This document shows, piece by piece, positions 1 to 64,000 of a DNA stretch of 64,000 nucleotides (positions are counted from its first letter, which is position 1; each line of letters begins with the position of its first letter). Origin of the DNA: a virus; IMG/VR virus record IMGVR_UViG_3300036768_001490, positions 1-64,000 of that record; one strand, 5' to 3'. A program made the position numbers and the translations under genes. The notes beneath the pieces were generated by a model. It worked only from the letters and a program-made list of their open reading frames with translations, had not been told where the DNA came from and did not search any database.

Positions 1-212
1 TCGTCGTAGTCGTAGTCGTCGTAATCTTCGTCCTCGTCGTAGTCGTCGTAGTCGTCGTAATCGTCGTCCTCGTCGTAATCTTCGTCCTCGTTCTCGTCGT
101 AGTCCTCTTCCTTCTCGTCGTCACGGCGCACGTTGGCGAAGAGGCATGTCTCCATCCTGTCCGTCTGCTCCGGCAGGCGGTAGGTGACGTTGCGGTTCCT
201 GGTCATGAGCAT
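1..212 (-). CDS. Asp/Glu/Tyr-rich acidic repeat protein, C-terminus cut by window edge
   Basis: Partial gene; about 70 residues are visible. It opens with a normal basic/polar stretch (MLMTRNRNVTYRLPEQTDRM), then a short linker, then passes into an almost pure Asp/Glu/Tyr low-complexity tail of DYD, DDYDDY and DEDEDY units that runs off the left edge. The DNA is a matching TCGTCG/TAGTCG tandem repeat. The first ATG (212) lies 4 bases after AAGGA and the second (206) lies 10 bases after AGGA, so either may be used. No fold is recognised. Highly acidic tails occur in DNA mimics and cation-binding proteins, but nothing here proves such a role. Confidence 0.6.
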   Translation of the reverse strand, partial: MLMTRNRNVTYRLPEQTDRMETCLFANVRRDDEKEEDYDENEDEDYDEDDDYDDYDDYDEDEDYDDYDYD

Positions 213-231
213 GTTATCCTTTGTCACAGGG

Positions 232-1008
232 TCATTCTGGTCCTTTGTCCTTTTTTTCTTCCTTCGCTTCCGGCGCCGGCTGCGTGCCGTCCTGCTGGCG
301 CAGCACGTTACCGAGCCGTTTTTCCACGTCGGTGGTGTTGCCGTGCTGGAGCGGCAGGGCCTTGAGCTGACCCATGAGTTCCACCAGGTTGTCCCGGATG
401 ACTTCTTCGACCTCTCTGGCCTTGTCCTGCTGGACCTTGCGGACCGTGTGGAACAGTTCCTGGTCGCTGGACCAGTCATGGTTGACTTGGTGGCTGAAGT
501 CCGCGTCCAGGGCCAGTCGCAGGATGTCGGGCGGGCGCACGAACCCTTCTTCCTTCAGGACGATGCCAAGGTAACGGCGCACGTCGTCCGTGAACGGCTC
601 CTGGTCGTCCTCGTCCGGTGGGTGGAGCAGGAGGGCCTCGGTGATGCCCCAGGCGCATTCCAGGCTGTCAGCCGGGTCGAACTCCTCCGGGTCGCACTCG
701 GAGCCGGACAGGACGTTGCACAGCTGCACGAAGCGCGTCACTTCCTTGAAGAACAGATCGGTCGTTACGATGGTGACGGCGGCGCACAGCTTGTCAAGGT
801 TGACCGGAGGCATCTGGGTATTCCAGGTGTCTTCCACCTCCAGCCGCAGAGTGGTCGGTGTCCAGTTCAGGCACTCGGTCCCCAGCTGGTCCAGGACTAG
901 TACCAGAAGGGTCGTGGCGTAGCTGCTGTCGTCGGTCAGTATCCTCCTGGCTATGCTCCGCGACGGGTAGGGCAGGTTCCTGCCCCTGCTGGTCTCTTTT
1001 TCTTGCAT
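232..1008 (-). CDS. Hypothetical phage protein (258 aa)
   Basis: Soluble protein of 258 residues with no signal peptide or membrane segment. It has a helical N-terminal half, an acidic middle (CDPEEFDPADSLE, LLHPPDEDDQEP) and a Lys/Glu-rich, probably disordered tail ending KEEKKDKGPE. The start is well fixed by AAGGAGG five bases before the ATG. The next gene upstream (794-1510) runs 215 bases into this one in another frame. The function is unknown. It sits in the accessory block at the left end, downstream of the fibre and glycosyltransferase genes. Confidence 0.7.
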   Translation of the reverse strand: MQEKETSRGRNLPYPSRSIARRILTDDSSYATTLLVLVLDQLGTECLNWTPTTLRLEVEDTWNTQMPPVNLDKLCAAVTIVTTDLFFKEVTRFVQLCNVLSGSECDPEEFDPADSLECAWGITEALLLHPPDEDDQEPFTDDVRRYLGIVLKEEGFVRPPDILRLALDADFSHQVNHDWSSDQELFHTVRKVQQDKAREVEEVIRDNLVELMGQLKALPLQHGNTTDVEKRLGNVLRQQDGTQPAPEAKEEKKDKGPE

Positions 1009-1510
1009 CCCTGCCTCCTTGTTGCTGGGGGAAGCGGCGTTCCAGCCACTCCTGTTTCTGGGCGAACAGGGCGAACACGTCCAAGGCGATATGGGTCACG
1101 GCGGGACGTGGCAGCTGGTCCACGTCCTCGTCCTGCACCAGGTCGTACCACTTCCTGGCTCCAGGCCAGACGGCGAAGCGGCGGTCGCTGATGTTGACCG
1201 TGAAGATGGGCACATGGTCGTGGCTCCTGGAGCCTCGGAAGTTCTGTTCCAGCCAGCTGGAGAACGTGCCCAGGTCGCTGTCGATCCTGGCCAGCAGCCT
1301 CTCCCGCTTCGCCTCGGTTACGAATCTGAGGTGAACGAGCCACTCATAGAGGTACAGGCGCAGCTGCTGGTGGACCGTCAGCTTGCCTGCACGCTGCTCC
1401 GCCGTGCGCAGGCCCAGCACGGTGCGTATCAGGTACGCGAACTGGGCAGGTGTCAGGATCGGCATGACCGCGCGTGCCTGCACCAGCGTCGGCTCGATCA
1501 CCTGTTCCAT
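794..1510 (-). CDS. Hypothetical protein (238 aa) with long out-of-frame overlap
   Basis: Residues 1 to about 165 look like a real soluble protein (LTPAQFAYLIRTVLGL, WLEQNFRG, FTVNISDRRFAVWPGARKWY). After LERRFPQQQ the frame stays open for about 74 more residues while overlapping the start of the 232-1008 gene. That tail is polar, Gly/Arg/Gln/Asp-rich and reads like a shadow of the other gene. Either the gene really ends with this tail, or ribosomes change frame (+1) near 1010, or an indel removed the true stop. I do not recognise the family. The boundary near 1010 is the least certain part. Confidence 0.55.
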   Translation of the reverse strand: MEQVIEPTLVQARAVMPILTPAQFAYLIRTVLGLRTAEQRAGKLTVHQQLRLYLYEWLVHLRFVTEAKRERLLARIDSDLGTFSSWLEQNFRGSRSHDHVPIFTVNISDRRFAVWPGARKWYDLVQDEDVDQLPRPAVTHIALDVFALFAQKQEWLERRFPQQQGGRDARKRDQQGQEPALPVAEHSQEDTDRRQQLRHDPSGTSPGPAGDRVPELDTDHSAAGGGRHLEYPDASGQP

Positions 1511-1544
1511 CCCGGTGTCCTGTGCGGCTGCAACCCTCGGGGTG

Positions 1545-1775
1545 TCATTCCTGGCTCTTCTCCTCTGCGGCAGAGGGCTGCTGAGCCAGAACCCTCAATC
1601 GCTCCTCTTCCTTGGCTTGGCGGAACGCTTCACGGGCTTCAGCCCGGGTCCAGTGTCCGCTTGTTCCGCTGGCGGAGACACACAGCCATTTGTGCTGATA
1701 CCCTACCGGCGAGCGGTAGACTCCAGGCTTCCATCCGAACCTACGTAAATCCGGATAGCCATAGCCACCACCCAT
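1545..1775 (-). CDS. Small hypothetical protein (76 aa)
   Basis: A 76-residue protein beginning MGGGYGYPDLRRFGWKPG, with a Gly/Tyr/Trp-rich N-terminal half and a charged helical C-terminal half rich in Glu, Lys, Arg and Ala (EAREAFRQAKEEER). A strong Shine-Dalgarno, AAAGGAGGGG, sits just upstream of the ATG and makes it a likely real gene. There is no signal peptide and no known domain. It follows the HEAT-repeat gene after a 122-base gap that holds a hairpin. Confidence 0.6.
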   Translation of the reverse strand: MGGGYGYPDLRRFGWKPGVYRSPVGYQHKWLCVSASGTSGHWTRAEAREAFRQAKEEERLRVLAQQPSAAEEKSQE

Positions 1776-1809
1776 TTGGTCCCCTCCTTTCGATCATACA
1801 TTTGTGTGG

Positions 1810-1850
1810 TTAGCGACAGAAGATGTAGGAGCTTCTGCCGCTAATTTTTT
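1810..1850 (+). terminator. Hairpin with T-run on the plus strand
   Basis: Arms 1810-1822 and 1832-1844 pair at 12 of 13 positions around a 9-base loop. They are followed directly by six T on the plus strand, the form of a rho-independent terminator reading left to right. All surrounding genes read right to left, where the same hairpin is preceded rather than followed by the A/T run. It may block antisense transcription or be a relic of an insertion. Confidence 0.55.
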
Positions 1851-1897
1851 CTGCTGTCTTCCAGAAGAGCACGGGCATGCCTTCTGTCTTGTGGCGG

Positions 1898-2965
1898 CTA
1901 ATAACTGCCGATCTTCTTCATGGCCTCGACGGCGGCCTGTCGTACTCTTTCGTTTTGGTCCAGCCGATACCTGTTCAAGGCGGGCACCGCGTCCTTGCCG
2001 TCCGGGCCGAACTTGCCGATGGCCTTGCACACCTGCTCTCGGATCATCTGGTTTTCGAGTGCCTTGATGAGAACGGGCAACAGGGCCTTACGCTTAGAGG
2101 GAAACTCCTCTGCGATCTCTCCAAGGACCTCGGTTGCTGCAGCCATCCTGGCCACGGAGAGGTAATCTAAACTCTGATTCGGGTCAGACGCGAGCAACTT
2201 GACCATCATGGCAACCGTTTCGTCGTCGTCTGGTGAAATGGCACCAAGGGCCTTGACAAAGACCACCACGCTGACGGTCGTCTCGCCAACCAGGCAGCGT
2301 TGCAGCACCACTCGCAGAAGCGGGGCGAGTGATCGAGCACTTCTCCTCATCTTTCCGACTTTGTCAACCAACTCAAACAATTCACTTGGATGGTCGATTG
2401 CCAGGCTGATCGCGTACTTGTACAGGTCTGGGCGAACCTGCTCCAATGCCTCGGCGGCCGCCTGCAAGACCTCCTTGTTATTACTCGTCATCGCCTCGCA
2501 CAGGGCATAGGCAGACTCCTCTTCCTTGAACTTTGCCAATTCCTTGGCGGCGGCGATCTTCTCGGCGTCCGTACCTTCGCGCAGCTTTTTGCGCGCAAGT
2601 TCCGAGGCGGGAACTAGCTTGGCCGGCTCCTTGGGCTCGGGAGATGGGTCCGCTCCATTCCTCGACCCCGAATCGGTGTTCGTGAGAGGTTTCTTTGTCG
2701 TCGAGGGCCACTTTGCTGATTGCCCACCGAGCTTAATAAAAACGGCTGCTGTACCTACTCCAACGCACAGCCCGAGCACTACGCCGAGCAGCAGGGCGGG
2801 AATGCGGCTCTTGCTACGGGCAGTTGCCGGCGGCACCGTTGACTTCGACGGCCTCGGCACCACGATGGTCCTTTTGCAGTACGGGCATTTGCCTTGCCTG
2901 CCGGCGGCGGCAGCGTTGATACTCAGACGAGCTTTGCACGTCGGACAGCTGAAGGTGATGGTCAT
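1898..2965 (-). CDS. Zinc-ribbon, transmembrane, HEAT-repeat protein (355 aa)
   Basis: Three parts are visible. Residues 1-40 form a zinc ribbon with CPTC and CPYC pairs (MTITFSCPTCKARLS...GKCPYCKRTIVV). After a basic Ser/Thr/Pro linker, one hydrophobic helix (IPALLLGVVLGLCVGVGTAAV, around residues 60-80) should anchor the protein in the membrane. The rest is alpha-helical with HEAT-like units such as AAAKELAKFKEEESAYALCEAM and PALNRYRLDQNERVRQAAVEAM. This architecture is typical of planctomycete proteins of unknown role and is unusual beside phage genes. The start at 2965 is chosen because GGAG lies 8 bases upstream; a longer start at 2995 would overlap the methylase fragment. It probably scaffolds protein contacts at the membrane. 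Confidence 0.75.
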   Translation of the reverse strand: MTITFSCPTCKARLSINAAAAGRQGKCPYCKRTIVVPRPSKSTVPPATARSKSRIPALLLGVVLGLCVGVGTAAVFIKLGGQSAKWPSTTKKPLTNTDSGSRNGADPSPEPKEPAKLVPASELARKKLREGTDAEKIAAAKELAKFKEEESAYALCEAMTSNNKEVLQAAAEALEQVRPDLYKYAISLAIDHPSELFELVDKVGKMRRSARSLAPLLRVVLQRCLVGETTVSVVVFVKALGAISPDDDETVAMMVKLLASDPNQSLDYLSVARMAAATEVLGEIAEEFPSKRKALLPVLIKALENQMIREQVCKAIGKFGPDGKDAVPALNRYRLDQNERVRQAAVEAMKKIGSY

Positions 2966-2991
2966 GGTGTGAACTCCGTAAATGGGTGACG

Positions 2992-3477
2992 TCAACCTGA
3001 CGCACGCGCGTCAATCAGGTTTCCAGAGCGGCCGTCAGTCAGTTGCTCTCGACTTTGGCGCACAAGGACAAAGAATCTGGCTGCCCAGAAGGGGATGGGG
3101 TTGCGGTCCAGTTCTTCGGCCAGCTGGAGGTCGTGCTGCTCCCACCACTTCATGGCAGCGTCGGCCTCAGCGAAGAACGGTCGGCCGAATGGGGTCAGCT
3201 CCAGCTCTCTTCGTACTTGCTCGAACAGGACGGGATCCTGCAGGCAGCGCCACAGGTTGGTGAGCTGAAGGTCAATGTCATTGACTACTTCGCTCACCCC
3301 CTGGTAATTCCAGCTCCACAGTTCGCTGAGGGCACCGCCGTAGGGGATGCCTCGAAAGGTGTGTTGAGGAGCAAGTCGGTGGATATGGGGTGCCAGATAG
3401 GTCTTGCCACCAAACCACTTCAACGGAGGTTTCGGGAAGACCTCTCGGTTTGACGATGTCAGGGCGGGTTCAGACAT
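2992..3477 (-). CDS. Truncated D12-class (Dam-like) adenine methyltransferase, N-terminal part only
   Basis: The 161 residues match the first half of D12-class N6-adenine DNA methyltransferases: PPLKWFGGKTYLAP (SAM-binding KWxGGK motif), PYGGALSELW in the position of the usual PFxGG motif, and EVVNDIDLQLTNLWRCLQDP. The catalytic DPPY motif and the whole C-terminal half are absent. Intact family members are usually near 270-300 residues. The frame stops at 2992 and the HEAT gene starts 27 bases later, so the missing half is not nearby. It is therefore most likely a non-catalytic remnant. The Shine-Dalgarno is weak, which also fits decay. Confidence 0.7.
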   Translation of the reverse strand: MSEPALTSSNREVFPKPPLKWFGGKTYLAPHIHRLAPQHTFRGIPYGGALSELWSWNYQGVSEVVNDIDLQLTNLWRCLQDPVLFEQVRRELELTPFGRPFFAEADAAMKWWEQHDLQLAEELDRNPIPFWAARFFVLVRQSREQLTDGRSGNLIDARASG

Positions 3478-3538
3478 CGAAGACTAGCTCTGCTCAATCC
3501 GATGGTCCTTTTGCTGGTGTCTCGGCTCCCATGCGCCC

Positions 3539-3877
3539 CTACATCAGGCTGGCGCAGACTGGGACGTCGATCCGGTAGCGCTTGGGCTGCATGCGGGGGT
3601 GTCCCGCTGGCAGGGGCTGCCCCTGTTCGTCGTGGATATTCTCGAACGACATCCCCTCGGAGTTGACCGGGTAAGGTCCGATGACGTTGCCGTTGATCCG
3701 TGGCGGCACCACGCCCGCGGACTGGGCGTAAACGATGGCCAGGCGGCGGGCTTCGGCGGAATCCAGCTCCGTGAAGGCGGCGGTGAACGGCGGACCGGAG
3801 CAATCTGACTCGATGACGACCACGCCTTTGGAACGGTCGGGTGCAAACTGGCAGGCACTTTCCACGACGAGCAGCAT
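3539..3877 (-). CDS. Small hypothetical protein (112 aa)
   Basis: A 112-residue soluble protein beginning MLLVVESACQFAPDRSKGVV, with a central helix (DSAEARRLAIVYAQSAG) and a polar C-terminus (KRYRIDVPVCASLM). The start is supported by GAGGAGG eight bases upstream. It is the first gene after the structured non-coding region 3878-4155, which may carry its promoter. No family is recognised. Confidence 0.6.
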   Translation of the reverse strand: MLLVVESACQFAPDRSKGVVVIESDCSGPPFTAAFTELDSAEARRLAIVYAQSAGVVPPRINGNVIGPYPVNSEGMSFENIHDEQGQPLPAGHPRMQPKRYRIDVPVCASLM

Positions 3878-3928
3878 GATGGGATTCCTCCTCGATAGGT
3901 AAGGAAAAGCGAATATCTAAGTTTTCCG

Positions 3929-3947
3929 CCCTGGTAGTTTACCAGGG
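3929..3947. repeat. Perfect 8-bp hairpin
   Basis: CCCTGGTA (3929-3936) and TACCAGGG (3940-3947) pair perfectly around a GTT loop. It lies directly beside the larger nested inverted repeat. Confidence 0.55.
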
Positions 3948-3951
3948 ATAT

Positions 3952-4029
3952 AGCCGCGGGACCACATGTGTTAATTCTATCCCCTTCGCTTCTGCGAAGA
4001 GGATGAACAACACATGCGGTCCCGCGGCT
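3952..4029. repeat. 78-base nested inverted repeat
   Basis: Outer arms 3952-3972 and 4009-4029 match at 20 of 21 positions. Inside, arms 3979-3989 and 3994-4004 match at 10 of 11 positions around a TTCT loop. The two stems stack into one long hairpin with small internal loops. There is no T-run, so a simple intrinsic terminator is not proven. Confidence 0.7.
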
Positions 4030-4074
4030 AGCGGGCCACACGTTCCTGGCCAACGGCTATGTGCCGTGGGCAAA

Positions 4075-4091
4075 TTATTTGACGCAAATAA
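4075..4091. promoter_or_regulatory. 17-base palindrome, operator-like
   Basis: TTATTTG, ACG, CAAATAA: a perfect 7-bp inverted repeat with a 3-base centre in an AT-rich patch of otherwise GC-rich DNA, upstream of the minus-strand gene at 3539-3877. This is the form of a dimeric repressor site. No clear -35/-10 pair could be assigned. Confidence 0.4.
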
Positions 4092-4155
4092 GGCAGAAAT
4101 TTAGGTACCCGTCCTGGGGGTGACGTCTGGGATGGGGTGCTGGGTGCGTGGCCTG

Positions 4156-4479
4156 TCAGAAGGTGAGCTGGACGATCTTGCCGCTGTTGTTGCGGAACGT
4201 GACCCGTGCCTGCTCCGCGTGCAGCAGCTCCTTCAACCGGCGTTTGCGGTCGCTGGCCATGCCGGCGATGGTCTGCTTGGCGGAAGCGAAGATGTTGGCC
4301 TTTTCCTGGGCTGCGCGGCCGCAGGAACCGCAGCCTCCCTGTCGGCTGCCTCCGCCGCGCACCACTCGTCCGAGGGGGGCCAGGAAGGGGAACTCCTTCA
4401 CGATTGCGTCGTTCAGAGCCATGCTGGCCAGGGTGCTGTCCTCCAGTACGACCAGCTTGCGTCGTGCGTTCTCTGCCAT
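4156..4479 (-). CDS. Small protein with CGSCG motif (107 aa)
   Basis: Begins MAENARRKLVVLEDSTLASM. The start at 4479 is preferred because GGGAG lies 8 bases before it. A Gly-rich stretch at about residues 42-55 holds a CGSCG motif (RGGGSRQGGCGSCGRAAQEK) that could bind metal or form a disulphide. The C-terminal half is a basic amphipathic helix (DRKRRLKELLHAEQARVTF). The function is unknown. It is the last gene of the cluster downstream of the glycosyltransferases. Confidence 0.6.
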   Translation of the reverse strand: MAENARRKLVVLEDSTLASMALNDAIVKEFPFLAPLGRVVRGGGSRQGGCGSCGRAAQEKANIFASAKQTIAGMASDRKRRLKELLHAEQARVTFRNNSGKIVQLTF

Positions 4480-4490
4480 CTCGGTGCTCC

Positions 4491-4949
4491 CTATGTGCTG
4501 AGGCTTCCGGATGAGCCGCCTTCCGGCTCCGCTGGCGGCGGCGCTCCGACCCATACCTCCTCGGTTGGGACCAGCTGTTCCATGCGGTCCAGGGCCAGCA
4601 ACAGGTGGTTGACCTCCTCTTGGATCAGGAGCCAGACCTTGCGTGCCTGCTCGACCTGGCGCAGGTCGATCTCAAAGGCTGCGGACCGGAAGATGGGGAA
4701 GGCCGTGCTGTGGTCCGGCGCGTGGGCCGGGTACTCGCTCATGTCCGCGGGGCTGGCCACGCCCAGAAACTCGTCCACGACTTCGTGCGTGTGTGGGTTG
4801 AGAGGATGGCGCAAAAAGAGGAAGACGTTCGGGTCGGTGCCCGTGTGCAAGGGGTCACTGGCCTCCACGCGCAGGCGGTAGGCTCCTAGCCAGAGGTAGT
4901 TGACGTTGGTGATCTCGAACTTTTTGAGCAGGAGCCGGCGTCGTGCCAT
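4491..4949 (-). CDS. Hypothetical protein (152 aa)
   Basis: A soluble protein of 152 residues. Beta-rich segments (YLWLGAYRLRVEASD, DPNVFLFLRHPLN) are followed by a predicted long helix (FEIDLRQVEQARKVWLLIQEEVNHLLLALDRME) and a Gly/Ser/Pro-rich tail. GGAG seven bases before the ATG supports the start. It is packed tightly against its neighbours, so it is probably co-translated. The family is not recognised; a virion assembly or fibre-associated role would fit its position only. Confidence 0.6.
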   Translation of the reverse strand: MARRRLLLKKFEITNVNYLWLGAYRLRVEASDPLHTGTDPNVFLFLRHPLNPHTHEVVDEFLGVASPADMSEYPAHAPDHSTAFPIFRSAAFEIDLRQVEQARKVWLLIQEEVNHLLLALDRMEQLVPTEEVWVGAPPPAEPEGGSSGSLST

Positions 4950-4963
4950 CCCTGGTCTCCGGC

Positions 4964-5332
4964 CTACAGACTGAGTGAAAGGATCTTGCCGTCCTCGGAC
5001 CTATAGTACAGCACGAGCGGGCGCGGGCGGTAGCCACGTTTGGCAGCGACCAGGTTGGCCAGGGGCTCCAGGTTGCCGCCGCTGGCCTGGAAGGAGGCTA
5101 GACGGCGGCCCAGCTCGCTCAGGACGGGCGACATGGTATGGCTGACGGAGCCGCAGCGGTAGCAGGCGCTGGCAGGGGCGCGCACGGTTTGGTTGACCAC
5201 AGCCATGTAGGCGTCCCGGCACGACTGCTCCCAATCGGAGAAGCCGGCGGGCAGGGTGGAGAAGAATGCTGGGTCTGCGGCCAGCTGGAACAGAGCAATG
5301 GCGTCAAGGACCAGGGGAGGTCCGTCCTTCAT
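4964..5332 (-). CDS. Hypothetical protein (122 aa), coupled to the glycosyltransferase
   Basis: Begins MKDGPPLVLDAIALFQLAAD. Its ATG overlaps the stop of the upstream 678-residue glycosyltransferase as ATGA, a sign of translational coupling. It carries one CYRC pair (residues about 57-60) and ends in a beta-rich segment (RPLVLYYRSEDGKILSLSL). The coupling suggests it works with, or is needed in step with, the glycosyltransferase. No known domain was seen. Confidence 0.6.
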   Translation of the reverse strand: MKDGPPLVLDAIALFQLAADPAFFSTLPAGFSDWEQSCRDAYMAVVNQTVRAPASACYRCGSVSHTMSPVLSELGRRLASFQASGGNLEPLANLVAAKRGYRPRPLVLYYRSEDGKILSLSL

Positions 5333-7365
5333 GGTATCTCCCCCCAGGGGAACTTCTTGCCGGGGCCCACCTGGGAAGTGCCGCGCGGCGGCGCGTCGGA
5401 CCAGGCGACCGGCCACTTCTTGCTGCTGAAGTCCGCCAGCTTGAAGCCAGCCTGGTGGACCTGGGCGCCGATGCAGATGTCGCCTCCGTTGTGGACCAGG
5501 CGCTGGTCGGGGATGTGAGCGGCGCGGATGGCCTCGGTGGCCAGGGCCCAGAAGCTGCCCGTGGCGAACACGATCTGGCTGCCGTTGGGCGCCAGGCGCG
5601 TCCCCCGCTCCATGTGGAGCCAGCGTTGTCGCCACCAGGGAGCCTGCTGGAACCACTTCTCGGGATGGTAGCCGCGTTTCCGGAAGTACATCAGGTCGTG
5701 GACGTAGCGTGGCCCGTACAGCCGGCAGCCGTGTGGGTGGCCCTGGACGATGCGCTCGGCCAGCAGGTCGAGCCAGTCGCTGGACACGACATGGCTGTCG
5801 TCGTCGAACCAGATGACGTAGGAGGTGGTGATGGGACAGGTATCGTCCCAGAACATTTCGCGCATGGCCGGGTACTTCTTGCGCGCCTGGGGGTCATTGG
5901 GGTCGGACCAGTCCGGGTAGATCCTGGTGATGGTGGCCGGGGTGAAGCCGTTCAGGTAGTCCCAGGTGCGCCGGCTGACCTGGTTGGCTGCCACGCGAAT
6001 GTCCAGTCTGCCTGGCGGCGTGTGGTCCAGGATGGAACCGAGGCAGCGCTGGGCCAGCGCCGGGTAGTCGCCGTACAGCAGGATGCAGACGGTGAACTTG
6101 CCGCCGATGAATGGGTGGTCTAGCAGGGAAGTCTTGCCCGGAGGACGGGGCGGCGGCTGCTGGAACTCCTTCGGCAGGGGCGGCGACCAGGCGGCGGGTG
6201 CTGGCTGACGTGGCGTCTCTTCCGCCGAACGGTCGGTCGCTGGTGCCGGCGCGGCGGCGCTGCCGTCTCCCTCCCCCTGGCGTGCGGTCGGCGACGGGTC
6301 CGGCGTCGGTGGCGCATCGGTGACGCGGCGGTAGGTGCCCCGCGGCGGCGCGATGGGGGGCAGGATGCCTTTTTCGTAGTAGTTCATGACGGCCTCGACC
6401 ACATGGTCCACGGTAATCATGGCCAGGCATTCCGGCACGGACTGGGGCAGGTCGCGCACGGGCCTGCGGCACAGGGAGTTCATCTTGCGGGCGTTGCTGT
6501 AGTCGGCCTGCTCGATGGGCACGACCCGGTCTTTCCAGCACCCCCGGGTCAAGTTGCCGACGCCGCAGTCGAGCAGGCCGAGCGTGTGCAGGAAGGTGTG
6601 CTCTACCTTGACGGGGGCGCACTGGTCGCCGAAGGCGGTGGGGTAGTAGCAGTTGGTGTAGGCTTCCCACCAGGGTTCTTCCCGCCCTCCCGCCACGACC
6701 ACGCACGGCTTGTCGAACACGGCTGCGATATGCATGGCGGCGGTGACGCCGCAGAGGACGCCGTCCGCGTGGTAGATGAGGCGGAAGAAGTCGCGCTCGT
6801 TGTTGGTCTTGCCGACCATGCTGGTACAGTTGTGCAGCCGCGGGTGGAAGTGCCGGTGGAAGTCGCCGCCGGCCTGGACGCAGCGGATGCCCTGGTCCGC
6901 CAGCGTGTCGATGACTTCCTGCCAGCGCTGGGCATACCAGACCTTGGCCGTCATGTCCATCTTGCCGCCGGCGACCACGACCCAGTAGCGGTGGTCAAGG
7001 ATGGGTTCCTTTTCTGCCGGACTGAGGTGGATGTCCCCTTTGGGCTCCGTGACGGGCACCTTGATGCCGACTTTGCGCTCGAAGTCCCGGTGGAACCAGC
7101 TGAGGAAGTGGACCTTGAGGCCGCTGCCGGCGGCGCGGATCCCGTCCAGGTACTCCAGGTTGACCAGCTGGCCGCTGGCGCCGTCCGGCAGGGGCTGGCA
7201 GTATGGATTGTTGCGCCAGAAGACGTTCCGGTAATGCCCCGAGCAGTAGACCTGGTACTTCCCCGGATAGGCCCGGGCGATGTCGCGTACCAGGGCAGAC
7301 AGGCAGACCGTGTCCCCCAGTGCCCAGCGGTTGTGCAGGATCAGGGTCGGCTTGCTCGGCGGCAT
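5329..7365 (-). CDS. Bifunctional glycosyltransferase: GT9-like domain fused to GT2-like domain
   Basis: A 678-residue fusion. Residues 1 to about 340 resemble GT9/heptosyltransferase-type enzymes: HNRWALGDTVCLSALVRDIARAYP at the start, and late NDP-sugar-binding features such as IYHADGVLCGVTAAMHIAAV. A Pro/Ala linker (about 343-420) follows. Residues 420-678 form a GT2-like domain (FTVCILLYGDYPALAQRCLGSI) with an acidic WFDDDSH metal/nucleotide-sugar motif near residue 520. No signal or membrane helix is visible, so it should act in the cytoplasm. It lies just downstream of the collagen-tail fibre gene and a second glycosyltransferase, so virion-protein glycosylation is the natural inference; host-envelope modification is an alternative. 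Confidence 0.8.
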   Translation of the reverse strand: MPPSKPTLILHNRWALGDTVCLSALVRDIARAYPGKYQVYCSGHYRNVFWRNNPYCQPLPDGASGQLVNLEYLDGIRAAGSGLKVHFLSWFHRDFERKVGIKVPVTEPKGDIHLSPAEKEPILDHRYWVVVAGGKMDMTAKVWYAQRWQEVIDTLADQGIRCVQAGGDFHRHFHPRLHNCTSMVGKTNNERDFFRLIYHADGVLCGVTAAMHIAAVFDKPCVVVAGGREEPWWEAYTNCYYPTAFGDQCAPVKVEHTFLHTLGLLDCGVGNLTRGCWKDRVVPIEQADYSNARKMNSLCRRPVRDLPQSVPECLAMITVDHVVEAVMNYYEKGILPPIAPPRGTYRRVTDAPPTPDPSPTARQGEGDGSAAAPAPATDRSAEETPRQPAPAAWSPPLPKEFQQPPPRPPGKTSLLDHPFIGGKFTVCILLYGDYPALAQRCLGSILDHTPPGRLDIRVAANQVSRRTWDYLNGFTPATITRIYPDWSDPNDPQARKKYPAMREMFWDDTCPITTSYVIWFDDDSHVVSSDWLDLLAERIVQGHPHGCRLYGPRYVHDLMYFRKRGYHPEKWFQQAPWWRQRWLHMERGTRLAPNGSQIVFATGSFWALATEAIRAAHIPDQRLVHNGGDICIGAQVHQAGFKLADFSSKKWPVAWSDAPPRGTSQVGPGKKFPWGEIP

Positions 7366-7408
7366 CCGTGGTCCATCTCCCCGTCGGTGCTGCTGCCTGC
7401 CTGGCCGG

Positions 7409-8719
7409 TCAGATGAACTTGGGGCCTGGCCAGTAAGAGTTCTCCTCCTTGAGGGCGCACAGGTCGGCGTCCACGTAGGGGATCAGGTGCATGTGGTGCC
7501 AGGCGGAGGGGTAGCCGTTGGACAGACGCACGGCCTGGAAGCGGCAGCGGATCTCCGGCACGTACTTGGCGAAGTTGCGGTCGGTCACGTACCAGAAGTT
7601 GTTGCTGGACCAGAAGCTCACGTGCGTTGGGTCCTGGTAGGCTCCGCGGCCGCAGCGGCCGCTGTCGTCGCAGACGGCTGGCGTGTGCGTGAGCAGGAAG
7701 CCTCCAGGCACCAGCAGGTCGTACAGGTGGTTCATGAGCCAGGGCACCCGGTTGGCGGGGATGTGCTCCAGGAAATCGAAGGCGCGGAAGCAGCCTACGG
7801 AGTTGGGCTTCAGGTAAGGGAAGAGTCCTTCGGGCTGGAGGACGTCGCACTGGATGCCCAGGGGGTGCTTCTTGACCGCGGGGTCGATGTCGATGGGGAT
7901 GTAGCCGTCCGGGCAGTTGTGCGCGCCGCCCAGGTCGTACATGGGCAGCTTCTCCCGCCGGCACCACTCCCGAACAAGGTCGTGCAACCAGCGGTCGCGG
8001 TGCTCGCGCGACCGGCGCTGGATCTCTTCCACGCGGACCTGGCACGTGGTCTGGCCATTCTGCCGGTGGAAGTAAAGCGGACGGTGGATATGCTCGAAGT
8101 GGATACCCTTGAGGTAGGTGCGGATGAGCAGTTCGTGGTCGTCCGCCACCGGCAGGTCCGGGTTATGCCCGCCGACCAGGCGGTACGCCTCCCGGCTCCA
8201 GACACGCACATGGTCTGGCGCGTACAGGATCTCACACAGGGAGCGTGGACCGATGGGATGGTGCTCGTTGACCTTGTAGTCGCGTCCCTTGTAGCTCCAG
8301 TCAAACTGGCGCCAGCCCCAGGCAGGCGAGTAGCACTGGCTCTCGTGCTTCATGTTGCAGCTGACATCGTCCGACCAGATGAAGCACAACCTGGGGCAGC
8401 GCTGGGCCGCCGCCACGACCTCCTCCAGGCAGTCATGTGTTATCAGGTCGTCGTGGTCGTACTCTAGCAGCAGGTCGCCGACTGCGTGGTCGCAGGCGAA
8501 ACGCTTGAGCGCACCGATGTTGGTCGCGTTGGAGCGCAGCAGGCGGACCCTGCCGTCTCCCTGAGTGATGTGTTCTACCGTCGTGGCGACCAGGTCGCTC
8601 TGGTCGCCGTTGGCGACGACGACCCATTCCCAGTCCTGGTATGTCTGTTCCTGCAAGCAGGCCCACACGTCTGGCAGCCATGCGGGATTGTGGCTGGGAG
8701 TGAATACACTGACTAACAT
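7409..8719 (-). CDS. GT2-family glycosyltransferase fused to a SAM-methyltransferase-like domain
   Basis: 436 residues. The N-terminal domain (1 to about 230) is a GT-A fold family 2 glycosyltransferase: [31 protein letters not shown], and the nucleotide-sugar motif EYDHDD near residue 88. The C-terminal domain (about 245-436) resembles class I SAM-dependent methyltransferases: YDLGGAHNCPDGYIPIDIDP as a degenerate binding loop and FRAFDFLEHIP followed by YDLLVPGGFLLTHTP. The start overlaps the stop of the collagen-tail gene by one base (TGATG). It probably builds and may methylate a glycan; the acceptor is unknown, and the adjacent fibre is the best candidate. Confidence 0.8.
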   Translation of the reverse strand: MLVSVFTPSHNPAWLPDVWACLQEQTYQDWEWVVVANGDQSDLVATTVEHITQGDGRVRLLRSNATNIGALKRFACDHAVGDLLLEYDHDDLITHDCLEEVVAAAQRCPRLCFIWSDDVSCNMKHESQCYSPAWGWRQFDWSYKGRDYKVNEHHPIGPRSLCEILYAPDHVRVWSREAYRLVGGHNPDLPVADDHELLIRTYLKGIHFEHIHRPLYFHRQNGQTTCQVRVEEIQRRSREHRDRWLHDLVREWCRREKLPMYDLGGAHNCPDGYIPIDIDPAVKKHPLGIQCDVLQPEGLFPYLKPNSVGCFRAFDFLEHIPANRVPWLMNHLYDLLVPGGFLLTHTPAVCDDSGRCGRGAYQDPTHVSFWSSNNFWYVTDRNFAKYVPEIRCRFQAVRLSNGYPSAWHHMHLIPYVDADLCALKEENSYWPGPKFI

Positions 8720-11508
8720 CAGCTGCTCTCTCTCCAGGAGTTCCAGAAACGCTGGTTCCGTTCCATGTCTGCGCGGGTGTGGCGGCGGAAGCGCCAGGTG
8801 TGGCCCTTGCGGACACCCGACAGCCGGACGGTCACGCAGTCCACTTCTCTGTCTGTCTGGACAACTAGTTCGTTGCCCTCTACGCGCGCTGCCACCAGGG
8901 CCAGGTGGCTGGGCACGGCGCCGACGGCCACGATGCTACCTTCTTCGCAAACGTCAAGGAAGATCGGGTCGATGCGTTGTCTCCACTGGAACGTTCTGCC
9001 AGAGGTGCTGCCTGGACGTGCCGTTACTACATGGACGACGTCCTCGAAGCGGACTTCCGGCATTTCCACACAGGCGAGAGCGACGAACTCTGGCTCGTCC
9101 CAGCCGTTCCTTCTACTGTACGGGACGATGGCTGTCTTTTCTCCAGCTGGGCCCTGGTACCCCTGGTGCCCCTGGTACCCCTGGTACCCCTGTTCCCCCT
9201 GATACCCCTGTTCCCCCTGGTACCCCTGGTACCCCTGGTACCCCTGTTCCCCCTGGTACCCCTGGTACCCCTGTGGACCTCCAGGGTCTCCCTGGTCTCC
9301 CTGATGACCTTGACTGCCCTGGTATCCCTGGTATCCCTGGTCTCCCTGGTCTCCCTGGTCTCCCTGATGACCTTGACTGCCCTGGTATCCCTGATGACCT
9401 TGACTGCCCTGGTATCCCTGATGACCTTGACTGCCCTGGTCTCCCTGGTATCCCTGGTTCCCCTGTTCCCCCTGTTCCCCCTGTTCCCCCTGGTACCCCT
9501 GGTGCCCCTGTTCCCCCTGTTCCCCCTGGTGCCCCTGGTACCCCTGGTGCCCCTGGTACCCCTGGTGCCCCTGGTACCCCTGGTCTCCCTGTGGACCCTG
9601 GTCTCCATCTGGCCCAGGGTCTCCCTGTGGACCCTGGTCTCCATCTGGCCCAGGGTCTCCCTGTGGACCCTGGTCTCCATCTGGCCCAGGGTCTCCCTGT
9701 GGACCCTGGTCTCCCTGTGGACCCTGGTCTCCATCTGGCCCAGGGTCTCCCTGTGGACCCTGGTATCCCTGTGGACCAGGGTCTCCCTGTGGACCCTGGT
9801 ATCCCTGTGGACCAGGGTCTCCCTGTGGACCCTGGTATCCCTGATAACCCTGGCTGCCCTGTCCGCCGCAGCGCGGCACTTGCAGGTCAATCGACAGTTC
9901 CCAGTCGCAGTCGGTTGCGTCCCGTACCTGACTGAAGCCGTAGACAAGGAAGCCGACGTCGCCGCAAGTGACTTCGCGGATGTCCAGGAACGGGTTCAGC
10001 TTGATGCAGGGGGCAACGGCGCCGATGTCCAGGCGCCAGATGCACTGGTCTGCCGGCCCGATCCGCTCGAACAGCCAGCTGATCGTCCCTGGGCCTGGTC
10101 TGGGACGTGGCCAGACGAAGCGGGGGTTGGCCGCGGCACGGAGTTCCGGACACGGTGCCCGGCTGTTGATCTCCAGGAACCAGTTGAAGCCGACGCGGTA
10201 GAAGTACCAGTGCGTGTAGCCACCCGCTCGGCCGAACCGGATCGGCGTGTAGCGTCCTGGCCTGCGCGGCAGGACTTCCGGGCAGTTGACCCGCAGCTGC
10301 GTGATGTCCACGTGGTACTGGCAGCCGGCGAGCCTGGCCACGCGCCAGCGGATGAAGCTGCCCGTGCCAGGGTCCACCCGTGTCTGCTCCAACCTGGGGC
10401 TGATCCGCGGGCAGGGCACGTCCAGGTAGATGTCCAGCTCGAAGTTGCACGACGGCTTCTTGGCGACGACGAAGGTTAGCTGGCCGGCGCCGAACGGGAC
10501 CGGCTTCGTCTTGAACGAGCTGGGCGCGATGCGCGGGCAGTGGTACTCGCCGCTGATGTCCAGCTCGAAGGTGCAGCCGATCTTTTTGAAGCGGAAGGAC
10601 AGCCGCGGCTCCCGGTTGGTGATCTCACGCAGCTTGGTTGTCCGCGTGGTCAGAGGCTGGATGGCAGGACACGGCGACGTGACGTCGATGTCCAGCTCGA
10701 ACTCGCACTCACCTGGCTTCTTTCTCTTGAACTCGTAGTTCAGCCGGCCGGTGGCTCTGTCGAAGCGGACGATCTTGGTTTCCCGGCGGCGTGGCTCCAC
10801 CTTGGGGCAGGGAGCCAGGACATGGATGTCCAGGTCGAAGGAGCACCCTACCTTGAAGAAGTAGAACCAGAGCCTGCCCACCGGCTTGTCGCTCAGGAAC
10901 CGGACGTACCGGCTACGGCCGGGCGGCAGAGGACGCACCTCCGGGCACGGCACGGAGACCTGGATGTCCAGGTCGTAGTCGCAGTTCGGCAGCTTCACGA
11001 AGCCGAAGCGGAGCGTACCGAGGCGGTTCCGGGAGAACGGCACTTCCCGGAAGCGAGAGGTCGGCTTGATCTTGGGGCAGTGTACCTGGGCGTCGATTTC
11101 CAGGAGCCAGTCGCAGTCCGGCAGCGGCACGAAGCCGAAGCGCAGCAGGGACGGCCCGTCCGTGAACGGGACGGAGCGCGTCTGCTGCCAGGACGGCTGC
11201 ATCTCCGGGCAGCGCACGTCGGCCTCGACCTCCAGCGCGAAGGAGCAGCAGGCTTCCTTGTGGACGGTCACATCGAGGCGTGGTGTCAGGTGGCGTCCTT
11301 GCTGGATGCTCGTCCGGGAGACAGACAGGTTGGGGCAGGGTGGCTCCGGTGGCAGTTCCGTGATGGGGGGACTGTCGCAGGCGGGTATGTCGGCCGGCGC
11401 CTCCGGGACGCTCGGGTCGCGGATCAGGTCTTCGCACGGAATGCGCGGCACGGGCTCGACCTGGCACTTTTCCGGGTCGAAGGCAAAATCATGCTGGTCG
11501 CCGGCCAT
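8719..11508 (-). CDS. Fibre protein: ten ~45-residue Cys/Pro repeats plus collagen-like tail (929 aa)
   Basis: A leader of about 85 residues is Pro/Cys-rich. Residues about 88-545 hold ten full tandem units and one partial unit of about 45 residues, each of the form C-x-[FYW]-x-[LV]-[ED]-[IV], then CP about 7 residues later, then a basic and a beta-rich stretch. Residues about 546-786 are collagen-like Gly-X-Y triplets rich in Gln, Asp, Pro and Tyr (GYQG, GPQGDPG). A globular C-terminal domain of about 140 residues follows and may trimerise the fibre. GGAGG before the ATG supports the start. It is most likely an elongated tail or baseplate fibre that contacts the host surface. Two glycosyltransferase genes follow it directly. 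Confidence 0.75.
9145..9866 (-). repeat. Collagen-like Gly-X-Y coding repeat (fibre)
   Basis: About 720 bases of 9-base triplet repeats and longer 36-base blocks encode about 80 Gly-X-Y triplets inside the 929-residue fibre gene. On the plus strand this reads as repeated CCTGGT/CCCTGG units. The array is a likely site of length variation by slippage. Confidence 0.85.
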
Positions 11509-11521
11509 CCGTTACCTCCGC

Positions 11522-12511
11522 TCAACAGCTTTCCGAGACGTCTGAAACGGTGTCGAAGCACGTCACCAGCCCGGCCATGTTGACGTCGATCACGACCTTG
11601 TGTTCTTCCGGCACGGAGACGATGGTGACGCCGGGACCAGCCGTCAGCTCGAACTGCCGCCCTCCGCTGCCGTTGATGGAACGGAGGACGTCGTTGCAGC
11701 GCGGGCCGCCCTCTAGCAGCTGACTGCCCGCAGGCGGCACCTCGCCCGCGAACAGCGGCGCCGGCTCGCACGGCTCGCCGTCTCCTGCTCCCACGGCGGC
11801 GCCGAAGATAATGGACCCTTCTTCCTGCCGGATGACGGCGTTGTAGCCTGGGACAAAGATAATGTCTCCGACCAGACAGGGCTCGTACACATGCACGGTC
11901 CCCGTCGGATAGGGGAAGATGACCTCCGGGCAGCCGTCGGGAGCCGACACGCGCGTCCGGTCGTCGTTGGCCAGCCCCACCCGGGCGACGTAGGTGCCAG
12001 CCAGGTTCTGGACCAGAGCCGGCTCCACCACGGCGCCGCCGGCGCCGCGCTCGATGACGCCGTCCACGGGCAGCAGCAGCTCCAGCTCCGCCATCTTGCC
12101 TGTAACCAGGAAGCCGGACCAGGCCGTTTCCTCGCATGTGGCAGGAAGAGAGGACGACTGGCTGCTGGCGGAGAAACCTTCGTTGTCGCTGTCGCCAGAG
12201 TCGGCGAACTCCAGGCAGTAGTCCTGCCCTCCCAGCCGGCGGAGGAAGACCAGCGGCGTGCGGAACAGGCCCGGCGCGTCGGACGCGAACTCGAAGTAGA
12301 ACGTGTCGCCCTGTCGGCGCAGGCGGTCCAGGTAGACGGTGTGGACCCCGTCCACGAACCCGGCCGGTCCGTACAGCACGAAGCCGCAGTCCACGACGAT
12401 GGCGTGCGGCAGGCGGCGCAGTGTCAGGGGGCCGTGGGGCTGGGCCACCGTCCCTGTCCGGAACGGGTAGGAGCGGTTGGCGTTCTGGTTGTAAAACCCT
12501 GGTTCAGCCAT
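11522..12511 (-). CDS. Baseplate-periphery/fibre-type structural protein (329 aa), NxNRxYPF family
   Basis: Begins MAEPGFYNQNANRSYPFRTG. The N-terminal domain shares its pattern with the genes at 12543, 13382 and 16653 (aromatic-x-N/H, then YP[FLV], then a strand pattern ending in a 'vyl..v' segment). A Ser-rich patch follows (about residues 112-125). Near the C-terminus the segment SINGSGGRQFELTAGPGVTIV resembles a segment in the 16653 gene (TINGVGPTPTGDFHIVGTDC). It is probably a beta-rich virion protein. The ATG at 12511 has a weak ribosome site; an in-frame GTG at 12556 is the alternative. An AT-rich motif lies directly before the ATG. Confidence 0.65.
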   Translation of the reverse strand: MAEPGFYNQNANRSYPFRTGTVAQPHGPLTLRRLPHAIVVDCGFVLYGPAGFVDGVHTVYLDRLRRQGDTFYFEFASDAPGLFRTPLVFLRRLGGQDYCLEFADSGDSDNEGFSASSQSSSLPATCEETAWSGFLVTGKMAELELLLPVDGVIERGAGGAVVEPALVQNLAGTYVARVGLANDDRTRVSAPDGCPEVIFPYPTGTVHVYEPCLVGDIIFVPGYNAVIRQEEGSIIFGAAVGAGDGEPCEPAPLFAGEVPPAGSQLLEGGPRCNDVLRSINGSGGRQFELTAGPGVTIVSVPEEHKVVIDVNMAGLVTCFDTVSDVSESC

Positions 12512-12512
12512 G

Positions 12513-12532
12513 CCTAAAATCCGTTTTTTAGG
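12513..12532. promoter_or_regulatory. AT-rich junction motif with inverted repeat, copy 1
   Basis: CCTAAAA and TTTTAGG flank TCCGTT between the stop of the 12543 gene and the ATG at 12511. Bases 12516-12530 are identical to 54972-54986, the only other copy I found. Such AT-rich DNA is rare here, so a regulatory role is possible but not shown. Confidence 0.35.
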
Positions 12533-12542
12533 ACTTTCCCGA

Positions 12543-13382
12543 TTAGCCGACCACACCGGTCGCGTTCGCCGGTTCTCCCACGGCCTCGATACGGGCCCCG
12601 CCCGCCGTGGGAATGATGCGCAACACCGTGTCGGCGGCCAGCTGGTGGTTGCTGGTCAGGACCAGGCCGCCGGTCGCGTCCGGCTGGCACTCGAACGTCT
12701 GGTTGGGCCCGACCACGCGCACGCGGCGGATGAACCTCGGCGTGTCATACAGGTCGTTGGGGGCGCACAGCCGGCGGCGAAAGAGCGGGTCGCCGACCAC
12801 GTCCACGCGGACGGCGGGCACGGTGCGTTGCGGCCGGCCGCAGCGGTCCAGCACCGTCACCTCCGCGGTGCGGAAGACCACGCCGTCGTCTCCCACCAGC
12901 CAGACCTCGCCGGTGAACAGGGTGCCGTCCTCCAGGCGGAAGCCGCGCACGCCGACCTCGGGGGTCGGGAAATGGACCGTGGACGCGAACTCGCTGCCGT
13001 CCGGGTCGAACTCGTGCGTGCCGACGCCCCAGGACTGGAAGACGGCCAGGCGCTCCGGCGCGCTGACCAGCAGGCCGGCGGGACGGCCGAAGGCGTCCTG
13101 GAACACGACGGTGCCGCTGCTGCCCACCAGGGGAAAGGTGCCCGTGGCCAGGTCCGGCGTGGTGCTGTCGCCCAGTACCAGGGACACGCGCTGGTGGTCG
13201 ATGCGCACCTTTGCCAGGTACAGGCCGGCGGCGGCACCGACCGGGTACAGGGCGGCATCCAGGAACGTCCCTTCCACCAGGACGCGCCCGTCCCTGCTTG
13301 TCATGCTAGCCCGCTCGCTGAACGGGTACTTGGTCGCCTCGTGCTGCCGGCGCCATTCCGGGAACAGGGTCCGCTCGGCCAT
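12543..13382 (-). CDS. Baseplate-periphery/fibre-type structural protein (279 aa), NxNRxYPF family
   Basis: Begins MAERTLFPEWRRQHEATKYPF, matching the N-terminal pattern of its neighbours at 11522, 13382 and 16653. The rest is beta-rich with many short strands (GLYLAKVRIDHQRVSLVLGD, EVWLVGDDGVVFRTAEVTVLD). The C-terminal segment GGLVLTSNHQLAADTVLRII resembles the C-terminal module of the two siblings. Its ATG overlaps the upstream stop as TAATG, with AGGAG nearby. It has no signal peptide or membrane helix. It is probably one of a set of paralogous baseplate or fibre proteins. Confidence 0.65.
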   Translation of the reverse strand: MAERTLFPEWRRQHEATKYPFSERASMTSRDGRVLVEGTFLDAALYPVGAAAGLYLAKVRIDHQRVSLVLGDSTTPDLATGTFPLVGSSGTVVFQDAFGRPAGLLVSAPERLAVFQSWGVGTHEFDPDGSEFASTVHFPTPEVGVRGFRLEDGTLFTGEVWLVGDDGVVFRTAEVTVLDRCGRPQRTVPAVRVDVVGDPLFRRRLCAPNDLYDTPRFIRRVRVVGPNQTFECQPDATGGLVLTSNHQLAADTVLRIIPTAGGARIEAVGEPANATGVVG

Positions 13383-15055
13383 TACGGGTACTCCTGGACG
13401 AGGAAGTTAGAGAAGCGCGCCAGTGCCCGGTTGGCGCCGAAGCCGTTTCTGCCGTTGCTCGGGCCGTAGTCGTTTACCTCCACCGTCAGGGAGACGTCGG
13501 TGCTGCCGGGGCTTGTCACCGAGGTCAGCTGGGCCGTGATGGTGTGGCGGCCGGGCCCGGGTCCAGGGACGACAGTGGCCGCGAGGCGATACCAGTGGTC
13601 CAGGACCAGGCCGGGGACGATGACCGGCGCCACGCGGACGAAGCTGGTGCCGTTGAAGCGACTGACGAGGAACTGCTGGTCATCGTAGTCGATCTCGACC
13701 TGGTAGTAGAAGTCCCGTCCGTTGTCCAGCGGGTGCGGTCGATGGTTGAGTACCAGGGCGGCATTGTGCCGCGCTCCGGTCGGTCCGGGCACCATCTTGA
13801 CGTCGGCCTGCAAGCGGCGGCCCGCCGTGCTGTCGTCGAAGCCGTTCCAGACGATGACGTTGCGCATGGCCGCCGTGGCACTGCCGAGACTGTGCCCGGA
13901 CAGTGGCAGCGAGGACGAGGACGAGGACGAGAATGACTGGGACGCAGCCAGCTCGGGACAGACAGGGTCGGGGCTGGCGTCGGCGACCATCTGCCACAGG
14001 CCGCTGCGCGTCTCGAAGTCCCGGGCGTTGCCGTCCAGGAAGCAGTCCCGGTAGGGCAACGCCCCCAGGTGCCGCAGCGACTCGGACTCGGCCGGCGGTG
14101 GCGGCAATGGCGGCGGGCTGGCAGGAGGGTGCAGGGGGATCGGATCGTACTCGCTGGGCAGTCTTCCCGTATCGTCGGGCAAATGGGGTGGCAGGCAGGC
14201 ATCTGCCAGGCCCAGGCCGCAGTCGATGACGATGCCGCACGGCCCGTCGATCTTGCCCACGACGGCACAGCCGCGGAACTCTAGGGTGATGGTCCCGTCG
14301 CAGTCAGGTGTCACGGCGTTGATGAACTCGACCGGCTCCGGCTGCCCGCAGGTGCCGGACTCCGGCCGGCCGGCGCAGGGGCCGGCAAATTCCCGAAAGG
14401 TGTTCTTCTCCCGGAGGTGGCCGGGGATGTTGGCTGCTTCGGGTGGCACGGGGAGGCCGTCTGCGCCGGCCGTGTCCGCCAGGCGCAGGACGATGCAGTC
14501 GCGCAGCACGCCGGCGATCTCTCGTTCTTCCTTGCGCAGCAGGAGCGGGGCCAGCGCGCGCAGCGTGACCACGCCCGTCAGGCGGTCCGCGGCGTGGGCC
14601 ACCTGGGCGCTGGTCACGGGGAGGGGGCGGTAGGGCCTGGCGGCGCGCGCCGCCAGGCGGGACTGGCGTGGCGTGGCGAAGCGGCCCTGATAGGGGACGT
14701 CGCGGGTACCGGCGCCGAAGACGACCCAGCCAGCCGTGCCTGCCACCTGGGGCCAGAGGGCATGCACGCGCCCGTCCTCCACTGGCTGGGGGACGGACAC
14801 GACGGCCAGCGGCACATGGCCAGGGATGTCCAGGTCGTCTGCTGCCTGGATGGTCAGCGTGACCAGGGACGGCGTGACGCTCAGCGCGGACAGGAAGGCG
14901 TACCGTCCCAGGGTCAGCGGCCAGCGCAGCTGCATGTCGGCCAGGACGTGGGACGGCAGGCGCCGGCCGTTGTCGTCCACGGCCGTGGCCGCCTCATCGA
15001 CTGGGTAGGCGATGCCCTCGTTCTGCGTGTACCAGTGCAGGTTGCGTATGGCCAT
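13382..15055 (-). CDS. Fibre-type structural protein with C-terminal concanavalin/LamG-like domain (557 aa)
   Basis: The N-terminal domain (MAIRNLHWYTQNEGIAYPVDE) belongs to the same paralogous set as 11522, 12543 and 16653. The middle holds a Cys-containing beta region (EFRGCAVVGKIDGPCGIVIDC) and a Pro-rich linker, then a poly-Ser stretch. The last 170 residues or so look like a LamG/concanavalin-type beta-sandwich: RNVIVWNGFDDSTAGRRLQADVKM, FYYQVEIDYDDQQFLVSRFNG and DHWYRLAATVVPG. Such folds bind glycans, so it may be a receptor-recognition protein. Start 15055 is chosen for its GGAGAG site. Confidence 0.7.
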   Translation of the reverse strand: MAIRNLHWYTQNEGIAYPVDEAATAVDDNGRRLPSHVLADMQLRWPLTLGRYAFLSALSVTPSLVTLTIQAADDLDIPGHVPLAVVSVPQPVEDGRVHALWPQVAGTAGWVVFGAGTRDVPYQGRFATPRQSRLAARAARPYRPLPVTSAQVAHAADRLTGVVTLRALAPLLLRKEEREIAGVLRDCIVLRLADTAGADGLPVPPEAANIPGHLREKNTFREFAGPCAGRPESGTCGQPEPVEFINAVTPDCDGTITLEFRGCAVVGKIDGPCGIVIDCGLGLADACLPPHLPDDTGRLPSEYDPIPLHPPASPPPLPPPPAESESLRHLGALPYRDCFLDGNARDFETRSGLWQMVADASPDPVCPELAASQSFSSSSSSSLPLSGHSLGSATAAMRNVIVWNGFDDSTAGRRLQADVKMVPGPTGARHNAALVLNHRPHPLDNGRDFYYQVEIDYDDQQFLVSRFNGTSFVRVAPVIVPGLVLDHWYRLAATVVPGPGPGRHTITAQLTSVTSPGSTDVSLTVEVNDYGPSNGRNGFGANRALARFSNFLVQEYP

Positions 15056-15056
15056 G

Positions 15057-16637
15057 CTACGACTCTCCGGCCGGCTGGACAATGGGCGCGGCGCACTGCT
15101 CGCATGCCGTCAGCTTCCGCCGCGGGTCGAGCGGCGCCGTCCGCTGGACCACGGCGCGCACGGCCTCTCCCTCGGGGATGGCGGCCTCGTCCCAGCGCGC
15201 CGAGACCTCCTCGGGCACGTCCACCTCGGGCTGGTCCGGCCCGACCGGTTCCGGAACATGGACGCTGAACGCCACCTCCACGGTGTCGCCGGTCTGGCAG
15301 CCGGGAAAGCAGGCCCGGAACTTGGCCGTGGTCGTGGCGCGGGGCCCGGCGTGGTCCACGAAGAAGCTCACGGTCGGCAGGCGCACCAGCGGGACGTGTC
15401 CCTGCTCCCCGTCCGTGGTTGTCCCCTCCAGGACCGGGTCGGCCACCTGCAGGCGCGCTGGCACCTCGACGGGAGCGCTGCGGGCTGGATGGCGCGTGAA
15501 GTGTCGGAACGTGAAGCGCAGCTCCAGCGGCCCGATGCACAGGTCAGAGAAGTTGCAGTAGGCGGCGCCGACAAACAGCTTGCAGTCGCTGTCGCTGGAC
15601 ACTACCAGGCGGGCGGGGCACTCCAGGCGGCGCTGGCGCTCGGCTTCCCAGCGGCCGATGTTGTTCCGGTGCGTGTCCCGTGCGGACTCGGCCAGCAGGC
15701 CGGCCTGCCGCCAGCGCTCCCAGGTGCGGGCCAGCCCGCGGTAGGTGCGCACGAAATAGGAGCAGGCACAGCAGGGGGTGCAGTCGTTGAACAGGCGCAC
15801 CGTGCTGGCGGCGTCCGCTGGTGGAAAGTCGTGGTAGGCGTAGACGGCCTCTCTTCCCTCTGGACCGTCGGTGACATGCAGCGCCCGCTGGGCCCGCAGG
15901 CAGCCGTCTAGCTGGAGGAAGAAGTTGCCGGCGGCATCGGGGGCGGTGTGGTTGATGCGGCGCACCAGGACTTCCGTGTCGAGGCAGGACGGCTGGCGCC
16001 CCAGGCCGGCGCCAGGCACGGCGTCCATGTCCACGCGGTCGATGGCGGGTCCGCCGTCCGTGCGCGCCGTGCCGCGGCCTGCCAGCTGGATGTTGTAGCC
16101 TGCCTCCAGGAGGACCGGGCCGCGGAAGGTCTGGAGGCCGACCCGGATGGCGCGCAGCCGCCTCGGCAGACGGTTCAGCGTGCGCGGGTCCAGTTCGCCG
16201 TTGGCCGGAGTGATATGCTGGCTGTAGGTACGGACCTCGGCCCCTGGTTCCCAGTCCGTGTGCAGGGTAAGGCGGCAGACCTCCTCCTCGGTCTCCCACT
16301 GCACGATGAGCAGGCGTCCTCCCCAGGGGACTTCCCGGTAGGACGTCGCGCTGGTGGAGTCGAAAACGACCCGGTCGTGCGCGTCCAGCACGACGAGGTC
16401 TTTGGCGTGCGTCGGCGCCGGCATGCCGGCCGGCAAGGGGGCCGGCTCCGTGCCGCAGCCGTACAGCCAGGCGAGGCGGAAGGGGTAGACGAGGGCGCAG
16501 GCGTCATCGAGGTAGGACAGGTAGAAGTCGCCGAGCAGATCCTGGATGTCGGCGCTGGGCTCCACCAGGGGGTAGAGGCTGCCGCCGCCGGGCGGCTGGT
16601 TGACGCCGATGGCCTGGCGCCCGAACTGGTGTGTCAT
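15057..16637 (-). CDS. Structural protein of baseplate/fibre cluster (526 aa)
   Basis: 526 residues, beta-rich, with several Cys including a CTPCCACSYF cluster near residues 285-295. The N-terminus (MTHQFGRQAIGVNQPPGGGSLYPLVEP) and the segment FYLSYLDDACALVYPFRLAW are distinct from the flanking paralogues. A later part (RLVVSSDSDCKLFVGAAYCNFSDLCIGPLELRFTFRHFTRH) could be another beta-sandwich. The last 30 residues hold CEQC. GGGAGG before the ATG fixes the start. The role is inferred from its place within the fibre/baseplate gene run; no family match is recognised. Confidence 0.6.
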   Translation of the reverse strand: MTHQFGRQAIGVNQPPGGGSLYPLVEPSADIQDLLGDFYLSYLDDACALVYPFRLAWLYGCGTEPAPLPAGMPAPTHAKDLVVLDAHDRVVFDSTSATSYREVPWGGRLLIVQWETEEEVCRLTLHTDWEPGAEVRTYSQHITPANGELDPRTLNRLPRRLRAIRVGLQTFRGPVLLEAGYNIQLAGRGTARTDGGPAIDRVDMDAVPGAGLGRQPSCLDTEVLVRRINHTAPDAAGNFFLQLDGCLRAQRALHVTDGPEGREAVYAYHDFPPADAASTVRLFNDCTPCCACSYFVRTYRGLARTWERWRQAGLLAESARDTHRNNIGRWEAERQRRLECPARLVVSSDSDCKLFVGAAYCNFSDLCIGPLELRFTFRHFTRHPARSAPVEVPARLQVADPVLEGTTTDGEQGHVPLVRLPTVSFFVDHAGPRATTTAKFRACFPGCQTGDTVEVAFSVHVPEPVGPDQPEVDVPEEVSARWDEAAIPEGEAVRAVVQRTAPLDPRRKLTACEQCAAPIVQPAGES

Positions 16638-16652
16638 GGCGCCTCCCGTGCC

Positions 16653-17615
16653 TTACTCGCACTGGATGCAGCCCCGGTCATGGAGCCGGCTGCCAAGGAC
16701 AATGAGGTCGAACGTATTGACCGACTCGCGCAGGCGATCAACGAAGTCCTCCACGGTCGCTGCCTGCCGGTGGAGTCTTTCCAGGTCGCGCGTGATGCGC
16801 TCCAGGTCGTGGCAGTCGCAGCACGGCTGCGCGCACTTGTCCACCAGGCGGATGCCGTTGGCAATCGGCTCGACCTGGAGGCAGTCGGTGCCGACAATGT
16901 GAAAGTCGCCGGTGGGGGTCGGGCCGACTCCGTTGATGGTGCGGATGGGGTCGGTCACGGCGGCATCCCCCTCGCAGACGCATTCCTCGACCGTGCCCTC
17001 GCCGGAGATGGCATTGAAGCGGATGATTGGATCCTGTCCGGCGATGAGGACGGGGACGATCTGCATGTTCTGCCCGGCCTGAAGCTCCACGACCCCTTGC
17101 AGGGGCGGTGAGCGCTGGTCGCCGTTGACACAGACCAGCGCGGACACGCCGCGGATGATCGGCCGCACCGCGTCCGGCTCCAGCCGCGCGTTCTCCAGGG
17201 AGAAGGTCCAGAAGCCGGGCGGCTGCCCGTCGATGTTTTCCAGGCGGCCGATGACGACCTTGCCCACCGTGTCTGCGAACGGTTCGATGCCGCCCAGGAC
17301 ATAGGCCGTGTTGCGCCGGTGGGCCTGCCGGGCGATGAGGGCCGTGGCCACGGGGACTGGCTCGGAGCCCGTCGCCGCCGGCTGGTAGCCGACGACCACG
17401 GAGTAGCCAGTGGCGTAGGCTCCCACGTGGCGGATGAAGAAGCGTCCGGGATCGACGTCCATGCCGGCATGCACGGGCAGGTCGAGTTCGACGATGAAGT
17501 CGTCCGGGATGGTGAAGCTGCCGGAATCGTCTATGCCGCTGGAGTCGTCCGTGAGCGGGTACTTGCGCTGCGCGTTGTGGTTGAGGAACTCCAGGTTCCA
17601 GAGGCCCAGTGACAC
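16653..17615 (-). CDS. Baseplate-periphery/fibre-type structural protein (320 aa), NxNRxYPF family
   Basis: The clearest member of the paralogous set: LWNLEFLNHNAQRKYPLTDD, then TIPDDFIVELDLPVHAGMD and FFIRHVGAYATGYSVVVGYQ. A second part carries VTDPIRTINGVGPTPTGDFH, shared with the 11522 gene. The C-terminus has a Cys-rich CAQPCCDCHDLE patch, then a probable coiled coil (ITRDLERLHRQAATVEDFVDRLRESV) that could drive oligomerisation. It uses a GTG start (17613-17615) with GGGAGGG upstream. It is likely a baseplate or fibre-attachment protein. Confidence 0.65.
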   Translation of the reverse strand: MSLGLWNLEFLNHNAQRKYPLTDDSSGIDDSGSFTIPDDFIVELDLPVHAGMDVDPGRFFIRHVGAYATGYSVVVGYQPAATGSEPVPVATALIARQAHRRNTAYVLGGIEPFADTVGKVVIGRLENIDGQPPGFWTFSLENARLEPDAVRPIIRGVSALVCVNGDQRSPPLQGVVELQAGQNMQIVPVLIAGQDPIIRFNAISGEGTVEECVCEGDAAVTDPIRTINGVGPTPTGDFHIVGTDCLQVEPIANGIRLVDKCAQPCCDCHDLERITRDLERLHRQAATVEDFVDRLRESVNTFDLIVLGSRLHDRGCIQCE

Positions 17616-17670
17616 GGTGGTCCCTCCCTGGCGCTGGCCATTCTGTTTCCTTGCTTCCTGGTCGCAGCGG

Positions 17671-19494
17671 TCAGCTGCCTGCCGTCACGATGCCGACCTG
17701 GCGGAGGATGCCGACCTCAGCCGGGAACCCGTCCGTGGCCAGGCGGCGCACCGTGAAGTAGACCGTTTCTCCCGGCGCCACGGGGAACGGCTCGCTTTCT
17801 GCTTCCACGTACTGGTTGGCAGTGGCCAGGACGCCCTGCGTGTTGCAGGTGACGGCAAACTCCTCGCTCCCTGTCGGTAGCGGCAGGGGGGCCGTCAGCC
17901 CGGCGGGCGGCCGGGGCACGCGGCGCGCGCTGAAGACGAGCTGGGGCAGCGTGCCGGCGGCCCGTGCCAGGACGCTGAAGCGCAGCCTCATCCGGGGCGC
18001 CGGCAGGGACAGGTCGCTGGGCACCTGGACCTTGGCCCGGTACTCCTCCTGCACACCCGGCCGGAAGCTGATGAACATGAGATCGTGGAAGTGTTCCTCC
18101 TCGGCGCCGGCCAGGCGGACCAGCTGGACCTCCAGCTCCTTCGTCTCCGCCGGCGTGACGGCGATGCCGACCAGCCCCTGGTAGACCTGCCGCTCGACGC
18201 CCTGGATGGTCCGCGGCACGGGCGGAACATTGGCAGCCAGCGTGACGTTGCCGGACAGGCCGTAGACTCCTTCCACCAGGGGTCCGCGCCGGAACTCGGC
18301 CGTTTCCGGGTCGAACTCCTTGAGGGCGTGGTGCCCGGCCGCGTTTTCGGCCACGGCCAGGTGGAGGTCCAGGAACAGTTCCAGGTGGCCCGTGCTGGCC
18401 GCGCGCTCCTCGCCGTAGCAGCGCACCTTGATCCGCTGGTCGCCCGAGTGTAGCGACAGCACGGACGTCGCGTCGGTGACGAAATTGGACCGCGTGAACC
18501 ACAGCGTCATGGCCATGTGCAGGCGCCGTGGGCATTCCGGCGTGACCGAGTCCGACAGGCTGTGGGAAACTCCGGTCTGGTAGTCGGTCGGCCAGGGCAC
18601 GTCGCCGTGGCAGTCGGACAGCCACCAGATGCCGTGCCGGTCGAGCAGGCACAGGCCGTGCGGTCCGAGCGGCACGCCCGTGGCCCCCACCGTTGCGTCG
18701 AGGCCGCGGTCCCACTCCAGGTATGCCTGGTCGATAGGCTGCGGCGGCCAGGCGTGCTGCAACGCCGGCTCGGCAGCCAGGTTGTAGCCGAACACGGCGC
18801 CGGGAGGCGCCTTGCCGAGGAAGCTGGCATGGTCCGCGGGCAGCCAGCCGCGCAGGCTGGGGTCCGGGTCCGTGATGACGTGCCGTCCCCCTGGCGGGGG
18901 TGGGCTGGTGCTGCCGGCGGGGGCGCACACGAGGCGGAAGCAGTAGTGCGTGTGACGGTCCAGCGCGTCCACGAACCGTGGGGTCACGAACACCTTCCCG
19001 TCCGGCGTGGCGCGCAGGACAGGCACGGCGACGGGAGGCTGGTCCCGCGTCAGGGCGCCGGCCGCCCGGGCAGACAGGTAGTAGTCTCCCGGCTCCGCCG
19101 GCAGGGCTCCCTCGATGGCGGCGCTGATGTCCACGTCGTCCAGGCCAAAGAGCAGGATGTCGGCCAGGGTCGCGTTGATCTTGTCGGCAACGATGCCCCA
19201 GACCCGGGCGGTGTCCGCGGCCCGCAGCCTGCCGGTGGCCGGGTCGGTTTCCGCCTGGGCCAGGCCGCGCTCGAAGCGGAACGTCTGGTGGTTGTACCAG
19301 ACGGCCATGCCCTGCTGGACCTCGGGCTCGACGCTCTGCCGCCGCGCGTAGACGGTCGATCCGGTGCCGGCCGCCTGGAGGACGTCCCAGAGGTAGCGGA
19401 CGTTCTGGTCGATCTGGCGGAGCGGCCGGTTGATCCGGCCGGCCTGTACCGGGTCGCCTTCCCGGATGAGGCGTAGGAAGCTCTCGAAGGACAT
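17671..19494 (-). CDS. Large fibre/baseplate structural protein (607 aa)
   Basis: Begins MSFESFLRLIREGDPVQAGR. The N-terminal region (INRPLRQIDQNVRYLWDVLQAAGTGSTVYARRQSVEP) looks like a short helical attachment segment, followed by a capping domain (GMAVWYNHQTFRFERGLAQAE) of a kind common in phage tail proteins. The remainder is beta-rich (HLELFLDLHLAVAEN, ELEVQLVRLAGAEEEHFHDLMFISFRPG). It has no signal peptide. Start 19494 has GGAGGAGG upstream; an open frame further upstream only shadows the next gene. The exact role is unknown. Confidence 0.6.
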   Translation of the reverse strand: MSFESFLRLIREGDPVQAGRINRPLRQIDQNVRYLWDVLQAAGTGSTVYARRQSVEPEVQQGMAVWYNHQTFRFERGLAQAETDPATGRLRAADTARVWGIVADKINATLADILLFGLDDVDISAAIEGALPAEPGDYYLSARAAGALTRDQPPVAVPVLRATPDGKVFVTPRFVDALDRHTHYCFRLVCAPAGSTSPPPPGGRHVITDPDPSLRGWLPADHASFLGKAPPGAVFGYNLAAEPALQHAWPPQPIDQAYLEWDRGLDATVGATGVPLGPHGLCLLDRHGIWWLSDCHGDVPWPTDYQTGVSHSLSDSVTPECPRRLHMAMTLWFTRSNFVTDATSVLSLHSGDQRIKVRCYGEERAASTGHLELFLDLHLAVAENAAGHHALKEFDPETAEFRRGPLVEGVYGLSGNVTLAANVPPVPRTIQGVERQVYQGLVGIAVTPAETKELEVQLVRLAGAEEEHFHDLMFISFRPGVQEEYRAKVQVPSDLSLPAPRMRLRFSVLARAAGTLPQLVFSARRVPRPPAGLTAPLPLPTGSEEFAVTCNTQGVLATANQYVEAESEPFPVAPGETVYFTVRRLATDGFPAEVGILRQVGIVTAGS

Positions 19495-19544
19495 CCTGTC
19501 CTCCTCCCTGGTTGGTCCAGCCCTCCGCTGCTCCCCTGGCCGCG

Positions 19545-20204
19545 TCAGGTGAGTTTCAGCCGCCATTCCACGCCGACCTGGGACGTCGGCAGCTTGGCCT
19601 GCTGGTCGCCAGCGCCGGCGTACCAGCGGCTCAGGACCAGGTCGCGGGTGGCGTCGTCCTTGTCCACGAAGGCGACCAGGGCGGCACCGAACACCTTGCT
19701 GTTGTTCACGTCGGAAAACGGCTTGCCGTGGGTGCCGACGAGGCCGGACGTCTGGGCAAAGAAGACCGGCATGTTCCCCTTGGGGAACTTGTCCGCGTCG
19801 GACACCTCCAGGGTGCCGGCGATCAGGGGCACGCGGAGGTAATCGCGGTTGGGGCTGGTGCCCAGGTCGTTGTAGTAGTCGATGCCTTCTCCTGGCCCGC
19901 GCGTCACGACGGGTGGCGTCACGGGGTCGTCCGGGTCGGCCACGTTCTCGAACTCGATGTACATGCCGCCGATGCCGTACTGGTTGCCGCGGCGCAGCAG
20001 CAGGTTGCCGACGATGGCCCCCCACTCGTAGAGGACGTCGTTGTGCGTCCAGTCCGTGACGGGCAGCCATCCGGGCAGGACCAGGGAGGTAGGGCGCTGG
20101 ATGGTCCGGCCGTCGTCTTCCTGGTGCCAGACGCAGACCGGCCGGCCCGCGACGCGGTGCAGGCGGACCTCTCCCCGCGGACATGGCGCAGCTTCGACGG
20201 GCAT
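19545..20204 (-). CDS. Virion-associated protein (219 aa)
   Basis: Begins MPVEAAPCPRGEVRLHRVAG, with AAGGAGGG upstream. It contains NDVLYEWGAIVGNLLLRRGNQYGIGGMYIEFEN, a pattern I associate with phage tail-fibre or baseplate accessory proteins carrying 'YIEFEN'-type segments, then a beta-rich C-terminal half (VPLIAGTLEVSDADKFPKGNMPVFFAQ). It is one of the ordered genes between baseplate J and the collagen-tail fibre. The assignment is by position and style only. Confidence 0.6.
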   Translation of the reverse strand: MPVEAAPCPRGEVRLHRVAGRPVCVWHQEDDGRTIQRPTSLVLPGWLPVTDWTHNDVLYEWGAIVGNLLLRRGNQYGIGGMYIEFENVADPDDPVTPPVVTRGPGEGIDYYNDLGTSPNRDYLRVPLIAGTLEVSDADKFPKGNMPVFFAQTSGLVGTHGKPFSDVNNSKVFGAALVAFVDKDDATRDLVLSRWYAGAGDQQAKLPTSQVGVEWRLKLT

Positions 20205-20220
20205 GGTGCCCTCCTTTTCT

Positions 20221-21768
20221 TCAGATGCAATGGCCGCCGACACGGACCAGACGGACCTCCTCTTCCAGGAACGTGTCTGCCGCGACCTCTTCCTCGCAGG
20301 TGCGTCCTAGAAAGTAGCGTACTTCCTCGCTGTAGCCCGGGGCTTCCTCGCTGCCCGGGCCTTCCATGATAATCTCGTCCGTGTCCGTTTCCAACTGCAT
20401 CAGGAGGATGTAGGCCATGTGCGGCGGCAGCAGTTTGCGCAGGACGCGGACATGTCCCAGGCCCAGGTGGTGCGGCCCCTGCCGGCGCGGCCGCAGCTGG
20501 ATTACCAGCAGGTTGTTGCGGAACACGTTCTGGAGCAGGAAACCGAGGGCATTGACCTTCCTGGGAAGGGCCAGCGGTCCCGGGCGCATGTCCCGGGCCT
20601 CGGGCGGCCGCGTGTCCAGCAGCATGGCCAGGGTCTGTCCACGGGCGACCCCCGCCGCGTGTGTCATGCTCCAGAACCTTTCCACATCGGCCGGGTAGCC
20701 GCCAAGCTCAAAATACACGCGCGTTGGCGTCTCCGGCCCGTCGTCCTCCACGACCAGGTCCACCTCCTTGTTGGCGAAGACCACGTCCTGGTAATACCCC
20801 TCATCCAGGAAGCCGCGCCCGACGGCCAGGGCCTTGATTTCAGGCGGCACCTGGCCGCGGTGGAACGTGAAGAAGCGCAGCGTGTCGGTCAGCGGCTGCC
20901 CGGGCGCCAACCAGTCGCCCACGCGCACCAGCACGGTGCTGTCCCGGTGGAAGGAGTAGGCGCGCCGGCTGGTCACGACCCACTGGTGCCGGCCGTCGCG
21001 GAAGATCAGCTCGACTACCTCGTCTCCCTCAGCCAGGGGCACGTCGCAGATGGCGCTGAGGGCTGCCTCCAGGCTGCGCTCCGTGGCCCCTTCCACCAGG
21101 CAGTCGAAGACGGCGTTGACCAGCGCCAGGGCCTGCGGCGTGGACGGCAGTTGCAAGCCGACGGCGTAGCCGTACTGCGTATGCACCGCGTCTCGGTCCC
21201 AGCCGCTGCGGTACAGCCAGAGGGTTGCCTCGCGGTCCTGGACGCGGCCGTCCACGTAGATTTCCCGCTGTCCCACGCGCTCGTCCGCGAAGGGGTCTTG
21301 CCGGAACCAGATGGCCCCGTTGTCCAGGAAGAAGTCCACGCCCCTGGACCAGGTGAGGCTGGGGGAGGTGATGCGGTTGCTGATGACCAGGACATCGGCC
21401 AGTCCGGCCGGCAGCGGCCAGACATGGTAGCGCGTGTCCAGGGGCTGGTCGTACACCAGCCCGTCCGCATACGTGAACTGGCCGTCGTGGCGGGCCAGGT
21501 TGGCCACGGTCCGGTTCTTCTCAGAGGCGCGCAGGCGCAGGCAGTACCAGTTGTCCGTGTGCAACAGGGGCAGCCGGGACCGGCTCAGGCTGGCCGCCAG
21601 GTGCAGGATGTCGTCGTGGGACTGCTGGGCGAGCTGGCCCCGCGCGTACAACATGCTTTCGACCAGGAAGTTTCCCGCGTAGATGCCGGACCAGAAGCCG
21701 CCTACCTGACGCAAAAGTACCTGGGCGTTGTCGAGGTCAGACGCGGGGAAGCGGAAACTGTCGCCCAT
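20221..21768 (-). CDS. Virion structural protein, probably baseplate (515 aa)
   Basis: 515 residues, soluble, no signal peptide. The N-terminus MGDSFRFPASDLDNAQVLLRQVGGFW is helical. The middle alternates helices and strands (DQPLDTRYHVWPLPAGLADVLVISNRI; DGAIWF-type strands around FLDNGAIWFRQDPFADERVG). The C-terminal part (NALGFLLQNVFRNNLLVIQL, LRKLLPPHMAYILLMQLETDTDEIIM) looks like a packing interface. It is the first gene after the minus-strand terminator that closes the haem-protein cargo, so it may need its own promoter. The Shine-Dalgarno at the ATG is weak. Function is inferred only from the baseplate/fibre neighbourhood. Confidence 0.6.
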   Translation of the reverse strand: MGDSFRFPASDLDNAQVLLRQVGGFWSGIYAGNFLVESMLYARGQLAQQSHDDILHLAASLSRSRLPLLHTDNWYCLRLRASEKNRTVANLARHDGQFTYADGLVYDQPLDTRYHVWPLPAGLADVLVISNRITSPSLTWSRGVDFFLDNGAIWFRQDPFADERVGQREIYVDGRVQDREATLWLYRSGWDRDAVHTQYGYAVGLQLPSTPQALALVNAVFDCLVEGATERSLEAALSAICDVPLAEGDEVVELIFRDGRHQWVVTSRRAYSFHRDSTVLVRVGDWLAPGQPLTDTLRFFTFHRGQVPPEIKALAVGRGFLDEGYYQDVVFANKEVDLVVEDDGPETPTRVYFELGGYPADVERFWSMTHAAGVARGQTLAMLLDTRPPEARDMRPGPLALPRKVNALGFLLQNVFRNNLLVIQLRPRRQGPHHLGLGHVRVLRKLLPPHMAYILLMQLETDTDEIIMEGPGSEEAPGYSEEVRYFLGRTCEEEVAADTFLEEEVRLVRVGGHCI

Positions 21769-21820
21769 CGGTGAGGACCGTGTTACCTGGAGCCGGCCGT
21801 GACCGGCAGGGGACGGAAAG

Positions 21821-21853
21821 AAAAAGGGCGGACGGTCCGTGGACCGCCCGCCC
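21821..21853 (-). terminator. Rho-independent terminator after the haem-protein cargo
   Basis: On the minus strand a 13-bp stem (12 of 13 pairs, arms 21841-21853 and 21826-21838) is followed at once by TTTTT and more T-rich DNA. It lies 42 bases after the stop of the 21895 gene and ends the cargo transcript before the next baseplate gene. Confidence 0.8.
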
Positions 21854-21894
21854 GGTGCCCGTGGACAACGACGACGTCTGCTTCTGTCCGGTGG

Positions 21895-22587
21895 TCAATG
21901 ACAGCTCGGGCAGTCGGCTTGGCCCAGGCCCCGGCAGCCACGGTCGGAACGGTAGTTGACCTGCCGCTGCTGGCGAATGACCGCTTGCGGACGCTCCTGG
22001 ACGGTCACTCGCTCGATCACGCTGCGGAACTCCTGGTAGTTGGAGCCTTTCTCGCGCACCTGGTCCGAGCAGCAGCCGTCCGGGCAGGAAGCGGACCTGT
22101 CTTCCTGCTGTGTCACGTCAGCGGCCGGCGCCACGTAGCGGCGCTCGATCACCTCGGTGCGCACGGTCGCCGGGGCCGCGTAATAGTAGACCACGTTGTC
22201 TGGCACAAAGCGCACGTTGGCAGCGCTGTGGTTCGCAAAGCTGAACGTGTTCAGCTGGTTCAGCAGGCCGCGGGAGCGCCGGTCCACCAGCAGCTGCTCG
22301 CTGACGACGTGGCCAGGCACCACGTTGTTATGGACGACCAGTCTGCGCTGCCCGCTGCTGCTCACTGCGGCGGTCGCCGCGGCACCGCCTGTCGTGGTCA
22401 CGCGGGTCGTGCTGCGCCGGCCAAACAGGGCGCCGAGCAGGCCGCCGCTCCGCTCCGTCTGGGTCACTGTCTGCTGCGTGTTGCCGCTGCGGACAGCTAA
22501 AGAATTGCCCCGTGCGGCCTGCGGGCCGCCGGTGCCTACCAGCAGGGCGGCTGCCGTGCCGACAAGGGCAACCAGGGACTTGGGCAT
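21895..22587 (-). CDS. Exported protein ending in a CxxCH motif (230 aa)
   Basis: A Sec-type signal peptide is clear: MPKSLVALVGTAAALLVGTG, then a small-residue cleavage region (GGPQAARG). The mature protein is Thr/Gln/Val-rich, with a Gly-rich patch (GGLLGALFGRRST), an alanine stretch, a CPDGCCSD cluster and, as its last five residues, CPSCH. This is a c-type haem-attachment motif at the extreme C-terminus, with no visible room for a full cytochrome fold after it. AAGGAGG before the ATG fixes the start at 22587. It is the third exported CxxCH protein in a row. It may take part in extracytoplasmic haem or disulphide chemistry; the role is unproven. Confidence 0.7.
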   Translation of the reverse strand: MPKSLVALVGTAAALLVGTGGPQAARGNSLAVRSGNTQQTVTQTERSGGLLGALFGRRSTTRVTTTGGAAATAAVSSSGQRRLVVHNNVVPGHVVSEQLLVDRRSRGLLNQLNTFSFANHSAANVRFVPDNVVYYYAAPATVRTEVIERRYVAPAADVTQQEDRSASCPDGCCSDQVREKGSNYQEFRSVIERVTVQERPQAVIRQQRQVNYRSDRGCRGLGQADCPSCH

Positions 22588-22634
22588 CGTTTGCCTCCTT
22601 CTGTCTGTGCGCTGGTTGGGGGATGGGTGAAGTG

Positions 22635-23324
22635 TCATTCTCCCTTGGACAGGGCATACTGGAGGAGCGTGGCCAGGTGTTTGGGCTCCATTGCCTTGGA
22701 AGCGTCGTTGGCAGCGGTCGGCGGCATCGTACCGCTGGATGCCATGCCGTAAATCTTCCAGCGCTTGTCACTGCTGTGCCGGGCCAGGACCAGGCCGCCG
22801 CTGCCGTCGTCCAGGACCAGGCGGAACTCCGTGCCGTTGGGACCGCTGGCGCGCCCGGACGCACCGTGGCAGCCAAGGCAGTTGGCACGTCCCTGGTATG
22901 CCGCGATGACCTGCTGCTGGAGTTCCAGAGGAGTCGCCGTGTCCGGCGCCAGGGACTGGGGCTTGTTGGGCTGCTGGGGCTGGTTGGTGGACTGTGGACG
23001 TGGCGCTGTCGGCTGCGGCACGTTACCGGACACCAGGGCGCGCAGCTCCTCTCGGATGACGTCGCGGATGTAGGCTTTCTCGCGGTACGCCTCTCCGATG
23101 GAGTAGTAGTACGGCTGGCCGTAGGCGTACACGGGCACGGCCCGCGAGTCCACGGGCACGGTTACGACATAGGGAGCGACGGCGATCTCCTGGGCAATGA
23201 TCTTCTGCACGGGGTAGACCTGGGGTGCCGGCGCCGTGTAGGTGTGGGAGTAGTTGGAGCAAGGTACGCTCCGTTGGGGTTGCCCTGGCAGCAGTGCCAG
23301 GGCAAGGAACATGGCCGAGTGCAT
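22635..23324 (-). CDS. Exported monohaem c-type cytochrome-like protein (229 aa)
   Basis: A short hydrophobic leader (MHSAMFLALALLPGQ) starts the protein. Residues about 25-75 are Tyr/Pro/Val-rich (VYPVQKI, YAYGQPYYYSI). A Pro/Gln linker leads to a small class I cytochrome c-like domain: CLGCH at residues 149-153 for haem attachment and a GTMPPT segment near 197 that could supply the Met ligand. The C-terminal helix PKHLATLLQYALSKGE matches cytochrome c endings. AAAGGAGAG precedes the ATG. It sits between the two other exported CxxCH genes and probably carries electrons outside the cytoplasmic membrane. Confidence 0.8.
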   Translation of the reverse strand: MHSAMFLALALLPGQPQRSVPCSNYSHTYTAPAPQVYPVQKIIAQEIAVAPYVVTVPVDSRAVPVYAYGQPYYYSIGEAYREKAYIRDVIREELRALVSGNVPQPTAPRPQSTNQPQQPNKPQSLAPDTATPLELQQQVIAAYQGRANCLGCHGASGRASGPNGTEFRLVLDDGSGGLVLARHSSDKRWKIYGMASSGTMPPTAANDASKAMEPKHLATLLQYALSKGE

Positions 23325-23337
23325 CCTTGCTCTCCTT

Positions 23338-25014
23338 TCACTTGTCAGGGCGCATTTTCCCGCTTTTGCGGCGTTCGAGCAAGAGCAACCCGGACTCCTG
23401 GAAGCCGCCGCGCTCCCAGGTATGGCGCGGTACGGGCACGCCGGAGAGGGCCAGGCGTCCCAGGCGTCCTTTGGTGGACCCTTCCGGGTAGTCGGGCGTG
23501 CCAGGACCGTAGGCGAGGGCGTCGGACAGCTCCTGGGCGTCCGTGCCCAGCTCGCGCGCCGCCTGGTCCAGCGTGACGGGCTTGTTGTACCAGGCCCGGA
23601 TTCGCTGGAAGCTCTGCACGCTCTCCTGCGGCGTCAGGCCCGTGCATTCACGGACGAACTCGGCATAGTTCTCCTGGTCCTGCTGGATCAGCTTCCGCAT
23701 CTTCTGCTCTTGCAGGTGGAACTGGTTGATCCGCTCCATGCGGCCGGCGTCGTAGGCATAGAGCTTGAGCCCCTCGCGCAAAAGCAGGGGCATCTCGTTG
23801 CGGTAGCCCAGGATGCCGACGTCGTGGCAGTGGATGCAGGAGCGTGGCGTGAGCAGAACCGTGTTGTGCGGACCGGACGGGTCTCCCTTGACCAGGAACG
23901 GGTTGGCGAAGTCCACCCCTTTGCCCTGGCCGTCGCTGAGGAAGTAATACTGGGCGCCGCGCTCGTCCTGGAAGATGTGTTCTCCGGCGTCGAACTTCAG
24001 CGGGAAGGGGTTCTGCACGAAGTCCTGGTCCCCGGCCGTGCGGAAGACATCGAAAGTGCGCCAGTAAATTCCGATCTTGCTACGCACGCGCCAGACGATG
24101 CGGTTGTTGTAAGCCACGCCGGACATGCCCTGGTCGATCAGCCCTCCCTTGTCGGTCGGGAACTCCTTGAGGTGGTCGAACTCCACCAGCCAGGCCGACT
24201 CGAACTCGGCCGCCGTGCGCGGCGCCTCGCCCTTGACCTTCGTTTTGACCTTCTTGACGACCTCGACCTCCTCCTCGTGCGGCCGCACGCTACCGTCCGT
24301 GTAGCGGTAGTTCACGACCTTCTTTTCCTTCACCTTCTTCTCGACCACGCGGTCAAAGGTGGCATTGGCGTACAGCAGCTGGTAGTAGAACGCCTTGGGG
24401 TTGAAGATCTCTGCTCCCTTGGCGTTGATGAACTCGCCGTTGTCGAAGACGTACCACAGCCACCAGTCACCGCGCACGACGGGGTTGGCCCGCGTCTCGT
24501 GCCGCAGGTAGTTCAGCCCCTTGGCGGCGCTGGGGATGATCGGCTCGCGGTAGTACGGGTCTTCCGCGGAGATATTCTCCCAGACCTGTGGCGACCAGTT
24601 GAACCAGCACAGGTCGATCCAGTAGATGCGGTTGTCCGTGTTGGGCACGGGCCGTGGCAGGTAAGTGATCGGCGTGCGCGCCGCGTCGTTGCACCCCTTG
24701 AACAGGGCGCTGGTAGCCGCGGGCAAGAGCTGCCGTGGCACCTCGGCCAGGCTGAAGAAGCGGATGCGGCAACGGTCCTTGTCGTTGACCGTGGCCAGGA
24801 ACTCGGCGCAGCGCTCGAAGATCTGCTCTGGGCTCCAGGCCGGAAACTCGGGCGTCAGCCGGTTGCGCAGGCGCTCCAGGTGCGGGTCGGGCGGCTTCTC
24901 GGCCTGCTTTGCCGCGTTCGTTCCCTGGGCAGGGGCCGGTGGCGCTGCTCCTTCTTGCGCCAGTAAGGCAACGGCTACCGTCGCCAGGCCAAGGACAGCG
25001 ACCAGCTGGCGCAT
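23338..25014 (-). CDS. Exported protein with single CxxCH haem motif (558 aa)
   Basis: Signal peptide MRQLVAVLGLATVAVALLAQ, then a Pro/Ala-rich linker. The mature part is mixed alpha/beta and rich in Trp and Tyr (YWIDLCWFNWSPQVWEN, GDWWLWYVFDNGEF), with a Lys/Glu/Val-rich insertion near residues 240-275 (KKVKEKKVVNYR). A CIHCH haem c motif is at residues 393-397 within LTPRSCIHCHDVGILGYRNEMP; the nearby Met could be an axial ligand. The style resembles planctomycete cytochrome proteins of unknown function. The start at 25014 has GGGAGG upstream. It follows the metalloprotease gene by 23 bases and is probably co-transcribed with it. Confidence 0.75.
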   Translation of the reverse strand: MRQLVAVLGLATVAVALLAQEGAAPPAPAQGTNAAKQAEKPPDPHLERLRNRLTPEFPAWSPEQIFERCAEFLATVNDKDRCRIRFFSLAEVPRQLLPAATSALFKGCNDAARTPITYLPRPVPNTDNRIYWIDLCWFNWSPQVWENISAEDPYYREPIIPSAAKGLNYLRHETRANPVVRGDWWLWYVFDNGEFINAKGAEIFNPKAFYYQLLYANATFDRVVEKKVKEKKVVNYRYTDGSVRPHEEEVEVVKKVKTKVKGEAPRTAAEFESAWLVEFDHLKEFPTDKGGLIDQGMSGVAYNNRIVWRVRSKIGIYWRTFDVFRTAGDQDFVQNPFPLKFDAGEHIFQDERGAQYYFLSDGQGKGVDFANPFLVKGDPSGPHNTVLLTPRSCIHCHDVGILGYRNEMPLLLREGLKLYAYDAGRMERINQFHLQEQKMRKLIQQDQENYAEFVRECTGLTPQESVQSFQRIRAWYNKPVTLDQAARELGTDAQELSDALAYGPGTPDYPEGSTKGRLGRLALSGVPVPRHTWERGGFQESGLLLLERRKSGKMRPDK

Positions 25015-25037
25015 GCGTGGTCCTCCCTGCTGCCTTC

Positions 25038-26000
25038 TCAGGCAACTTTCTTGCCGTTCAGCCACACGGCATGGAACCGTCCCCGAACCACCAGCTCCGC
25101 TTCGCCTCCGGCCGCAGCGCCATCGGGCGGCGCCGGCGCGTCCTGGCGCGCGCCGTACCGCGCCTGGAAGCGGGGAATGTCGTCGTTCTCCTGGGGCACC
25201 TGGACCGCGGCGTTGTAGTAGGGGGCCATGAGGGCAGACGGCACCCTGCTGTGGTCCAGGCCGAACAGGTGGCCGAACTCGTGACAGGCCACGTTGAGCA
25301 GCAGGATACCGCGCCGCTTCGGGTCCAAGGTCCAGGTTTCGTCCGCGTCGAAGCGCATCAGGAGCTGGTTGTCTCTGCCGGTGGGCAGCTGGGCCCAGGC
25401 CAACGTGCCGCCGGGGCCATCGAAGTGGGACTGGGGTCCCTGGCCGGTGGCGATCAAGATGTCGGCCTTGCCCTGCTGCCGGACCGGCTCCACATTGATG
25501 TTGCCGTGGCGCGTCCATGCCTGGAAGGCTTCATGGACCGTGCTCTCGAAGTCGGTCCGGGAGATCCCCGGGACGTATTCCAGGATAAAGTACGTGAGGC
25601 GGTCCTTTTGCCAGCGCGGCAGGTTGGCACGGATGAACTGCCGCACGGTGTCGGACGGGTGGCCAGCACGGGCGTGCTCCGGGAAGCCGCAGCGCGGCGC
25701 CGTCATCGCGCGCACGGTCTGGACGCAGACCTTGCCGGTGCGCGGCAGACCGAACCAGGACTGGAAGTCCTTGATAGCGGCGACGATGTCGTCGGCCTGG
25801 ATGTCGCGCCAGCTGGCCAGTTCCTGCGGCAGGTAGCCGAAGGTGTCGAGGTAGGACAGGACGAAGCGGGCGACCTGTGCGTCCGGCGCGTGCCCCCGGT
25901 GGCAGCGGCGCCGTGGCCGGCCGGTGCAGTGGCTGTCCTTCGCCCCTGCCTCCATGTGTTGCAAGAGAAGGTTGACTGCCTTCTGGTTGACGGCTGCCAT
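25038..26000 (-). CDS. Matrixin (M10A, MMP-like) metalloprotease with cysteine-switch prodomain (320 aa)
   Basis: Architecture closely matches matrix metalloproteases. Residues about 45-100 are the peptidoglycan-binding-like propeptide (FGYLPQEL, IVAAIKDFQSWFGLPRTGKV), ending in the cysteine switch PRCGFPE (about 102-108), whose Cys would hold the active-site zinc. The catalytic domain carries HEFGHLFGLDHS (240-251) with the three zinc-binding His, and the Met-turn SALMAPYY. There is no hemopexin domain and no obvious Sec signal, so release at lysis or packaging in the virion must be considered. AAGGAGG precedes the ATG. It lies directly after baseplate J and heads the exported haem-protein genes. 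It probably cleaves proteins at the cell surface. Confidence 0.9.
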   Translation of the reverse strand: MAAVNQKAVNLLLQHMEAGAKDSHCTGRPRRRCHRGHAPDAQVARFVLSYLDTFGYLPQELASWRDIQADDIVAAIKDFQSWFGLPRTGKVCVQTVRAMTAPRCGFPEHARAGHPSDTVRQFIRANLPRWQKDRLTYFILEYVPGISRTDFESTVHEAFQAWTRHGNINVEPVRQQGKADILIATGQGPQSHFDGPGGTLAWAQLPTGRDNQLLMRFDADETWTLDPKRRGILLLNVACHEFGHLFGLDHSRVPSALMAPYYNAAVQVPQENDDIPRFQARYGARQDAPAPPDGAAAGGEAELVVRGRFHAVWLNGKKVA

Positions 26001-26031
26001 GCGCGCCTCCTTACGTCGCCTGGGTCGCCAC

Positions 26032-27684
26032 CTACATGTCGGACGGGACCGTCGCAGCCACCGAGATGCCGATGTCTTCGGGAGAGATGAAGAACTGCAC
26101 AGTCCGCGCACTGACCATGCTCGCTGGCTCATCGGGCACGTCCAGCCTCTCGCTACTGCGCAGGTAGCGGACCGAACTGTCGGGATACCGGATGCGTCCC
26201 AGCATGTCAATAGCAGACACGGTCTGGTCGTTGCGCAGGTAGGCGTGGACCACGTCTTGCAGGCGCGACGCATCGAGCCGTCCGATGAAGCCGATGCGGT
26301 TGATCTCGGTGGCCAAGGCGTCCCGGATGCGGTCCAGGTCCGGGTCGGGCTCGCCGGAGCGCTTGTGGATGGTGAAATGCAGCTGGACGAAGCAGGGCAC
26401 GGGGGCCTTGACCAGCAGGTCGTGCGTCGCCGGCCGTTGCTCGCGCGTGCTGAAGTAGTCCTGGATGTCGGCCAGCAGCGGCATGAGGCGGGCCTCCAGC
26501 TCGTACTCCTTCCGGGCGCCGAGGTCGAGGGAGCTGGTGTCCGTTTCCGTGTCATGGAACTGGACCGTGCCGGCCTGGTAGCGGCTGTAGACCCACTCGA
26601 CGGAGTCCGGCAGCACGTCTGGAATGAAGCCTGGGCCGGTCAGGTCTGCCACGCGCGTGTCGCGGACGAGAGGGAATCCTCCCGCTGCCGGCGCGGACCG
26701 CCGGGGGCGGATGTTGCCGACCTCGTAGTAGCCGGGTGCCTCGTCCCGGCCGATGGAGAATTGCCAGATGCCGCTACCGTCCGGGCGCTTCTCCACCAGC
26801 ACGGCCTCCTTGACCAGGAGCTGGCGGTGGACCTGCTCCTGGCTACGGACATACCAATCGACGCGGCCGCCTCCGGCCACGGGGAAGATCCAGTGCCGGT
26901 CCCGGCGCATCTCCGGGTCGCCGTAGCCGACCACGGACAGGTGGACGATGTGTGCGAACGCCTCCACGTCGCGCAGCGTGGCGGACATGTGGACGCGTCC
27001 GGCCAGCCCCTTGGCGGCGATGCCTTCTTGCAGGCGCAGCAGGAGTTCCTGGTTGGTTTCTGCCCGGCGGCCGCCCTGGAAGTCCTGGGAGGCGAACGAA
27101 GTGACGTAGGCGGTGGGCGGGGACAGGGGCACGACCAGGGTGTCCTTCTTGATCTCGTACTCTTCCCCCTCTTCTTCCGCTTCCACCTCGATGGTGAAGG
27201 CGAAATGGCCGTCGCCCGTGGGCGACAGCAGACGGTCGCCTGGCTCGTTGATGCTGGACTCTTCCACCTTGGCCGAGAACACGCGCGTGGCAAGGAAGCG
27301 CTTGCCCTGGGCCTCGAACACGCTTCCGGCCGCAATGGTGACGGTGACGTCGTCGCGCAGGATGATGGTCACATGGCCCCTGGCCCGGCTGCCTGGCTTG
27401 CGCCGCAGCCGGTAGTTGGACAGCACGTCATCGACCAAATCGGGGTCCGCCAGGAGGGGGTCGGCCTCCAGGGCGCGCAGGCTGCGCGCCAGCCAGTAGT
27501 CCTGGATGCTGGCCTGCCGTTGCGTCTCCAGAACCGCGTGGTAATAGGCCAGCAGTTCGGCAAAGACGCCGCGGCGGACGTCCAAGTGGGGATTGTCTTC
27601 CTGGATGCGCTGGAGGATCTCGGTCAGGTTCTGTTCCACCTGGTCCGGGTCCAGCTGTGCCAGGGGCCGAAGTCGGATCGTCAT
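26032..27684 (-). CDS. Baseplate J-like wedge protein (550 aa)
   Basis: Matches the baseplate J family (phage P2 gpJ / T4 gp6-like). The N-terminal helical part has the typical DVRRGVFAELLAYYHAVLETQRQASIQDYWLARS. The body includes FEAQGKRFLATRVFSA and INEPGDRLLS, with the expected adhesive beta core, and the segment TNQELLLRLQEGIAAKGLAGRVHMSATLRDVEAFAHI matches the family. It should build the baseplate wedge of a contractile tail. The start overlaps the stop of the C39-like gene by four bases (ATGA), showing translational coupling. Its 550 residues are longer than many J proteins; a C-terminal extension is present. Confidence 0.85.
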   Translation of the reverse strand: MTIRLRPLAQLDPDQVEQNLTEILQRIQEDNPHLDVRRGVFAELLAYYHAVLETQRQASIQDYWLARSLRALEADPLLADPDLVDDVLSNYRLRRKPGSRARGHVTIILRDDVTVTIAAGSVFEAQGKRFLATRVFSAKVEESSINEPGDRLLSPTGDGHFAFTIEVEAEEEGEEYEIKKDTLVVPLSPPTAYVTSFASQDFQGGRRAETNQELLLRLQEGIAAKGLAGRVHMSATLRDVEAFAHIVHLSVVGYGDPEMRRDRHWIFPVAGGGRVDWYVRSQEQVHRQLLVKEAVLVEKRPDGSGIWQFSIGRDEAPGYYEVGNIRPRRSAPAAGGFPLVRDTRVADLTGPGFIPDVLPDSVEWVYSRYQAGTVQFHDTETDTSSLDLGARKEYELEARLMPLLADIQDYFSTREQRPATHDLLVKAPVPCFVQLHFTIHKRSGEPDPDLDRIRDALATEINRIGFIGRLDASRLQDVVHAYLRNDQTVSAIDMLGRIRYPDSSVRYLRSSERLDVPDEPASMVSARTVQFFISPEDIGISVAATVPSDM

Positions 27685-28100
27685 GGCGACGCCCTCGCTG
27701 TCCGGTCTGGCCGCAGAGCGGCGAAGAACGTGACGCGCTGCACCGGTCCGTCCAGCCAGCCGCCTGCCGGGTGTGGGTCATGCGCGAACTCGAAGCCATC
27801 GTCCCAGCGCGTGAGTCCCACGACGGCGTGGGGCCAGTCTCCTCGCGGGCTCTTACCGCTCAGGATGACGGGCACGCCGGGCGTCATGGCCGTCACGGAC
27901 CGGCCTTCCGGAGGCAGGCGTACCTCCACGGCCAGCAGGTTACGGCGGGACAGCCATTCCTGGAGACGGCGCCACCAGCCGGGACCGGCGGCCTGGAAAT
28001 TAGGCACGTCGTCCAGGTCGAGGATCATGGCCACGCAGGTGGCAAAGCAGTCGCTGCGTTCCGGGTCATTTGTGATGCGCTGGTAGCGTTGTCGGATCAT
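27681..28100 (-). CDS. C39-like/papain-fold cysteine peptidase (139 aa)
   Basis: The layout is that of small C39-like peptidases. DCFATCVAMILDLDDVPNF near the N-terminus supplies Cys18, WPHAVVG supplies His91, and FAHDPHP supplies Asp108, giving a plausible Cys-His-Asp triad. There is no signal peptide. It is tightly placed between a gp25-like gene and baseplate J, with ATGA overlaps on both sides. It may process a virion protein during assembly or cut peptide cross-links on entry; the sequence alone does not decide. Confidence 0.65.
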   Translation of the reverse strand: MIRQRYQRITNDPERSDCFATCVAMILDLDDVPNFQAAGPGWWRRLQEWLSRRNLLAVEVRLPPEGRSVTAMTPGVPVILSGKSPRGDWPHAVVGLTRWDDGFEFAHDPHPAGGWLDGPVQRVTFFAALRPDRTARASP

Positions 28101-28582
28101 CGCACCGGCACCTGGATCGGGGTGATGAGGGAGTAACTTGTTCCTGCTTTGCTTTCCACCAGCAGGCGGATGGACACCTTGTCGCCTGCCAGGGTCACGC
28201 CGGTCAAGGTCAGGTTGCCGTAGCGCTCGTCGTCGGGGTCGCTGTCCGACTCGATGGCACGCAGCTGGCGGGCCACGTCCAGTCGGGCGGACGAGAACGA
28301 CTGCTGCACGTCGGCCACGGTGCGCCACAGCCCCATCTGGGCATCCGTCATGAACAGGGTGCCCTCACGCGGCCGGTACTGGCGCGAGCCGAGCGGTGTC
28401 AGCAGCACGAGCAGGACGCGCTGGGCCAACTTCTGGATGCCCGTGACCAGGGAGCCGCCGTCGTTGGCACGGACCAGTTCCTGGGCCAGCAGCTGGGGCC
28501 GGCCGCGGTACACCGGGCCTATGGCCTGGAAGGCTAGCAGGTCGCTGGTGCGGCCGACGTGGTCCAGGACCGTGCCTGCCAT
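28097..28582 (-). CDS. Baseplate wedge protein, gp25/GpW-like (161 aa)
   Basis: The segment IQKLAQRVLLVLLTPLGSRQYRPREGTLFM resembles the core of the gp25/GpW family (hydrophobic helix, then T-x-x-G-x-R-x-x-[RP]-x-x-G), and the position just upstream of baseplate J is where this family usually lies. Residues after 100 form the expected mixed fold (ARLDVARQLRAIESD, LTLTGVTLAGDKVSIRLLVES). AAAGGG precedes the ATG. It should join the baseplate wedge at the sheath interface. Confidence 0.65.
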   Translation of the reverse strand: MAGTVLDHVGRTSDLLAFQAIGPVYRGRPQLLAQELVRANDGGSLVTGIQKLAQRVLLVLLTPLGSRQYRPREGTLFMTDAQMGLWRTVADVQQSFSSARLDVARQLRAIESDSDPDDERYGNLTLTGVTLAGDKVSIRLLVESKAGTSYSLITPIQVPVR

Positions 28583-28587
28583 CGCTT

Positions 28588-29040
28588 TTACCCTTTCGTC
28601 TGCTTGAGGACTTGCCGGATGTACTCGACGTAGTTGCGGATGAACGGCCCCCGGTCGTTCCCTTGGCCCATGTGCCTGCCGGCGGCGTGGGCCGTCGCGC
28701 GCGGCCGCCGCAGGGTGTTGCGCTGGCGGAAGGCGCGTTCCATGACCGCCAGCGTTTCCAGCATGGTTGTGGTCAGGACGATGTCACCCGTGGTGCCGGG
28801 CGCCTGGTGGTCCTTCATGGCGTTGACCGCGTCGTTGTTGGCCCGGGTGCGCTGGAAGGGCGCTCCCATGCTTTCGCTGTCCAGCGTTCCGCCTGACCAG
28901 CCGCGGGGGCGATACCATTTCACCTGGTCTCCTGTCCGTCGTCGGTCGGCTGCCAGTTTCGCCCAGTCTTTCATCTCGCGCAGGCGCTTCTCGAAGTTGG
29001 GGTCCATGTCCGCCTTGGACGTGGCCTTGACCTTGGCCAT
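28588..29040 (-). CDS. Hypothetical baseplate-region protein (150 aa)
   Basis: A basic, soluble protein of 150 residues. The N-terminal part is helical (DPNFEKRLREMKDWAKLAADRRR), the middle is polar, and a later helix (TTTMLETLAVMERAFRQRNTLRR) precedes a Gly/His-rich stretch (ATAHAAGRHMGQGNDRGPF) and a final helix. A strong AAGGAGG site precedes the ATG. It lies between the sigma factor and the gp25-like gene. No family is recognised; a structural or assembly role fits the position. Confidence 0.55.
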   Translation of the reverse strand: MAKVKATSKADMDPNFEKRLREMKDWAKLAADRRRTGDQVKWYRPRGWSGGTLDSESMGAPFQRTRANNDAVNAMKDHQAPGTTGDIVLTTTMLETLAVMERAFRQRNTLRRPRATAHAAGRHMGQGNDRGPFIRNYVEYIRQVLKQTKG

Positions 29041-29058
29041 GATTTGCCTCCTTCCGGC

Positions 29059-29805
29059 TTACAGCAAGGGCCGCATTTCCATCACCTCGTCCAGCTTCTT
29101 CTGGATGCGCAACTTGGCCTGGCTGATGGCCCCAGGGCTGCGCCGGAGCTTGGCAGCGATGTCCTGGTTGGGCAGGGGCCGGCGGCCGTGCAGGCCGAGG
29201 CTGTATTCCATCACCTTCTTGTGGTACGGGTCGAGTTCGTCGTAGACGATCTCCAGCAGGGTATCGTCCCGTTGCCGGACCAGGTCGTTGACGCCCCCAA
29301 TGACGCCTTCCTGGTTCGTGGCCCTGGTCACGGCGCTTTCGGACACGGCGGGATGGTACTTCCGCACCAGGGCCAGCCGGCGGGCCGAGATCCCGGTCCG
29401 GTCGGAGATCTCCTCGTCCGTTGGCTCTCGCCCCAGCTCGTTCTCCAGTTCCCGCGTGGCCGCTTCCAGGTGGTGGCGGTCCAGGGAGACGCGCTCGGGC
29501 ACCTTGACCGTCTGGAGTTGCTGGCGGGCGAAGCGCCGGAGTCCGAGCAGTTGGTTGTAGATGTGGGTGCGCAGCCGGCCGCGCAGCGGGTCGTAGCTGC
29601 GCAGCCCCTGCAAGGCCATGATCCTGGCCCGACCGAGCAGGTTCGGGTTGGACGCGCCGATGTGCGTCTGGATGGCCCCCTCGATGGTCGGCTGCAGCGC
29701 CTTGAGGATGGCCGCGTTGGTGTCGGGGCTCGGGTTTGCCTTCCAGGAGCGGTAAATCTCCCGGAACTCGTCTTCGATCAGGCCATCCGAACGTTCCCTG
29801 CTCAT
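29059..29805 (-). CDS. Phage-encoded sigma-70-family factor (248 aa)
   Basis: Three sigma-70 regions are visible. Region 2: LGRARIMALQGLRSYDPLRGRLRTHIYNQLLGLRRF (residues about 57-92). Region 3: LENELGREPTDEEISDRTGISARRLALVRK (about 121-150). Region 4 helix-turn-helix: LDPYHKKVMEYSLGLHGRRP, then NQDIAAKLRRSPGAISQAKLRIQKKL near the C-terminus. Region 1.1 is absent and the size fits a group 3/FliA-WhiG-type factor. It would redirect host RNA polymerase to phage promoters. It sits unusually inside the baseplate genes rather than in an early region, so it may form a feed-forward loop for late genes. GGAG precedes the ATG. Confidence 0.85.
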   Translation of the reverse strand: MSRERSDGLIEDEFREIYRSWKANPSPDTNAAILKALQPTIEGAIQTHIGASNPNLLGRARIMALQGLRSYDPLRGRLRTHIYNQLLGLRRFARQQLQTVKVPERVSLDRHHLEAATRELENELGREPTDEEISDRTGISARRLALVRKYHPAVSESAVTRATNQEGVIGGVNDLVRQRDDTLLEIVYDELDPYHKKVMEYSLGLHGRRPLPNQDIAAKLRRSPGAISQAKLRIQKKLDEVMEMRPLL

Positions 29806-29856
29806 TTGCTTCTGTCTCCTGGTTGGCTTCTCAGGCTCCCCGGGCGCTGCCGCGCG

Positions 29857-31518
29857 TCACTTGCCGTAAGCGTACGCATCCACCAGCGGCGCCCCCACCA
29901 CGACGGCCTGGCCGAACAGAGGGTGTTCGTCCACGCTGGTGCGCGGCCGCTTGTTCTCCTCCTCGGAACGGACATAGGCCAGCGACAGGCTCGTTCCGGC
30001 CAGGGACGCCTCGGCGTTGATGGTGATGGTGACGCGCTGGACGGAACCGAAGACCACTATGGCCAGCTGGTCCTCGCCGCCAATGAACTTCTCCGGCGTC
30101 GATTCGATGCGCACCACGGAGCCGGGCGCCACGTCAAAGCGTAGCTTACCCGAAACGGTGCCGACTCGGCCACGCAGCATTTCCTTGACGTAGACGGACT
30201 TGGCGTACTTGTCATACATGTTGTCGCTGGCGCTGGCAATTTGCGCCGGCGTTTGCAGCTTCGGGGCCGGAGCCGTGGCATCCGGCGTCGTGGAGGTAGG
30301 AGTCGGCGCGTTGGTCCGCGTGCCGCTGGAGGAGCCGCCGTACTCGGTCAGATTCCGCAGGGAGAGTAGCCAGGAAGGAGCACGGATGTACATTCTGACG
30401 CCGTCGCCGGCCTGGACGGAGTCCTCCACGTAGCAGCCGCCGATGCGAATGGCTGGCCCTGGCAAGTCTTCCTCGACGCCTCCCATCGTCTGGGAGTCCC
30501 AGCCTGCCACCACGGAAACTCCTTGCAGCGGCCGGACAAGCTCCGCTGACATGTCGAAAAAGTCGTACTCGGTCGGCTTCAGCGTGCGCCAGTGGCCCTT
30601 GTTGTAGCCGGGCGTGTCGGCCACGACCAGGGCCGTGTCGTGGCGGGGAAGGACGGCCATGCCGTACGTGGGGCAGAACTGGCCGACCAGCTTGTCCCAG
30701 AAGGAGAAGGTCGAGTAGGACTCGATGGTTTCGTTGCCGATGGCCATTGCGATGGCACTCTCGATGACGCCGGCGAGGCTGCCGCTTTGGATGGCCAGGG
30801 CCTTGTGGTACTTGGATTCGCCCTTGTAGCAAAGCGAGCCTTCGATCCGGCTCAGGGCGCTGAGCGCCTCCGTGTTGGCCTTGGCCTGGCCGCTGCCCAG
30901 GCAGGCGTCCGTGCTGTTGACCGGCAGTTGCTCCTCCTGGGCCAGGCGGCAGAACACGGCCGAGATCGCCTTCCACAGGTCGCTTCCGGCCCCGACCAGG
31001 TTGTCTGCTATGTCCGCCATCACGATGGAACTGATATTGCCTCCCAGCGACGTGCCGCCTGCCAGGTTTAGCACGGCAGCGGCGTTCAGCTCGGTCGGGT
31101 TGGCCACATGCCCGGTCGCTGTCAGGCAGGAGGAGAAGGTCATGGCAGCGAGCCAGTGGATCAGGCTGGCGGTGGCATAGACCTTGTCGCTGATCTTGCG
31201 GTAGGAGAAGCCGACGAAGAAGCCGTCGAAGATGGTCTTCGGCCCGGTCCATTCCTCTTTCAGGTCGTATTCCTTGCGCGGCTGGAAGATGACCTTGGCC
31301 TTCGTCATCTGGGCTTGCCGCCCCTCGGTGTGGATGGTGGCTAGCTCCTTGGCACCGTCTTGCGCCTTGCGTCCTATGGCCAGCAGGCACACGGCGGTCG
31401 GGATCTCATTGACGGCCCAGTTGGAGGAAAACTGGGCCACCTCGTAGCGCTTGCCGTCCACTTCCAGGACCAGGGCGTCCTTGGCCGCCAGGTCGGTGTA
31501 CACGTAGGTCTTAGGCAC
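29857..31518 (-). CDS. Baseplate/hub-type structural protein (553 aa)
   Basis: A GTG start (31518) with GGAGAGGAGG upstream gives VPKTYVYTDLAAKDALVLEVDGKRYEVAQF; this start overlaps the upstream stop by eight bases. The N-terminal half resembles phage baseplate-hub proteins (FSSNWAVNEIPTAVCLLAIG, IFDGFFVGFSYRKISDKVYA). A Thr/Pro/Ser linker lies near residues 390-425 (SSSGTRTNAPTPTSTTPDA). The C-terminal 120 residues are beta-rich (GKLRFDVAPGSVVRIESTPEKF, QLAIVVFGSVQRVTITINAEAS). It lies between the tape-measure/hub genes and the sigma factor. A hub or spike-collar role is inferred, not shown. Confidence 0.6.
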   Translation of the reverse strand: MPKTYVYTDLAAKDALVLEVDGKRYEVAQFSSNWAVNEIPTAVCLLAIGRKAQDGAKELATIHTEGRQAQMTKAKVIFQPRKEYDLKEEWTGPKTIFDGFFVGFSYRKISDKVYATASLIHWLAAMTFSSCLTATGHVANPTELNAAAVLNLAGGTSLGGNISSIVMADIADNLVGAGSDLWKAISAVFCRLAQEEQLPVNSTDACLGSGQAKANTEALSALSRIEGSLCYKGESKYHKALAIQSGSLAGVIESAIAMAIGNETIESYSTFSFWDKLVGQFCPTYGMAVLPRHDTALVVADTPGYNKGHWRTLKPTEYDFFDMSAELVRPLQGVSVVAGWDSQTMGGVEEDLPGPAIRIGGCYVEDSVQAGDGVRMYIRAPSWLLSLRNLTEYGGSSSGTRTNAPTPTSTTPDATAPAPKLQTPAQIASASDNMYDKYAKSVYVKEMLRGRVGTVSGKLRFDVAPGSVVRIESTPEKFIGGEDQLAIVVFGSVQRVTITINAEASLAGTSLSLAYVRSEEENKRPRTSVDEHPLFGQAVVVGAPLVDAYAYGK

Positions 31519-32302
31519 GCCCCCGCCTCCTCTCCTCCGTGCGGTAGACCAGGGCGCAAAGCAGGCCGCCGAGCTTGAGCGGCAGCTCCTTTTTCTGCTG
31601 CCAGAGGTTGCGGAACGTGGTCCACGGCTCGTCCCGCTCCAAACCAAACAGCTGGAGCAGCACCGTCTCGCCGACCTGTTCCAGATTGGCAACGATCTGG
31701 CCCAGGTCCAGCTGGGGGCGGTTAATGACCTCCACCAGCCATTTCAGGCCAGCTTGGTCACTGTCGATGCGGAAGCTGTAGCCGGTGCCGAGCAGGTCCA
31801 TGCGGTTGGACAGGCCGTGGCTCATGGTCAGGCCAAAGTCCGCGCCTTGTCGGGGCGGCGTCTGACGCTGGACGCGCACCCGGTCGGGCGCCACGACCTC
31901 CACGGTCAGGTCGTGGCGGCAGCGGCCGCTGGCGTCCGGGGCGGCCGGAGCGCCGATCACGGTTAGGTGGGCTGGCGGACCGTCCAGCTGCGTGACCCTG
32001 GGGAGGAAGGTAGCGTCGGAGATGAAGGCATCGTCGCGCACGTCGTAGGTGATGCGCGGGTCGAGCCGGGTCAGGAAGACTTCGAGCGGAGAGGAGTGCA
32101 GAACGGCCAGGAGCTGACGGACCCGGTAGTTCAGCATGACCCGGTCGGGGTCCGCGCCGAACAGGACGGTACGGACCGTGTCGAGGTAGCTGGGCAGCTC
32201 CAGGGCCGTGAACTCGGGCGGCACCATCTCCTCGCCGGGGTAGTCGGCCAGGCGGTCCGAGCCGGTCACGTTCAGCAGCAGCGTCCGCGCGTGGTTGAGC
32301 AT
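31511..32302 (-). CDS. Baseplate-region structural protein (263 aa)
   Basis: 263 residues. The N-terminal part (MLNHARTLLLNVTGSDRLAD, YLDTVRTVLFGADPDRVMLNYRVRQLLAVLHSSPLEVFLTRLDPRITYD) resembles small baseplate proteins found after the tape measure. The middle is beta-rich (HDLTVEVVAPDRVRVQRQTPP) and the C-terminal part is helical. GGAGG lies just before the ATG, which abuts the stop of the upstream gene. It probably joins the baseplate hub; no specific family is claimed. Confidence 0.6.
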   Translation of the reverse strand: MLNHARTLLLNVTGSDRLADYPGEEMVPPEFTALELPSYLDTVRTVLFGADPDRVMLNYRVRQLLAVLHSSPLEVFLTRLDPRITYDVRDDAFISDATFLPRVTQLDGPPAHLTVIGAPAAPDASGRCRHDLTVEVVAPDRVRVQRQTPPRQGADFGLTMSHGLSNRMDLLGTGYSFRIDSDQAGLKWLVEVINRPQLDLGQIVANLEQVGETVLLQLFGLERDEPWTTFRNLWQQKKELPLKLGGLLCALVYRTEERRRGRA

Positions 32303-32767
32303 TCAAGCCTCCGGCAACGAGGCCATGTTCACGTCCCATTGGACCAGCTTGAGCGCTACATCGACGACGTGTTCGTCGAAGCTGGTGACGAACCCCTCGA
32401 TGGTAGTGTCGCCGATGGTCACGCGCACCGGGTCTTTGTTCTTGGACGTCCGGTTGCTCTTGTACCACTCCATCATCTTGCTGGCGCCGGAGTCGTTGCT
32501 GTCGGGGCACTGGCAGGCGAAGGCCAGGCCGGACAGACTGACCTGGCCCATGCGGTCGCCAAACACGTAGATGTAGATGAGCGAGCCCAGCGTGTGCAGG
32601 AACTGGACGTTGACCTGCTGGTGGACGGTCAGCTGCGTCACGATGGAGCGCTGCGTCTGGAACGTGATCTCTGCCGGCTGCTGGATAGAGAAACGGATGT
32701 CGCACTGCGCTGCCGGGTCGTCCAGCTGGGCCACGGTCCCCGGCTTGGTTGCAAACAGGGTTGGCAT
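32303..32767 (-). CDS. Small tail/baseplate protein (154 aa)
   Basis: Begins MPTLFATKPGTVAQLDDPAAQCD. Two beta-rich parts (DIRFSIQQPAEITFQTQRSIVTQLTVHQQVNVQF; GSLIYIYVFGDRMGQVSLSGLAFAC) and a C-terminal strand region (DPVRVTIGDTTIEGFVTSFDEHVVDVALKLVQWDVNMASLP) suggest a tube-like or hub beta-barrel. Its ATG lies immediately before the stop codon of the tape measure gene. Position and fold style fit a baseplate hub or distal tube protein. Confidence 0.6.
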   Translation of the reverse strand: MPTLFATKPGTVAQLDDPAAQCDIRFSIQQPAEITFQTQRSIVTQLTVHQQVNVQFLHTLGSLIYIYVFGDRMGQVSLSGLAFACQCPDSNDSGASKMMEWYKSNRTSKNKDPVRVTIGDTTIEGFVTSFDEHVVDVALKLVQWDVNMASLPEA

Positions 32768-32769
32768 GC

Positions 32770-35700
32770 CTAGCGCCCTCCTGGTCGATACCCTGGGCTG
32801 CCACCCCAGAAGGCAGCCAGGTCGCCGCGGTAGCCCCCGTCGCTGAAGTAGATGTTCAGGCTGCCCTCGATCCGGGACGGCCGCTGCCAGACGTCGGCCT
32901 GCTGCTGCCGCTGGTCCTGCTGCCGCATCTCCGCCTGGACGCCGTGGAAAGCCTGGCTGTAGAGCGACAGCAGGTCGCTTTCCGAGCTGTGCTTGCGCCG
33001 GCTGCCGAACTGGAGGAACCTTGTCTTTTCCTGCAACTGGATGGCGCGCTCGAAATCCTGCCATGCGGCCTGGCCTGCCGGGGTCAGGACGTTGTCCTTC
33101 ATCTCGAAGCCGTATTTCCGCTGGAAATTCTCCAGTGCTTCCTGCCGTTTCTTTTCGTCCGTGATCTTCAAGACGTCGAAGTAGGCTTTGGCCATTTCAT
33201 CGACGGCTTCGGTCCCTTGCTTTTTGCTCGCCCCCTCTGCCCGCTTGCGCAGGCTGCGGTGCGTTTCCACCAGGGCGCGGCCCAGTTCCTTGCCGCGCGG
33301 GACGTGCATCATGGCCGCGACGTCCTCGGCGTGCTTGCTCAGGACCCTATCATCTCCTGGCGGGTGGAAGCCGTATTCTTGCAGGATGCCTCGCACGATG
33401 GCCTTGGGGTCTTCGTCCTCGCGTCGGGCAGCCTCCTGCTGCATGCGTTCCAGGCGCTTGCGGATGGACTCTATCCCGGGCAGGTCTTCGCGCCGCAGAC
33501 CTTGTTCCTTGAGGATCTGGTCCAGTTCCTTGGCCGCCCGGTCGCGCTCGTTGAGCACGTCGCGGACCTCTCCCAGGCCGCTCTCGGTGATGAAGCCCTT
33601 GCGCTGGATGTACTTGTCCGGGGACACGCCGAACCGTTGCGCATCCTGGGCAATGGACTGCTTGGCCTTCTGCTGCGCTTCCCTGGCCTCGTCGATCTTC
33701 CTCCGGACGTCGGCCAGCTTCTGGTCGATGCTGGCCCGTCGCTTGTTCTTCTCCTCGTCGTTGATGTCGCTCCCCAGCTGGGCCCGGCCGCGCTCCAGCA
33801 GCGCGGCCTGGGAGCGCAGGGCAGCCTCGGACTGCACCGCCTTGTTGTAATCCGACCTCGCCTGGTCCAGGCGCTTCTTCTCCTCCGGCGTGATGACCAG
33901 GTTCTTGTCCTGGCCCGTGGCGGACTTCTCCAGCGCCTCCAGGCTCACTCCGGTCGTTTCGGCCATGCGCTGGAGCCGGGCCGTGCTGGCCTGGTAACGG
34001 GAGATGGCGTCTTCCTGGTCCGGCGACAGCTGCCGCAGGACGCCGACGCCTCGTGCCAGTCTCTCCACCTGGTACTGTTCCTCGTCCGTCATGACCTGGT
34101 TGCGGTCAATGCGCAGGAAGTCCATTGCCCTGGCCAGGCTGGACATGATCTCTTTCTGCTTGTCCGCAATCTGCTTCTTTTCCTCCGTGCTCAGCCTGTT
34201 CTCCTGGAGCTTGCTCAGGATGCCAAGCTCATGGGCAGCGTACTCCTTGCTGGCCAGGCCCTGCTGGACGGCCCATACCCGATTCTTGTCCTCGCTGGAC
34301 AGCTTGGACGGGTCTCCCTTCAGGCCGAGAATCGCCATCGCCTTGGCCGTGTCGGGTCCGACGCCGGAGATGGCCGCGATGATGTTTTCCATCTCCTTCT
34401 TGCTCAGCTCGCGCTTGTGGCTCAGGTTGAGCAGGTACTTGGCCTCCTCCCTGTCGCCCATCCGTTCGCGCCGTTGCTGCACGCGCCGCTGCAAGTCCTC
34501 GCTCATTCGGTCCAGCGGCAACCGCATCTGCCAGCGCGCGTAGTTCAGGCTGGCCATGCCATACTTTACCGCCAGGTAGCGCGCCTGCTCGTCCTCGCTC
34601 AGGTCCGCCTTGTCCGGGTCGATACGTGCCAGGTAGCGGATGCGCTGGTCCTGGACGAGGCCGAGCTGCACCGTCTTGATGCGCATTTCCTGTTCTTCCC
34701 GGTTCGGGTCTTTGTTCAGCATCTCCTCGGTCAGGCCGAGCAGCTGCATGGCCTCATTCCGGTCCGCGACGCCCTCGCGCATGCGCTTGAGTACATTTTG
34801 CTTCTCGTCCGGGCTCAGCCGGTCCCAGCGCTCACGGCCGTAGATGCCGATGGCTTCATCCAGTGTGCCGACGCCGAAGCGCAGGCCCGTGACCAGGGCC
34901 TCCTGGAACTCGGACAGGTTGCGTGCCTCTGGGTCGATGCCCAGGGCGCGACGGGCGTTTTCTTCCCGACCTAGTTCCATCGCCCGTTCGCGCACGCGGG
35001 CCAGCTGGTCTGGCGACAGGTCCTGGTTCTTGAGCTGTTGCAGCTGCTGGATCTTGTCCTTATCAACGGGTTTGCCTTCGCGCTGGGCCCTGGCAGTGAT
35101 GTCCTGGATCTCCTCGTCGATGACGGCGCTGCGCGCCTCGTGCTCGTCTCCCAGGCGGAACTGCCGCCCCGGCTTGCCGTACTGCTCGCGCAGGGCCTGG
35201 CCAATGGCCAGGTGGCGCTGCTGGATGGCAGCGACTTCCGAGCGCACGCGCGCGATGGTCTGGCGTCCTTCTGGCGTGGTTGGACTGATGTTGTAGTTCT
35301 GGGCCAGGAGGCGGGCCATGTCGTTGGACGTGTGGAGCATCGCCAGCTCCCGCAGGCGTTGCAGGTCGCGCCGCAGGATGTCGCTGTACTCGATGGCCCG
35401 GCCGCCGAGCCGCTGCACTATCTGCGGCGTCTGTACGAGGCGCGAGGCCATGTTTTCCATGTCTTGCACGAAGCGGTCTGTCCGCTCCCGGAAGGCAGCG
35501 CCTTCCTCCGAGGACCAGAACTTGGCAAACCTTTCCTGCTGATCCATCTCGCGCTTCTTCAGGATCATGCGGTCGATCATGGTCTGGTGGACATCTTCTA
35601 TGCTCTTTCCCCGCATGCTCGGGTTGGCTTCCACGAAGCGCTGGACCTCGTCCTCGGTTGGCAGCCGGAATTCCGGCATGGCCTTGAACTGCTTGCGGTC

Positions 35701-38700
35701 TTCTTCCGTGACGGTGTGCATACGATCCATGCGCTCGGCGAACAAGGCGCCGATGGCCTGGGACACGACGTGGGGCGTGCGCAGCCTGTCGTACAGCGGT
35801 TGGACTTCATTCTGGTGCCGTTCGTACTCTTCCTTGGTGTAGGAAGTGCCGTCGGTGTCCTTCCACTTCTCACGGTCGGGCCTGCCGGCCTCTACCCAGC
35901 GCCGGTGCTTTTCCGCCAGTGGAACCAGGCCGCTCCGCTTGGCGTCGCCGGCGAGTTGCTTCTTGACGATTTCCCAGTTCATCCGGTCGGCTGCCTGCTC
36001 GATCTCGTCGGTCCGGACGCCCAGGCGGGCGGCGCGAAGGGTAGCGCTCAGGATCTCGCTGGCCTCACGCTCGGTAAGCATGTTCTGGTTCTGTTCGACC
36101 AGGGCCTTCACGTCTTCCTGGCTGGGGCGCAGCGGCACGAGGCGCCGCTGCATGAGGATGAAGGACCGGACCTCGTCGTCGCTCAGGAACTCGGCCTTCG
36201 CGCTCATCGCTTTGACCTGGTCCGGGTCGATTTCGCCGGCCTCGGCCTGCATGGCCCGCAGCGCCTCCGCTTTGACCTGGGACTCGGGCGCGTTGGCCCC
36301 TAGCATCTGCCGCGCCTTGGCCGTCTCGAAATTGAACATTTTACTGAGCCGGTCGTCCAGCTTGAGTTCATCGAGCCTCTTCTGCGCTTCCTTCAGCTTG
36401 TCCTTGTCCGCTTTATCGCCGAGCGACTTCAGGATGGCGACCTGTTGCTCCGCCTCGATGTACTGGGAGATGCGCTCGATGTCCTTTTGCTTGCGCGTCA
36501 GGAGGACAGCGGACGCCTCCGCCACGCCGATAGGCTTGCCCTGGAAATGCTCCCTGACGTAACGGATGTCACGGGGATCGACCTCCTGGCCGAAACCGCC
36601 GCGCAGGCCGACAATGTCGTTCTGCATGGTGATAAGGTTGCGCGCCTCGCCCTGGAAGCGCTCGATGTCTTCCTGGGACATTCCTTCGGCCGTGAACAGG
36701 CCGAAGGGCTCTCCTGCCTTCACCAGCTCGACGGCCTGGGCATGGAGTTCGCGTTGGGCGACGCGGATACGGTCCAGCAGGCTGGCGCGTATCTCCGGGT
36801 CTGACTCGCGCTGGACCTGATCCTGCATGTCTTCCAGTTCCCGGCGCTTCTCCTGGATCTGGCGGAAGCGCGGCATGAGCGCCCGGTTGATGTCCTGCTT
36901 GCGGATGCCGCCCAGGGCCTGGGCAATGACCGCTTGCAGGCCGTTCGGGTCGTCGGGTCGGACGTTTTGCAGGGCTTCCACGGCACGGGACAGGATGGTG
37001 CCCCTGCCCAGCGGCGCCAGCGCCTTCTGGTTTTCGGCATGGAAGCGCGCTTGCATCTGCTGCCGGTCGGCCTCGTCCAGCGTCAGCCGGTTGTGCAGGC
37101 GGTGTACGTTCTGCACATTGCCGTGGCCGCGAAAGACGCTGGAACGCAGGGCCACGTTGGCGCTGCCGATGAAGCGGTCCGCGGTCTGGCGCAGGAATTG
37201 CCGCTGCTGGCCCTCGTCCATGTCGCCGAACACGTCTTCGTGGCCGGCTGCCCGCAGCTCCTCCCGCAGGATGTTCGCAATGGCGTCGTTGCGCATCTGC
37301 GTGTCAGAGAACTCCTCGGTGCTGAGGTCGAAGATGCGCCGGTTGGCCCGCTGGTACACGTCATCGGCTGCCCGGTTGGCCCGTTGTCTTGCTTCTTCGG
37401 CAGGGAGCCCTTGCCGCTCCAGCTGCTCCCGCAAGCGGCCCTGCAAGGTGCCGCGCAGGGACATGCCGATGAAGTCGCGCACCTCGTCTCCCTGCAACCG
37501 TCGGACGAGCGCGTCCAGGCCGAGGTTGGAGATCTGCTCCCGGTTGGTTTCGCGCTGTTGCAGCATGCTGGCAATGTCGCTGCTGCTGATGTTCGCTGGC
37601 CGCCCCTGGCGGTCCTGGGCTGACTGCATCAGGCGGTAGAACTCGCTGTCGCTGATGTTGACGCTGCGCAGTTGACCTGTCTCGTCCCGGAAAGTGCTGG
37701 CGCCGGTGCGGACGGCCTGGACGTAGCGGGCCGCGGCGGAGTCCTCCTGGAAGCCGCCGACCTGTTCCGCCAGGCGCACGGCTGCGGCCATGCGGTTTGC
37801 CAGGTTCGAGGCGGCCGCCTGCACGCGCAGGTTCGCGTCCATCTGCTGCATCTGGTCCGCGTTGAACACGCCCCAGGCAACGTGGGCGGCGTGTCCCTGG
37901 GCGCGGTAGGCGCCGCCGAAGCCGAGTGCTCCCTGGGTCGCCTGCACGCCGAAGATGGGCTCCAGCCCGAGTCCGGACGCCCGGGCCTGAGCGTGCTGCT
38001 GCAACATGAGGGCGTTGTCGAGCGGCACCCCTGTCTGCCTGGCCAGGTTGTACGTCTGCCGGGCCATCATACCCAGCCTTCCCGGGTCGATCTGCCCGAG
38101 GGAGCCTCCGGTCAGGGCCTCCAGCCCAGAGATCAGTTCCTGCATGGGGGCGTTGGGCCGCCCCATGTCGCCGAAGATGTCGCGCATGGCCGCCACGGCG
38201 GCCGTGTAGGAGCGCAGCGACCGCTTGACCCGGTCCGTATCGAAGGAGCGGATCCTGTCCGCTACCGTAGAGTCGAGCGCGAGCTTGTCGATGTCCTCGG
38301 GCGTCAGCCGGTCCAGCCCCTGACTGACGTTTACTTTTTGCGCCCGCGCGGCCCGCGCCAGGTCGTCGGGCTGGTGCCGCTCCATCTCGATGATGGCGCG
38401 CATGGCCTGGGAGCGCGGGTCGTCCGGCCGCCATTCGCCCCAGCGCCGTTCCGTGGCGGCGGTGCCGAGCATGCCGCGCGCTTGCAGTTCCTGGATGAGC
38501 GCTCCGGCCTGGCCGGCGGATATGCCCAGCATCCGCGGCAGGTTCTCGTCCGAGTACAGGTCGGCGAAGATGTTCCGTGCCATGCGGCCTGCCGACTCGC
38601 TAGACATGCCCATGCGCCCCGTGACCGGGTCTATGCGGTAGCGCCCCGCTTCCATGATGCGCCGGGCCAGGATCACGGACGATCCCTTGATCCCGCCGAG

Positions 38701-39147
38701 CTGTTCGATGAACCCTGGCATGAACTCGGCAAGGAACGGTGTGACCGTGACGGCCATGTCGGCCAAAGAGTGGGCAGCGGCGCGCTGCTGGACGCCAAAG
38801 GGGGTGCCAGTGATAGCGGCCAGGCCGCGGAAGGAGCGGAAGAACTGTTCCCGGTCGGAGCGGGCTGCCTCGCGCACGGCTTCCTGGATCATACCCTGGA
38901 AGCGCTGGTACATGATGCGGTCGTACAGGTTCTGGTCGTGTCCGACCCCCATCGGTACCATGCCGACCTGGCCCATCATATGGCTCAGCATCGGCTGGAG
39001 GAACATGCTGGCCAGCTGCCCGAGTCCGCCCTGGATGAAGGGTATACCTTGCAGCGACGAGGCATACGGGGCCGGCTGGCTCGGGTCCGCCAGCGGGATG
39101 TATCCGGCGGACATCTGCGTGAGCATGGCCGTGGCTGACTGCTGCAT
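32770..39147 (-). CDS. Tail tape measure protein (2125 aa)
   Basis: By far the longest gene, placed directly after the chaperone pair as expected. The N-terminal 130 residues contain hydrophobic helices (IPFIQGGLGQLASMFLQPML; LADMAVTVTPFLAEFMPGFI) typical of the DNA-injection end. The remainder is mostly charged helix and coiled coil, rich in Arg, Glu, Gln, Ala and Leu. About ten tandem units of 33-36 residues (LS-x-[ED]-[ED]..., ending A-x-x-[LI]-[LG]-[LI]) span about residues 1375-1705. It sets tail length, fills the tube before ejection and may help form the channel. By the usual ~1.5 angstrom per residue rule, the tail would be about 0.3 micrometre. Confidence 0.85.
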   Translation of the reverse strand: MQQSATAMLTQMSAGYIPLADPSQPAPYASSLQGIPFIQGGLGQLASMFLQPMLSHMMGQVGMVPMGVGHDQNLYDRIMYQRFQGMIQEAVREAARSDREQFFRSFRGLAAITGTPFGVQQRAAAHSLADMAVTVTPFLAEFMPGFIEQLGGIKGSSVILARRIMEAGRYRIDPVTGRMGMSSESAGRMARNIFADLYSDENLPRMLGISAGQAGALIQELQARGMLGTAATERRWGEWRPDDPRSQAMRAIIEMERHQPDDLARAARAQKVNVSQGLDRLTPEDIDKLALDSTVADRIRSFDTDRVKRSLRSYTAAVAAMRDIFGDMGRPNAPMQELISGLEALTGGSLGQIDPGRLGMMARQTYNLARQTGVPLDNALMLQQHAQARASGLGLEPIFGVQATQGALGFGGAYRAQGHAAHVAWGVFNADQMQQMDANLRVQAAASNLANRMAAAVRLAEQVGGFQEDSAAARYVQAVRTGASTFRDETGQLRSVNISDSEFYRLMQSAQDRQGRPANISSSDIASMLQQRETNREQISNLGLDALVRRLQGDEVRDFIGMSLRGTLQGRLREQLERQGLPAEEARQRANRAADDVYQRANRRIFDLSTEEFSDTQMRNDAIANILREELRAAGHEDVFGDMDEGQQRQFLRQTADRFIGSANVALRSSVFRGHGNVQNVHRLHNRLTLDEADRQQMQARFHAENQKALAPLGRGTILSRAVEALQNVRPDDPNGLQAVIAQALGGIRKQDINRALMPRFRQIQEKRRELEDMQDQVQRESDPEIRASLLDRIRVAQRELHAQAVELVKAGEPFGLFTAEGMSQEDIERFQGEARNLITMQNDIVGLRGGFGQEVDPRDIRYVREHFQGKPIGVAEASAVLLTRKQKDIERISQYIEAEQQVAILKSLGDKADKDKLKEAQKRLDELKLDDRLSKMFNFETAKARQMLGANAPESQVKAEALRAMQAEAGEIDPDQVKAMSAKAEFLSDDEVRSFILMQRRLVPLRPSQEDVKALVEQNQNMLTEREASEILSATLRAARLGVRTDEIEQAADRMNWEIVKKQLAGDAKRSGLVPLAEKHRRWVEAGRPDREKWKDTDGTSYTKEEYERHQNEVQPLYDRLRTPHVVSQAIGALFAERMDRMHTVTEEDRKQFKAMPEFRLPTEDEVQRFVEANPSMRGKSIEDVHQTMIDRMILKKREMDQQERFAKFWSSEEGAAFRERTDRFVQDMENMASRLVQTPQIVQRLGGRAIEYSDILRRDLQRLRELAMLHTSNDMARLLAQNYNISPTTPEGRQTIARVRSEVAAIQQRHLAIGQALREQYGKPGRQFRLGDEHEARSAVIDEEIQDITARAQREGKPVDKDKIQQLQQLKNQDLSPDQLARVRERAMELGREENARRALGIDPEARNLSEFQEALVTGLRFGVGTLDEAIGIYGRERWDRLSPDEKQNVLKRMREGVADRNEAMQLLGLTEEMLNKDPNREEQEMRIKTVQLGLVQDQRIRYLARIDPDKADLSEDEQARYLAVKYGMASLNYARWQMRLPLDRMSEDLQRRVQQRRERMGDREEAKYLLNLSHKRELSKKEMENIIAAISGVGPDTAKAMAILGLKGDPSKLSSEDKNRVWAVQQGLASKEYAAHELGILSKLQENRLSTEEKKQIADKQKEIMSSLARAMDFLRIDRNQVMTDEEQYQVERLARGVGVLRQLSPDQEDAISRYQASTARLQRMAETTGVSLEALEKSATGQDKNLVITPEEKKRLDQARSDYNKAVQSEAALRSQAALLERGRAQLGSDINDEEKNKRRASIDQKLADVRRKIDEAREAQQKAKQSIAQDAQRFGVSPDKYIQRKGFITESGLGEVRDVLNERDRAAKELDQILKEQGLRREDLPGIESIRKRLERMQQEAARREDEDPKAIVRGILQEYGFHPPGDDRVLSKHAEDVAAMMHVPRGKELGRALVETHRSLRKRAEGASKKQGTEAVDEMAKAYFDVLKITDEKKRQEALENFQRKYGFEMKDNVLTPAGQAAWQDFERAIQLQEKTRFLQFGSRRKHSSESDLLSLYSQAFHGVQAEMRQQDQRQQQADVWQRPSRIEGSLNIYFSDGGYRGDLAAFWGGSPGYRPGGR

Positions 39148-39149
39148 CC

Positions 39150-39698
39150 CTATCTCCTGGCTGCCTTTGCCGCCTGCTCTAGTGCCTCGGCCCTGCGGCG
39201 GTCACGCTCTGCGATGGCTTTTTCGATCCGGTTGCTACTTTCCTTATCCCTGTTCCGTTCAGAACGCTTGCGCTCCGTCTCGCGTTTGAACTCTTCAGCC
39301 ATCTTGTCGAGGCGGGCACGGACCTCCGGGTCGCTCGGGTCGCCAAAGACCGACTTGTACAGCTCAGTGAGTCTGTCTATTTCGGACTGGACGGTGTTGT
39401 CCCCTTTCTTCTGCGCGGCCCACGGCTGGAGAAGGTGAATGATGTCGCGGAGGATCGCCTGCGCGCGCTTTTGCGCCTCGGCAAAGTCCTCGTCCCGGAT
39501 GCCGCTGTTGCCGACCAGGGCCAGCTGGTAGTGCAGGGCCTGCATCAGTCCTTGGACCTCGTCGTCGTCAGCCAAGGCGCGGATGAGCAGGTTGGCCCGG
39601 CGCCACCAACGTACGTCGCGGACGTCAGCCTGGCGGAAGTCGATGATCCCGCGCGCCGCCGCCCGGATCGTCAGGACTGCACCCTGGTCGGTCGCCAA
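39150..39698 (-). CDS. Tail assembly chaperone T-like partner, probably made by -1 frameshift (182 aa in own frame)
   Basis: Lies between the 437-residue protein and the tape measure, the place of lambda gpGT's T part. Its frame has no ATG or GTG near the 3' end of the upstream gene and no Shine-Dalgarno. I start it at a TTG (39698) only as a marker. It overlaps the upstream gene in the -1 frame at a T-run (39697-39701), where a UUU codon can slip to UUU. The protein is helical and very charged: WWRRANLLIRALADDDEVQGLMQ, then a Lys/Arg/Glu tail (EEFKRETERKRSERNRDKE). It probably exists as a fusion of about 610 residues that guides tape measure assembly. Confidence 0.6.
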   Translation of the reverse strand: MATDQGAVLTIRAAARGIIDFRQADVRDVRWWRRANLLIRALADDDEVQGLMQALHYQLALVGNSGIRDEDFAEAQKRAQAILRDIIHLLQPWAAQKKGDNTVQSEIDRLTELYKSVFGDPSDPEVRARLDKMAEEFKRETERKRSERNRDKESSNRIEKAIAERDRRRAEALEQAAKAARR

Positions 39699-40984
39699 AA
39701 ATCCGAGTGGTACGCCATTGCCTCCATCTTGGCCACCAGCCGGTTGAACTGGTGGCACGTGTTGTTGACCACGCGGAAGACCGCCTCGGTCTTGAGCACC
39801 TCGCGGATGATGTACTCCTCGATGCGGGGCAGCGGCGTGGCATCCTGCTGCAACAGGTAGCTGCCGTCGTCGTCCTTCCACCAGAAGCCGGTTCCGGACT
39901 CGTTGGTGCTCTTGGACAGAGCGTCGGGCAGGTCGTGGAAGAAGCCTCCCTGGTCCGGCAGGCCGTTGCTGCGGAGCTGCTGGAGCTGGAGGAACAGCCG
40001 GTAGCGGTTAATCTTTTCCCAGAAGTCTACCTCGGTAGGCAGCTTGCCCAGGGCTCGGTCGCTGAACGCCTGCTTGTAGACCGTGTCAATCTCCCTGGGC
40101 GTCAGGGTGCGGAAGACGACGGTGACGGCGCCGCCAAACAGTTCGTACTCTTTCGACCAGCAGCGGGCCCCCAGCAGGGCGTGCAGGAACGACATCTTGT
40201 CGGCGTAGGGAGGCTCGGGGACGTCCGGCTGGCTCAAGTCCCACAGGCAGTGAGGGCAAAAGGAAGGCTGGACTTCGGCCCCCGTTTCCGTCCTGTACTT
40301 CTCCTTCTCCTTTTCCTTTTCTGCTTTGGCGGCAGGCGCCGCGCTGGGGGCTTGCCTTGGCCCTTCGGTCGGAGCGTCCTGGGTAGGGGTAGCAGCAGGT
40401 GGTTGCCGTTGCGGCCGGTCGTCCTCGATCTCCAGGACGGCCGCCTGTTCCGGCTGCCTTGACGCTGCTGCCTTCGGGACCGCGATAAGGGCCTGGTGCA
40501 TCATCGGAGCGGCGCCCTTGTCGTTCTTCTCCTGGCTGATCGCCTGCTGGAACTTGGCCAGGCTGTGCATGGCTGACAGGATGCTGGCGCGTTCCTCCGG
40601 GTTCAGTTCGTGCAGTTCCTTGGTCACGGGTGGCTGGAAGGCCGTCACCTTTGCTTCCGCTGGCAAGATGACTGCTTCTCCGGCCTCTGCTTTCTTTTCC
40701 TTGGCTGCCTGGACCAGCAGGCCGGTCACTCCGGATGGCGGGATCGGCATGTCCTCGGTCCAGCCGACAGCTTCCAGCGCCGCTCGCTCTTGCTCGGTCA
40801 GGTTGGACGGCACCACGCCGGCCGCCTTGCCGGCTGGAGTGGCAGACCGTCCTCCTGCCGTGGCCGTGGCAGGAGGAGGTGTAGGTGCGGACGCGGGTGG
40901 CGGCACCGGTGCCAGCCCCTGACCGGTGGCCCGCGCTAGCAGGTCGTCCCGTGCTTTTCTGGCCAGGTCAATGTCTCTCGGCAT
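39671..40984 (-). CDS. Tail assembly chaperone G-like protein (437 aa)
   Basis: The N-terminal 240 residues are mostly Pro/Ala/Lys-rich and probably flexible, with helical blocks (NPEERASILSAMHSLAKFQQAI). The C-terminal 200 residues are folded: a CPHC pair (residues about 242-245), GGAVTVVFRTLTPREIDTVYKQAF, and EVDFWEKINRYRLFLQLQQL. The 'FRTLTPxE' plus 'inryRl.LqL' style resembles tail assembly chaperones. The place just before the tape measure and the -1 overlap with the next frame support this. It is longer than usual for the family because of the N-terminal extension. AAGGGA precedes the ATG. Confidence 0.6.
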   Translation of the reverse strand: MPRDIDLARKARDDLLARATGQGLAPVPPPASAPTPPPATATAGGRSATPAGKAAGVVPSNLTEQERAALEAVGWTEDMPIPPSGVTGLLVQAAKEKKAEAGEAVILPAEAKVTAFQPPVTKELHELNPEERASILSAMHSLAKFQQAISQEKNDKGAAPMMHQALIAVPKAAASRQPEQAAVLEIEDDRPQRQPPAATPTQDAPTEGPRQAPSAAPAAKAEKEKEKEKYRTETGAEVQPSFCPHCLWDLSQPDVPEPPYADKMSFLHALLGARCWSKEYELFGGAVTVVFRTLTPREIDTVYKQAFSDRALGKLPTEVDFWEKINRYRLFLQLQQLRSNGLPDQGGFFHDLPDALSKSTNESGTGFWWKDDDGSYLLQQDATPLPRIEEYIIREVLKTEAVFRVVNNTCHQFNRLVAKMEAMAYHSDFWRPTRVQS

Positions 40985-40993
40985 GACTGTCCC

Positions 40994-43732
40994 TTAACGG
41001 ATGAGTTTGTAGTTAGCTGCCATCGTGGCGCCGGCTTCCCAGTCTTCCAGCTTCGGGTCTTCGTATGGTCCCGGCCTGGCCATGTCGTGGCCGGCGCCTG
41101 TGTCGAACATGTTCAGCTTCTTCAACTTGAGAAAGACGCCTGGCTCCTCCAGCCACTTGCGCCTTCCCGGCCAGGGGTAGGTCTGTTCTCCCTGGTAAAT
41201 GACCGGCTTCTCGTCCCAGGGTCTTCCGCCCGAGCCGAGCCCGGTACGGCTCATGGCCATCCAGCGCGCTTCCAGCCATTTGAGCTGCTCGGTCCTGTAC
41301 TGCTTGCCTGGGTTGGTCGGAGGGTCGCGGAAGCTGAAGTGGACGTCCTGGATTGTGTCGTCGCTGCCGAGCTGGGTGGGCTGGTAGTAGCGCTGCGCGA
41401 CCTGGAAGCGGTGCTTGGCGGTGCCGGCCGTGCGCAGGGCCTGGGCCGCAGCCACCACGGCGGCACAGGTACTCTCCAGGGACGTGGCGAAGCCGTCGGG
41501 CACCTTGCCGAGGAACATGCCCTTCTTGTCTGCCATGACGCCGGCCGTGGCAAACGACTTGGTGCCGTAGACGCCGCCGCGGACGACGATGCCGCCGTCC
41601 TTGTAGGAGATCAGCTTGCCGCCGAGCAGCAGCTTGACCTCGTCAAAGATGGCATTGCTCTTGCCGAAGGAGTAGACCTTGCGGACGGTGCTGTTGCTGT
41701 CGGACGGGCCGTAGTAGAAGTTGACCTCCCCCGGCGTGAACACGTTGATGTTGTCTCCGGCCAGGTTGAGCCGGGCGCGTCCCTTGTCCGCGTCAATGAA
41801 GACCCCGTCGCTGGCCGAGCGTAAGTAGACCTCCTTGCTCAGGATGGCGCCGACCGACTGGTCGCACTTGATGATGACGCCAGAGGCAATGACGTCCTCG
41901 CCGTACCTTTGCCGGTACATCTGGGTGCGCCCCTTGGCCTTGTTCTCGATCAGGGTGCCTCCTCTGCCGCCGTTGCCGGACAGCAGCTGCATGTTGCGCT
42001 CCGCCTTGAGGCGGACGTCCTTCTCACTGGAGGAGGCATCGAAGGAGCCCCTGGCCCGCAGGCAGATCTGGTCGGCGAAGCCGAGCAGGTCGGTGCCGGG
42101 GAGCAATTTGACCTTTCCCGGCGCCTCGATGACCACGTCGCCGCCGCCCAGCAGGATATGTTCTCCGCAACCGGCGCCCAGCTGCACAGTGCCATCGTCG
42201 TGGAAGACCAGGAACGACTCGCGCTCGAAGTAGTCCACCTGGCCGTAGCGCTGGTCGATGTGCAGCTTGCGCGGCTGCGCGTCCGGCACGAACGGCCGGT
42301 CGGCCAGGTCTGCGAAGGGGACGTTCTCCTGGATACGGCTGAAGCTGGTCAGCTCGTTCTCCTGCTTGAGCGTGTAGTCCCCCCGGTGGTAATGGAACGG
42401 GTGCAGGGCCTGCCAGTTGACCAGGTAGGCGATGACGTCGTTGACCCCGGCAGCCAGGCGCATGTGCCGGTGCGGCCCCGTGAGCTGGATGTCCTTGATC
42501 CGGTGCTGCTCTCCGCCGCTGCCGACCACGCCGGAGAAGCGGTAGTTGTTCCGGTCCGCGTCGTCGCCGTTCTGGTCCTCGGGCAGGCGCTTCTGGAAGG
42601 GCACGACCAGCTTGCAGCGCTTGCCGATGTACAGCCGCTTGGCGGACACCAGGCTGTAGGAGCCGTCCAGGCCGATGTGTTCGCGGAACAGGCCGTCGTC
42701 GGGCGGGTCGCCGTTGTCCCGGTAAAGGCGCCTGCCGCCGCTGCGGCCCGGGCGCATGACCGTGCGGAAGTGCCCCTGTCCCTTGTAGCCGCCGTACTCC
42801 TGGTAGCGGTAGCATGGCTGCACGTCCTCGGCGCCGTCCATCAGGTCTATCTTGCCGCGGGGACGGTCGTACTGGACCTCGCGGTCGCTGAATTCCTGGG
42901 TGAACGGTGTGCCGCGGTCGTACAGTCCCAGTGCCTCCCAGGGGTAGGCGGCGATGCCGCGGAAGTAGTGGGCCTCCCCTTCGTCGTCCACGCCCTCCTC
43001 CTCATGCACGGAGGACTCGACCCGGAGGTACTGGCCGGCAAGCCGACACCAGGAGTCGTACCAGGACAGGAACAGGCCGCACATCTCGTTGGCCCGCACC
43101 TGGACGAGCCAGTCGTCGATGGTGATGGCCAGGCCAGTCGGAGTGATCCAGCCGTGCTCGAAGGCGGTAGCGTCCTGGGGGCGGTGGGCCGAGAAGTCCA
43201 TTGTCCCGCCTTCCCGGGACAGGCCCTTGATGGGGAACTTGTGCGCTTCCTCGCGCTTCATGCCGGAGTTGCCGCCCTGGACGATCCAGTCCGGGCAGAC
43301 CACCTCGCCCCTGGCCACGAGCGGTGGCAGGACGCCTAGGATGACCCCCCAGTGCAGACCGTTGGGGATGAAGACCAGGACCGAGCTGCCCGGTGGCAAC
43401 GGGCCGGTGCGGCGGGGGCCGCAGGGCACCAGGCCGGTGTCTTCCGCCTTGCAGGCGGCGATGAAGCCATTGCCGTCGCCGCACTGGACCTTGTACCAGT
43501 TGAGATAGGGGATGGCATGGACAACCAGGCCGCGGGTGAGACGGCCGGTGGAGCCCAGCGACTGCGTGCGCTGCTGGGACACGCGGAGGGAGTCGCCGAG
43601 GGTGCCGCCGCTGGTGCCGACCAGGGCAGACAGGGAACGCACCCAGTCGTCTAGCTCGTTGATGCGTCGGTCGGCAGGAGGCGTGAGGGGGCTGAAGCCG
43701 CCTGGGTCGGCGCGCGCTCGCTCGTGCAGCAT
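40994..43732 (-). CDS. Baseplate central spike/hub protein, gp5/VgrG-like OB fold with beta-helix (912 aa)
   Basis: After a helical leader, residues about 70-140 form an OB-fold domain as in T4 gp5 and VgrG: LVVHAIPYLNWYKVQCGDGN and GSSVLVFIPNGLHWGVILGV. A large middle part follows, then repeated short strands with Gly turns (HILLGGGDVVIEAPGKVKLL; DVRLKAERNMQLLSGNGGRG; EVYLRSASDGVFIDADKGRA) that read as a triple-stranded beta-helix needle. The C-terminal 150 residues are helical and charged. This is the tip that pierces the envelope at contraction. No lysozyme domain is evident. At 912 residues it is larger than T4 gp5 (575). Confidence 0.75.
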   Translation of the reverse strand: MLHERARADPGGFSPLTPPADRRINELDDWVRSLSALVGTSGGTLGDSLRVSQQRTQSLGSTGRLTRGLVVHAIPYLNWYKVQCGDGNGFIAACKAEDTGLVPCGPRRTGPLPPGSSVLVFIPNGLHWGVILGVLPPLVARGEVVCPDWIVQGGNSGMKREEAHKFPIKGLSREGGTMDFSAHRPQDATAFEHGWITPTGLAITIDDWLVQVRANEMCGLFLSWYDSWCRLAGQYLRVESSVHEEEGVDDEGEAHYFRGIAAYPWEALGLYDRGTPFTQEFSDREVQYDRPRGKIDLMDGAEDVQPCYRYQEYGGYKGQGHFRTVMRPGRSGGRRLYRDNGDPPDDGLFREHIGLDGSYSLVSAKRLYIGKRCKLVVPFQKRLPEDQNGDDADRNNYRFSGVVGSGGEQHRIKDIQLTGPHRHMRLAAGVNDVIAYLVNWQALHPFHYHRGDYTLKQENELTSFSRIQENVPFADLADRPFVPDAQPRKLHIDQRYGQVDYFERESFLVFHDDGTVQLGAGCGEHILLGGGDVVIEAPGKVKLLPGTDLLGFADQICLRARGSFDASSSEKDVRLKAERNMQLLSGNGGRGGTLIENKAKGRTQMYRQRYGEDVIASGVIIKCDQSVGAILSKEVYLRSASDGVFIDADKGRARLNLAGDNINVFTPGEVNFYYGPSDSNSTVRKVYSFGKSNAIFDEVKLLLGGKLISYKDGGIVVRGGVYGTKSFATAGVMADKKGMFLGKVPDGFATSLESTCAAVVAAAQALRTAGTAKHRFQVAQRYYQPTQLGSDDTIQDVHFSFRDPPTNPGKQYRTEQLKWLEARWMAMSRTGLGSGGRPWDEKPVIYQGEQTYPWPGRRKWLEEPGVFLKLKKLNMFDTGAGHDMARPGPYEDPKLEDWEAGATMAANYKLIR

Positions 43733-43775
43733 GGCTTCTTCTCACCTTGCGGTGCGTCTGTGGGCCTGCATGGCC

Positions 43776-43813
43776 CTGGGAAGGAGGAAGGTGTCCTATC
43801 CTCCTCCTTCCAG
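43776..43813 (-). terminator. Hairpin between tube and spike genes
   Basis: Arms 43776-43788 and 43802-43813 form a 12-bp stem with one bulged base around a 13-base loop. There is no T-run. It lies in the 139-base gap downstream of the tube gene and may protect the 3' end of the abundant tube transcript or reduce read-through to the spike. Confidence 0.5.
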
Positions 43814-43871
43814 TGTTCATCCGGCCGCTGGACGTCCCTGGCCAGCGCTTGCTACCGGTCTGGAGGTCGGT

Positions 43872-44339
43872 CTATCTCACTTCCAGACCGGAGAAGATGA
43901 CGGTTGCATTGGTATTGACAACCATGTCGTTGGCATTGACGGACAGTCCCACATTGGTCAGCACGGCTCCCTTCATGTCCCATGTGTCAGGATCGGCGGT
44001 GAGACTCATGCCTCCGAAACAGAAGTTAGATGTGTGGATGGTCAATCTGTTGTCATCACACACGTCTCCGTAGCGGTCGTAGAAAGTGAGAACCTGGTTT
44101 CCCGGACCAAGGATGTGTCCAATGGTACAGGTGCCCTGTGCTCGTCCACTGACGTAGTAGTAGTGTGTTGGAGCACCCCAGTTGCCTAGCTCATAGACGC
44201 GCGTAACGTTTAGTGAGTATTGCAGGTTCAGGTTCTGCATCAGGATCCCGAGTCCCGTCACCGAGCCACCGATGACGCCTTCCTGCGCGTGCATGGCGCC
44301 GCCGTAATTGACTTCTGCCCGCTTGAATACGTCTGGCAT
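43872..44339 (-). CDS. Tail tube protein (155 aa)
   Basis: A 155-residue beta-rich protein next to the sheath gene, the classical place of the contractile-tail tube protein (T4 gp19-like). Segments such as SVTGLGILMQNLNLQYSLNVTRVYEL, PTHYYYVSGRAQGTCTIGHI and KGAVLTNVGLSVNANDMVVNTNATVIFSG fit the tube beta-barrel. The gene is clearly less GC-rich than its neighbours, often a sign of high-expression codon choice. GGGAGG precedes the ATG, and hairpins flank it on both sides. It should polymerise into the inner tube through which DNA passes. Confidence 0.75.
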   Translation of the reverse strand: MPDVFKRAEVNYGGAMHAQEGVIGGSVTGLGILMQNLNLQYSLNVTRVYELGNWGAPTHYYYVSGRAQGTCTIGHILGPGNQVLTFYDRYGDVCDDNRLTIHTSNFCFGGMSLTADPDTWDMKGAVLTNVGLSVNANDMVVNTNATVIFSGLEVR

Positions 44340-44359
44340 GGTTTCCTCCCTGTCCAGAA

Positions 44360-44382
44360 GCCCCGGTCCTGACGACCGGGGC
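44360..44382 (-). terminator. Perfect 9-bp hairpin before the tube gene
   Basis: GCCCCGGTC (44360-44368) pairs perfectly with 44374-44382 around a CTGAC loop. It lies in the sheath-tube gap, 20 bases before the tube ATG. It could attenuate or stabilise the mRNA, allowing different sheath and tube levels. Confidence 0.5.
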
Positions 44383-44404
44383 GGCTTCCTTGTGCATTAA
44401 GGTT

Positions 44405-44435
44405 TGGCGGCCGGCTGCTTACTCTCCGGCCGCCA
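44405..44435 (-). terminator. Perfect 10-bp hairpin after the sheath gene
   Basis: TGGCGGCCGG (44405-44414) pairs perfectly with 44426-44435 around an 11-base loop, eight bases after the sheath stop. It is followed on the minus strand by AACCTTAATG and not a full T-run, so it is a partial or rho-assisted terminator at best. Confidence 0.55.
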
Positions 44436-44443
44436 GTGGACGG

Positions 44444-47290
44444 TCAGATGACAAGGTGGATCTCGACGTTGTTGAACGGATAGGGAACTTTCAGGTTCAG
44501 CTTCACAACGATGCGGTCCTTGAGCGTCAGGTGCTGCCGCGGGCCATCCACGATCTCGGCGTCGATTAGCTGGCCGCCCAGGTTGGGTGTCGCGGACTCG
44601 GTCTTGAGCAGGTCGATCAGTATGTTCGTTTCCGCGCGCAGCCGCGACTCGATGGCTGGCGTGACGTTGGTGACGCCGATGAAGGGACGGAACTGGTCCT
44701 TGAAGCGGTAGCTGATCGAGTCCACGTTGGACGTCAGCATTTCCTCGCGCTGGTTGATGTCGCTGTAGCCTCCCGTGGTCAGGGCGTGCCGCGTGAAGAT
44801 CTGGCCGACGTCCGTTTCCATGCCGCGCAGGTCTTGCGTGACGATCCAGGTGCCGCCCGTAGCCATGATGTCCAGCTGCGACCGGTTGAACTTGGCGGTC
44901 GTCCGCGGGACATCGGAGAAGCCGACGATCTCCAGGTGGGTCATGCCCTGGTGCGGCAGGATGCCGGAGCGCAGGCCAGCCAGGGCAGCGTTCAGGAAGT
45001 AGCCTTCCTGGACCGTGCCGGCGGACTCGATCCGGTCGGGCCAGGTGGAGCGGATGCGGCGGTCGCCCCAGGCGCCGGAATTGCGCGCGATCTCCTCGGC
45101 TTCCTCCGTAGCACTCAGGTTCCGCCAGATTTCAAACCGGGCCGGAACCGTGATCGGCGCGCCGACACTGGACAGCAGGCGCAGCTGGTCCTCCGACTGG
45201 ACCTCGTCCACGAGGAACTCGCTGTACTCCTCGTTGCCGAAGCCGTCCGTGGTGTACAGCAGACGGACCACGTCGCCGGCGCGGACCTTGTTGCGCAGGA
45301 AGTCGGCGTTGCCCGACGTGCAGCGCAGGATAGTGTACTGGCTGCCAGGGCTCAGGGGATCGTCCTCGACGACGCCTAGGGCGACCTTGCCGTCCGACGT
45401 GGTCGGCTCGGTGTGGCCCTGGACCTTGGAGGTGGTGGACACAATCGGGATCTCGGGGATCCCTTCCTGGTTGACCCAGAGGACGCGCCAGAGTCCCTGT
45501 TCCGGGCTGGACATTGCCTTGACGTGGGCAGCGTACAGGTCAAGGACCGTCCGGCGGCGCGTCAGCGGCACCAGGCCATAGACGTCGTCCCGGCCAAGCA
45601 GCAGTTCCAGGACGCCGGCCCATGCCTCGTCGTCGTCCGGGTCGCAGACGGCGGTGAACTTCACCTCGGAGCCGTTGCTGTTTTCCAGGGCCTTGAAGAC
45701 GCCCCACTTGAGCGGGTTGTCCGGGTGCAGGGCGCCGGAGATGACATTGTTGATGTCACCGACGTCCCGGATGGTGCCGACCTCGTGGCAGAGGTCTTGG
45801 AGCCAGTACCGCACCTCGACGAACATCTCGCCGTAACCCTTGCTGGGCTCCGAGTGGACAGCGAGGGGCTGCTGCACGCCGTTCAGGGTCCACGTCTCGT
45901 CAAAGGCTATGATGCCGGACTTGACCGTGATGTCCGTCTCGCTGGTCTCCCAGTTGGTCAGCGGGGCGAAGCCCACGCGGTTTTTCTCGACCTGGAGCAG
46001 CGGCTTGAGGATGAACAGCGTGAGGTCCACCTCCGAGCCGTCCGGGATGCCCGGGTGGAGGCTGTGCCCCAGCTCCAGGGTGCGCCGCGGCCCATCGGCG
46101 ATGCCCGTGACGGGGATGTAATAGCGGTCCCCCTTGCGCAGGCCGAGGCCGCTGAACGACACGGTGACGCCGAGCGTGCCGACCGGGACGGCCACTCCGG
46201 CATTGGGCACCACGGTCGGCCCGCTCAGGTCGATGCCGTTGGTAGTGCTGACCTTGATCTGCGGTTTGACCGAGCTGGTGTACAGCCCGCCGCGCGACAC
46301 GGTGATGATGTAGGTGGTGTCCTTGCGGCCGTCGTAGGAACCGCCCGAGGTCGGCAGGGGCTGCACGAAGTTGTCCTGCACGGTCACGCGCCAGCGCTGT
46401 CCAGCGATCAGGTCGTCCGGGCTGACGTTGTTCATCCCGGCCGACAGTGAGCAGGCCGCCGAGCTGTCTGTGTCGAAAATGACGCGGAGCCCGCGCGTGC
46501 CGATCACGGTCGGATGCCCCGCCGCTGACGGCACGACGCTGGCGACGTCGTCCTCGCCGGAGCCCGAGATGACACGCAGGCGGGCCAGGGTGAAGTCGCC
46601 GTTTACCGAGCCCTCTGTGACCAGGATGTCATAGGTTTCCTCGATGTGGCCACTGGGCAGGCCGTCATACAGCGTGTGGTCGGACGTGACCGTGACGCAG
46701 TTGTCTGGGCCGTCCGTCTTGACCACGAACGAGGTGGCTGACTGCGTGCCCGGATTGTTGCTGTCTACCTCGGCGGGGCTGATCACGCTGGGCAGCTCGT
46801 CGCTGATGATCCCCTTCACGTAAGTCCACAGCGTCACGGGCGTGCTGCCGGCGATGCCACGCACCTTGACCACGTCGCCGACCTGGACGTCGCGGTCGAG
46901 CAGGCTGGAGTGGCGGGGGTAGGCATCGCCGTTGCTGGCAAAGTTGACCGTGGCAGAACGAATACGGTTGCGGTAGCCAGCGGTCTTGGTGATGACGGAT
47001 CCCTGGCCGATGGTGTCGTGGAAATACTGGAGCAAGGCGTCCTTCAGCCAGAGCTTGACGTAGCTGAAGTCTGCCTTGCCGCCGGCGGGACGTTCCGGCC
47101 ACGGGTAGGCAGTGTCTACCAGCCGGTCATAGAAGCCGAGACGCCCCTGGTCCCTCTCGTCACTGTCCGCGTAGCGGATCAGCTTGGCATGCGGTCCGCT
47201 GATGTGCGCGCGCAGCGGGTTGGCCACTGCGCTGGGGACAATGCGGAACTCCTGGAACACCAGAACCTGGGGGAGAACATAGGTAGGCAT
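44444..47290 (-). CDS. Contractile tail sheath protein (948 aa)
   Basis: The C-terminal 190 residues match the sheath core: QLDIMATGGTWIVTQDLRGMETDVGQIFTRHALTTGGYSDIN, EEMLTSNVDSISYRFKDQFRPFIGVTNVT and a final beta segment (LTLKDRIVVKLNLKVPYPFNNVEIHLVI). The N-terminus (MPTYVLPQVLVFQEFRIVPSAV) is that of a sheath attachment arm. At 948 residues it is well above T4 gp18 (659), with several beta-rich inserted domains (about residues 100-560) that should decorate the tail surface. GGAGG precedes the ATG. It polymerises around the tube and contracts during infection. Confidence 0.85.
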   Translation of the reverse strand: MPTYVLPQVLVFQEFRIVPSAVANPLRAHISGPHAKLIRYADSDERDQGRLGFYDRLVDTAYPWPERPAGGKADFSYVKLWLKDALLQYFHDTIGQGSVITKTAGYRNRIRSATVNFASNGDAYPRHSSLLDRDVQVGDVVKVRGIAGSTPVTLWTYVKGIISDELPSVISPAEVDSNNPGTQSATSFVVKTDGPDNCVTVTSDHTLYDGLPSGHIEETYDILVTEGSVNGDFTLARLRVISGSGEDDVASVVPSAAGHPTVIGTRGLRVIFDTDSSAACSLSAGMNNVSPDDLIAGQRWRVTVQDNFVQPLPTSGGSYDGRKDTTYIITVSRGGLYTSSVKPQIKVSTTNGIDLSGPTVVPNAGVAVPVGTLGVTVSFSGLGLRKGDRYYIPVTGIADGPRRTLELGHSLHPGIPDGSEVDLTLFILKPLLQVEKNRVGFAPLTNWETSETDITVKSGIIAFDETWTLNGVQQPLAVHSEPSKGYGEMFVEVRYWLQDLCHEVGTIRDVGDINNVISGALHPDNPLKWGVFKALENSNGSEVKFTAVCDPDDDEAWAGVLELLLGRDDVYGLVPLTRRRTVLDLYAAHVKAMSSPEQGLWRVLWVNQEGIPEIPIVSTTSKVQGHTEPTTSDGKVALGVVEDDPLSPGSQYTILRCTSGNADFLRNKVRAGDVVRLLYTTDGFGNEEYSEFLVDEVQSEDQLRLLSSVGAPITVPARFEIWRNLSATEEAEEIARNSGAWGDRRIRSTWPDRIESAGTVQEGYFLNAALAGLRSGILPHQGMTHLEIVGFSDVPRTTAKFNRSQLDIMATGGTWIVTQDLRGMETDVGQIFTRHALTTGGYSDINQREEMLTSNVDSISYRFKDQFRPFIGVTNVTPAIESRLRAETNILIDLLKTESATPNLGGQLIDAEIVDGPRQHLTLKDRIVVKLNLKVPYPFNNVEIHLVI

Positions 47291-47323
47291 CTTGTCCTCG
47301 CCTCCATGCGAGAAAGAGCGTGG

Positions 47324-48022
47324 TCATTTGGTTTCTTGCAACAGCACCCCGTCCAGCAGGACGCTCAACGGCACCTTGCGCAGCTTCAGGGACTCCTGCT
47401 GGAGTATCCAGCCCTCGCCGTAGGCCCAGCCCACGGTCACGGGGATGACAAAGCTCTCCCTGGACTCCTCAACTTCCGCGGCGGCACCGACTTCTGTGAC
47501 TTGCCAGTTGTACAGTCCCAGGTACTGACGGATGACCGGCGAGAACTGGGTCAGCTCCCGCTGCACTTCCGTTGCCAGGATCTCCGCGCTCGCGCCCGAC
47601 TCGTGGATGCAGAACACGGTATGCGACCCGACCCAGAAGGTCTGGTACTGCACGAAACCCTGTTCGGTCGTGCCGACCACGTCCCCCAGCATCATGCGGA
47701 GGTTCTGCCGGCCGTTTGCCTTGATGATGCAGGCGGGTCGCTTTTCCACCAGCTCGCCGCGCCAGCGGTGGATGCTTTCCACCAGGATACCAGTTCGCTC
47801 GTCCTCACGCCAGACCAGCCCACGCAGGTCCGGCTCCTCGATGTTCAGGGGGGTGCTGAAGTGCCGGACCAGCAGGTCACGGATCAGACCCGTTATCATG
47901 ATGGGCCGCCAGCCGAGCGAGCACAGGGCGCTGGGCGTGATCGGCTGGAGCTTGTCACGGCCGGACGGCGGTTGCGGCGGCTGCGGAGGCTGGGGAGAGC
48001 ACCAGCTGGCCGGTGTGCTCAT
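47324..48022 (-). CDS. Tail terminator/completion-type protein (232 aa)
   Basis: A Pro-rich leader (CSPQPPQPPQPPSGRDK) precedes MITGLIRDLLVRHFSTPLNIEEPDLRGLVW. The segment TGILVESIHRWRGELVEKRPACIIKANGRQNL and the later VIRQYLGLYNWQVTEVGA fit small tail-completion proteins that cap the sheath or tube. It lies just upstream of the sheath gene, the usual place for the terminator. AAGGAG precedes the ATG, and its start overlaps the previous gene by 68 bases. The assignment is by position and style. Confidence 0.6.
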   Translation of the reverse strand: MSTPASWCSPQPPQPPQPPSGRDKLQPITPSALCSLGWRPIMITGLIRDLLVRHFSTPLNIEEPDLRGLVWREDERTGILVESIHRWRGELVEKRPACIIKANGRQNLRMMLGDVVGTTEQGFVQYQTFWVGSHTVFCIHESGASAEILATEVQRELTQFSPVIRQYLGLYNWQVTEVGAAAEVEESRESFVIPVTVGWAYGEGWILQQESLKLRKVPLSVLLDGVLLQETK

Positions 48023-48233
48023 GGATCACTGGCTCCTTCCCAAACATGACCCGGATGACGGACCGGATGTCCGGCTCGTAGGAGCGCAGGTCCAGACGCT
48101 CCAGGCCGAGGCGCTGCCGCTGTCTCCCTGGACTGGCCGGGGCCGGCTGCTGGCCGTGTTCTCCCCTGGGAGGGCGACGGAACTCCGCCAGGGGTCCAAT
48201 GGTCGCGGCGGCGCGGCGGGGATAGTAGGGCAT
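47955..48233 (-). CDS. Small basic protein (92 aa) in the neck/tail region
   Basis: Begins MPYYPRRAAATIGPLAEFRR. It is Arg/Gln/Pro-rich in its first half (GQQPAPASPGRQRQRLGLERLDL) with a helical C-terminal half (YEPDIRSVIRVMFGKEPVIHEHTGQLVLSPAS). It overlaps the upstream stop by one base (TGATG) and overlaps the next gene by 68 bases, so translation is probably coupled. The function is unknown; the place suggests a neck or tail assembly protein. Confidence 0.5.
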   Translation of the reverse strand: MPYYPRRAAATIGPLAEFRRPPRGEHGQQPAPASPGRQRQRLGLERLDLRSYEPDIRSVIRVMFGKEPVIHEHTGQLVLSPASAAAATAVRP

Positions 48234-49123
48234 CAGTTCTCCTCGTCCGTGGACAGCAAGCCAATCCTGGCCAGCTGGTCCGGTATCTGGATCGTGTACA
48301 CGACCGAGGTGAACGGCACCGGCCGCAACTGCACCTGGGCCACCAGGGGCACGCCGCGCATCTCGGCCGTGTGCTGGACATTGTGGACGTAGTAACGGTC
48401 GTCCGTCTGCCGGGACACCCAGATGTCGCCTTCGGACAGCAGGTGGGAGCCCAGCATCTCCGCGGTGAGGACTACGTCCTGGATCGTGCCGCGCGCCTGG
48501 CCTCCGTCCAGCTCCGTGCGCCGGTACTTGGGCTGGACCTCGGCCCAGACGCACGCCATTGGGTAGTAGTAGCCGCAGCGCTTGCCCGTGCCGTAGCAGT
48601 CCGGGCAATTGGGGTCGCGGACCTCCCGGGTCATGGGGTCCAGGCAGGTCGGACAGTCCGCGCCGGTCCAGCGCCGCTTGAGCAGGTAGCCATCCTGTCC
48701 GCCGGGTCCGAAGCGGTAGCCCAGCAGGCGCTGCCGGACGATCTCCCGGGCCAGCCTCCAGCTGCGCCGGTCCAGCACGCCCATGCCGCCGGTAGGGAGG
48801 CTATAGTAGGTGCCCTGCGACGTGGTCAGCTTCACCCGGTAGTGGGTCCAGTTGGTCTTGCCCCAGACACGCTGCTCCGGGTCGTGGGCAAAGTAAACGT
48901 TCTCCACCGGCAGGCCCACGTCGGTCCAGTCGTCCGCGTCCGGGTTGCTGGTCGTGCCGACCTGGAGCTGGAACACGAGCGGGGCAGGGTCCGTGAACGT
49001 GTCCAGCAACTCCCACATGATCCGGGTCATGCCGCGGACCAGGTGGCTGACCACGACCCGGTCGAAAACGGTGTCGCAGGACGACGGCAGGCACGGCTGG
49101 CAGGTGCTGCGCTGCTCGGTCAT
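48233..49123 (-). CDS. Neck/connector-type structural protein with zinc-ribbon (296 aa)
   Basis: The start at 49123 (MTEQRSTCQPCLPSSCDTVF) has AAGGA upstream. The middle carries two Cys pairs separated by a loop (CPTCLDPMTREVRDPNCPDCYGTGKRCGYYYP), the CxxC...CxxCxGTG form of DnaJ-type or rubredoxin-like zinc fingers. The flanks are beta-rich (PLVFQLQVGTTSNPDADDWTDV, IQDVVLTAEMLGSHLLSEGDIWVS). It lies between head and tail genes and probably belongs to the neck or head-tail joining complex; the zinc site may stabilise it. Confidence 0.6.
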   Translation of the reverse strand: MTEQRSTCQPCLPSSCDTVFDRVVVSHLVRGMTRIMWELLDTFTDPAPLVFQLQVGTTSNPDADDWTDVGLPVENVYFAHDPEQRVWGKTNWTHYRVKLTTSQGTYYSLPTGGMGVLDRRSWRLAREIVRQRLLGYRFGPGGQDGYLLKRRWTGADCPTCLDPMTREVRDPNCPDCYGTGKRCGYYYPMACVWAEVQPKYRRTELDGGQARGTIQDVVLTAEMLGSHLLSEGDIWVSRQTDDRYYVHNVQHTAEMRGVPLVAQVQLRPVPFTSVVYTIQIPDQLARIGLLSTDEEN

Positions 49124-49303
49124 GGCCACGCTGTCCTTCTCCCCCGGTACGCGAAGGCGACTGCCCCATTGAAGTAGGAGAGGCAAGGCAAGGTCAACTT
49201 CAACTTCCGTCCTGGCTGATAGCTAAAGAAAGCATTTCCGTCCGAAGGGCGGCCTCGCTCCGTCATGTCCCGTAGGGATGGGGCCTGGGGTTTCCTGTCC
49301 GAC

Positions 49304-50287
49304 CTAACGGACCCGGTAGCTGTAGGCAGACCGGACCTCGCCCAGGAAGCCCTTGAGGTTTATTTCGACCTTCTTGTTGTAGAGCCAGGTCATGTATTCA
49401 TTCCACAGTTGCTGGCCGTAGGCCAGGTATTCACTCTCCTTGTTCTTGTCCGCGATGGCGACGCCGCCTGCCTGGTGCTGGAGCGCATTGCGCCGGTAGT
49501 GGTGCGCCGCGTAAATGTGCAAACGGGCGATGATCCCCTGCTTCCAGTGGAAGCGGAAAGGGAAGTCCCTGGGCGTGAACGTGCGGACCGGCGGCGGTAT
49601 CTCGTTCCAGGCTTGCACCGGTTCCAGGATCGCCTGGAGCAGCTGGTCGTCGGCAAACTCCACGTTGTCGAGCAGGTACTGGTTCTCCGCCGGGTCTGAG
49701 TCCATCATGGCCATGCGGATCTCGTTGATGGTCGGCGGCCCGAGGTCGTCAGCCAGGGTCTCCCGTTTCAACGGGTAGAGGGAACGCTCCACAGACAGCA
49801 GGCCGTCGTTGACCAGGACGACCTTGCCGGCGCCGTTCCGGATGGCCCAGGACAGCTGGTAGATGCCCGCCCGCTCAACAATGTCCTCGCGCAGGGTGGC
49901 CTGCAAGACCCCGGCCAGGGGGTCGTGGGACGTGACTGGCAGCTCCCAGACAGGGTTGAGGTCGCTCACAGGTCCGTGCGCCAGCGCGTCCTTGACGCGC
50001 AGCACGGCGGTGCCGCCTCCGCCTGGCTCCGGGACGGTGGACAGGCTGCTGGAGCTGTCCGACAGCGCGCCCTCGACGTCCAGGTAGCCGGACAGGTCAA
50101 CCGCGCGCCCCCTGCGGTCCCGGAAGACGTGCTCCAGGGTGGCTGCCACGCCCTGGTCCACGATGAATGCCTTGACGCGGCGCAGGACCGGGCAGTCGTC
50201 CATCTCGTGGATGCCGGCCCGGACCACTTCCAGGGCAGGCGCTCCAGCGGGACCGCTGACATGCAACGGCTCGACAATGATGGCCAT
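49304..50287 (-). CDS. Virion structural protein, probably neck/tail (327 aa)
   Basis: The N-terminal half has beta segments and a Ser-rich and Gly-rich linker (DSSSSLSTVPEPGGGGTAVLRV), like a small Ig-type or BppU-like domain. The C-terminal half is a distinct helical module (DNVEFADDQLLQAILEPVQAWNEIPPPVRTFTPRDFPFRFHWKQGI; ARLHIYAAHHYRRNALQHQAGGVAI). This second part reads like a conserved virion protein, but no named family is claimed. GGGGAG precedes the ATG. The 180-base gap upstream contains no clear gene. Confidence 0.6.
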   Translation of the reverse strand: MAIIVEPLHVSGPAGAPALEVVRAGIHEMDDCPVLRRVKAFIVDQGVAATLEHVFRDRRGRAVDLSGYLDVEGALSDSSSSLSTVPEPGGGGTAVLRVKDALAHGPVSDLNPVWELPVTSHDPLAGVLQATLREDIVERAGIYQLSWAIRNGAGKVVLVNDGLLSVERSLYPLKRETLADDLGPPTINEIRMAMMDSDPAENQYLLDNVEFADDQLLQAILEPVQAWNEIPPPVRTFTPRDFPFRFHWKQGIIARLHIYAAHHYRRNALQHQAGGVAIADKNKESEYLAYGQQLWNEYMTWLYNKKVEINLKGFLGEVRSAYSYRVR

Positions 50288-50315
50288 GACCTTGCTCCCC
50301 TTTCCGCCGTCCGGG

Positions 50316-50966
50316 TCAGGTCACGACAAGGTGGACGACCCTTGGACGGATCACGCCCTGCTTGAAGACCAGCAAACTGTAATCGCCCACGTCCAGCATC
50401 ATGGGGGACGTCCAGCGACCGTTGACGTCGGTACTGACTGTGGCGACCACGAACTCCTGGCTGCGCCGGCCAGAGGCGTAGTCCGCGTAGCGGAAGCAGC
50501 GGATGGACGCATTGTCCACGCGCACCCCCGTACTCGTTTCAACCGCCAGGTTGTCCGGGCCGCCGTAGTCATGGTCCACCTGGATAGGTCCGCTGCCCTG
50601 CAAATCAGCCATTTTGGCCGGTGTCACGTCGCGCAGGGAAGCGACCGTGTCCACCGCGGTGTCGGCGGCCAGGCCGATGACGCGAATGGACACCACGTCG
50701 CCGCCCTCCAGCGGCACGGGACGGCTGACAATGATGGTCTCGTGGCAGGACGGCGGCACAGCCACGTCGCTGTCAGGAGAGAGCGGCACGCTGTTGAGGC
50801 GGATGCGGGCCCGGTACAGGCCGCCGCCGGCCAGTGGCCTGGCAGGGCTGCCCAGTGCCACCCGGGCCATGACCTCGATGGGGGCCGTCCCGGTGTAGAC
50901 GTAATGCAAGACCTCGACCTCGTCCGCGATGCTGATGTTCTGCTTGACCACGCGCGCGAGTTCCAT
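50316..50966 (-). CDS. Beta-rich virion protein (216 aa)
   Basis: Begins MELARVVKQNISIADEVEVLHYVYTG. Strand-rich throughout (GLYRARIRLNSVPLSPDSD, ETIIVSRPVPLEGGDVVSIRVIGLA, SQEFVVATVSTDVNGRWTSPMMLDVGDYSLLVFKQG), in the style of Ig-like or carbohydrate-binding beta-sandwich proteins of phage surfaces. There is no signal peptide. GGTGGAGA precedes the ATG. It lies between the 1018-residue repeat protein and the neck genes, so a decoration or fibre role is likely. Confidence 0.55.
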   Translation of the reverse strand: MELARVVKQNISIADEVEVLHYVYTGTAPIEVMARVALGSPARPLAGGGLYRARIRLNSVPLSPDSDVAVPPSCHETIIVSRPVPLEGGDVVSIRVIGLAADTAVDTVASLRDVTPAKMADLQGSGPIQVDHDYGGPDNLAVETSTGVRVDNASIRCFRYADYASGRRSQEFVVATVSTDVNGRWTSPMMLDVGDYSLLVFKQGVIRPRVVHLVVT

Positions 50967-51056
50967 TCTCCACCCCTTTGCCTCTGCCTCCTCCGTTTCC
51001 TGGCATGCGCGCTGGTCCCTGGCCAGCGACCAGTGTGGGCTTTCCGCTGCCGTCTG

Positions 51057-54000
51057 CTAGAACATCTGGCCCCCTAGTATGGTAACGAAGATCGGGCAGG
51101 AAAAATTGCCGGTGTGATGGCCGGCGCCATGCACAAACAGGTTGTGGCCGAACCATTCCCCGGACGCGATGCCGTCAGGGTACACGGTCACGGCGCCGCG
51201 ACGGACTTCCGGCATGCCTAGGGCAAGGGCGGAAGAGGTTCCTGCCGGGGCAAGTACCAGTGCCAGCCGCACTGCACCGGACCCTTCCTCGGACGGTATG
51301 CCTGTCGGCGAAACCGTCAGCCCCATGTACGGTACACTGCATGCCTCTTCCGATGGAATCCCGACAGCATGGATGGTGTAGGTAGTCAGCTGGGTGACAG
51401 GGGTGCCGAATAATTCTCCGGATGGAATGCCACTCGGGGATACCGTCAGCTGGACATGTGACGTGCCAAACGATTCTCCGGATGGAATGCCACTCGGAGA
51501 TACCGTCAGACGGATGACAGTGGTGCCGAATACTTCCCCGGATGGAATGCCACTCGGGGATACCGTCAGCCGGATGACAGAGGTGCCGAATAATTCCCCG
51601 GATGGAATGCCACCAGGAGATACTGTCAGCTGGATGACAGGGGTGCCGAATAATTCCCCGGATGGAATGCCACTCGGGGATACCGTCAGCTGGATGACAG
51701 GGGTTCCGAATACTTCCCCAGATGGAATGCCACTCGGGGATACCGTCAGCTGGATGACAGTGGTGCCAAACTCTTCCCCGGATGGAATGCCACTCGGAGA
51801 TACCGTCAGGCGGATGACAGAGGTGCCAAATGCCTCTCCGGACGGAATGCTGTCCGGTGCAATGATTAGTGTGTCCAGCTGGACATGTGGCGTGCCAAAT
51901 ACTTCCCCGGATGGAATGCCACTCGGAGATACCGTCAGCCGGATGACAGAGGTGCCAAACGCTTCCCCGGACGGAATGCCACCAGGAGATACTGTCAGAC
52001 GGATGACAGAGGTGCCGAATACTTCCCCGGACGGAATACCACCAGGGGATACCGTCAGCTGGACACGTGGCGTGCCAAATACTTCCCCTGGTGGAATGCC
52101 ACCAGGAGATACCGTCAGACGGATGACAGAGGTGCCAAATGCTTCTCCGGATGGAATACCACTCGGAGATACTGTCAGCTGGATGACAGGGGTGCCAAAC
52201 GATTCTCCGGATGGAATGCCACCAGGAGATACTGTCAGCTTGATGACAGGGGTGCCGAACGATTCTCCGGACGGAATGCTGTCCGGTGCAATGATTAGTG
52301 TGCCTAGCTGGACATGTGGCGTTCCAAACGCTTCTCCAGACGAAATACCACTCGGAGATACCGTCAGCCGGATGACGGAGGTGCCAAACGCTTCCCCGGG
52401 CGGAATGCCACTCGGAGATACCGTCAGCTGGATGACAGTGGTGCCGAATACTTCCCCGGACGGAATGCCACCAGGAGATACCGCCAGACGGATGACAGGG
52501 GTGCCAAACGCTTCCCCGGGTGGAATGCCACCAGGAGATACTGTCAGCTGGATGACAGTGGTGCCAAACGCTTCCCCGGGTGGAATGCCACCAGGAGATA
52601 CTGTCAGCTGGATGACAGTGGTGCCGAATACTTCCCCGGATGGAATGCCACCAGGAGATACCGTCAGCTGGATGACGGGGGCGCCAAACGCTTCCCCGGA
52701 TGGAATGCTGTCCGGTGTAACGATTAGTGTGCCCAGCTGGACATGTGGCGTGCCAAACGATTCTCCGGATGGAATGCCACTCGGAGATACCGTCAGACGG
52801 ATGACAGGGGTGCCAAACGCTTCCCCGGGTGGAATGCCACCAGGAGATACCGTCAGACGGATGACAGTGGTGCCAAACGCTTCCCCGGACGGAATGCCAC
52901 CAGGAGATACTGTCAGACGGATGACAGGGGTGCCGAATACTTCCCCGGATGGAATGCCACTCGGAGATACCGTCAGACGGATGACAGGGGTGCCAAATGC
53001 TTCTCCGGACGGAATGCTGTCCGGTGCAATGATTAGTGTGCCCAGCTGGACATGTGGCGTGCCAAACGATTCTCCGGATGGAATGCCGCCAGGAGATACC
53101 GTCAGGCGGATGACATAGGTGCCGAATACTTCCCCAGATGGAATGCCACCAGGAGATACCGTCAGCTGGATGACAGGGGTGCCGAATACTTCCCCGGATG
53201 GAATGCCACCAGGAGATACTGTCAGACGGATGACAGAGGTGCCAAACGCTTCCCCGGATGGAATGCTGTCCGGTGTAATGATTAGTGTGCCCAGCTGGAC
53301 ATTTGGCGTGCCAAATACTTCTCCGGATGAAATGCCACTCGGAGATATTGTCAGACGGATGACAGAGGTGCCAAATGCTTCGTCAGACGGGATGCCGGTG
53401 CAGCGGACGGTGAGGCGAAGTCTGGCCGTGCCGAATGATTCCCCAGATGGGATGCCGGTCGGCTCCAGCGGCGCAGGCTCCAGGGCAATCAGCACCGAGG
53501 CCCAAGCAGCTGACCCACTTGCGGTATCGACAACGGTGCCGGTCGGCGACGTGCTGAAATACTCCCGGTCATGTAGGGCTACGGAGCCGCGTTTCCCGCC
53601 TGCGTTTGTCAGGTAACACTGCTGCGTGCCGGAAGTGGCGTCCTCGAAGCGGTAGGTGTACCCTGTGGGGGCCGTGCGCGTCCGGTCATACCCCATGCCG
53701 TTGCAGGCCAGGATGAAGCAACCGGCTCTGGTCGGCGTGATGCTATTGTGTTCGATGGTCGAGTCGCTGCCGGTGTTGAGGGTGCCTACCACGTTGGCAG
53801 GACTGCCGGTGCGCTTGACGCCGCGGTAAGCGGCAATGCCTCCAATCGGCGCGGTCCCGCTGGAGTGCGTCACCGTCAGGTTGGGCGTGGTGCCTGCGTA
53901 GCGGAAGTACCAGACAGACAATCGGCTGGTAGTGCCGCCGCCGTTGCCCTGGACAAGCTGCGTCCAGCCCGAGAAGGAATGCGCCACGTTGTCCGAGGAG

Positions 54001-54113
54001 TGGACAACGGCGATCCAGACGTCATCCACCTGGGGCGAGGGCGGTGCCCCCAGCGTGATGTTGCCGCTGGCGGCGGAGCCTTCGTCGCCGACGCCAACAA
54101 ACGTGATCGGCAC
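51057..54113 (-). CDS. Long repeat fibre/surface protein: jelly-roll-like domain plus ~36 IPSGExFGT repeats (1018 aa)
   Basis: GTG start (54113) with GTGAGG upstream. Residues 1-215 form a domain common in phage tail proteins (GNITLGAPPSPQVDDVWIAVVHSSD, SGWTQLVQGNGGGT, IGGIAAYRGV). Residues about 219-985 are about 36 tandem units of mostly 20 residues with consensus [SG]GIPSGExFGTxVIRLTVSP. A variant unit ending HVQLGTLI(I/V)(A/T)P followed by DSIPSGE recurs every four to seven units, giving a higher-order pattern. The C-terminal 30 residues are non-repetitive. The repeats should make an extended beta rod. Unit number is a likely source of variation. Confidence 0.75.
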   Translation of the reverse strand: MPITFVGVGDEGSAASGNITLGAPPSPQVDDVWIAVVHSSDNVAHSFSGWTQLVQGNGGGTTSRLSVWYFRYAGTTPNLTVTHSSGTAPIGGIAAYRGVKRTGSPANVVGTLNTGSDSTIEHNSITPTRAGCFILACNGMGYDRTRTAPTGYTYRFEDATSGTQQCYLTNAGGKRGSVALHDREYFSTSPTGTVVDTASGSAAWASVLIALEPAPLEPTGIPSGESFGTARLRLTVRCTGIPSDEAFGTSVIRLTISPSGISSGEVFGTPNVQLGTLIITPDSIPSGEAFGTSVIRLTVSPGGIPSGEVFGTPVIQLTVSPGGIPSGEVFGTYVIRLTVSPGGIPSGESFGTPHVQLGTLIIAPDSIPSGEAFGTPVIRLTVSPSGIPSGEVFGTPVIRLTVSPGGIPSGEAFGTTVIRLTVSPGGIPPGEAFGTPVIRLTVSPSGIPSGESFGTPHVQLGTLIVTPDSIPSGEAFGAPVIQLTVSPGGIPSGEVFGTTVIQLTVSPGGIPPGEAFGTTVIQLTVSPGGIPPGEAFGTPVIRLAVSPGGIPSGEVFGTTVIQLTVSPSGIPPGEAFGTSVIRLTVSPSGISSGEAFGTPHVQLGTLIIAPDSIPSGESFGTPVIKLTVSPGGIPSGESFGTPVIQLTVSPSGIPSGEAFGTSVIRLTVSPGGIPPGEVFGTPRVQLTVSPGGIPSGEVFGTSVIRLTVSPGGIPSGEAFGTSVIRLTVSPSGIPSGEVFGTPHVQLDTLIIAPDSIPSGEAFGTSVIRLTVSPSGIPSGEEFGTTVIQLTVSPSGIPSGEVFGTPVIQLTVSPSGIPSGELFGTPVIQLTVSPGGIPSGELFGTSVIRLTVSPSGIPSGEVFGTTVIRLTVSPSGIPSGESFGTSHVQLTVSPSGIPSGELFGTPVTQLTTYTIHAVGIPSEEACSVPYMGLTVSPTGIPSEEGSGAVRLALVLAPAGTSSALALGMPEVRRGAVTVYPDGIASGEWFGHNLFVHGAGHHTGNFSCPIFVTILGGQMF
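51160..53456 (-). repeat. 60-base tandem repeat array
   Basis: About 36 copies of a mostly 60-base unit coding for IPSGExFGT repeats. The plus strand reads as recurring GGAATGCCACTCGGAGATAC-like blocks. Because the period is a multiple of three, long antisense frames also stay open. Neighbouring copies are nearly identical, a sign of recent expansion or gene conversion. Confidence 0.9.
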
Positions 54114-54163
54114 GGGTGCGCCTCACCACACCATGCAGAGACAGGTCCAGGAGGGGACTCTTC

Positions 54164-54433
54164 TTACCCCCCGGTGCTCTGGCTGCCACCGGGCTCGCCG
54201 ACCGCAGCCGTCGAGGCGATGCTTTCTGCCGCTACGACGCGCCGGAGTGCTTCCTTCTGGTCATCGAGCAGTCCGGTCCACATGTTCTCGGCCTCTGCTT
54301 GGGCCAGCAGCTTGTCCCGCTGGGATACCAGCTCCAGGATCTGCGCCCGGCGGGACTCACGCTCTGCCGCCAGGGCGGCGCTGAGATCCGCGATCATCTC
54401 CTCCAGCTCTGCGATCCGTTGCGCTGTGTTCAT
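54164..54433 (-). CDS. Small coiled-coil protein (89 aa)
   Basis: MNTAQRIAELEEMIADLSAA begins a long amphipathic helix (to about residue 65, ALRRVVAAESIAS) that should form a coiled coil, then a Gly/Ser-rich tail. AGGAGG precedes the ATG, which overlaps the upstream stop (ATGA). It may be a chaperone or oligomerisation partner for the flanking long repeat protein. No family is recognised. Confidence 0.6.
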   Translation of the reverse strand: MNTAQRIAELEEMIADLSAALAAERESRRAQILELVSQRDKLLAQAEAENMWTGLLDDQKEALRRVVAAESIASTAAVGEPGGSQSTGG

Positions 54434-55020
54434 TCCTGACACCTCCTGGCTGGCGGCCGCACCGCCACGGTGGGCCTGCCAACGGAACCCCGGGGACGGA
54501 TGCCGCCGCACGCGGCGGCACTCTGGCCTGCCTCGTACAGCTTGCGTTGGTCGGAAGTCAGTTGCAGCGGTATGCCCAGGCACCAGAGGAGGGCCTGGTC
54601 CGCAATCTGCCGTTCCGCCACAGCCGCCGTGTCGGCCTCGACCTCCTTGGCCTGGGTGTAGGCGGCCTTGCCGACCTCGTAGGCTGACTCGTGCGGCGCC
54701 TCCAGCCACAGCCTCCCGTCCAGCTCGACCAGGACCATCAGACCGAACCGGCGCACGACGAGCCGTCCGTCTCCCACCCGTTCCGGTCCGAGGTCTGCTG
54801 GCTCCGTGCCCGTGGCCGCGTAGCGGCGCGCCTCCTCAAAACGGCGCTTGAGCGCCAGATAGAAGTCCACGGCGGCCGGCCAGCTCAGGCCGATGCCTCG
54901 GCCGTTGCTCGTGATTACTACCCAGTTGCCGCGACGACCGACCCTGCATTCCTGCCGCACGGGAAAGTTCCAAAATCCGTTTTTTACAACTTGAAGATGC
55001 GGTTCGGCCCGTTGTCCCAC
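54430..55020 (-). CDS. Hypothetical phage protein (196 aa, start uncertain)
   Basis: From a GTG at 55020 the product is 196 residues and overlaps the upstream gene by 37 bases. A GTG at 54960 (176 residues) is the alternative; neither has a good ribosome site. The protein has a beta-rich N-terminus (CRVGRRGNWVVITSNGRGIGLSWPAAVDFYLALKRRFEEA) and helical later parts. An AT-rich 15-base motif shared with 12516-12530 lies at this junction. The function is unknown. Confidence 0.5.
   Translation of the reverse strand: MGQRAEPHLQVVKNGFWNFPVRQECRVGRRGNWVVITSNGRGIGLSWPAAVDFYLALKRRFEEARRYAATGTEPADLGPERVGDGRLVVRRFGLMVLVELDGRLWLEAPHESAYEVGKAAYTQAKEVEADTAAVAERQIADQALLWCLGIPLQLTSDQRKLYEAGQSAAACGGIRPRGSVGRPTVAVRPPARRCQE
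54972..54986. promoter_or_regulatory. AT-rich junction motif, copy 2
   Basis: Fifteen bases identical to 12516-12530, at the stop of the 54984 gene and inside or just before the start of the 54430 gene. Both copies sit next to a CGGGAAAGT[T]CC element. See the matching finding. Confidence 0.3.
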
Positions 55021-55394
55021 TGGATGATAATGTCGCCGCCGTTCGGTGTCACTGGCAGGCCCGTGGCCGTGTCGATGAATGCGATCAGGTACTTGGCCGA
55101 CTCGGAAGCTGGCGTGTCATCGTAAATGACAATCGACTCGACAGAGGCCCCGGACACGGTCGAGAGCGTGACGTCGGCCGCGTCGGCCACGCCCGCCGTC
55201 GAGGTCTTGGAAGTGAAGTTGCCGCTGGTGGCGACCCGCGCCCCGGCAGCGATGTCGTCGAGGAAGTCGTCGCTGGACACGGACGGCGTATCGACGCCGT
55301 GGTCCACCAGGACCAAGCGGATGTTGTCCGCTGTCCAGTCGATATTTGCATCCAGGAAGTGCCCGCGGGCAGAGTCAAACAATGCATTGGCCAT
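54984..55394 (-). CDS. Virion protein of the MANALFDSARGHFL type (136 aa)
   Basis: Begins MANALFDSARGHFLDANIDWTADNIRLVLVDHG, a start pattern I know from small phage structural proteins of about 130-150 residues. The rest is beta-rich (TSKTSTAGVADAADVTLSTVSGASVESIVIYDDT, YLIAFIDTATGLPVTPNGGDIIIQW). AGGGGA precedes the ATG. It probably decorates the virion or supports a fibre; it follows the collagen-like fibre gene after 27 bases. The exact role is unknown. Confidence 0.6.
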   Translation of the reverse strand: MANALFDSARGHFLDANIDWTADNIRLVLVDHGVDTPSVSSDDFLDDIAAGARVATSGNFTSKTSTAGVADAADVTLSTVSGASVESIVIYDDTPASESAKYLIAFIDTATGLPVTPNGGDIIIQWDNGPNRIFKL

Positions 55395-55421
55395 CAGTGG
55401 CAGTCCCCTTTCTCCCTAGAC

Positions 55422-57065
55422 CTAGATGAGGGGCGATTCCGCAATGACCGTCTCGCTGCCGTCTCCCCACAGGGCGACCAGCTGCGAGCGCGTCCCCATG
55501 CCGCTGCTCAGGCTCAGGCTGCCCGTGTCGTTGCGCAGGTAAAGACGGACCCGGTTGGGCAATGGTATCTGGGGCGCCGGGATCTCTTCCAGCTCGATGT
55601 AGTCGCCGATTCCCACTCCCTGGGCTCCCTGGGCTCCCTGGGCTCCCTGGGCGCCACCGCTGCTGCTGTGCGTGAAGCTGAGGACCACCTGGTCGTTCGC
55701 GGCAAAGGAGCCGTTGCCGGTGATGTAGGACACCGTGAACTTGCGGTAGCCGTTGCCGTTTATCACGTTGCCGCTGACAACGTAGACGGCGAACCGGCTG
55801 CTGTCATCTTCCTTGAAGATGCGCAGGATGCCTCGGTGGGAGACCGGGCCCGTGTCGTCGAAGCTGTCCAGCCAAGAGGTCCGGTCCGCCAGCAGGCGGT
55901 CCAGGTTGTCGGCGTAGATGGTCGTGACCGAGGACGGGACGGCGTGGTCGTAGCGCAGGTAGCCGGGCCCCGGGTCCGAGTCCAGCAGAGACGAGGAGAA
56001 CGTGTATGGCGCGCTGTTGCCGCCGGCGTCTCCCCGGCTGCCCTGTGCCCCTGGCACGCCCTGGGCGCCTTGCGCCCCAGGTGGTCCCTGCGCCCCCTGG
56101 TCGCCCTGGAAGCCGGCGTCTCCGGGGCTGCCCTGCGCCCCCTGGGAACCTGTGGCTCCAGGCTGTCCCTGCTCGCCGGCGGGGCCCTGGGGGCCCTGGA
56201 GTCCGGTGCTGCCGGCAGGCCCCTGTTCCCCCGGCACGCCCTGGGCTCCCTGCGGACCAGGGTCGCCCTGTGCCCCCTGGTTCCCCTGGTAGCCCTGGTC
56301 GCCCGGGATGCCTGGCTCCCCCTGGAACCCCTGGGCTCCCACGGCGCCCTGGGCGCCTGTCTCACCCTGCGGTCCCATCGGACCCTGGGCCCCCACGGCG
56401 CCCTGGGCACCTACCGGACCTTGCATGCCCATTGGACCCTGGGCCCCTGTTGGCCCCTGGGGACCAGCATCTCCCTGTTTCCCCTGGGCACCGCTCAGGC
56501 CGGCCATGCCTTGCCTGCCCTGTGCCCCCTGGCTGCCCTGGGCGCCCACGGCACCCTGGGGACCGGCCGGCCCCACCGCGCCTTGGGCGCCGGCCACCCC
56601 CTGCGGCCCCTGGGGACCGGCACTTCCCTGCTTGCCCTGTGCTCCTTGGCTGCCCTGTACGCCGGCTGGACCCTGCGCCCCCACCACTCCCTGGGCGCCG
56701 ACCGGACCCTGAGCCCCCGTCTGGCCCTGGGGGCCTGCTGGGCCCTGCGCCCCCACTGTGCCCTGGGCGCCGACCGGACCCTGAGCCCCCGTCGGACCCT
56801 GGGGGCCTGCTGGTCCCGTGGCGCCGGGCGGACCCTGCTGGCCCGTGGCACCCTGGGCGCCCTGTGGACCTGGACTGCCCTGGCTGCCCTGGAAGCCGTG
56901 CGCTGGCCCCTGGAATCCCTGGGCGCCGACTGGACCGGGCTGGCCCTGGTATCCCTGGTGGCCACGGATGCCTTGGTAGCCGCGTAGTCCCCGCGGGCCC
57001 TGGCTCCCCTGAAAGCCGCGCACGCCGCTGGGACCGGGCGGGCCTTCCCGAGCGGTGGTTGTCAT
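55422..57065 (-). CDS. Collagen-like fibre protein (547 aa)
   Basis: The first seven residues lead straight into Gly-X-Y triplets ([20 protein letters not shown]...) running to about residue 348, rich in Ala, Gln and Pro ([17 protein letters not shown]). Residues about 350-470 are a globular domain ([52 protein letters not shown]), then a second short GAQG stretch, then a beta-rich C-terminus. The triplets should form a trimeric rod with the globular parts as trimerisation and tip domains. GAGGAGG precedes the ATG; a terminator lies just upstream. It is probably a capsid or tail fibre. Confidence 0.8.
55985..57045 (-). repeat. Collagen-like Gly-X-Y coding repeat (547-aa protein)
   Basis: About 1060 bases coding for about 113 Gly-X-Y triplets, built of 9-base units and longer partial duplications such as [17 protein letters not shown] separate short GAQG run lies at about 55615-55655. 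Confidence 0.8.
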
Positions 57066-57079
57066 CTCGCCTCCTCGAC

Positions 57080-57113
57080 AAAAACGGCGGGCCCGGTAAG
57101 GGTGCCCGCCGTT
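57080..57113 (-). terminator. Rho-independent terminator upstream of the collagen-like gene
   Basis: Perfect 10-bp stem (57083-57092 with 57104-57113, 11-base loop), followed on the minus strand by TTTTT (57084-57080). It ends the head-gene transcript between the 57157 gene and the collagen-like fibre gene, which would then need read-through or its own promoter. Confidence 0.8.
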
Positions 57114-57156
57114 GCGGGTCCGCGCGACCGACGCGCCGGCGGTGACTGGAAGAGCC

Positions 57157-57504
57157 TCACGGCCCGGACAGGGAAACGTTCCAGCAGGGATCGGCCACGC
57201 CGAGCACGCCGTTGGTCAACTTGAGTGTGCGGACGGAGCCTGGATGGTTCGTGTCCTCCAGGACGGGGCTGGGGGTCTGGATGATCTCCAGGTCGCCACG
57301 TTGCAGGGCGCGCTCGAAGGCGAGGATGGAGCGGCGCGCCTCTCCCCGCTCGAAGCGGACCAGGGACTCCTTGATGTCGCCGAAGACGGTGAACTCTTCT
57401 CCGGCATCCAGCTCGCGTCCGTGCGGCGGCAGGAAGCCGAACTTCTTCCGTCCGCCCGACGTGTTCTTGACGGTGGAGTACAAGCACTGCATATCGTAAG
57501 GCAT
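57157..57504 (-). CDS. Small phage protein (115 aa)
   Basis: Begins [44 protein letters not shown], a compact beta-rich pattern I associate with small phage proteins near the head genes. The second half is helical then beta ([35 protein letters not shown]). GAGGAGGG precedes the ATG. It is the last gene before the terminator at 57080-57113. It may be a decoration or head-completion protein; no specific role is claimed. Confidence 0.6.
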
Positions 57505-57557
57505 GGGTGCCCTCCTCGGTCATCCGGGGAACAGCGCCGCCGGCGCTGGCCAGCTAC

Positions 57558-57995
57558 CTACCGCGACGCTTCCAGCTGTGCCTGGATTTCGGCTGCCTCG
57601 GCTGCCTTCAGGGCCAGGACCGAGTTGTACAGGATGGGGTTGCGGCACAGGTCCACGGCTGCCTGCCACTTGGCCATTTCCTCGTTGGCGGCCTGGGCCT
57701 GCTTGATGCTTCCGTCCAGACCGTGCGAGCTTACGACGTGGTCCAGCATCCGGTTGGCCACGAAGTAGGGGTTAACCGCTGTCGAGCCGGCGTCCTGCGC
57801 CTGCTTGACCACGGCGTCGTGCTCGACCAGGCGCAGCTTGCCGGCCGTTTCCAGCATCCACTGCGCCTCTTCCGGGCTACGGGGGCAGTAGCCGGCTGCA
57901 GCGCACTTGTTGAAGAACACCTGCTGGTGGACGGCGGTGAACAGGTTGTTGTAGGCCGTCTGGACGTCTGGCAGGACGGACTGGTTCTCGTTCAC
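57558..57995 (-). CDS. Hypothetical head-region protein (145 aa)
   Basis: GTG at 57995 is preferred (GGGAG nine bases before); a TTG at 58016 would add seven residues without a ribosome site. The protein is mostly helical (VLPDVQTAYNNLFTAVHQQVFFNKCAAAG; AAEAAEIQAQLEASR at the end). No signal peptide or known domain. It lies between the exported Tyr-rich gene and the 115-residue gene downstream of the capsid genes. Confidence 0.55.
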   Translation of the reverse strand: MNENQSVLPDVQTAYNNLFTAVHQQVFFNKCAAAGYCPRSPEEAQWMLETAGKLRLVEHDAVVKQAQDAGSTAVNPYFVANRMLDHVVSSHGLDGSIKQAQAANEEMAKWQAAVDLCRNPILYNSVLALKAAEAAEIQAQLEASR

Positions 57996-58043
57996 GGGTA
58001 TGTACTCCCAGGACAATTATGGGTCGGCCGGAGCCGCCACGGG

Positions 58044-58400
58044 TCACATGCCGCCAAGCAACTGCCGCAGGCGCGCCAGCTCCTCCGCGCTGAGCGCCTC
58101 CTGCTTCTGGAGCGCCTGTTCGCCGCCGGCCTCACGCAAGAGCTTGCGCAGCAACAGCTCCCGGAGCAGCTGGTCCGTGGCCGTGTCCGGACGAGAAGGC
58201 TGCTGCACGACAACGGGACTGAACACCGGCGCCGGATAGTAGTAATAGCTGAAGTAAGTGACGTAGGCCGGCGATGGAGAATACACCGACCGGCTGGCAG
58301 AGGAGTAGCACGAGGAGCCATGTGCCGCCGCCGGCGCCGCCAGTCCCAGCAGGCTGGCAAGGAACATGGCCGCCGGCACCAGGAACAAGGATGGCCTCAT
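58044..58400 (-). CDS. Exported Tyr/Pro-rich small protein (118 aa)
   Basis: Clear Sec signal: MRPSLFLVPAAMFLASLLGL followed by APAAAHG, a likely cleavage region. The mature part starts with Ser/Tyr-rich sequence (SSCYSSASRSVYSPSPAYVTYFSYYYYPAPVF), then a charged helix (TDQLLRELLLRKLLREAGGEQALQKQEALSAEELARLRQLLG). Its Tyr/Pro style recalls the exported 22635 gene. AAAGGGG precedes the ATG. It looks like host-type cargo among head genes, possibly acting at the cell surface; the role is unknown. Confidence 0.65.
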   Translation of the reverse strand: MRPSLFLVPAAMFLASLLGLAAPAAAHGSSCYSSASRSVYSPSPAYVTYFSYYYYPAPVFSPVVVQQPSRPDTATDQLLRELLLRKLLREAGGEQALQKQEALSAEELARLRQLLGGM

Positions 58401-58430
58401 GGATGGTCCCCTTTCTGTCCAGCGGAAGGA

Positions 58431-58829
58431 CTAGCCCTGGTTCTTGAAGAAGTCCTGTCCGATCATGCCGTTGTTGCGGTAGTAGTCGCGCGAGCGCGGG
58501 ATGCCGAGACTGTCCAGCTCGATCTTCCAGGAGTTCGGGCTGTGCGGGATAGGCGGCGCCGACGGGTTGGTCTCATGGTTTGCGATCTCGTCCTTCCTGT
58601 CCGCCGCATAGAACCGGCGCGTGCTCCCCTGGTTGTTGCGGATTGAGGTCCGGACCAGCTCCGGCACGCCAGGCGTGTACCCCTGGCCGGCGACCGTGCC
58701 AGGCGGCTGGACAACGTTGACCCGGGTAATGGCCTGGTCCACGTAGACGCCACGAGGGGCCTGGCTGTTGGCAGCCAGCGTCGTGCGCACGGGCTGGGCC
58801 TGGGGCCTTGGGTCGTTAGGGCTGCTCAT
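58431..58829 (-). CDS. Hypothetical head-region protein (132 aa)
   Basis: The start at 58829 (MSSPNDPRPQAQPVRTTLAA) has GGAGGAGGG upstream. The N-terminal half is Pro/Gln/Val-rich and probably extended; the C-terminal half is polar (TRRFYAADRKDEIANHETNPSA, IELDSLGIPRSRDYYRNNG). It directly follows the major capsid gene, separated by a hairpin. It could be a capsid accessory protein. No family is recognised. Confidence 0.55.
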   Translation of the reverse strand: MSSPNDPRPQAQPVRTTLAANSQAPRGVYVDQAITRVNVVQPPGTVAGQGYTPGVPELVRTSIRNNQGSTRRFYAADRKDEIANHETNPSAPPIPHSPNSWKIELDSLGIPRSRDYYRNNGMIGQDFFKNQG

Positions 58830-58851
58830 GGTCTGTCCCTCCTCCGTCACC

Positions 58852-58875
58852 GGAGGCGGCCGGCACGGCCGCTCC
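58852..58875 (-). terminator. Hairpin after the major capsid gene
   Basis: A GC-rich stem (CGGCCG repeats at 58857-58862 and 58866-58871, extended by GGAG/CTCC with a one-base bulge) lies 34 bases after the capsid stop. There is no T-run, so it is more likely a 3'-end stabiliser or partial terminator. Confidence 0.45.
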
Positions 58876-58908
58876 TCCCTTCCCTGTCCTGTCCGTCGTC
58901 TCCGCTCC

Positions 58909-59850
58909 TTACTGGAAGTCGGCGCGGGCCAGACCGCCCGTATGGCCGATGGCGCCGCCCAGCGTCTCGTAAGCGAAGAACTCCAGCATGTATGCTTCGC
59001 GCCGGATGTACATGGTCGTGTCTTCCAGCAGGTAGCTCTTGCCGATGAACTTCGGATCCGCGAACTGGTAGATAGTGTTGGTCGGCACCAGGCCCTTCTT
59101 GATCGTGATAATCCAGTTGACGCCGAGGAACTGCTGGAGCGACCAGCCGTTCTTCATGATGTCCTCGGCCAGCGTGCCGCCCATCTCGTTGTGGGTGAAC
59201 TTGCCCACTTCCTTGATGGTGATGTTGTTCAGCAGGCAGACGTGGACCTCCAGGTTCGACGGCGTGTTGGGCATGATCTTGAGGCTGTCCCAGAGCGTGT
59301 CCCGGGTAATGCCTCCAGCGATGACCTCGTACTGCACCGTGCCAGAGGTCGGCACGACCAGGCCAGGTCCGACCAGGGCCGCGTTGACAGCGCGGAGGAA
59401 CTTGCCGTCCTCCTCTGCCAGCATGTCCTTGATGGCGTTGTCGGACAGCACCTGGCGGATGTCCATGACCCAGGTACGCAGCTCGTCCACGTCCTTGGTG
59501 AAGCGCTGCGTGACGATGCGGTCGAACATGACCCGGTAGCGCGGGCCGCGGATGTACAGGTTCGTCGGCAGCGTGGCGAAGGGGATGGAGATGGCCGCGG
59601 GGGAGTCCGGTTCCTTGTCCACCACCTTGACCGGCTTGTCCGTGTCCACCTGCCGGTCCAGCTCGTCGTTGGTGATCTGGAGCGGCGGTATGAGGCGCCG
59701 GTAGAAGCCGTCTTCACGCATCTTGGTGCGCGTGAAGTCATTGATCCCGTCGATGGCCTGCTTCTCCATGACCGGGTCATTGCTGGAGAGATACTCGAAG
59801 GCGGCCTCGGACATCATCTTCGATTCTTCTCGCGTGAGTACCTGGGGCAT
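58909..59850 (-). CDS. Major capsid protein (313 aa)
   Basis: Position and pattern point to the major capsid protein. The N-terminus (MPQVLTREESKMMSEAAFEYLSSNDPVMEKQAIDGI) could be a short scaffold arm. The body (FYRRLIPPLQITNDELDRQ; NLYIRGPRYRVMFDRIVTQRFTKDVDELRTWVMDIRQVLSDNAIKDMLAEEDGKF) and the C-terminal part (FADPKFIGKSYLLEDTTMYIRREAYMLEFFAYETLGGAIG) match the style of HK97-fold capsid proteins with a helical spine, a P-domain and a final beta segment. It follows protease, scaffold-like and decoration-like genes in the usual order. GGAGGT precedes the ATG, and hairpins flank the gene. Confidence 0.75.
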   Translation of the reverse strand: MPQVLTREESKMMSEAAFEYLSSNDPVMEKQAIDGINDFTRTKMREDGFYRRLIPPLQITNDELDRQVDTDKPVKVVDKEPDSPAAISIPFATLPTNLYIRGPRYRVMFDRIVTQRFTKDVDELRTWVMDIRQVLSDNAIKDMLAEEDGKFLRAVNAALVGPGLVVPTSGTVQYEVIAGGITRDTLWDSLKIMPNTPSNLEVHVCLLNNITIKEVGKFTHNEMGGTLAEDIMKNGWSLQQFLGVNWIITIKKGLVPTNTIYQFADPKFIGKSYLLEDTTMYIRREAYMLEFFAYETLGGAIGHTGGLARADFQ

Positions 59851-59895
59851 GATCGGTAGACCTCCGTGCAGAAGGTATGTTCATCCTTGGAAACG

Positions 59896-59913
59896 GGGCG
59901 GCCACGGCCGCCC
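59896..59913 (-). terminator. Hairpin just upstream of the major capsid gene
   Basis: GGGCGGC (59896-59902) pairs with GCCGCCC (59907-59913) around a 4-base loop in the 192-base gap between the decoration-like gene and the capsid gene. It is probably part of an mRNA leader or processing region. Confidence 0.45.
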
Positions 59914-60007
59914 TCACCTTCCGGACCGTCCGCCTTTCTAGTGGCGGCACGCCACGGCCGGCATGTGTGAAGACGGTGCGCCCCAGGCATACGACCATGC
60001 GCTGCGC

Positions 60008-60026
60008 CGCCGGGGCGGCCCCGGCG
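60008..60026 (-). terminator. GC-rich hairpin after the decoration-like gene
   Basis: CGCCGGGG (60008-60015) pairs perfectly with CCCCGGCG (60019-60026) around a 3-base loop, 17 bases after the stop of the 60043 gene. There is no T-run. It may end part of the transcript and set decoration versus capsid levels. Confidence 0.5.
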
Positions 60027-60042
60027 CGGCGCTGCCGGGCCA

Positions 60043-60573
60043 TTACGACGGGAATACGGGGAACGGCCAGAAGGCGACCGCGTCGTGCCCGTAGCCGTTG
60101 TCCACAATGCCGCGGCTGACGAAGCCGACGATCATGTCGGTGTACAGCGTACCCGGCCGTAGCTTACCCGCGTGGACGCCGGACAGCGGCGAGGTCAGCG
60201 GCGTGTTGATGTTGAAGGTGTCCGTCTTGACGAAGGCAGTGCTCACCAGCTCGTAGGCGCCCACGGCCACCAAGGCCATCGCCTGCCCGGTCGGGTTGAT
60301 GGCAACCCACACCCCTTTCTCAGTGGCCGGGTCGCCGCCATCGTTCTTGACGTCGGGATCGTTGGAGCCGTTGAACATGAACAGGGGCATCACCCGGAGC
60401 GTGCCCACGCCCAGTTCGTACTTGCCGTCCGCGTTCAAATGGACCACGGCACCCGGCGGCACGTCCTGGGTGACGGTCTCGTCGAACTCGGTATGGAAAT
60501 CGACGGCGGCGGGGGCTGGCCAGCCCTTCAAAGCGTTCAGCGTGTTCGCCGTCATCTGGCGAGGAGCGGACAT
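60043..60573 (-). CDS. Capsid decoration-type protein (176 aa)
   Basis: A 176-residue beta-rich protein directly upstream of the major capsid gene (MSAPRQMTANTLNALKGWPAPAAVDFHTEF). It has a conserved-looking core (GAVVHLNADGKYELGVGTLRVMPLFMFNGSNDPDV; AMALVAVGAYELVSTAF; GTLYTDMIVGFVSRGIVDNGYG). Small proteins of this kind beside capsid genes usually coat the head. GGAGG precedes the ATG. The strongest evidence is position and size, so the call is moderate. Confidence 0.65.
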   Translation of the reverse strand: MSAPRQMTANTLNALKGWPAPAAVDFHTEFDETVTQDVPPGAVVHLNADGKYELGVGTLRVMPLFMFNGSNDPDVKNDGGDPATEKGVWVAINPTGQAMALVAVGAYELVSTAFVKTDTFNINTPLTSPLSGVHAGKLRPGTLYTDMIVGFVSRGIVDNGYGHDAVAFWPFPVFPS

Positions 60574-60642
60574 AACGGTATCCTCCGTGAAACCCTTGCT
60601 TCGTGCAGTCCATGCACTTCCGTCGCGCCGGTCCGGCTTGTC

Positions 60643-61128
60643 TTACTTGCCGATCAGGGCCAGCAGCGGCCTGTCCGAAGCCTTGACGAACGAGGTCTTG
60701 CGCCCGACCACCGGGTCGTTCAGCGAGTCGTACTCGCCCTCCTTGGTCAACGGCCCGTTCCCAGGGACGTAACCCCCGTTCAGGCCCAGCGATCCCGGGT
60801 CTACAGCCTCGCCGTTGTCGCCGGCCGACTTCGCCCTGCCCGACTTGAAGGCAACCAGCTTGTCCACAGCGGACTTGAGCAGCTGCATGGTCTCAGCGTG
60901 GCTGTTGAGCATGGCGGCGGCCGCCTCCTTCTGGTGCTTGGCCACCACGCCCACGTCAATCATGTAGTTCAAAAGCGCGCCCCGCAGGTCGCTGGCCCGC
61001 TTCTGCGCGCGGCGGTGGACCTCGATCTCGTCCAGCGCTCGCTTGCCCAGGAAGCTGGAGACCTCGACGTACCGGATCATGTTGTCCAGCAGCGACGAGG
61101 GCACGGTGATGTAGGTGTTGGTGTTCAA
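60643..61128 (-). CDS. Hypothetical head-assembly protein (161 aa)
   Basis: The start is a TTG at 61128, supported by GAGGAG six bases before it. The first 105 residues are helical and charged (YITVPSSLLDNMIRYVEVSSFLGKRALDEIEVHRRAQKRA, HAETMQLLKSAVDKLVAFKSG). The C-terminal part is Gly/Asn-rich (GLNGGYVPGNGPLTKEGEYD) and probably flexible. It lies between the scaffold-like and decoration-like genes and could help assembly. No family is recognised. Confidence 0.6.
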   Translation of the reverse strand: MNTNTYITVPSSLLDNMIRYVEVSSFLGKRALDEIEVHRRAQKRASDLRGALLNYMIDVGVVAKHQKEAAAAMLNSHAETMQLLKSAVDKLVAFKSGRAKSAGDNGEAVDPGSLGLNGGYVPGNGPLTKEGEYDSLNDPVVGRKTSFVKASDRPLLALIGK

Positions 61129-61211
61129 TTTTCACTCCTCCGTGAGCACGGGTGTCCTGGCCGGACATCCGCGTGGACGGTCCCGTCCGGCGCCGGTCGG
61201 CATGTTCCGCG

Positions 61212-62558
61212 TCATGCGGCGGCGGCCCGGCGCGCCCGCGAGCGCTGCACGATCTCCTTGATGTAGTTGCGCATCTCAGCGACCTTCGTACCTGCCCGCT
61301 TCTGTGCCTGCGCCGACTTGTCGGCCGCCGGCTTCTCGGTAGCAGCCGCCGCGGCGGCCGGCGCCGCGCCGCCGTCGGGCGCGGCCATGTCGTTCGCCAC
61401 CTCTTCGGCAATCGCGGTTTCGAGTTCCTCCGGGGTCACGCCGAGCTGCTCCAGGACATCGACCAGCTGGTCGGCCTCCGCGTCATCCGCGTCGCCGCCT
61501 TCTTCCCCGCTGTCACCGGTGCTCAGCGCATCCAGCAAGGCGTCCTCGGCTGCGGCATCATTCGCGGACGAGGATTCGTCCGTAGACGGCTTGTTGTCAT
61601 CAGCGGCGGCAGCAATAGCAGCTGCGACCTCGGGCGGTATCTCGTTGCCGGCGCCCGCCTGCTGGGCCGGGTCTTCGCCCGTCGCGGTCTTCTCCGCACC
61701 GCCGACCAGGAAGTTGTCCATGAAGCAGATGAAGCGGTCGGCATCGTCCGACGCCGTCTTGATGATCTCGTACATCGTGTTGACGACCAGACTGTCTGCC
61801 GCCTGCTTGTCGAAGTTGCCGCTCAGCAGGCTTGCCATTTCCCAGCCGGCCTGCTGGGCCAGCCAGGGGTCGATCTGGGCCTGCTTCTGCTGCTGGCCGG
61901 CGTACGATGCATACGGTGCGCTCTGGACCTGGCTCAAGTAGGCGATCTGGGCGCAGACGGTGTCGCCGGCCTCTTTCATCAGCCGGGCCAGCTGCTCCAG
62001 CGGCGTGTTAGAGTCCAGGGCATACTTGTGCCCGTCCAGCTCGTCGTTCTCGGTGGAGGCAGGATGGTCCGTGCCGCCGAGGCCGCCCTCTCTTTTGTCC
62101 TCCTTGCCGGCCTTGGCGGACTCCGTTTCGTTCTTAGGGTCTTCGCCCGTGGGCTGGACGTTGGTGCCGATCTGCATTTGGTCGTCTGCAGCCGAGCCGC
62201 CGACGCTGACCGCTTCTCCCTCTGCTGTCTTCTGCCGGCCGCCGGGACGGCGAGCGAAACGCGCGGCCAGGTCGAAGATGTTGAAGGCGCCGTTGGCGCT
62301 GCCTACCTTGGCCTCGGATGCATTCTGCACGCTGGGAGGACCTTGGTCCTCGTTGACGTCCTCCGTGTTCTCGTCGAAACGTTCTCCCGTGGTGACGTCC
62401 TGCAAGCGGTCATCCACCTCACCGCTTGGATGATCGGTCTCGCCGCCCTGGGAACCAGGTTCGCTGAGAGGCTGATCGTCCTCAGCAGTCTTGATCTGGC
62501 CGACTTGCCGAAGGAACTGCTCGATGGTACGGATCGAATTCTGCGCGGAGGTAGGCAT
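61212..62558 (-). CDS. Acidic scaffold-like prohead protein (448 aa)
   Basis: 448 residues, strongly acidic and low-complexity (EDVNEDQGPP, AAPDGGAAPAAAAAATEKPAADKSAQAQKRAG), with helical blocks (LEQLARLMKEAGDTVCAQIAYLSQ; DSLVVNTMYEIIKTASDDADRFICFMDNFL; QLVDVLEQLGVTPEELETAIAEEV) and a basic C-terminal helix (MRNYIKEIVQRSRARRAAAA). Scaffold proteins are typically acidic, helical and end in a basic capsid-binding helix, and this gene lies between the prohead protease and the capsid genes. AAAGGAG precedes the ATG. It is probably removed by the protease. Confidence 0.7.
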   Translation of the reverse strand: MPTSAQNSIRTIEQFLRQVGQIKTAEDDQPLSEPGSQGGETDHPSGEVDDRLQDVTTGERFDENTEDVNEDQGPPSVQNASEAKVGSANGAFNIFDLAARFARRPGGRQKTAEGEAVSVGGSAADDQMQIGTNVQPTGEDPKNETESAKAGKEDKREGGLGGTDHPASTENDELDGHKYALDSNTPLEQLARLMKEAGDTVCAQIAYLSQVQSAPYASYAGQQQKQAQIDPWLAQQAGWEMASLLSGNFDKQAADSLVVNTMYEIIKTASDDADRFICFMDNFLVGGAEKTATGEDPAQQAGAGNEIPPEVAAAIAAAADDNKPSTDESSSANDAAAEDALLDALSTGDSGEEGGDADDAEADQLVDVLEQLGVTPEELETAIAEEVANDMAAPDGGAAPAAAAAATEKPAADKSAQAQKRAGTKVAEMRNYIKEIVQRSRARRAAAA

Positions 62559-62639
62559 GTGACTGCACTCCTTTGCAAGTTTCCGGCCGCGTGTGTTCCG
62601 TCACGGCGGCGAGTGGCCTTCGTGGACTGGGCCCGTTGG

Positions 62640-64000
62640 TTAGCGTGCCTGATTTTGGCAGCACGACAACCTTGCGGTCAAGAGGAAGTCATCATCGGAC
62701 CCGGCGATCCGCTGCAGGGCGGCCACCTTGTAGACCGCGTAGTCGCGGGCCAGCTCCTCTGCTGCCTGGTCGTCGTGGTCCGCTGCTGCTGTCCTGGCCG
62801 GCGCGGCCGCAGCACCTTGCCGCAGCGCGGCCCGCTGCGCGCGCTGGAAAACGGCATTTTTCTCCAGGGAGTAAAGACAGCGCACCCGCTCGGCGTAGCG
62901 GCGCTGGCTGGCAGACGCCAGCTTCTCTCCGGGCGCGTAACGGTTCCGCGACAGCCTTCTTTCCAGGCTGCCGTCCGCGATCATGCGACGGTAGACACCA
63001 GGCAGTCGGACGGCGGCGGCAGAGGCCAGCGCTGCGCGCTTGGTCAGGCGGGCAAAATCGCGCAACGGCAGGATGATTTTCTGGTCCGCCAGGGCGCCCA
63101 GGGCAGCGGCCATCTTGACGTTGTCATTGTCGCCCAGGCCAATGGCATCCAGGTCGAAGTCGGGTTGCACGCTGGTGGTGAAGGCGTACCGGGCCGCCGC
63201 ATCTGCCGGGTCGCTGGCTGCGCCGACCTGGTCCTCCAGGTCGGCCAGGCCGTGGGCCAGCTTCACCTGTCCGGCCAGGAAGAGCGCCCGGCGGTCTGCC
63301 CAGGGACCGTCCTGGGCCAGAACCACGTCCAGCGGCGCCAGAACGCCAAGGTCGTCCGCCAGCTGGGCCCCGCCGCGATACCCGGGCAGGAGGTCGGCAG
63401 CTGACTTGGTGAGATAGTCGGCCTTACCGCCGTAGGCGATGCGGTCCGCTGGCCGGAAAACGGCGCTGATGTCGAACCAGTGCGGCTCGTCGTTGTCCAC
63501 GTAGAGGATGCGCGCGTCGTTGCCGTGCTTGACTAGACGGGTGAGGTTCTCGGCGCAACCTCCCCCCTTGCAGGAAGCAGACGTGCAATACTCCTCGCGC
63601 GAGCGCGCCCGGTTGCCGCACTCGCTGCACACGTCGTAGGGCACGCGGCACGCCATGCTGACCGGGATGTCGTCACCCCGGGCGAGCTTCTCCAGCTCCC
63701 GGTCGGCCACCCGGCCGCCGTTCCGCTCGGCCGCGGACTTCTCCCTGTTGAGGGCCACCAGAAGCTCGACGCGGCGCATGTCCGGGTTGTAGGCGGACAG
63801 CCGGACCTGGCCGTAGCTGATGTTTGGATCCTTGTTCTTGTGATTGCGGTAAAAACGGGCGAACTTGACGAAGGTGTCGTGGTACTTCTTGCAGACCGCT
63901 TCCCGGAAGGCGTCGCCGTTCCGGTTGGGGCCGTATGCCTCCGACGCCCCCAGAGCGATCAGGTGGACCGGTTCCTCGTCCGCGGCAATCTTGACTGTGT
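62640..64000 (-). CDS. Prohead maturation protease, 5' end beyond the window
   Basis: Partial; the frame is open to the right edge, so the N-terminus is missing. The visible start (VHLIALGASEAYGPNRNGDAFREA, then FVKFARFYRNHKNKDPNISYGQV, SAYNPDMRRVELLVALN) and the Cys-rich DIPVSMACRVPYDVCSECGNRARSREEYC are the pattern of large-phage prohead serine proteases. A second CxxC-type patch (SASCKGGGCAENLTR) follows. The C-terminal half is helical and Ala/Arg-rich, perhaps a scaffold-like tail. It would cleave the scaffold and capsid arms during head maturation, consistent with the gene order that follows. Confidence 0.75.
   Translation of the reverse strand, partial: TVKIAADEEPVHLIALGASEAYGPNRNGDAFREAVCKKYHDTFVKFARFYRNHKNKDPNISYGQVRLSAYNPDMRRVELLVALNREKSAAERNGGRVADRELEKLARGDDIPVSMACRVPYDVCSECGNRARSREEYCTSASCKGGGCAENLTRLVKHGNDARILYVDNDEPHWFDISAVFRPADRIAYGGKADYLTKSAADLLPGYRGGAQLADDLGVLAPLDVVLAQDGPWADRRALFLAGQVKLAHGLADLEDQVGAASDPADAAARYAFTTSVQPDFDLDAIGLGDNDNVKMAAALGALADQKIILPLRDFARLTKRAALASAAAVRLPGVYRRMIADGSLERRLSRNRYAPGEKLASASQRRYAERVRCLYSLEKNAVFQRAQRAALRQGAAAAPARTAAADHDDQAAEELARDYAVYKVAALQRIAGSDDDFLLTARLSCCQNQAR

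Follow-up and report, generated by a model that had tools for sequence, protein, structure and literature searches.

A conserved pair of predicted exported haem c-type proteins encoded by large phages

The window, which is the whole stretch of DNA analysed here (64,000 nucleotides), comprises bases 1–64000 of a 182,719-bp virus record in which the minus strand holds nearly all called genes. The phage identity of the record is indicated by a major-head match, tail and fibre family matches, RNA polymerase beta pieces, a baseplate J gene, and tubulin/FtsZ, ATP-cone, and Thy1 genes. Four block genes (g23 to g20) occupy a slot between two border genes (g24 and g19), with the following features.

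26032–27684, minus strand: g24, baseplate J-like protein and upstream slot border (Pfam PF04865, 4.7e-12; PHROG 6 baseplate wedge, 3.1e-23), with homologues in L010, L125, L126, and L127.
25038–26000, minus strand: g23, M10 matrixin-like metalloprotease with a PG_binding_1 pro-domain (PF00413, 1.1e-33; PF01471, 2.3e-6).
25686–25697, minus strand: PRCG, a cysteine-switch-like motif of g23 (residues 102–105), invariant with L010; the M10-like protein of L131 also has it, as EPRCGFPD.
25251–25283, minus strand: HEFGHLFGLDH, the zinc-binding motif of g23 (residues 240–250).
23338–25014, minus strand: g22, large predicted exported haem-c-type protein of an unnamed family (G22), with an N-terminal hydrophobic leader.
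23824–23838, minus strand: CIHCH of g22 (residues 393–397), a motif kept in homologues.
22635–23324, minus strand: g21, small putative mono-haem cytochrome c with weak Cytochrom_C and PSCyt1 matches.
22866–22880, minus strand: CLGCH of g21 (residues 149–153), an invariant CxxCH.
22719–22727, minus strand: Met-Pro-Pro of g21 (residues 200–202).
21895–22587, minus strand: g20, predicted exported low-complexity protein with CPSCH as its last five residues.
21826–21853, minus strand: intrinsic terminator closing the block (12-pair stem, TTTTT tail).
20221–21768, minus strand: g19, presumed baseplate/wedge protein and downstream slot border, with homologues after the module in L010, L125, and L126.

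The first-pass annotation had described an MMP-like protease within a baseplate locus and a minus-strand terminator at the end of the block, and the M10 match next to baseplate J and the hairpin read from 21853 to 21826 confirm both. Each of the four block genes is preceded, close to its start, by a purine-rich sequence resembling a ribosome site, and the GC content and codon use of the block resemble those of the rest of the phage. The tail-region order is the same in an independent record (L010; 234,886 bp), where most genes are 50 to 78% identical; another record, L009, is near-identical. This shared synteny, together with the matching GC and codon use, ruled out host contamination or a chimera as the origin of the block. 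An assembly error can likewise be discounted, because the same block recurs in the independent 235-kb phage contig with ∼53 to 60% identity for the pair and the protease. Elsewhere in the record, the small protein upstream of baseplate J (27681–28100, minus strand) appears C39-like by eye from its Cys/His/Asp spacing, and an NCBIfam search with it gave no match; a small exported-looking Tyr/Pro-rich protein (58044–58400, minus strand) adjoins the head genes; and repeated similar genes, starting MHCLAWGRVRVG / MHCLASGRVRVG, lie near the record end (135095–139263 and 179715–182347, minus strand).

The whole record contains four CxxCH motifs compared to 0.5 expected from composition, and three of these are in consecutive genes. 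These three had been annotated as a haem-c trio, and their positions in g22, g21, and at the C terminus of g20 are as first described. The reading as a trio stands for two members: L010 keeps the motif as CIHCH in g22 and CVECH in g21, along with the M10 zinc and PRCG motifs of g23, whereas its g20 counterpart is only 28% identical and lacks a CxxCH. Because CPSCH is absent from L010 and no CxxCH occurs in the third gene of the other phage loci either, g20 was dropped as a third haem protein and we refer to a haem pair. The leader proposed for each haem gene is consistent with proteins of exported type, but by eye g21 of the window has only a short, weak one, whereas leaders are clear in the g21 relatives of other phages.

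The CxxCH motif was kept in 48 of 48 g22 homologues; in the viral forms it is accompanied by no further conserved His or Met. The structure model of g22 was confident (pLDDT of 83.8; one alignment for modelling left out two rows from the phages collection), and comparison of this model with the PDB and viral models gave no match at E ≤ 0.001. A sequence search of solved structures yielded nothing usable, and the family has no Pfam, PHROGs, or solved-fold match. The haem chemistry proposed for the pair is read from its residues. For g21, residues C149, C152, H153, M200, and P201 are invariant in 16 of 16 homologues, and the Met of the Met-Pro-Pro motif is likely the axial ligand by analogy with the cytochrome c family. 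With a single CxxCH followed by an invariant Met-Pro, the g21 homologues resemble mono-haem class I cytochromes c, from which g21 differs by its long low-complexity N-terminal part; its model was poor (pLDDT of 55.5), with no usable PDB match. The scores of g21 against cytochrome c families are below cut-off (PF00034, 16.4 of 21.3 bits; PF07635, 12.9 of 22 bits), and g21 was left out of PSCyt1 (PF07635) because its score is under the curated threshold.

When the block was sought in other phages, it was found again in L010, and the haem pair, in the same order, was present in 15 further virus records. A profile scan detected a g22-like gene in 18 virus records, most of which encode G22 followed by G21. 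In the 595,163-bp phage LR756511.1, a g22-like gene (CIVCH) is followed by a g21-like gene (CAQCH, MPP) and then by an exported low-complexity gene; this phage was the only match of g22 among 50,697 named phage records, in which baseplate J, M10, and g21 had no relative. A scan of genome_contigs with the A1 patterns yielded no relative. In LR756511.1 a second, shorter G22 gene (L116:8724-10630) immediately follows an exported C39-like gene. L129 (IMGVR_UViG_2740892559_000001), although listed among virus contigs, was set aside because its G22 groups with Poribacteria; it is probably a fragment of a bacterial (Poribacteria) genome. The carriers of the pair are several groups of large phages whose hosts are probably planctomycete bacteria.

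The g32-to-g24 baseplate genes are common to the window, L125, L126, and L127, and the slot after baseplate J holds the module in each of these and in L010. The module is followed by g19 and g18 homologues in L125 and L126, and the L127 contig ends inside G22. The pair lies outside this slot in the L114-type phages and in L132. The proposal of cargo inside a baseplate locus is therefore modified: the module is no one-off and is kept in many large phages, several of which carry it in the same slot.

The presence of both the M10 domain and the HExxHxxGxxH zinc motif places g23 among the matrixins, which it also resembles in its PRCG motif; it differs from matrixin MMPs in having no evident leader and in being encoded in a phage baseplate locus. 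The gene next to G22 varies among carriers. M10 adjoins it in the window, L010, and L131; a C1 protease in L094, L114, L117-L119, L121, L123, L127, and L128; a C39-like protease in L116, L122, and L124; and a cell-wall hydrolase in L130 (VanY) and L132 (Amidase_2). In L120, L125, and L126, no protease neighbour of the pair was seen. Searches for Amidase_2 and SLT in the window record found neither, and the M23 matches in this record lie elsewhere and are below cut-off. The C1-like protease gene of L128 (L128:7863-9845) has an apparent intein at the catalytic Cys region.

Bacterial relatives of g22, which are mostly from planctomycetes and Poribacteria, were first found with a sequence motif and were later joined to g22 by profile; the g22 profile A1 recognizes bacterial members at 1e-10 to 1e-17. 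Homology of the G22 domain between phage g22 and the planctomycete di-haem proteins is supported by both the profile and the joint family. Most bacterial relatives carry the first CxxCH in a PSCyt1-like domain (7.7e-6 in L015, 7.5e-6 in L022) and the second in the G22 domain of one protein; fusion to kinase, WD40, or LRR domains also occurs. Phage g22 homologues, with the exception of that of L130, have a single CxxCH and no additional N-terminal one; the next gene supplies the other motif. By sequence comparison, the phages split two haem motifs that most bacterial relatives carry in one chain, and g22/g21 looks like a split counterpart of the planctomycete di-haem protein. The haem domain of the bacterial G22 proteins resembles PSCyt1, as do weakly some phage g21 homologues (0.0019 for L114), whereas phage g21 is a separate gene scoring below the curated cut-off, and no Pfam entry covers the G22 domain. 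No function has been assigned to PSCyt proteins (PMC5615132). In a quick tree, viral G22 sequences, other than that of L129, fell outside the bacterial group, which gives no sign of recent capture from the bacteria sampled, although long branches make this placement uncertain.

A caspase-like gene was found nearby in 22 of 42 planctomycete-type G22 loci, whereas whole genomes (six genomes) hold 1 to 17 such genes; as the loci share ancestry and themselves supplied the seeds of the caspase profile, we treat this linkage as an association and not as a formal test. In L015-L050 and related planctomycete loci, the di-haem G22 gene lies beside exported caspase-like genes, often with a conserved exported protein of ∼380 residues downstream. 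The window and L010 phages each have a caspase-like gene far from the pair; that of the window phage (record 105044-105847; L005:1044-1847, minus strand) has YSGHG and SDCCHSG motifs.

We tentatively suggest that g22 and g21 may form a late, exported two-protein haem redox module. Together with a co-encoded hydrolase, this module would act in the envelope of the host, perhaps at lysis. The pair would be made late, together with the tail proteins, and the host would export both proteins and attach haem. The putative His/Met haem of g21 would pass electrons to or from g22, whose own haem, given the lack of another conserved His or Met in viral G22 proteins, may be open or Tyr-ligated and could bind a small ligand or carry out catalysis. 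In the envelope of the infected cell, the pair and the hydrolase would most likely alter or open the envelope near lysis. Support for an envelope module comes from the conservation of the pair, its order, and its slot, along with the repeated protease or wall-hydrolase neighbours. Against it, the surroundings of tail and lysis genes are a frequent site of unrelated envelope cargo too, the pair has no visible protease neighbour in L120, L125, or L126, and the g21 model is poor. Moreover, the M10 and C1 proteins have no leaders and may therefore never encounter the haem proteins. We consider an envelope role with a co-encoded hydrolase the most likely function, ahead of electron-transport cargo, interference, and a virion role.

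Unlikely, in our assessment, is that the pair serves as metabolic cargo, maintaining or redirecting periplasmic electron flow and thereby supporting energy supply while a large phage infects the cell. In its conserved CxxCH and Met, g21 matches an electron-transfer cytochrome c, and viruses with nitrogen-respiration genes have been reported (PMC8115048). Neither g22 nor its bacterial relatives match a respiratory family, though; the relatives have kinase, WD40, or LRR fusion partners and adjoin caspase-like rather than respiratory genes, and the tail locus suggests late expression. The related proposal of host-fitness cargo in a prophage gained no support, the baseplate J profile having no match in 294 planctomycete genomes in a search run with no positive control.

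The linkage to caspase-like genes in planctomycetes, together with the caspase-like proteins of the window and L010 phages, speaks for a more doubtful possibility, namely interference, by mimicry or blocking, with a planctomycete di-haem/caspase-like module of the envelope that would otherwise be harmful to the phage or the infected cell. A defence-family search gave no match for the phage proteins, and a caspase-like gene is missing from most of the other pair-carrying phages. We regard as less probable again that the haem proteins belong to the tail or baseplate and act at the envelope of the next host during entry; their fixed position in the window and related phages, flanked on both sides by a structural gene, fits such a role, but tails are assembled in the cytoplasm, from which leaders and haem attachment imply export, and the L114-type phages and L132 carry the pair outside this slot. 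Least probable is haem-controlled proteolysis, in which a redox pair would switch a thiol-dependent protease (cysteine-switch M10 or C1/C39-like in phages, caspase-like in planctomycetes) as a cytochrome-plus-protease envelope device common to phages and hosts. The exported partner protein encoded upstream of the module in other phages has no conserved CXXC that would provide redox thiols.

An envelope module of this kind has partial counterparts among known systems. Bacterial di-haem cytochrome c peroxidases are comparable by analogy only: one His/Met haem and one haem with no conserved second ligand would give the pair a similar division of labour. In contrast, g22 has no Pfam, NCBIfam, or PDB-fold match to these enzymes. 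Phage lysis cassettes are alike in that exported proteins lie beside the wall hydrolases of L130 and L132, and differ in that the literature we found names no haem-c protein as a lysis component. Neither the pair nor a phage role for it appears in the open-access papers that we found, which is weak evidence given that scope.

These results point to G22 as a putative c-haem protein family for which we found no Pfam or solved-fold counterpart, and the planctomycete linkage of the di-haem protein with caspase-like proteases is directly testable. If the envelope role is correct, a conserved exported haem redox module would be added to the tool kit of large phages.
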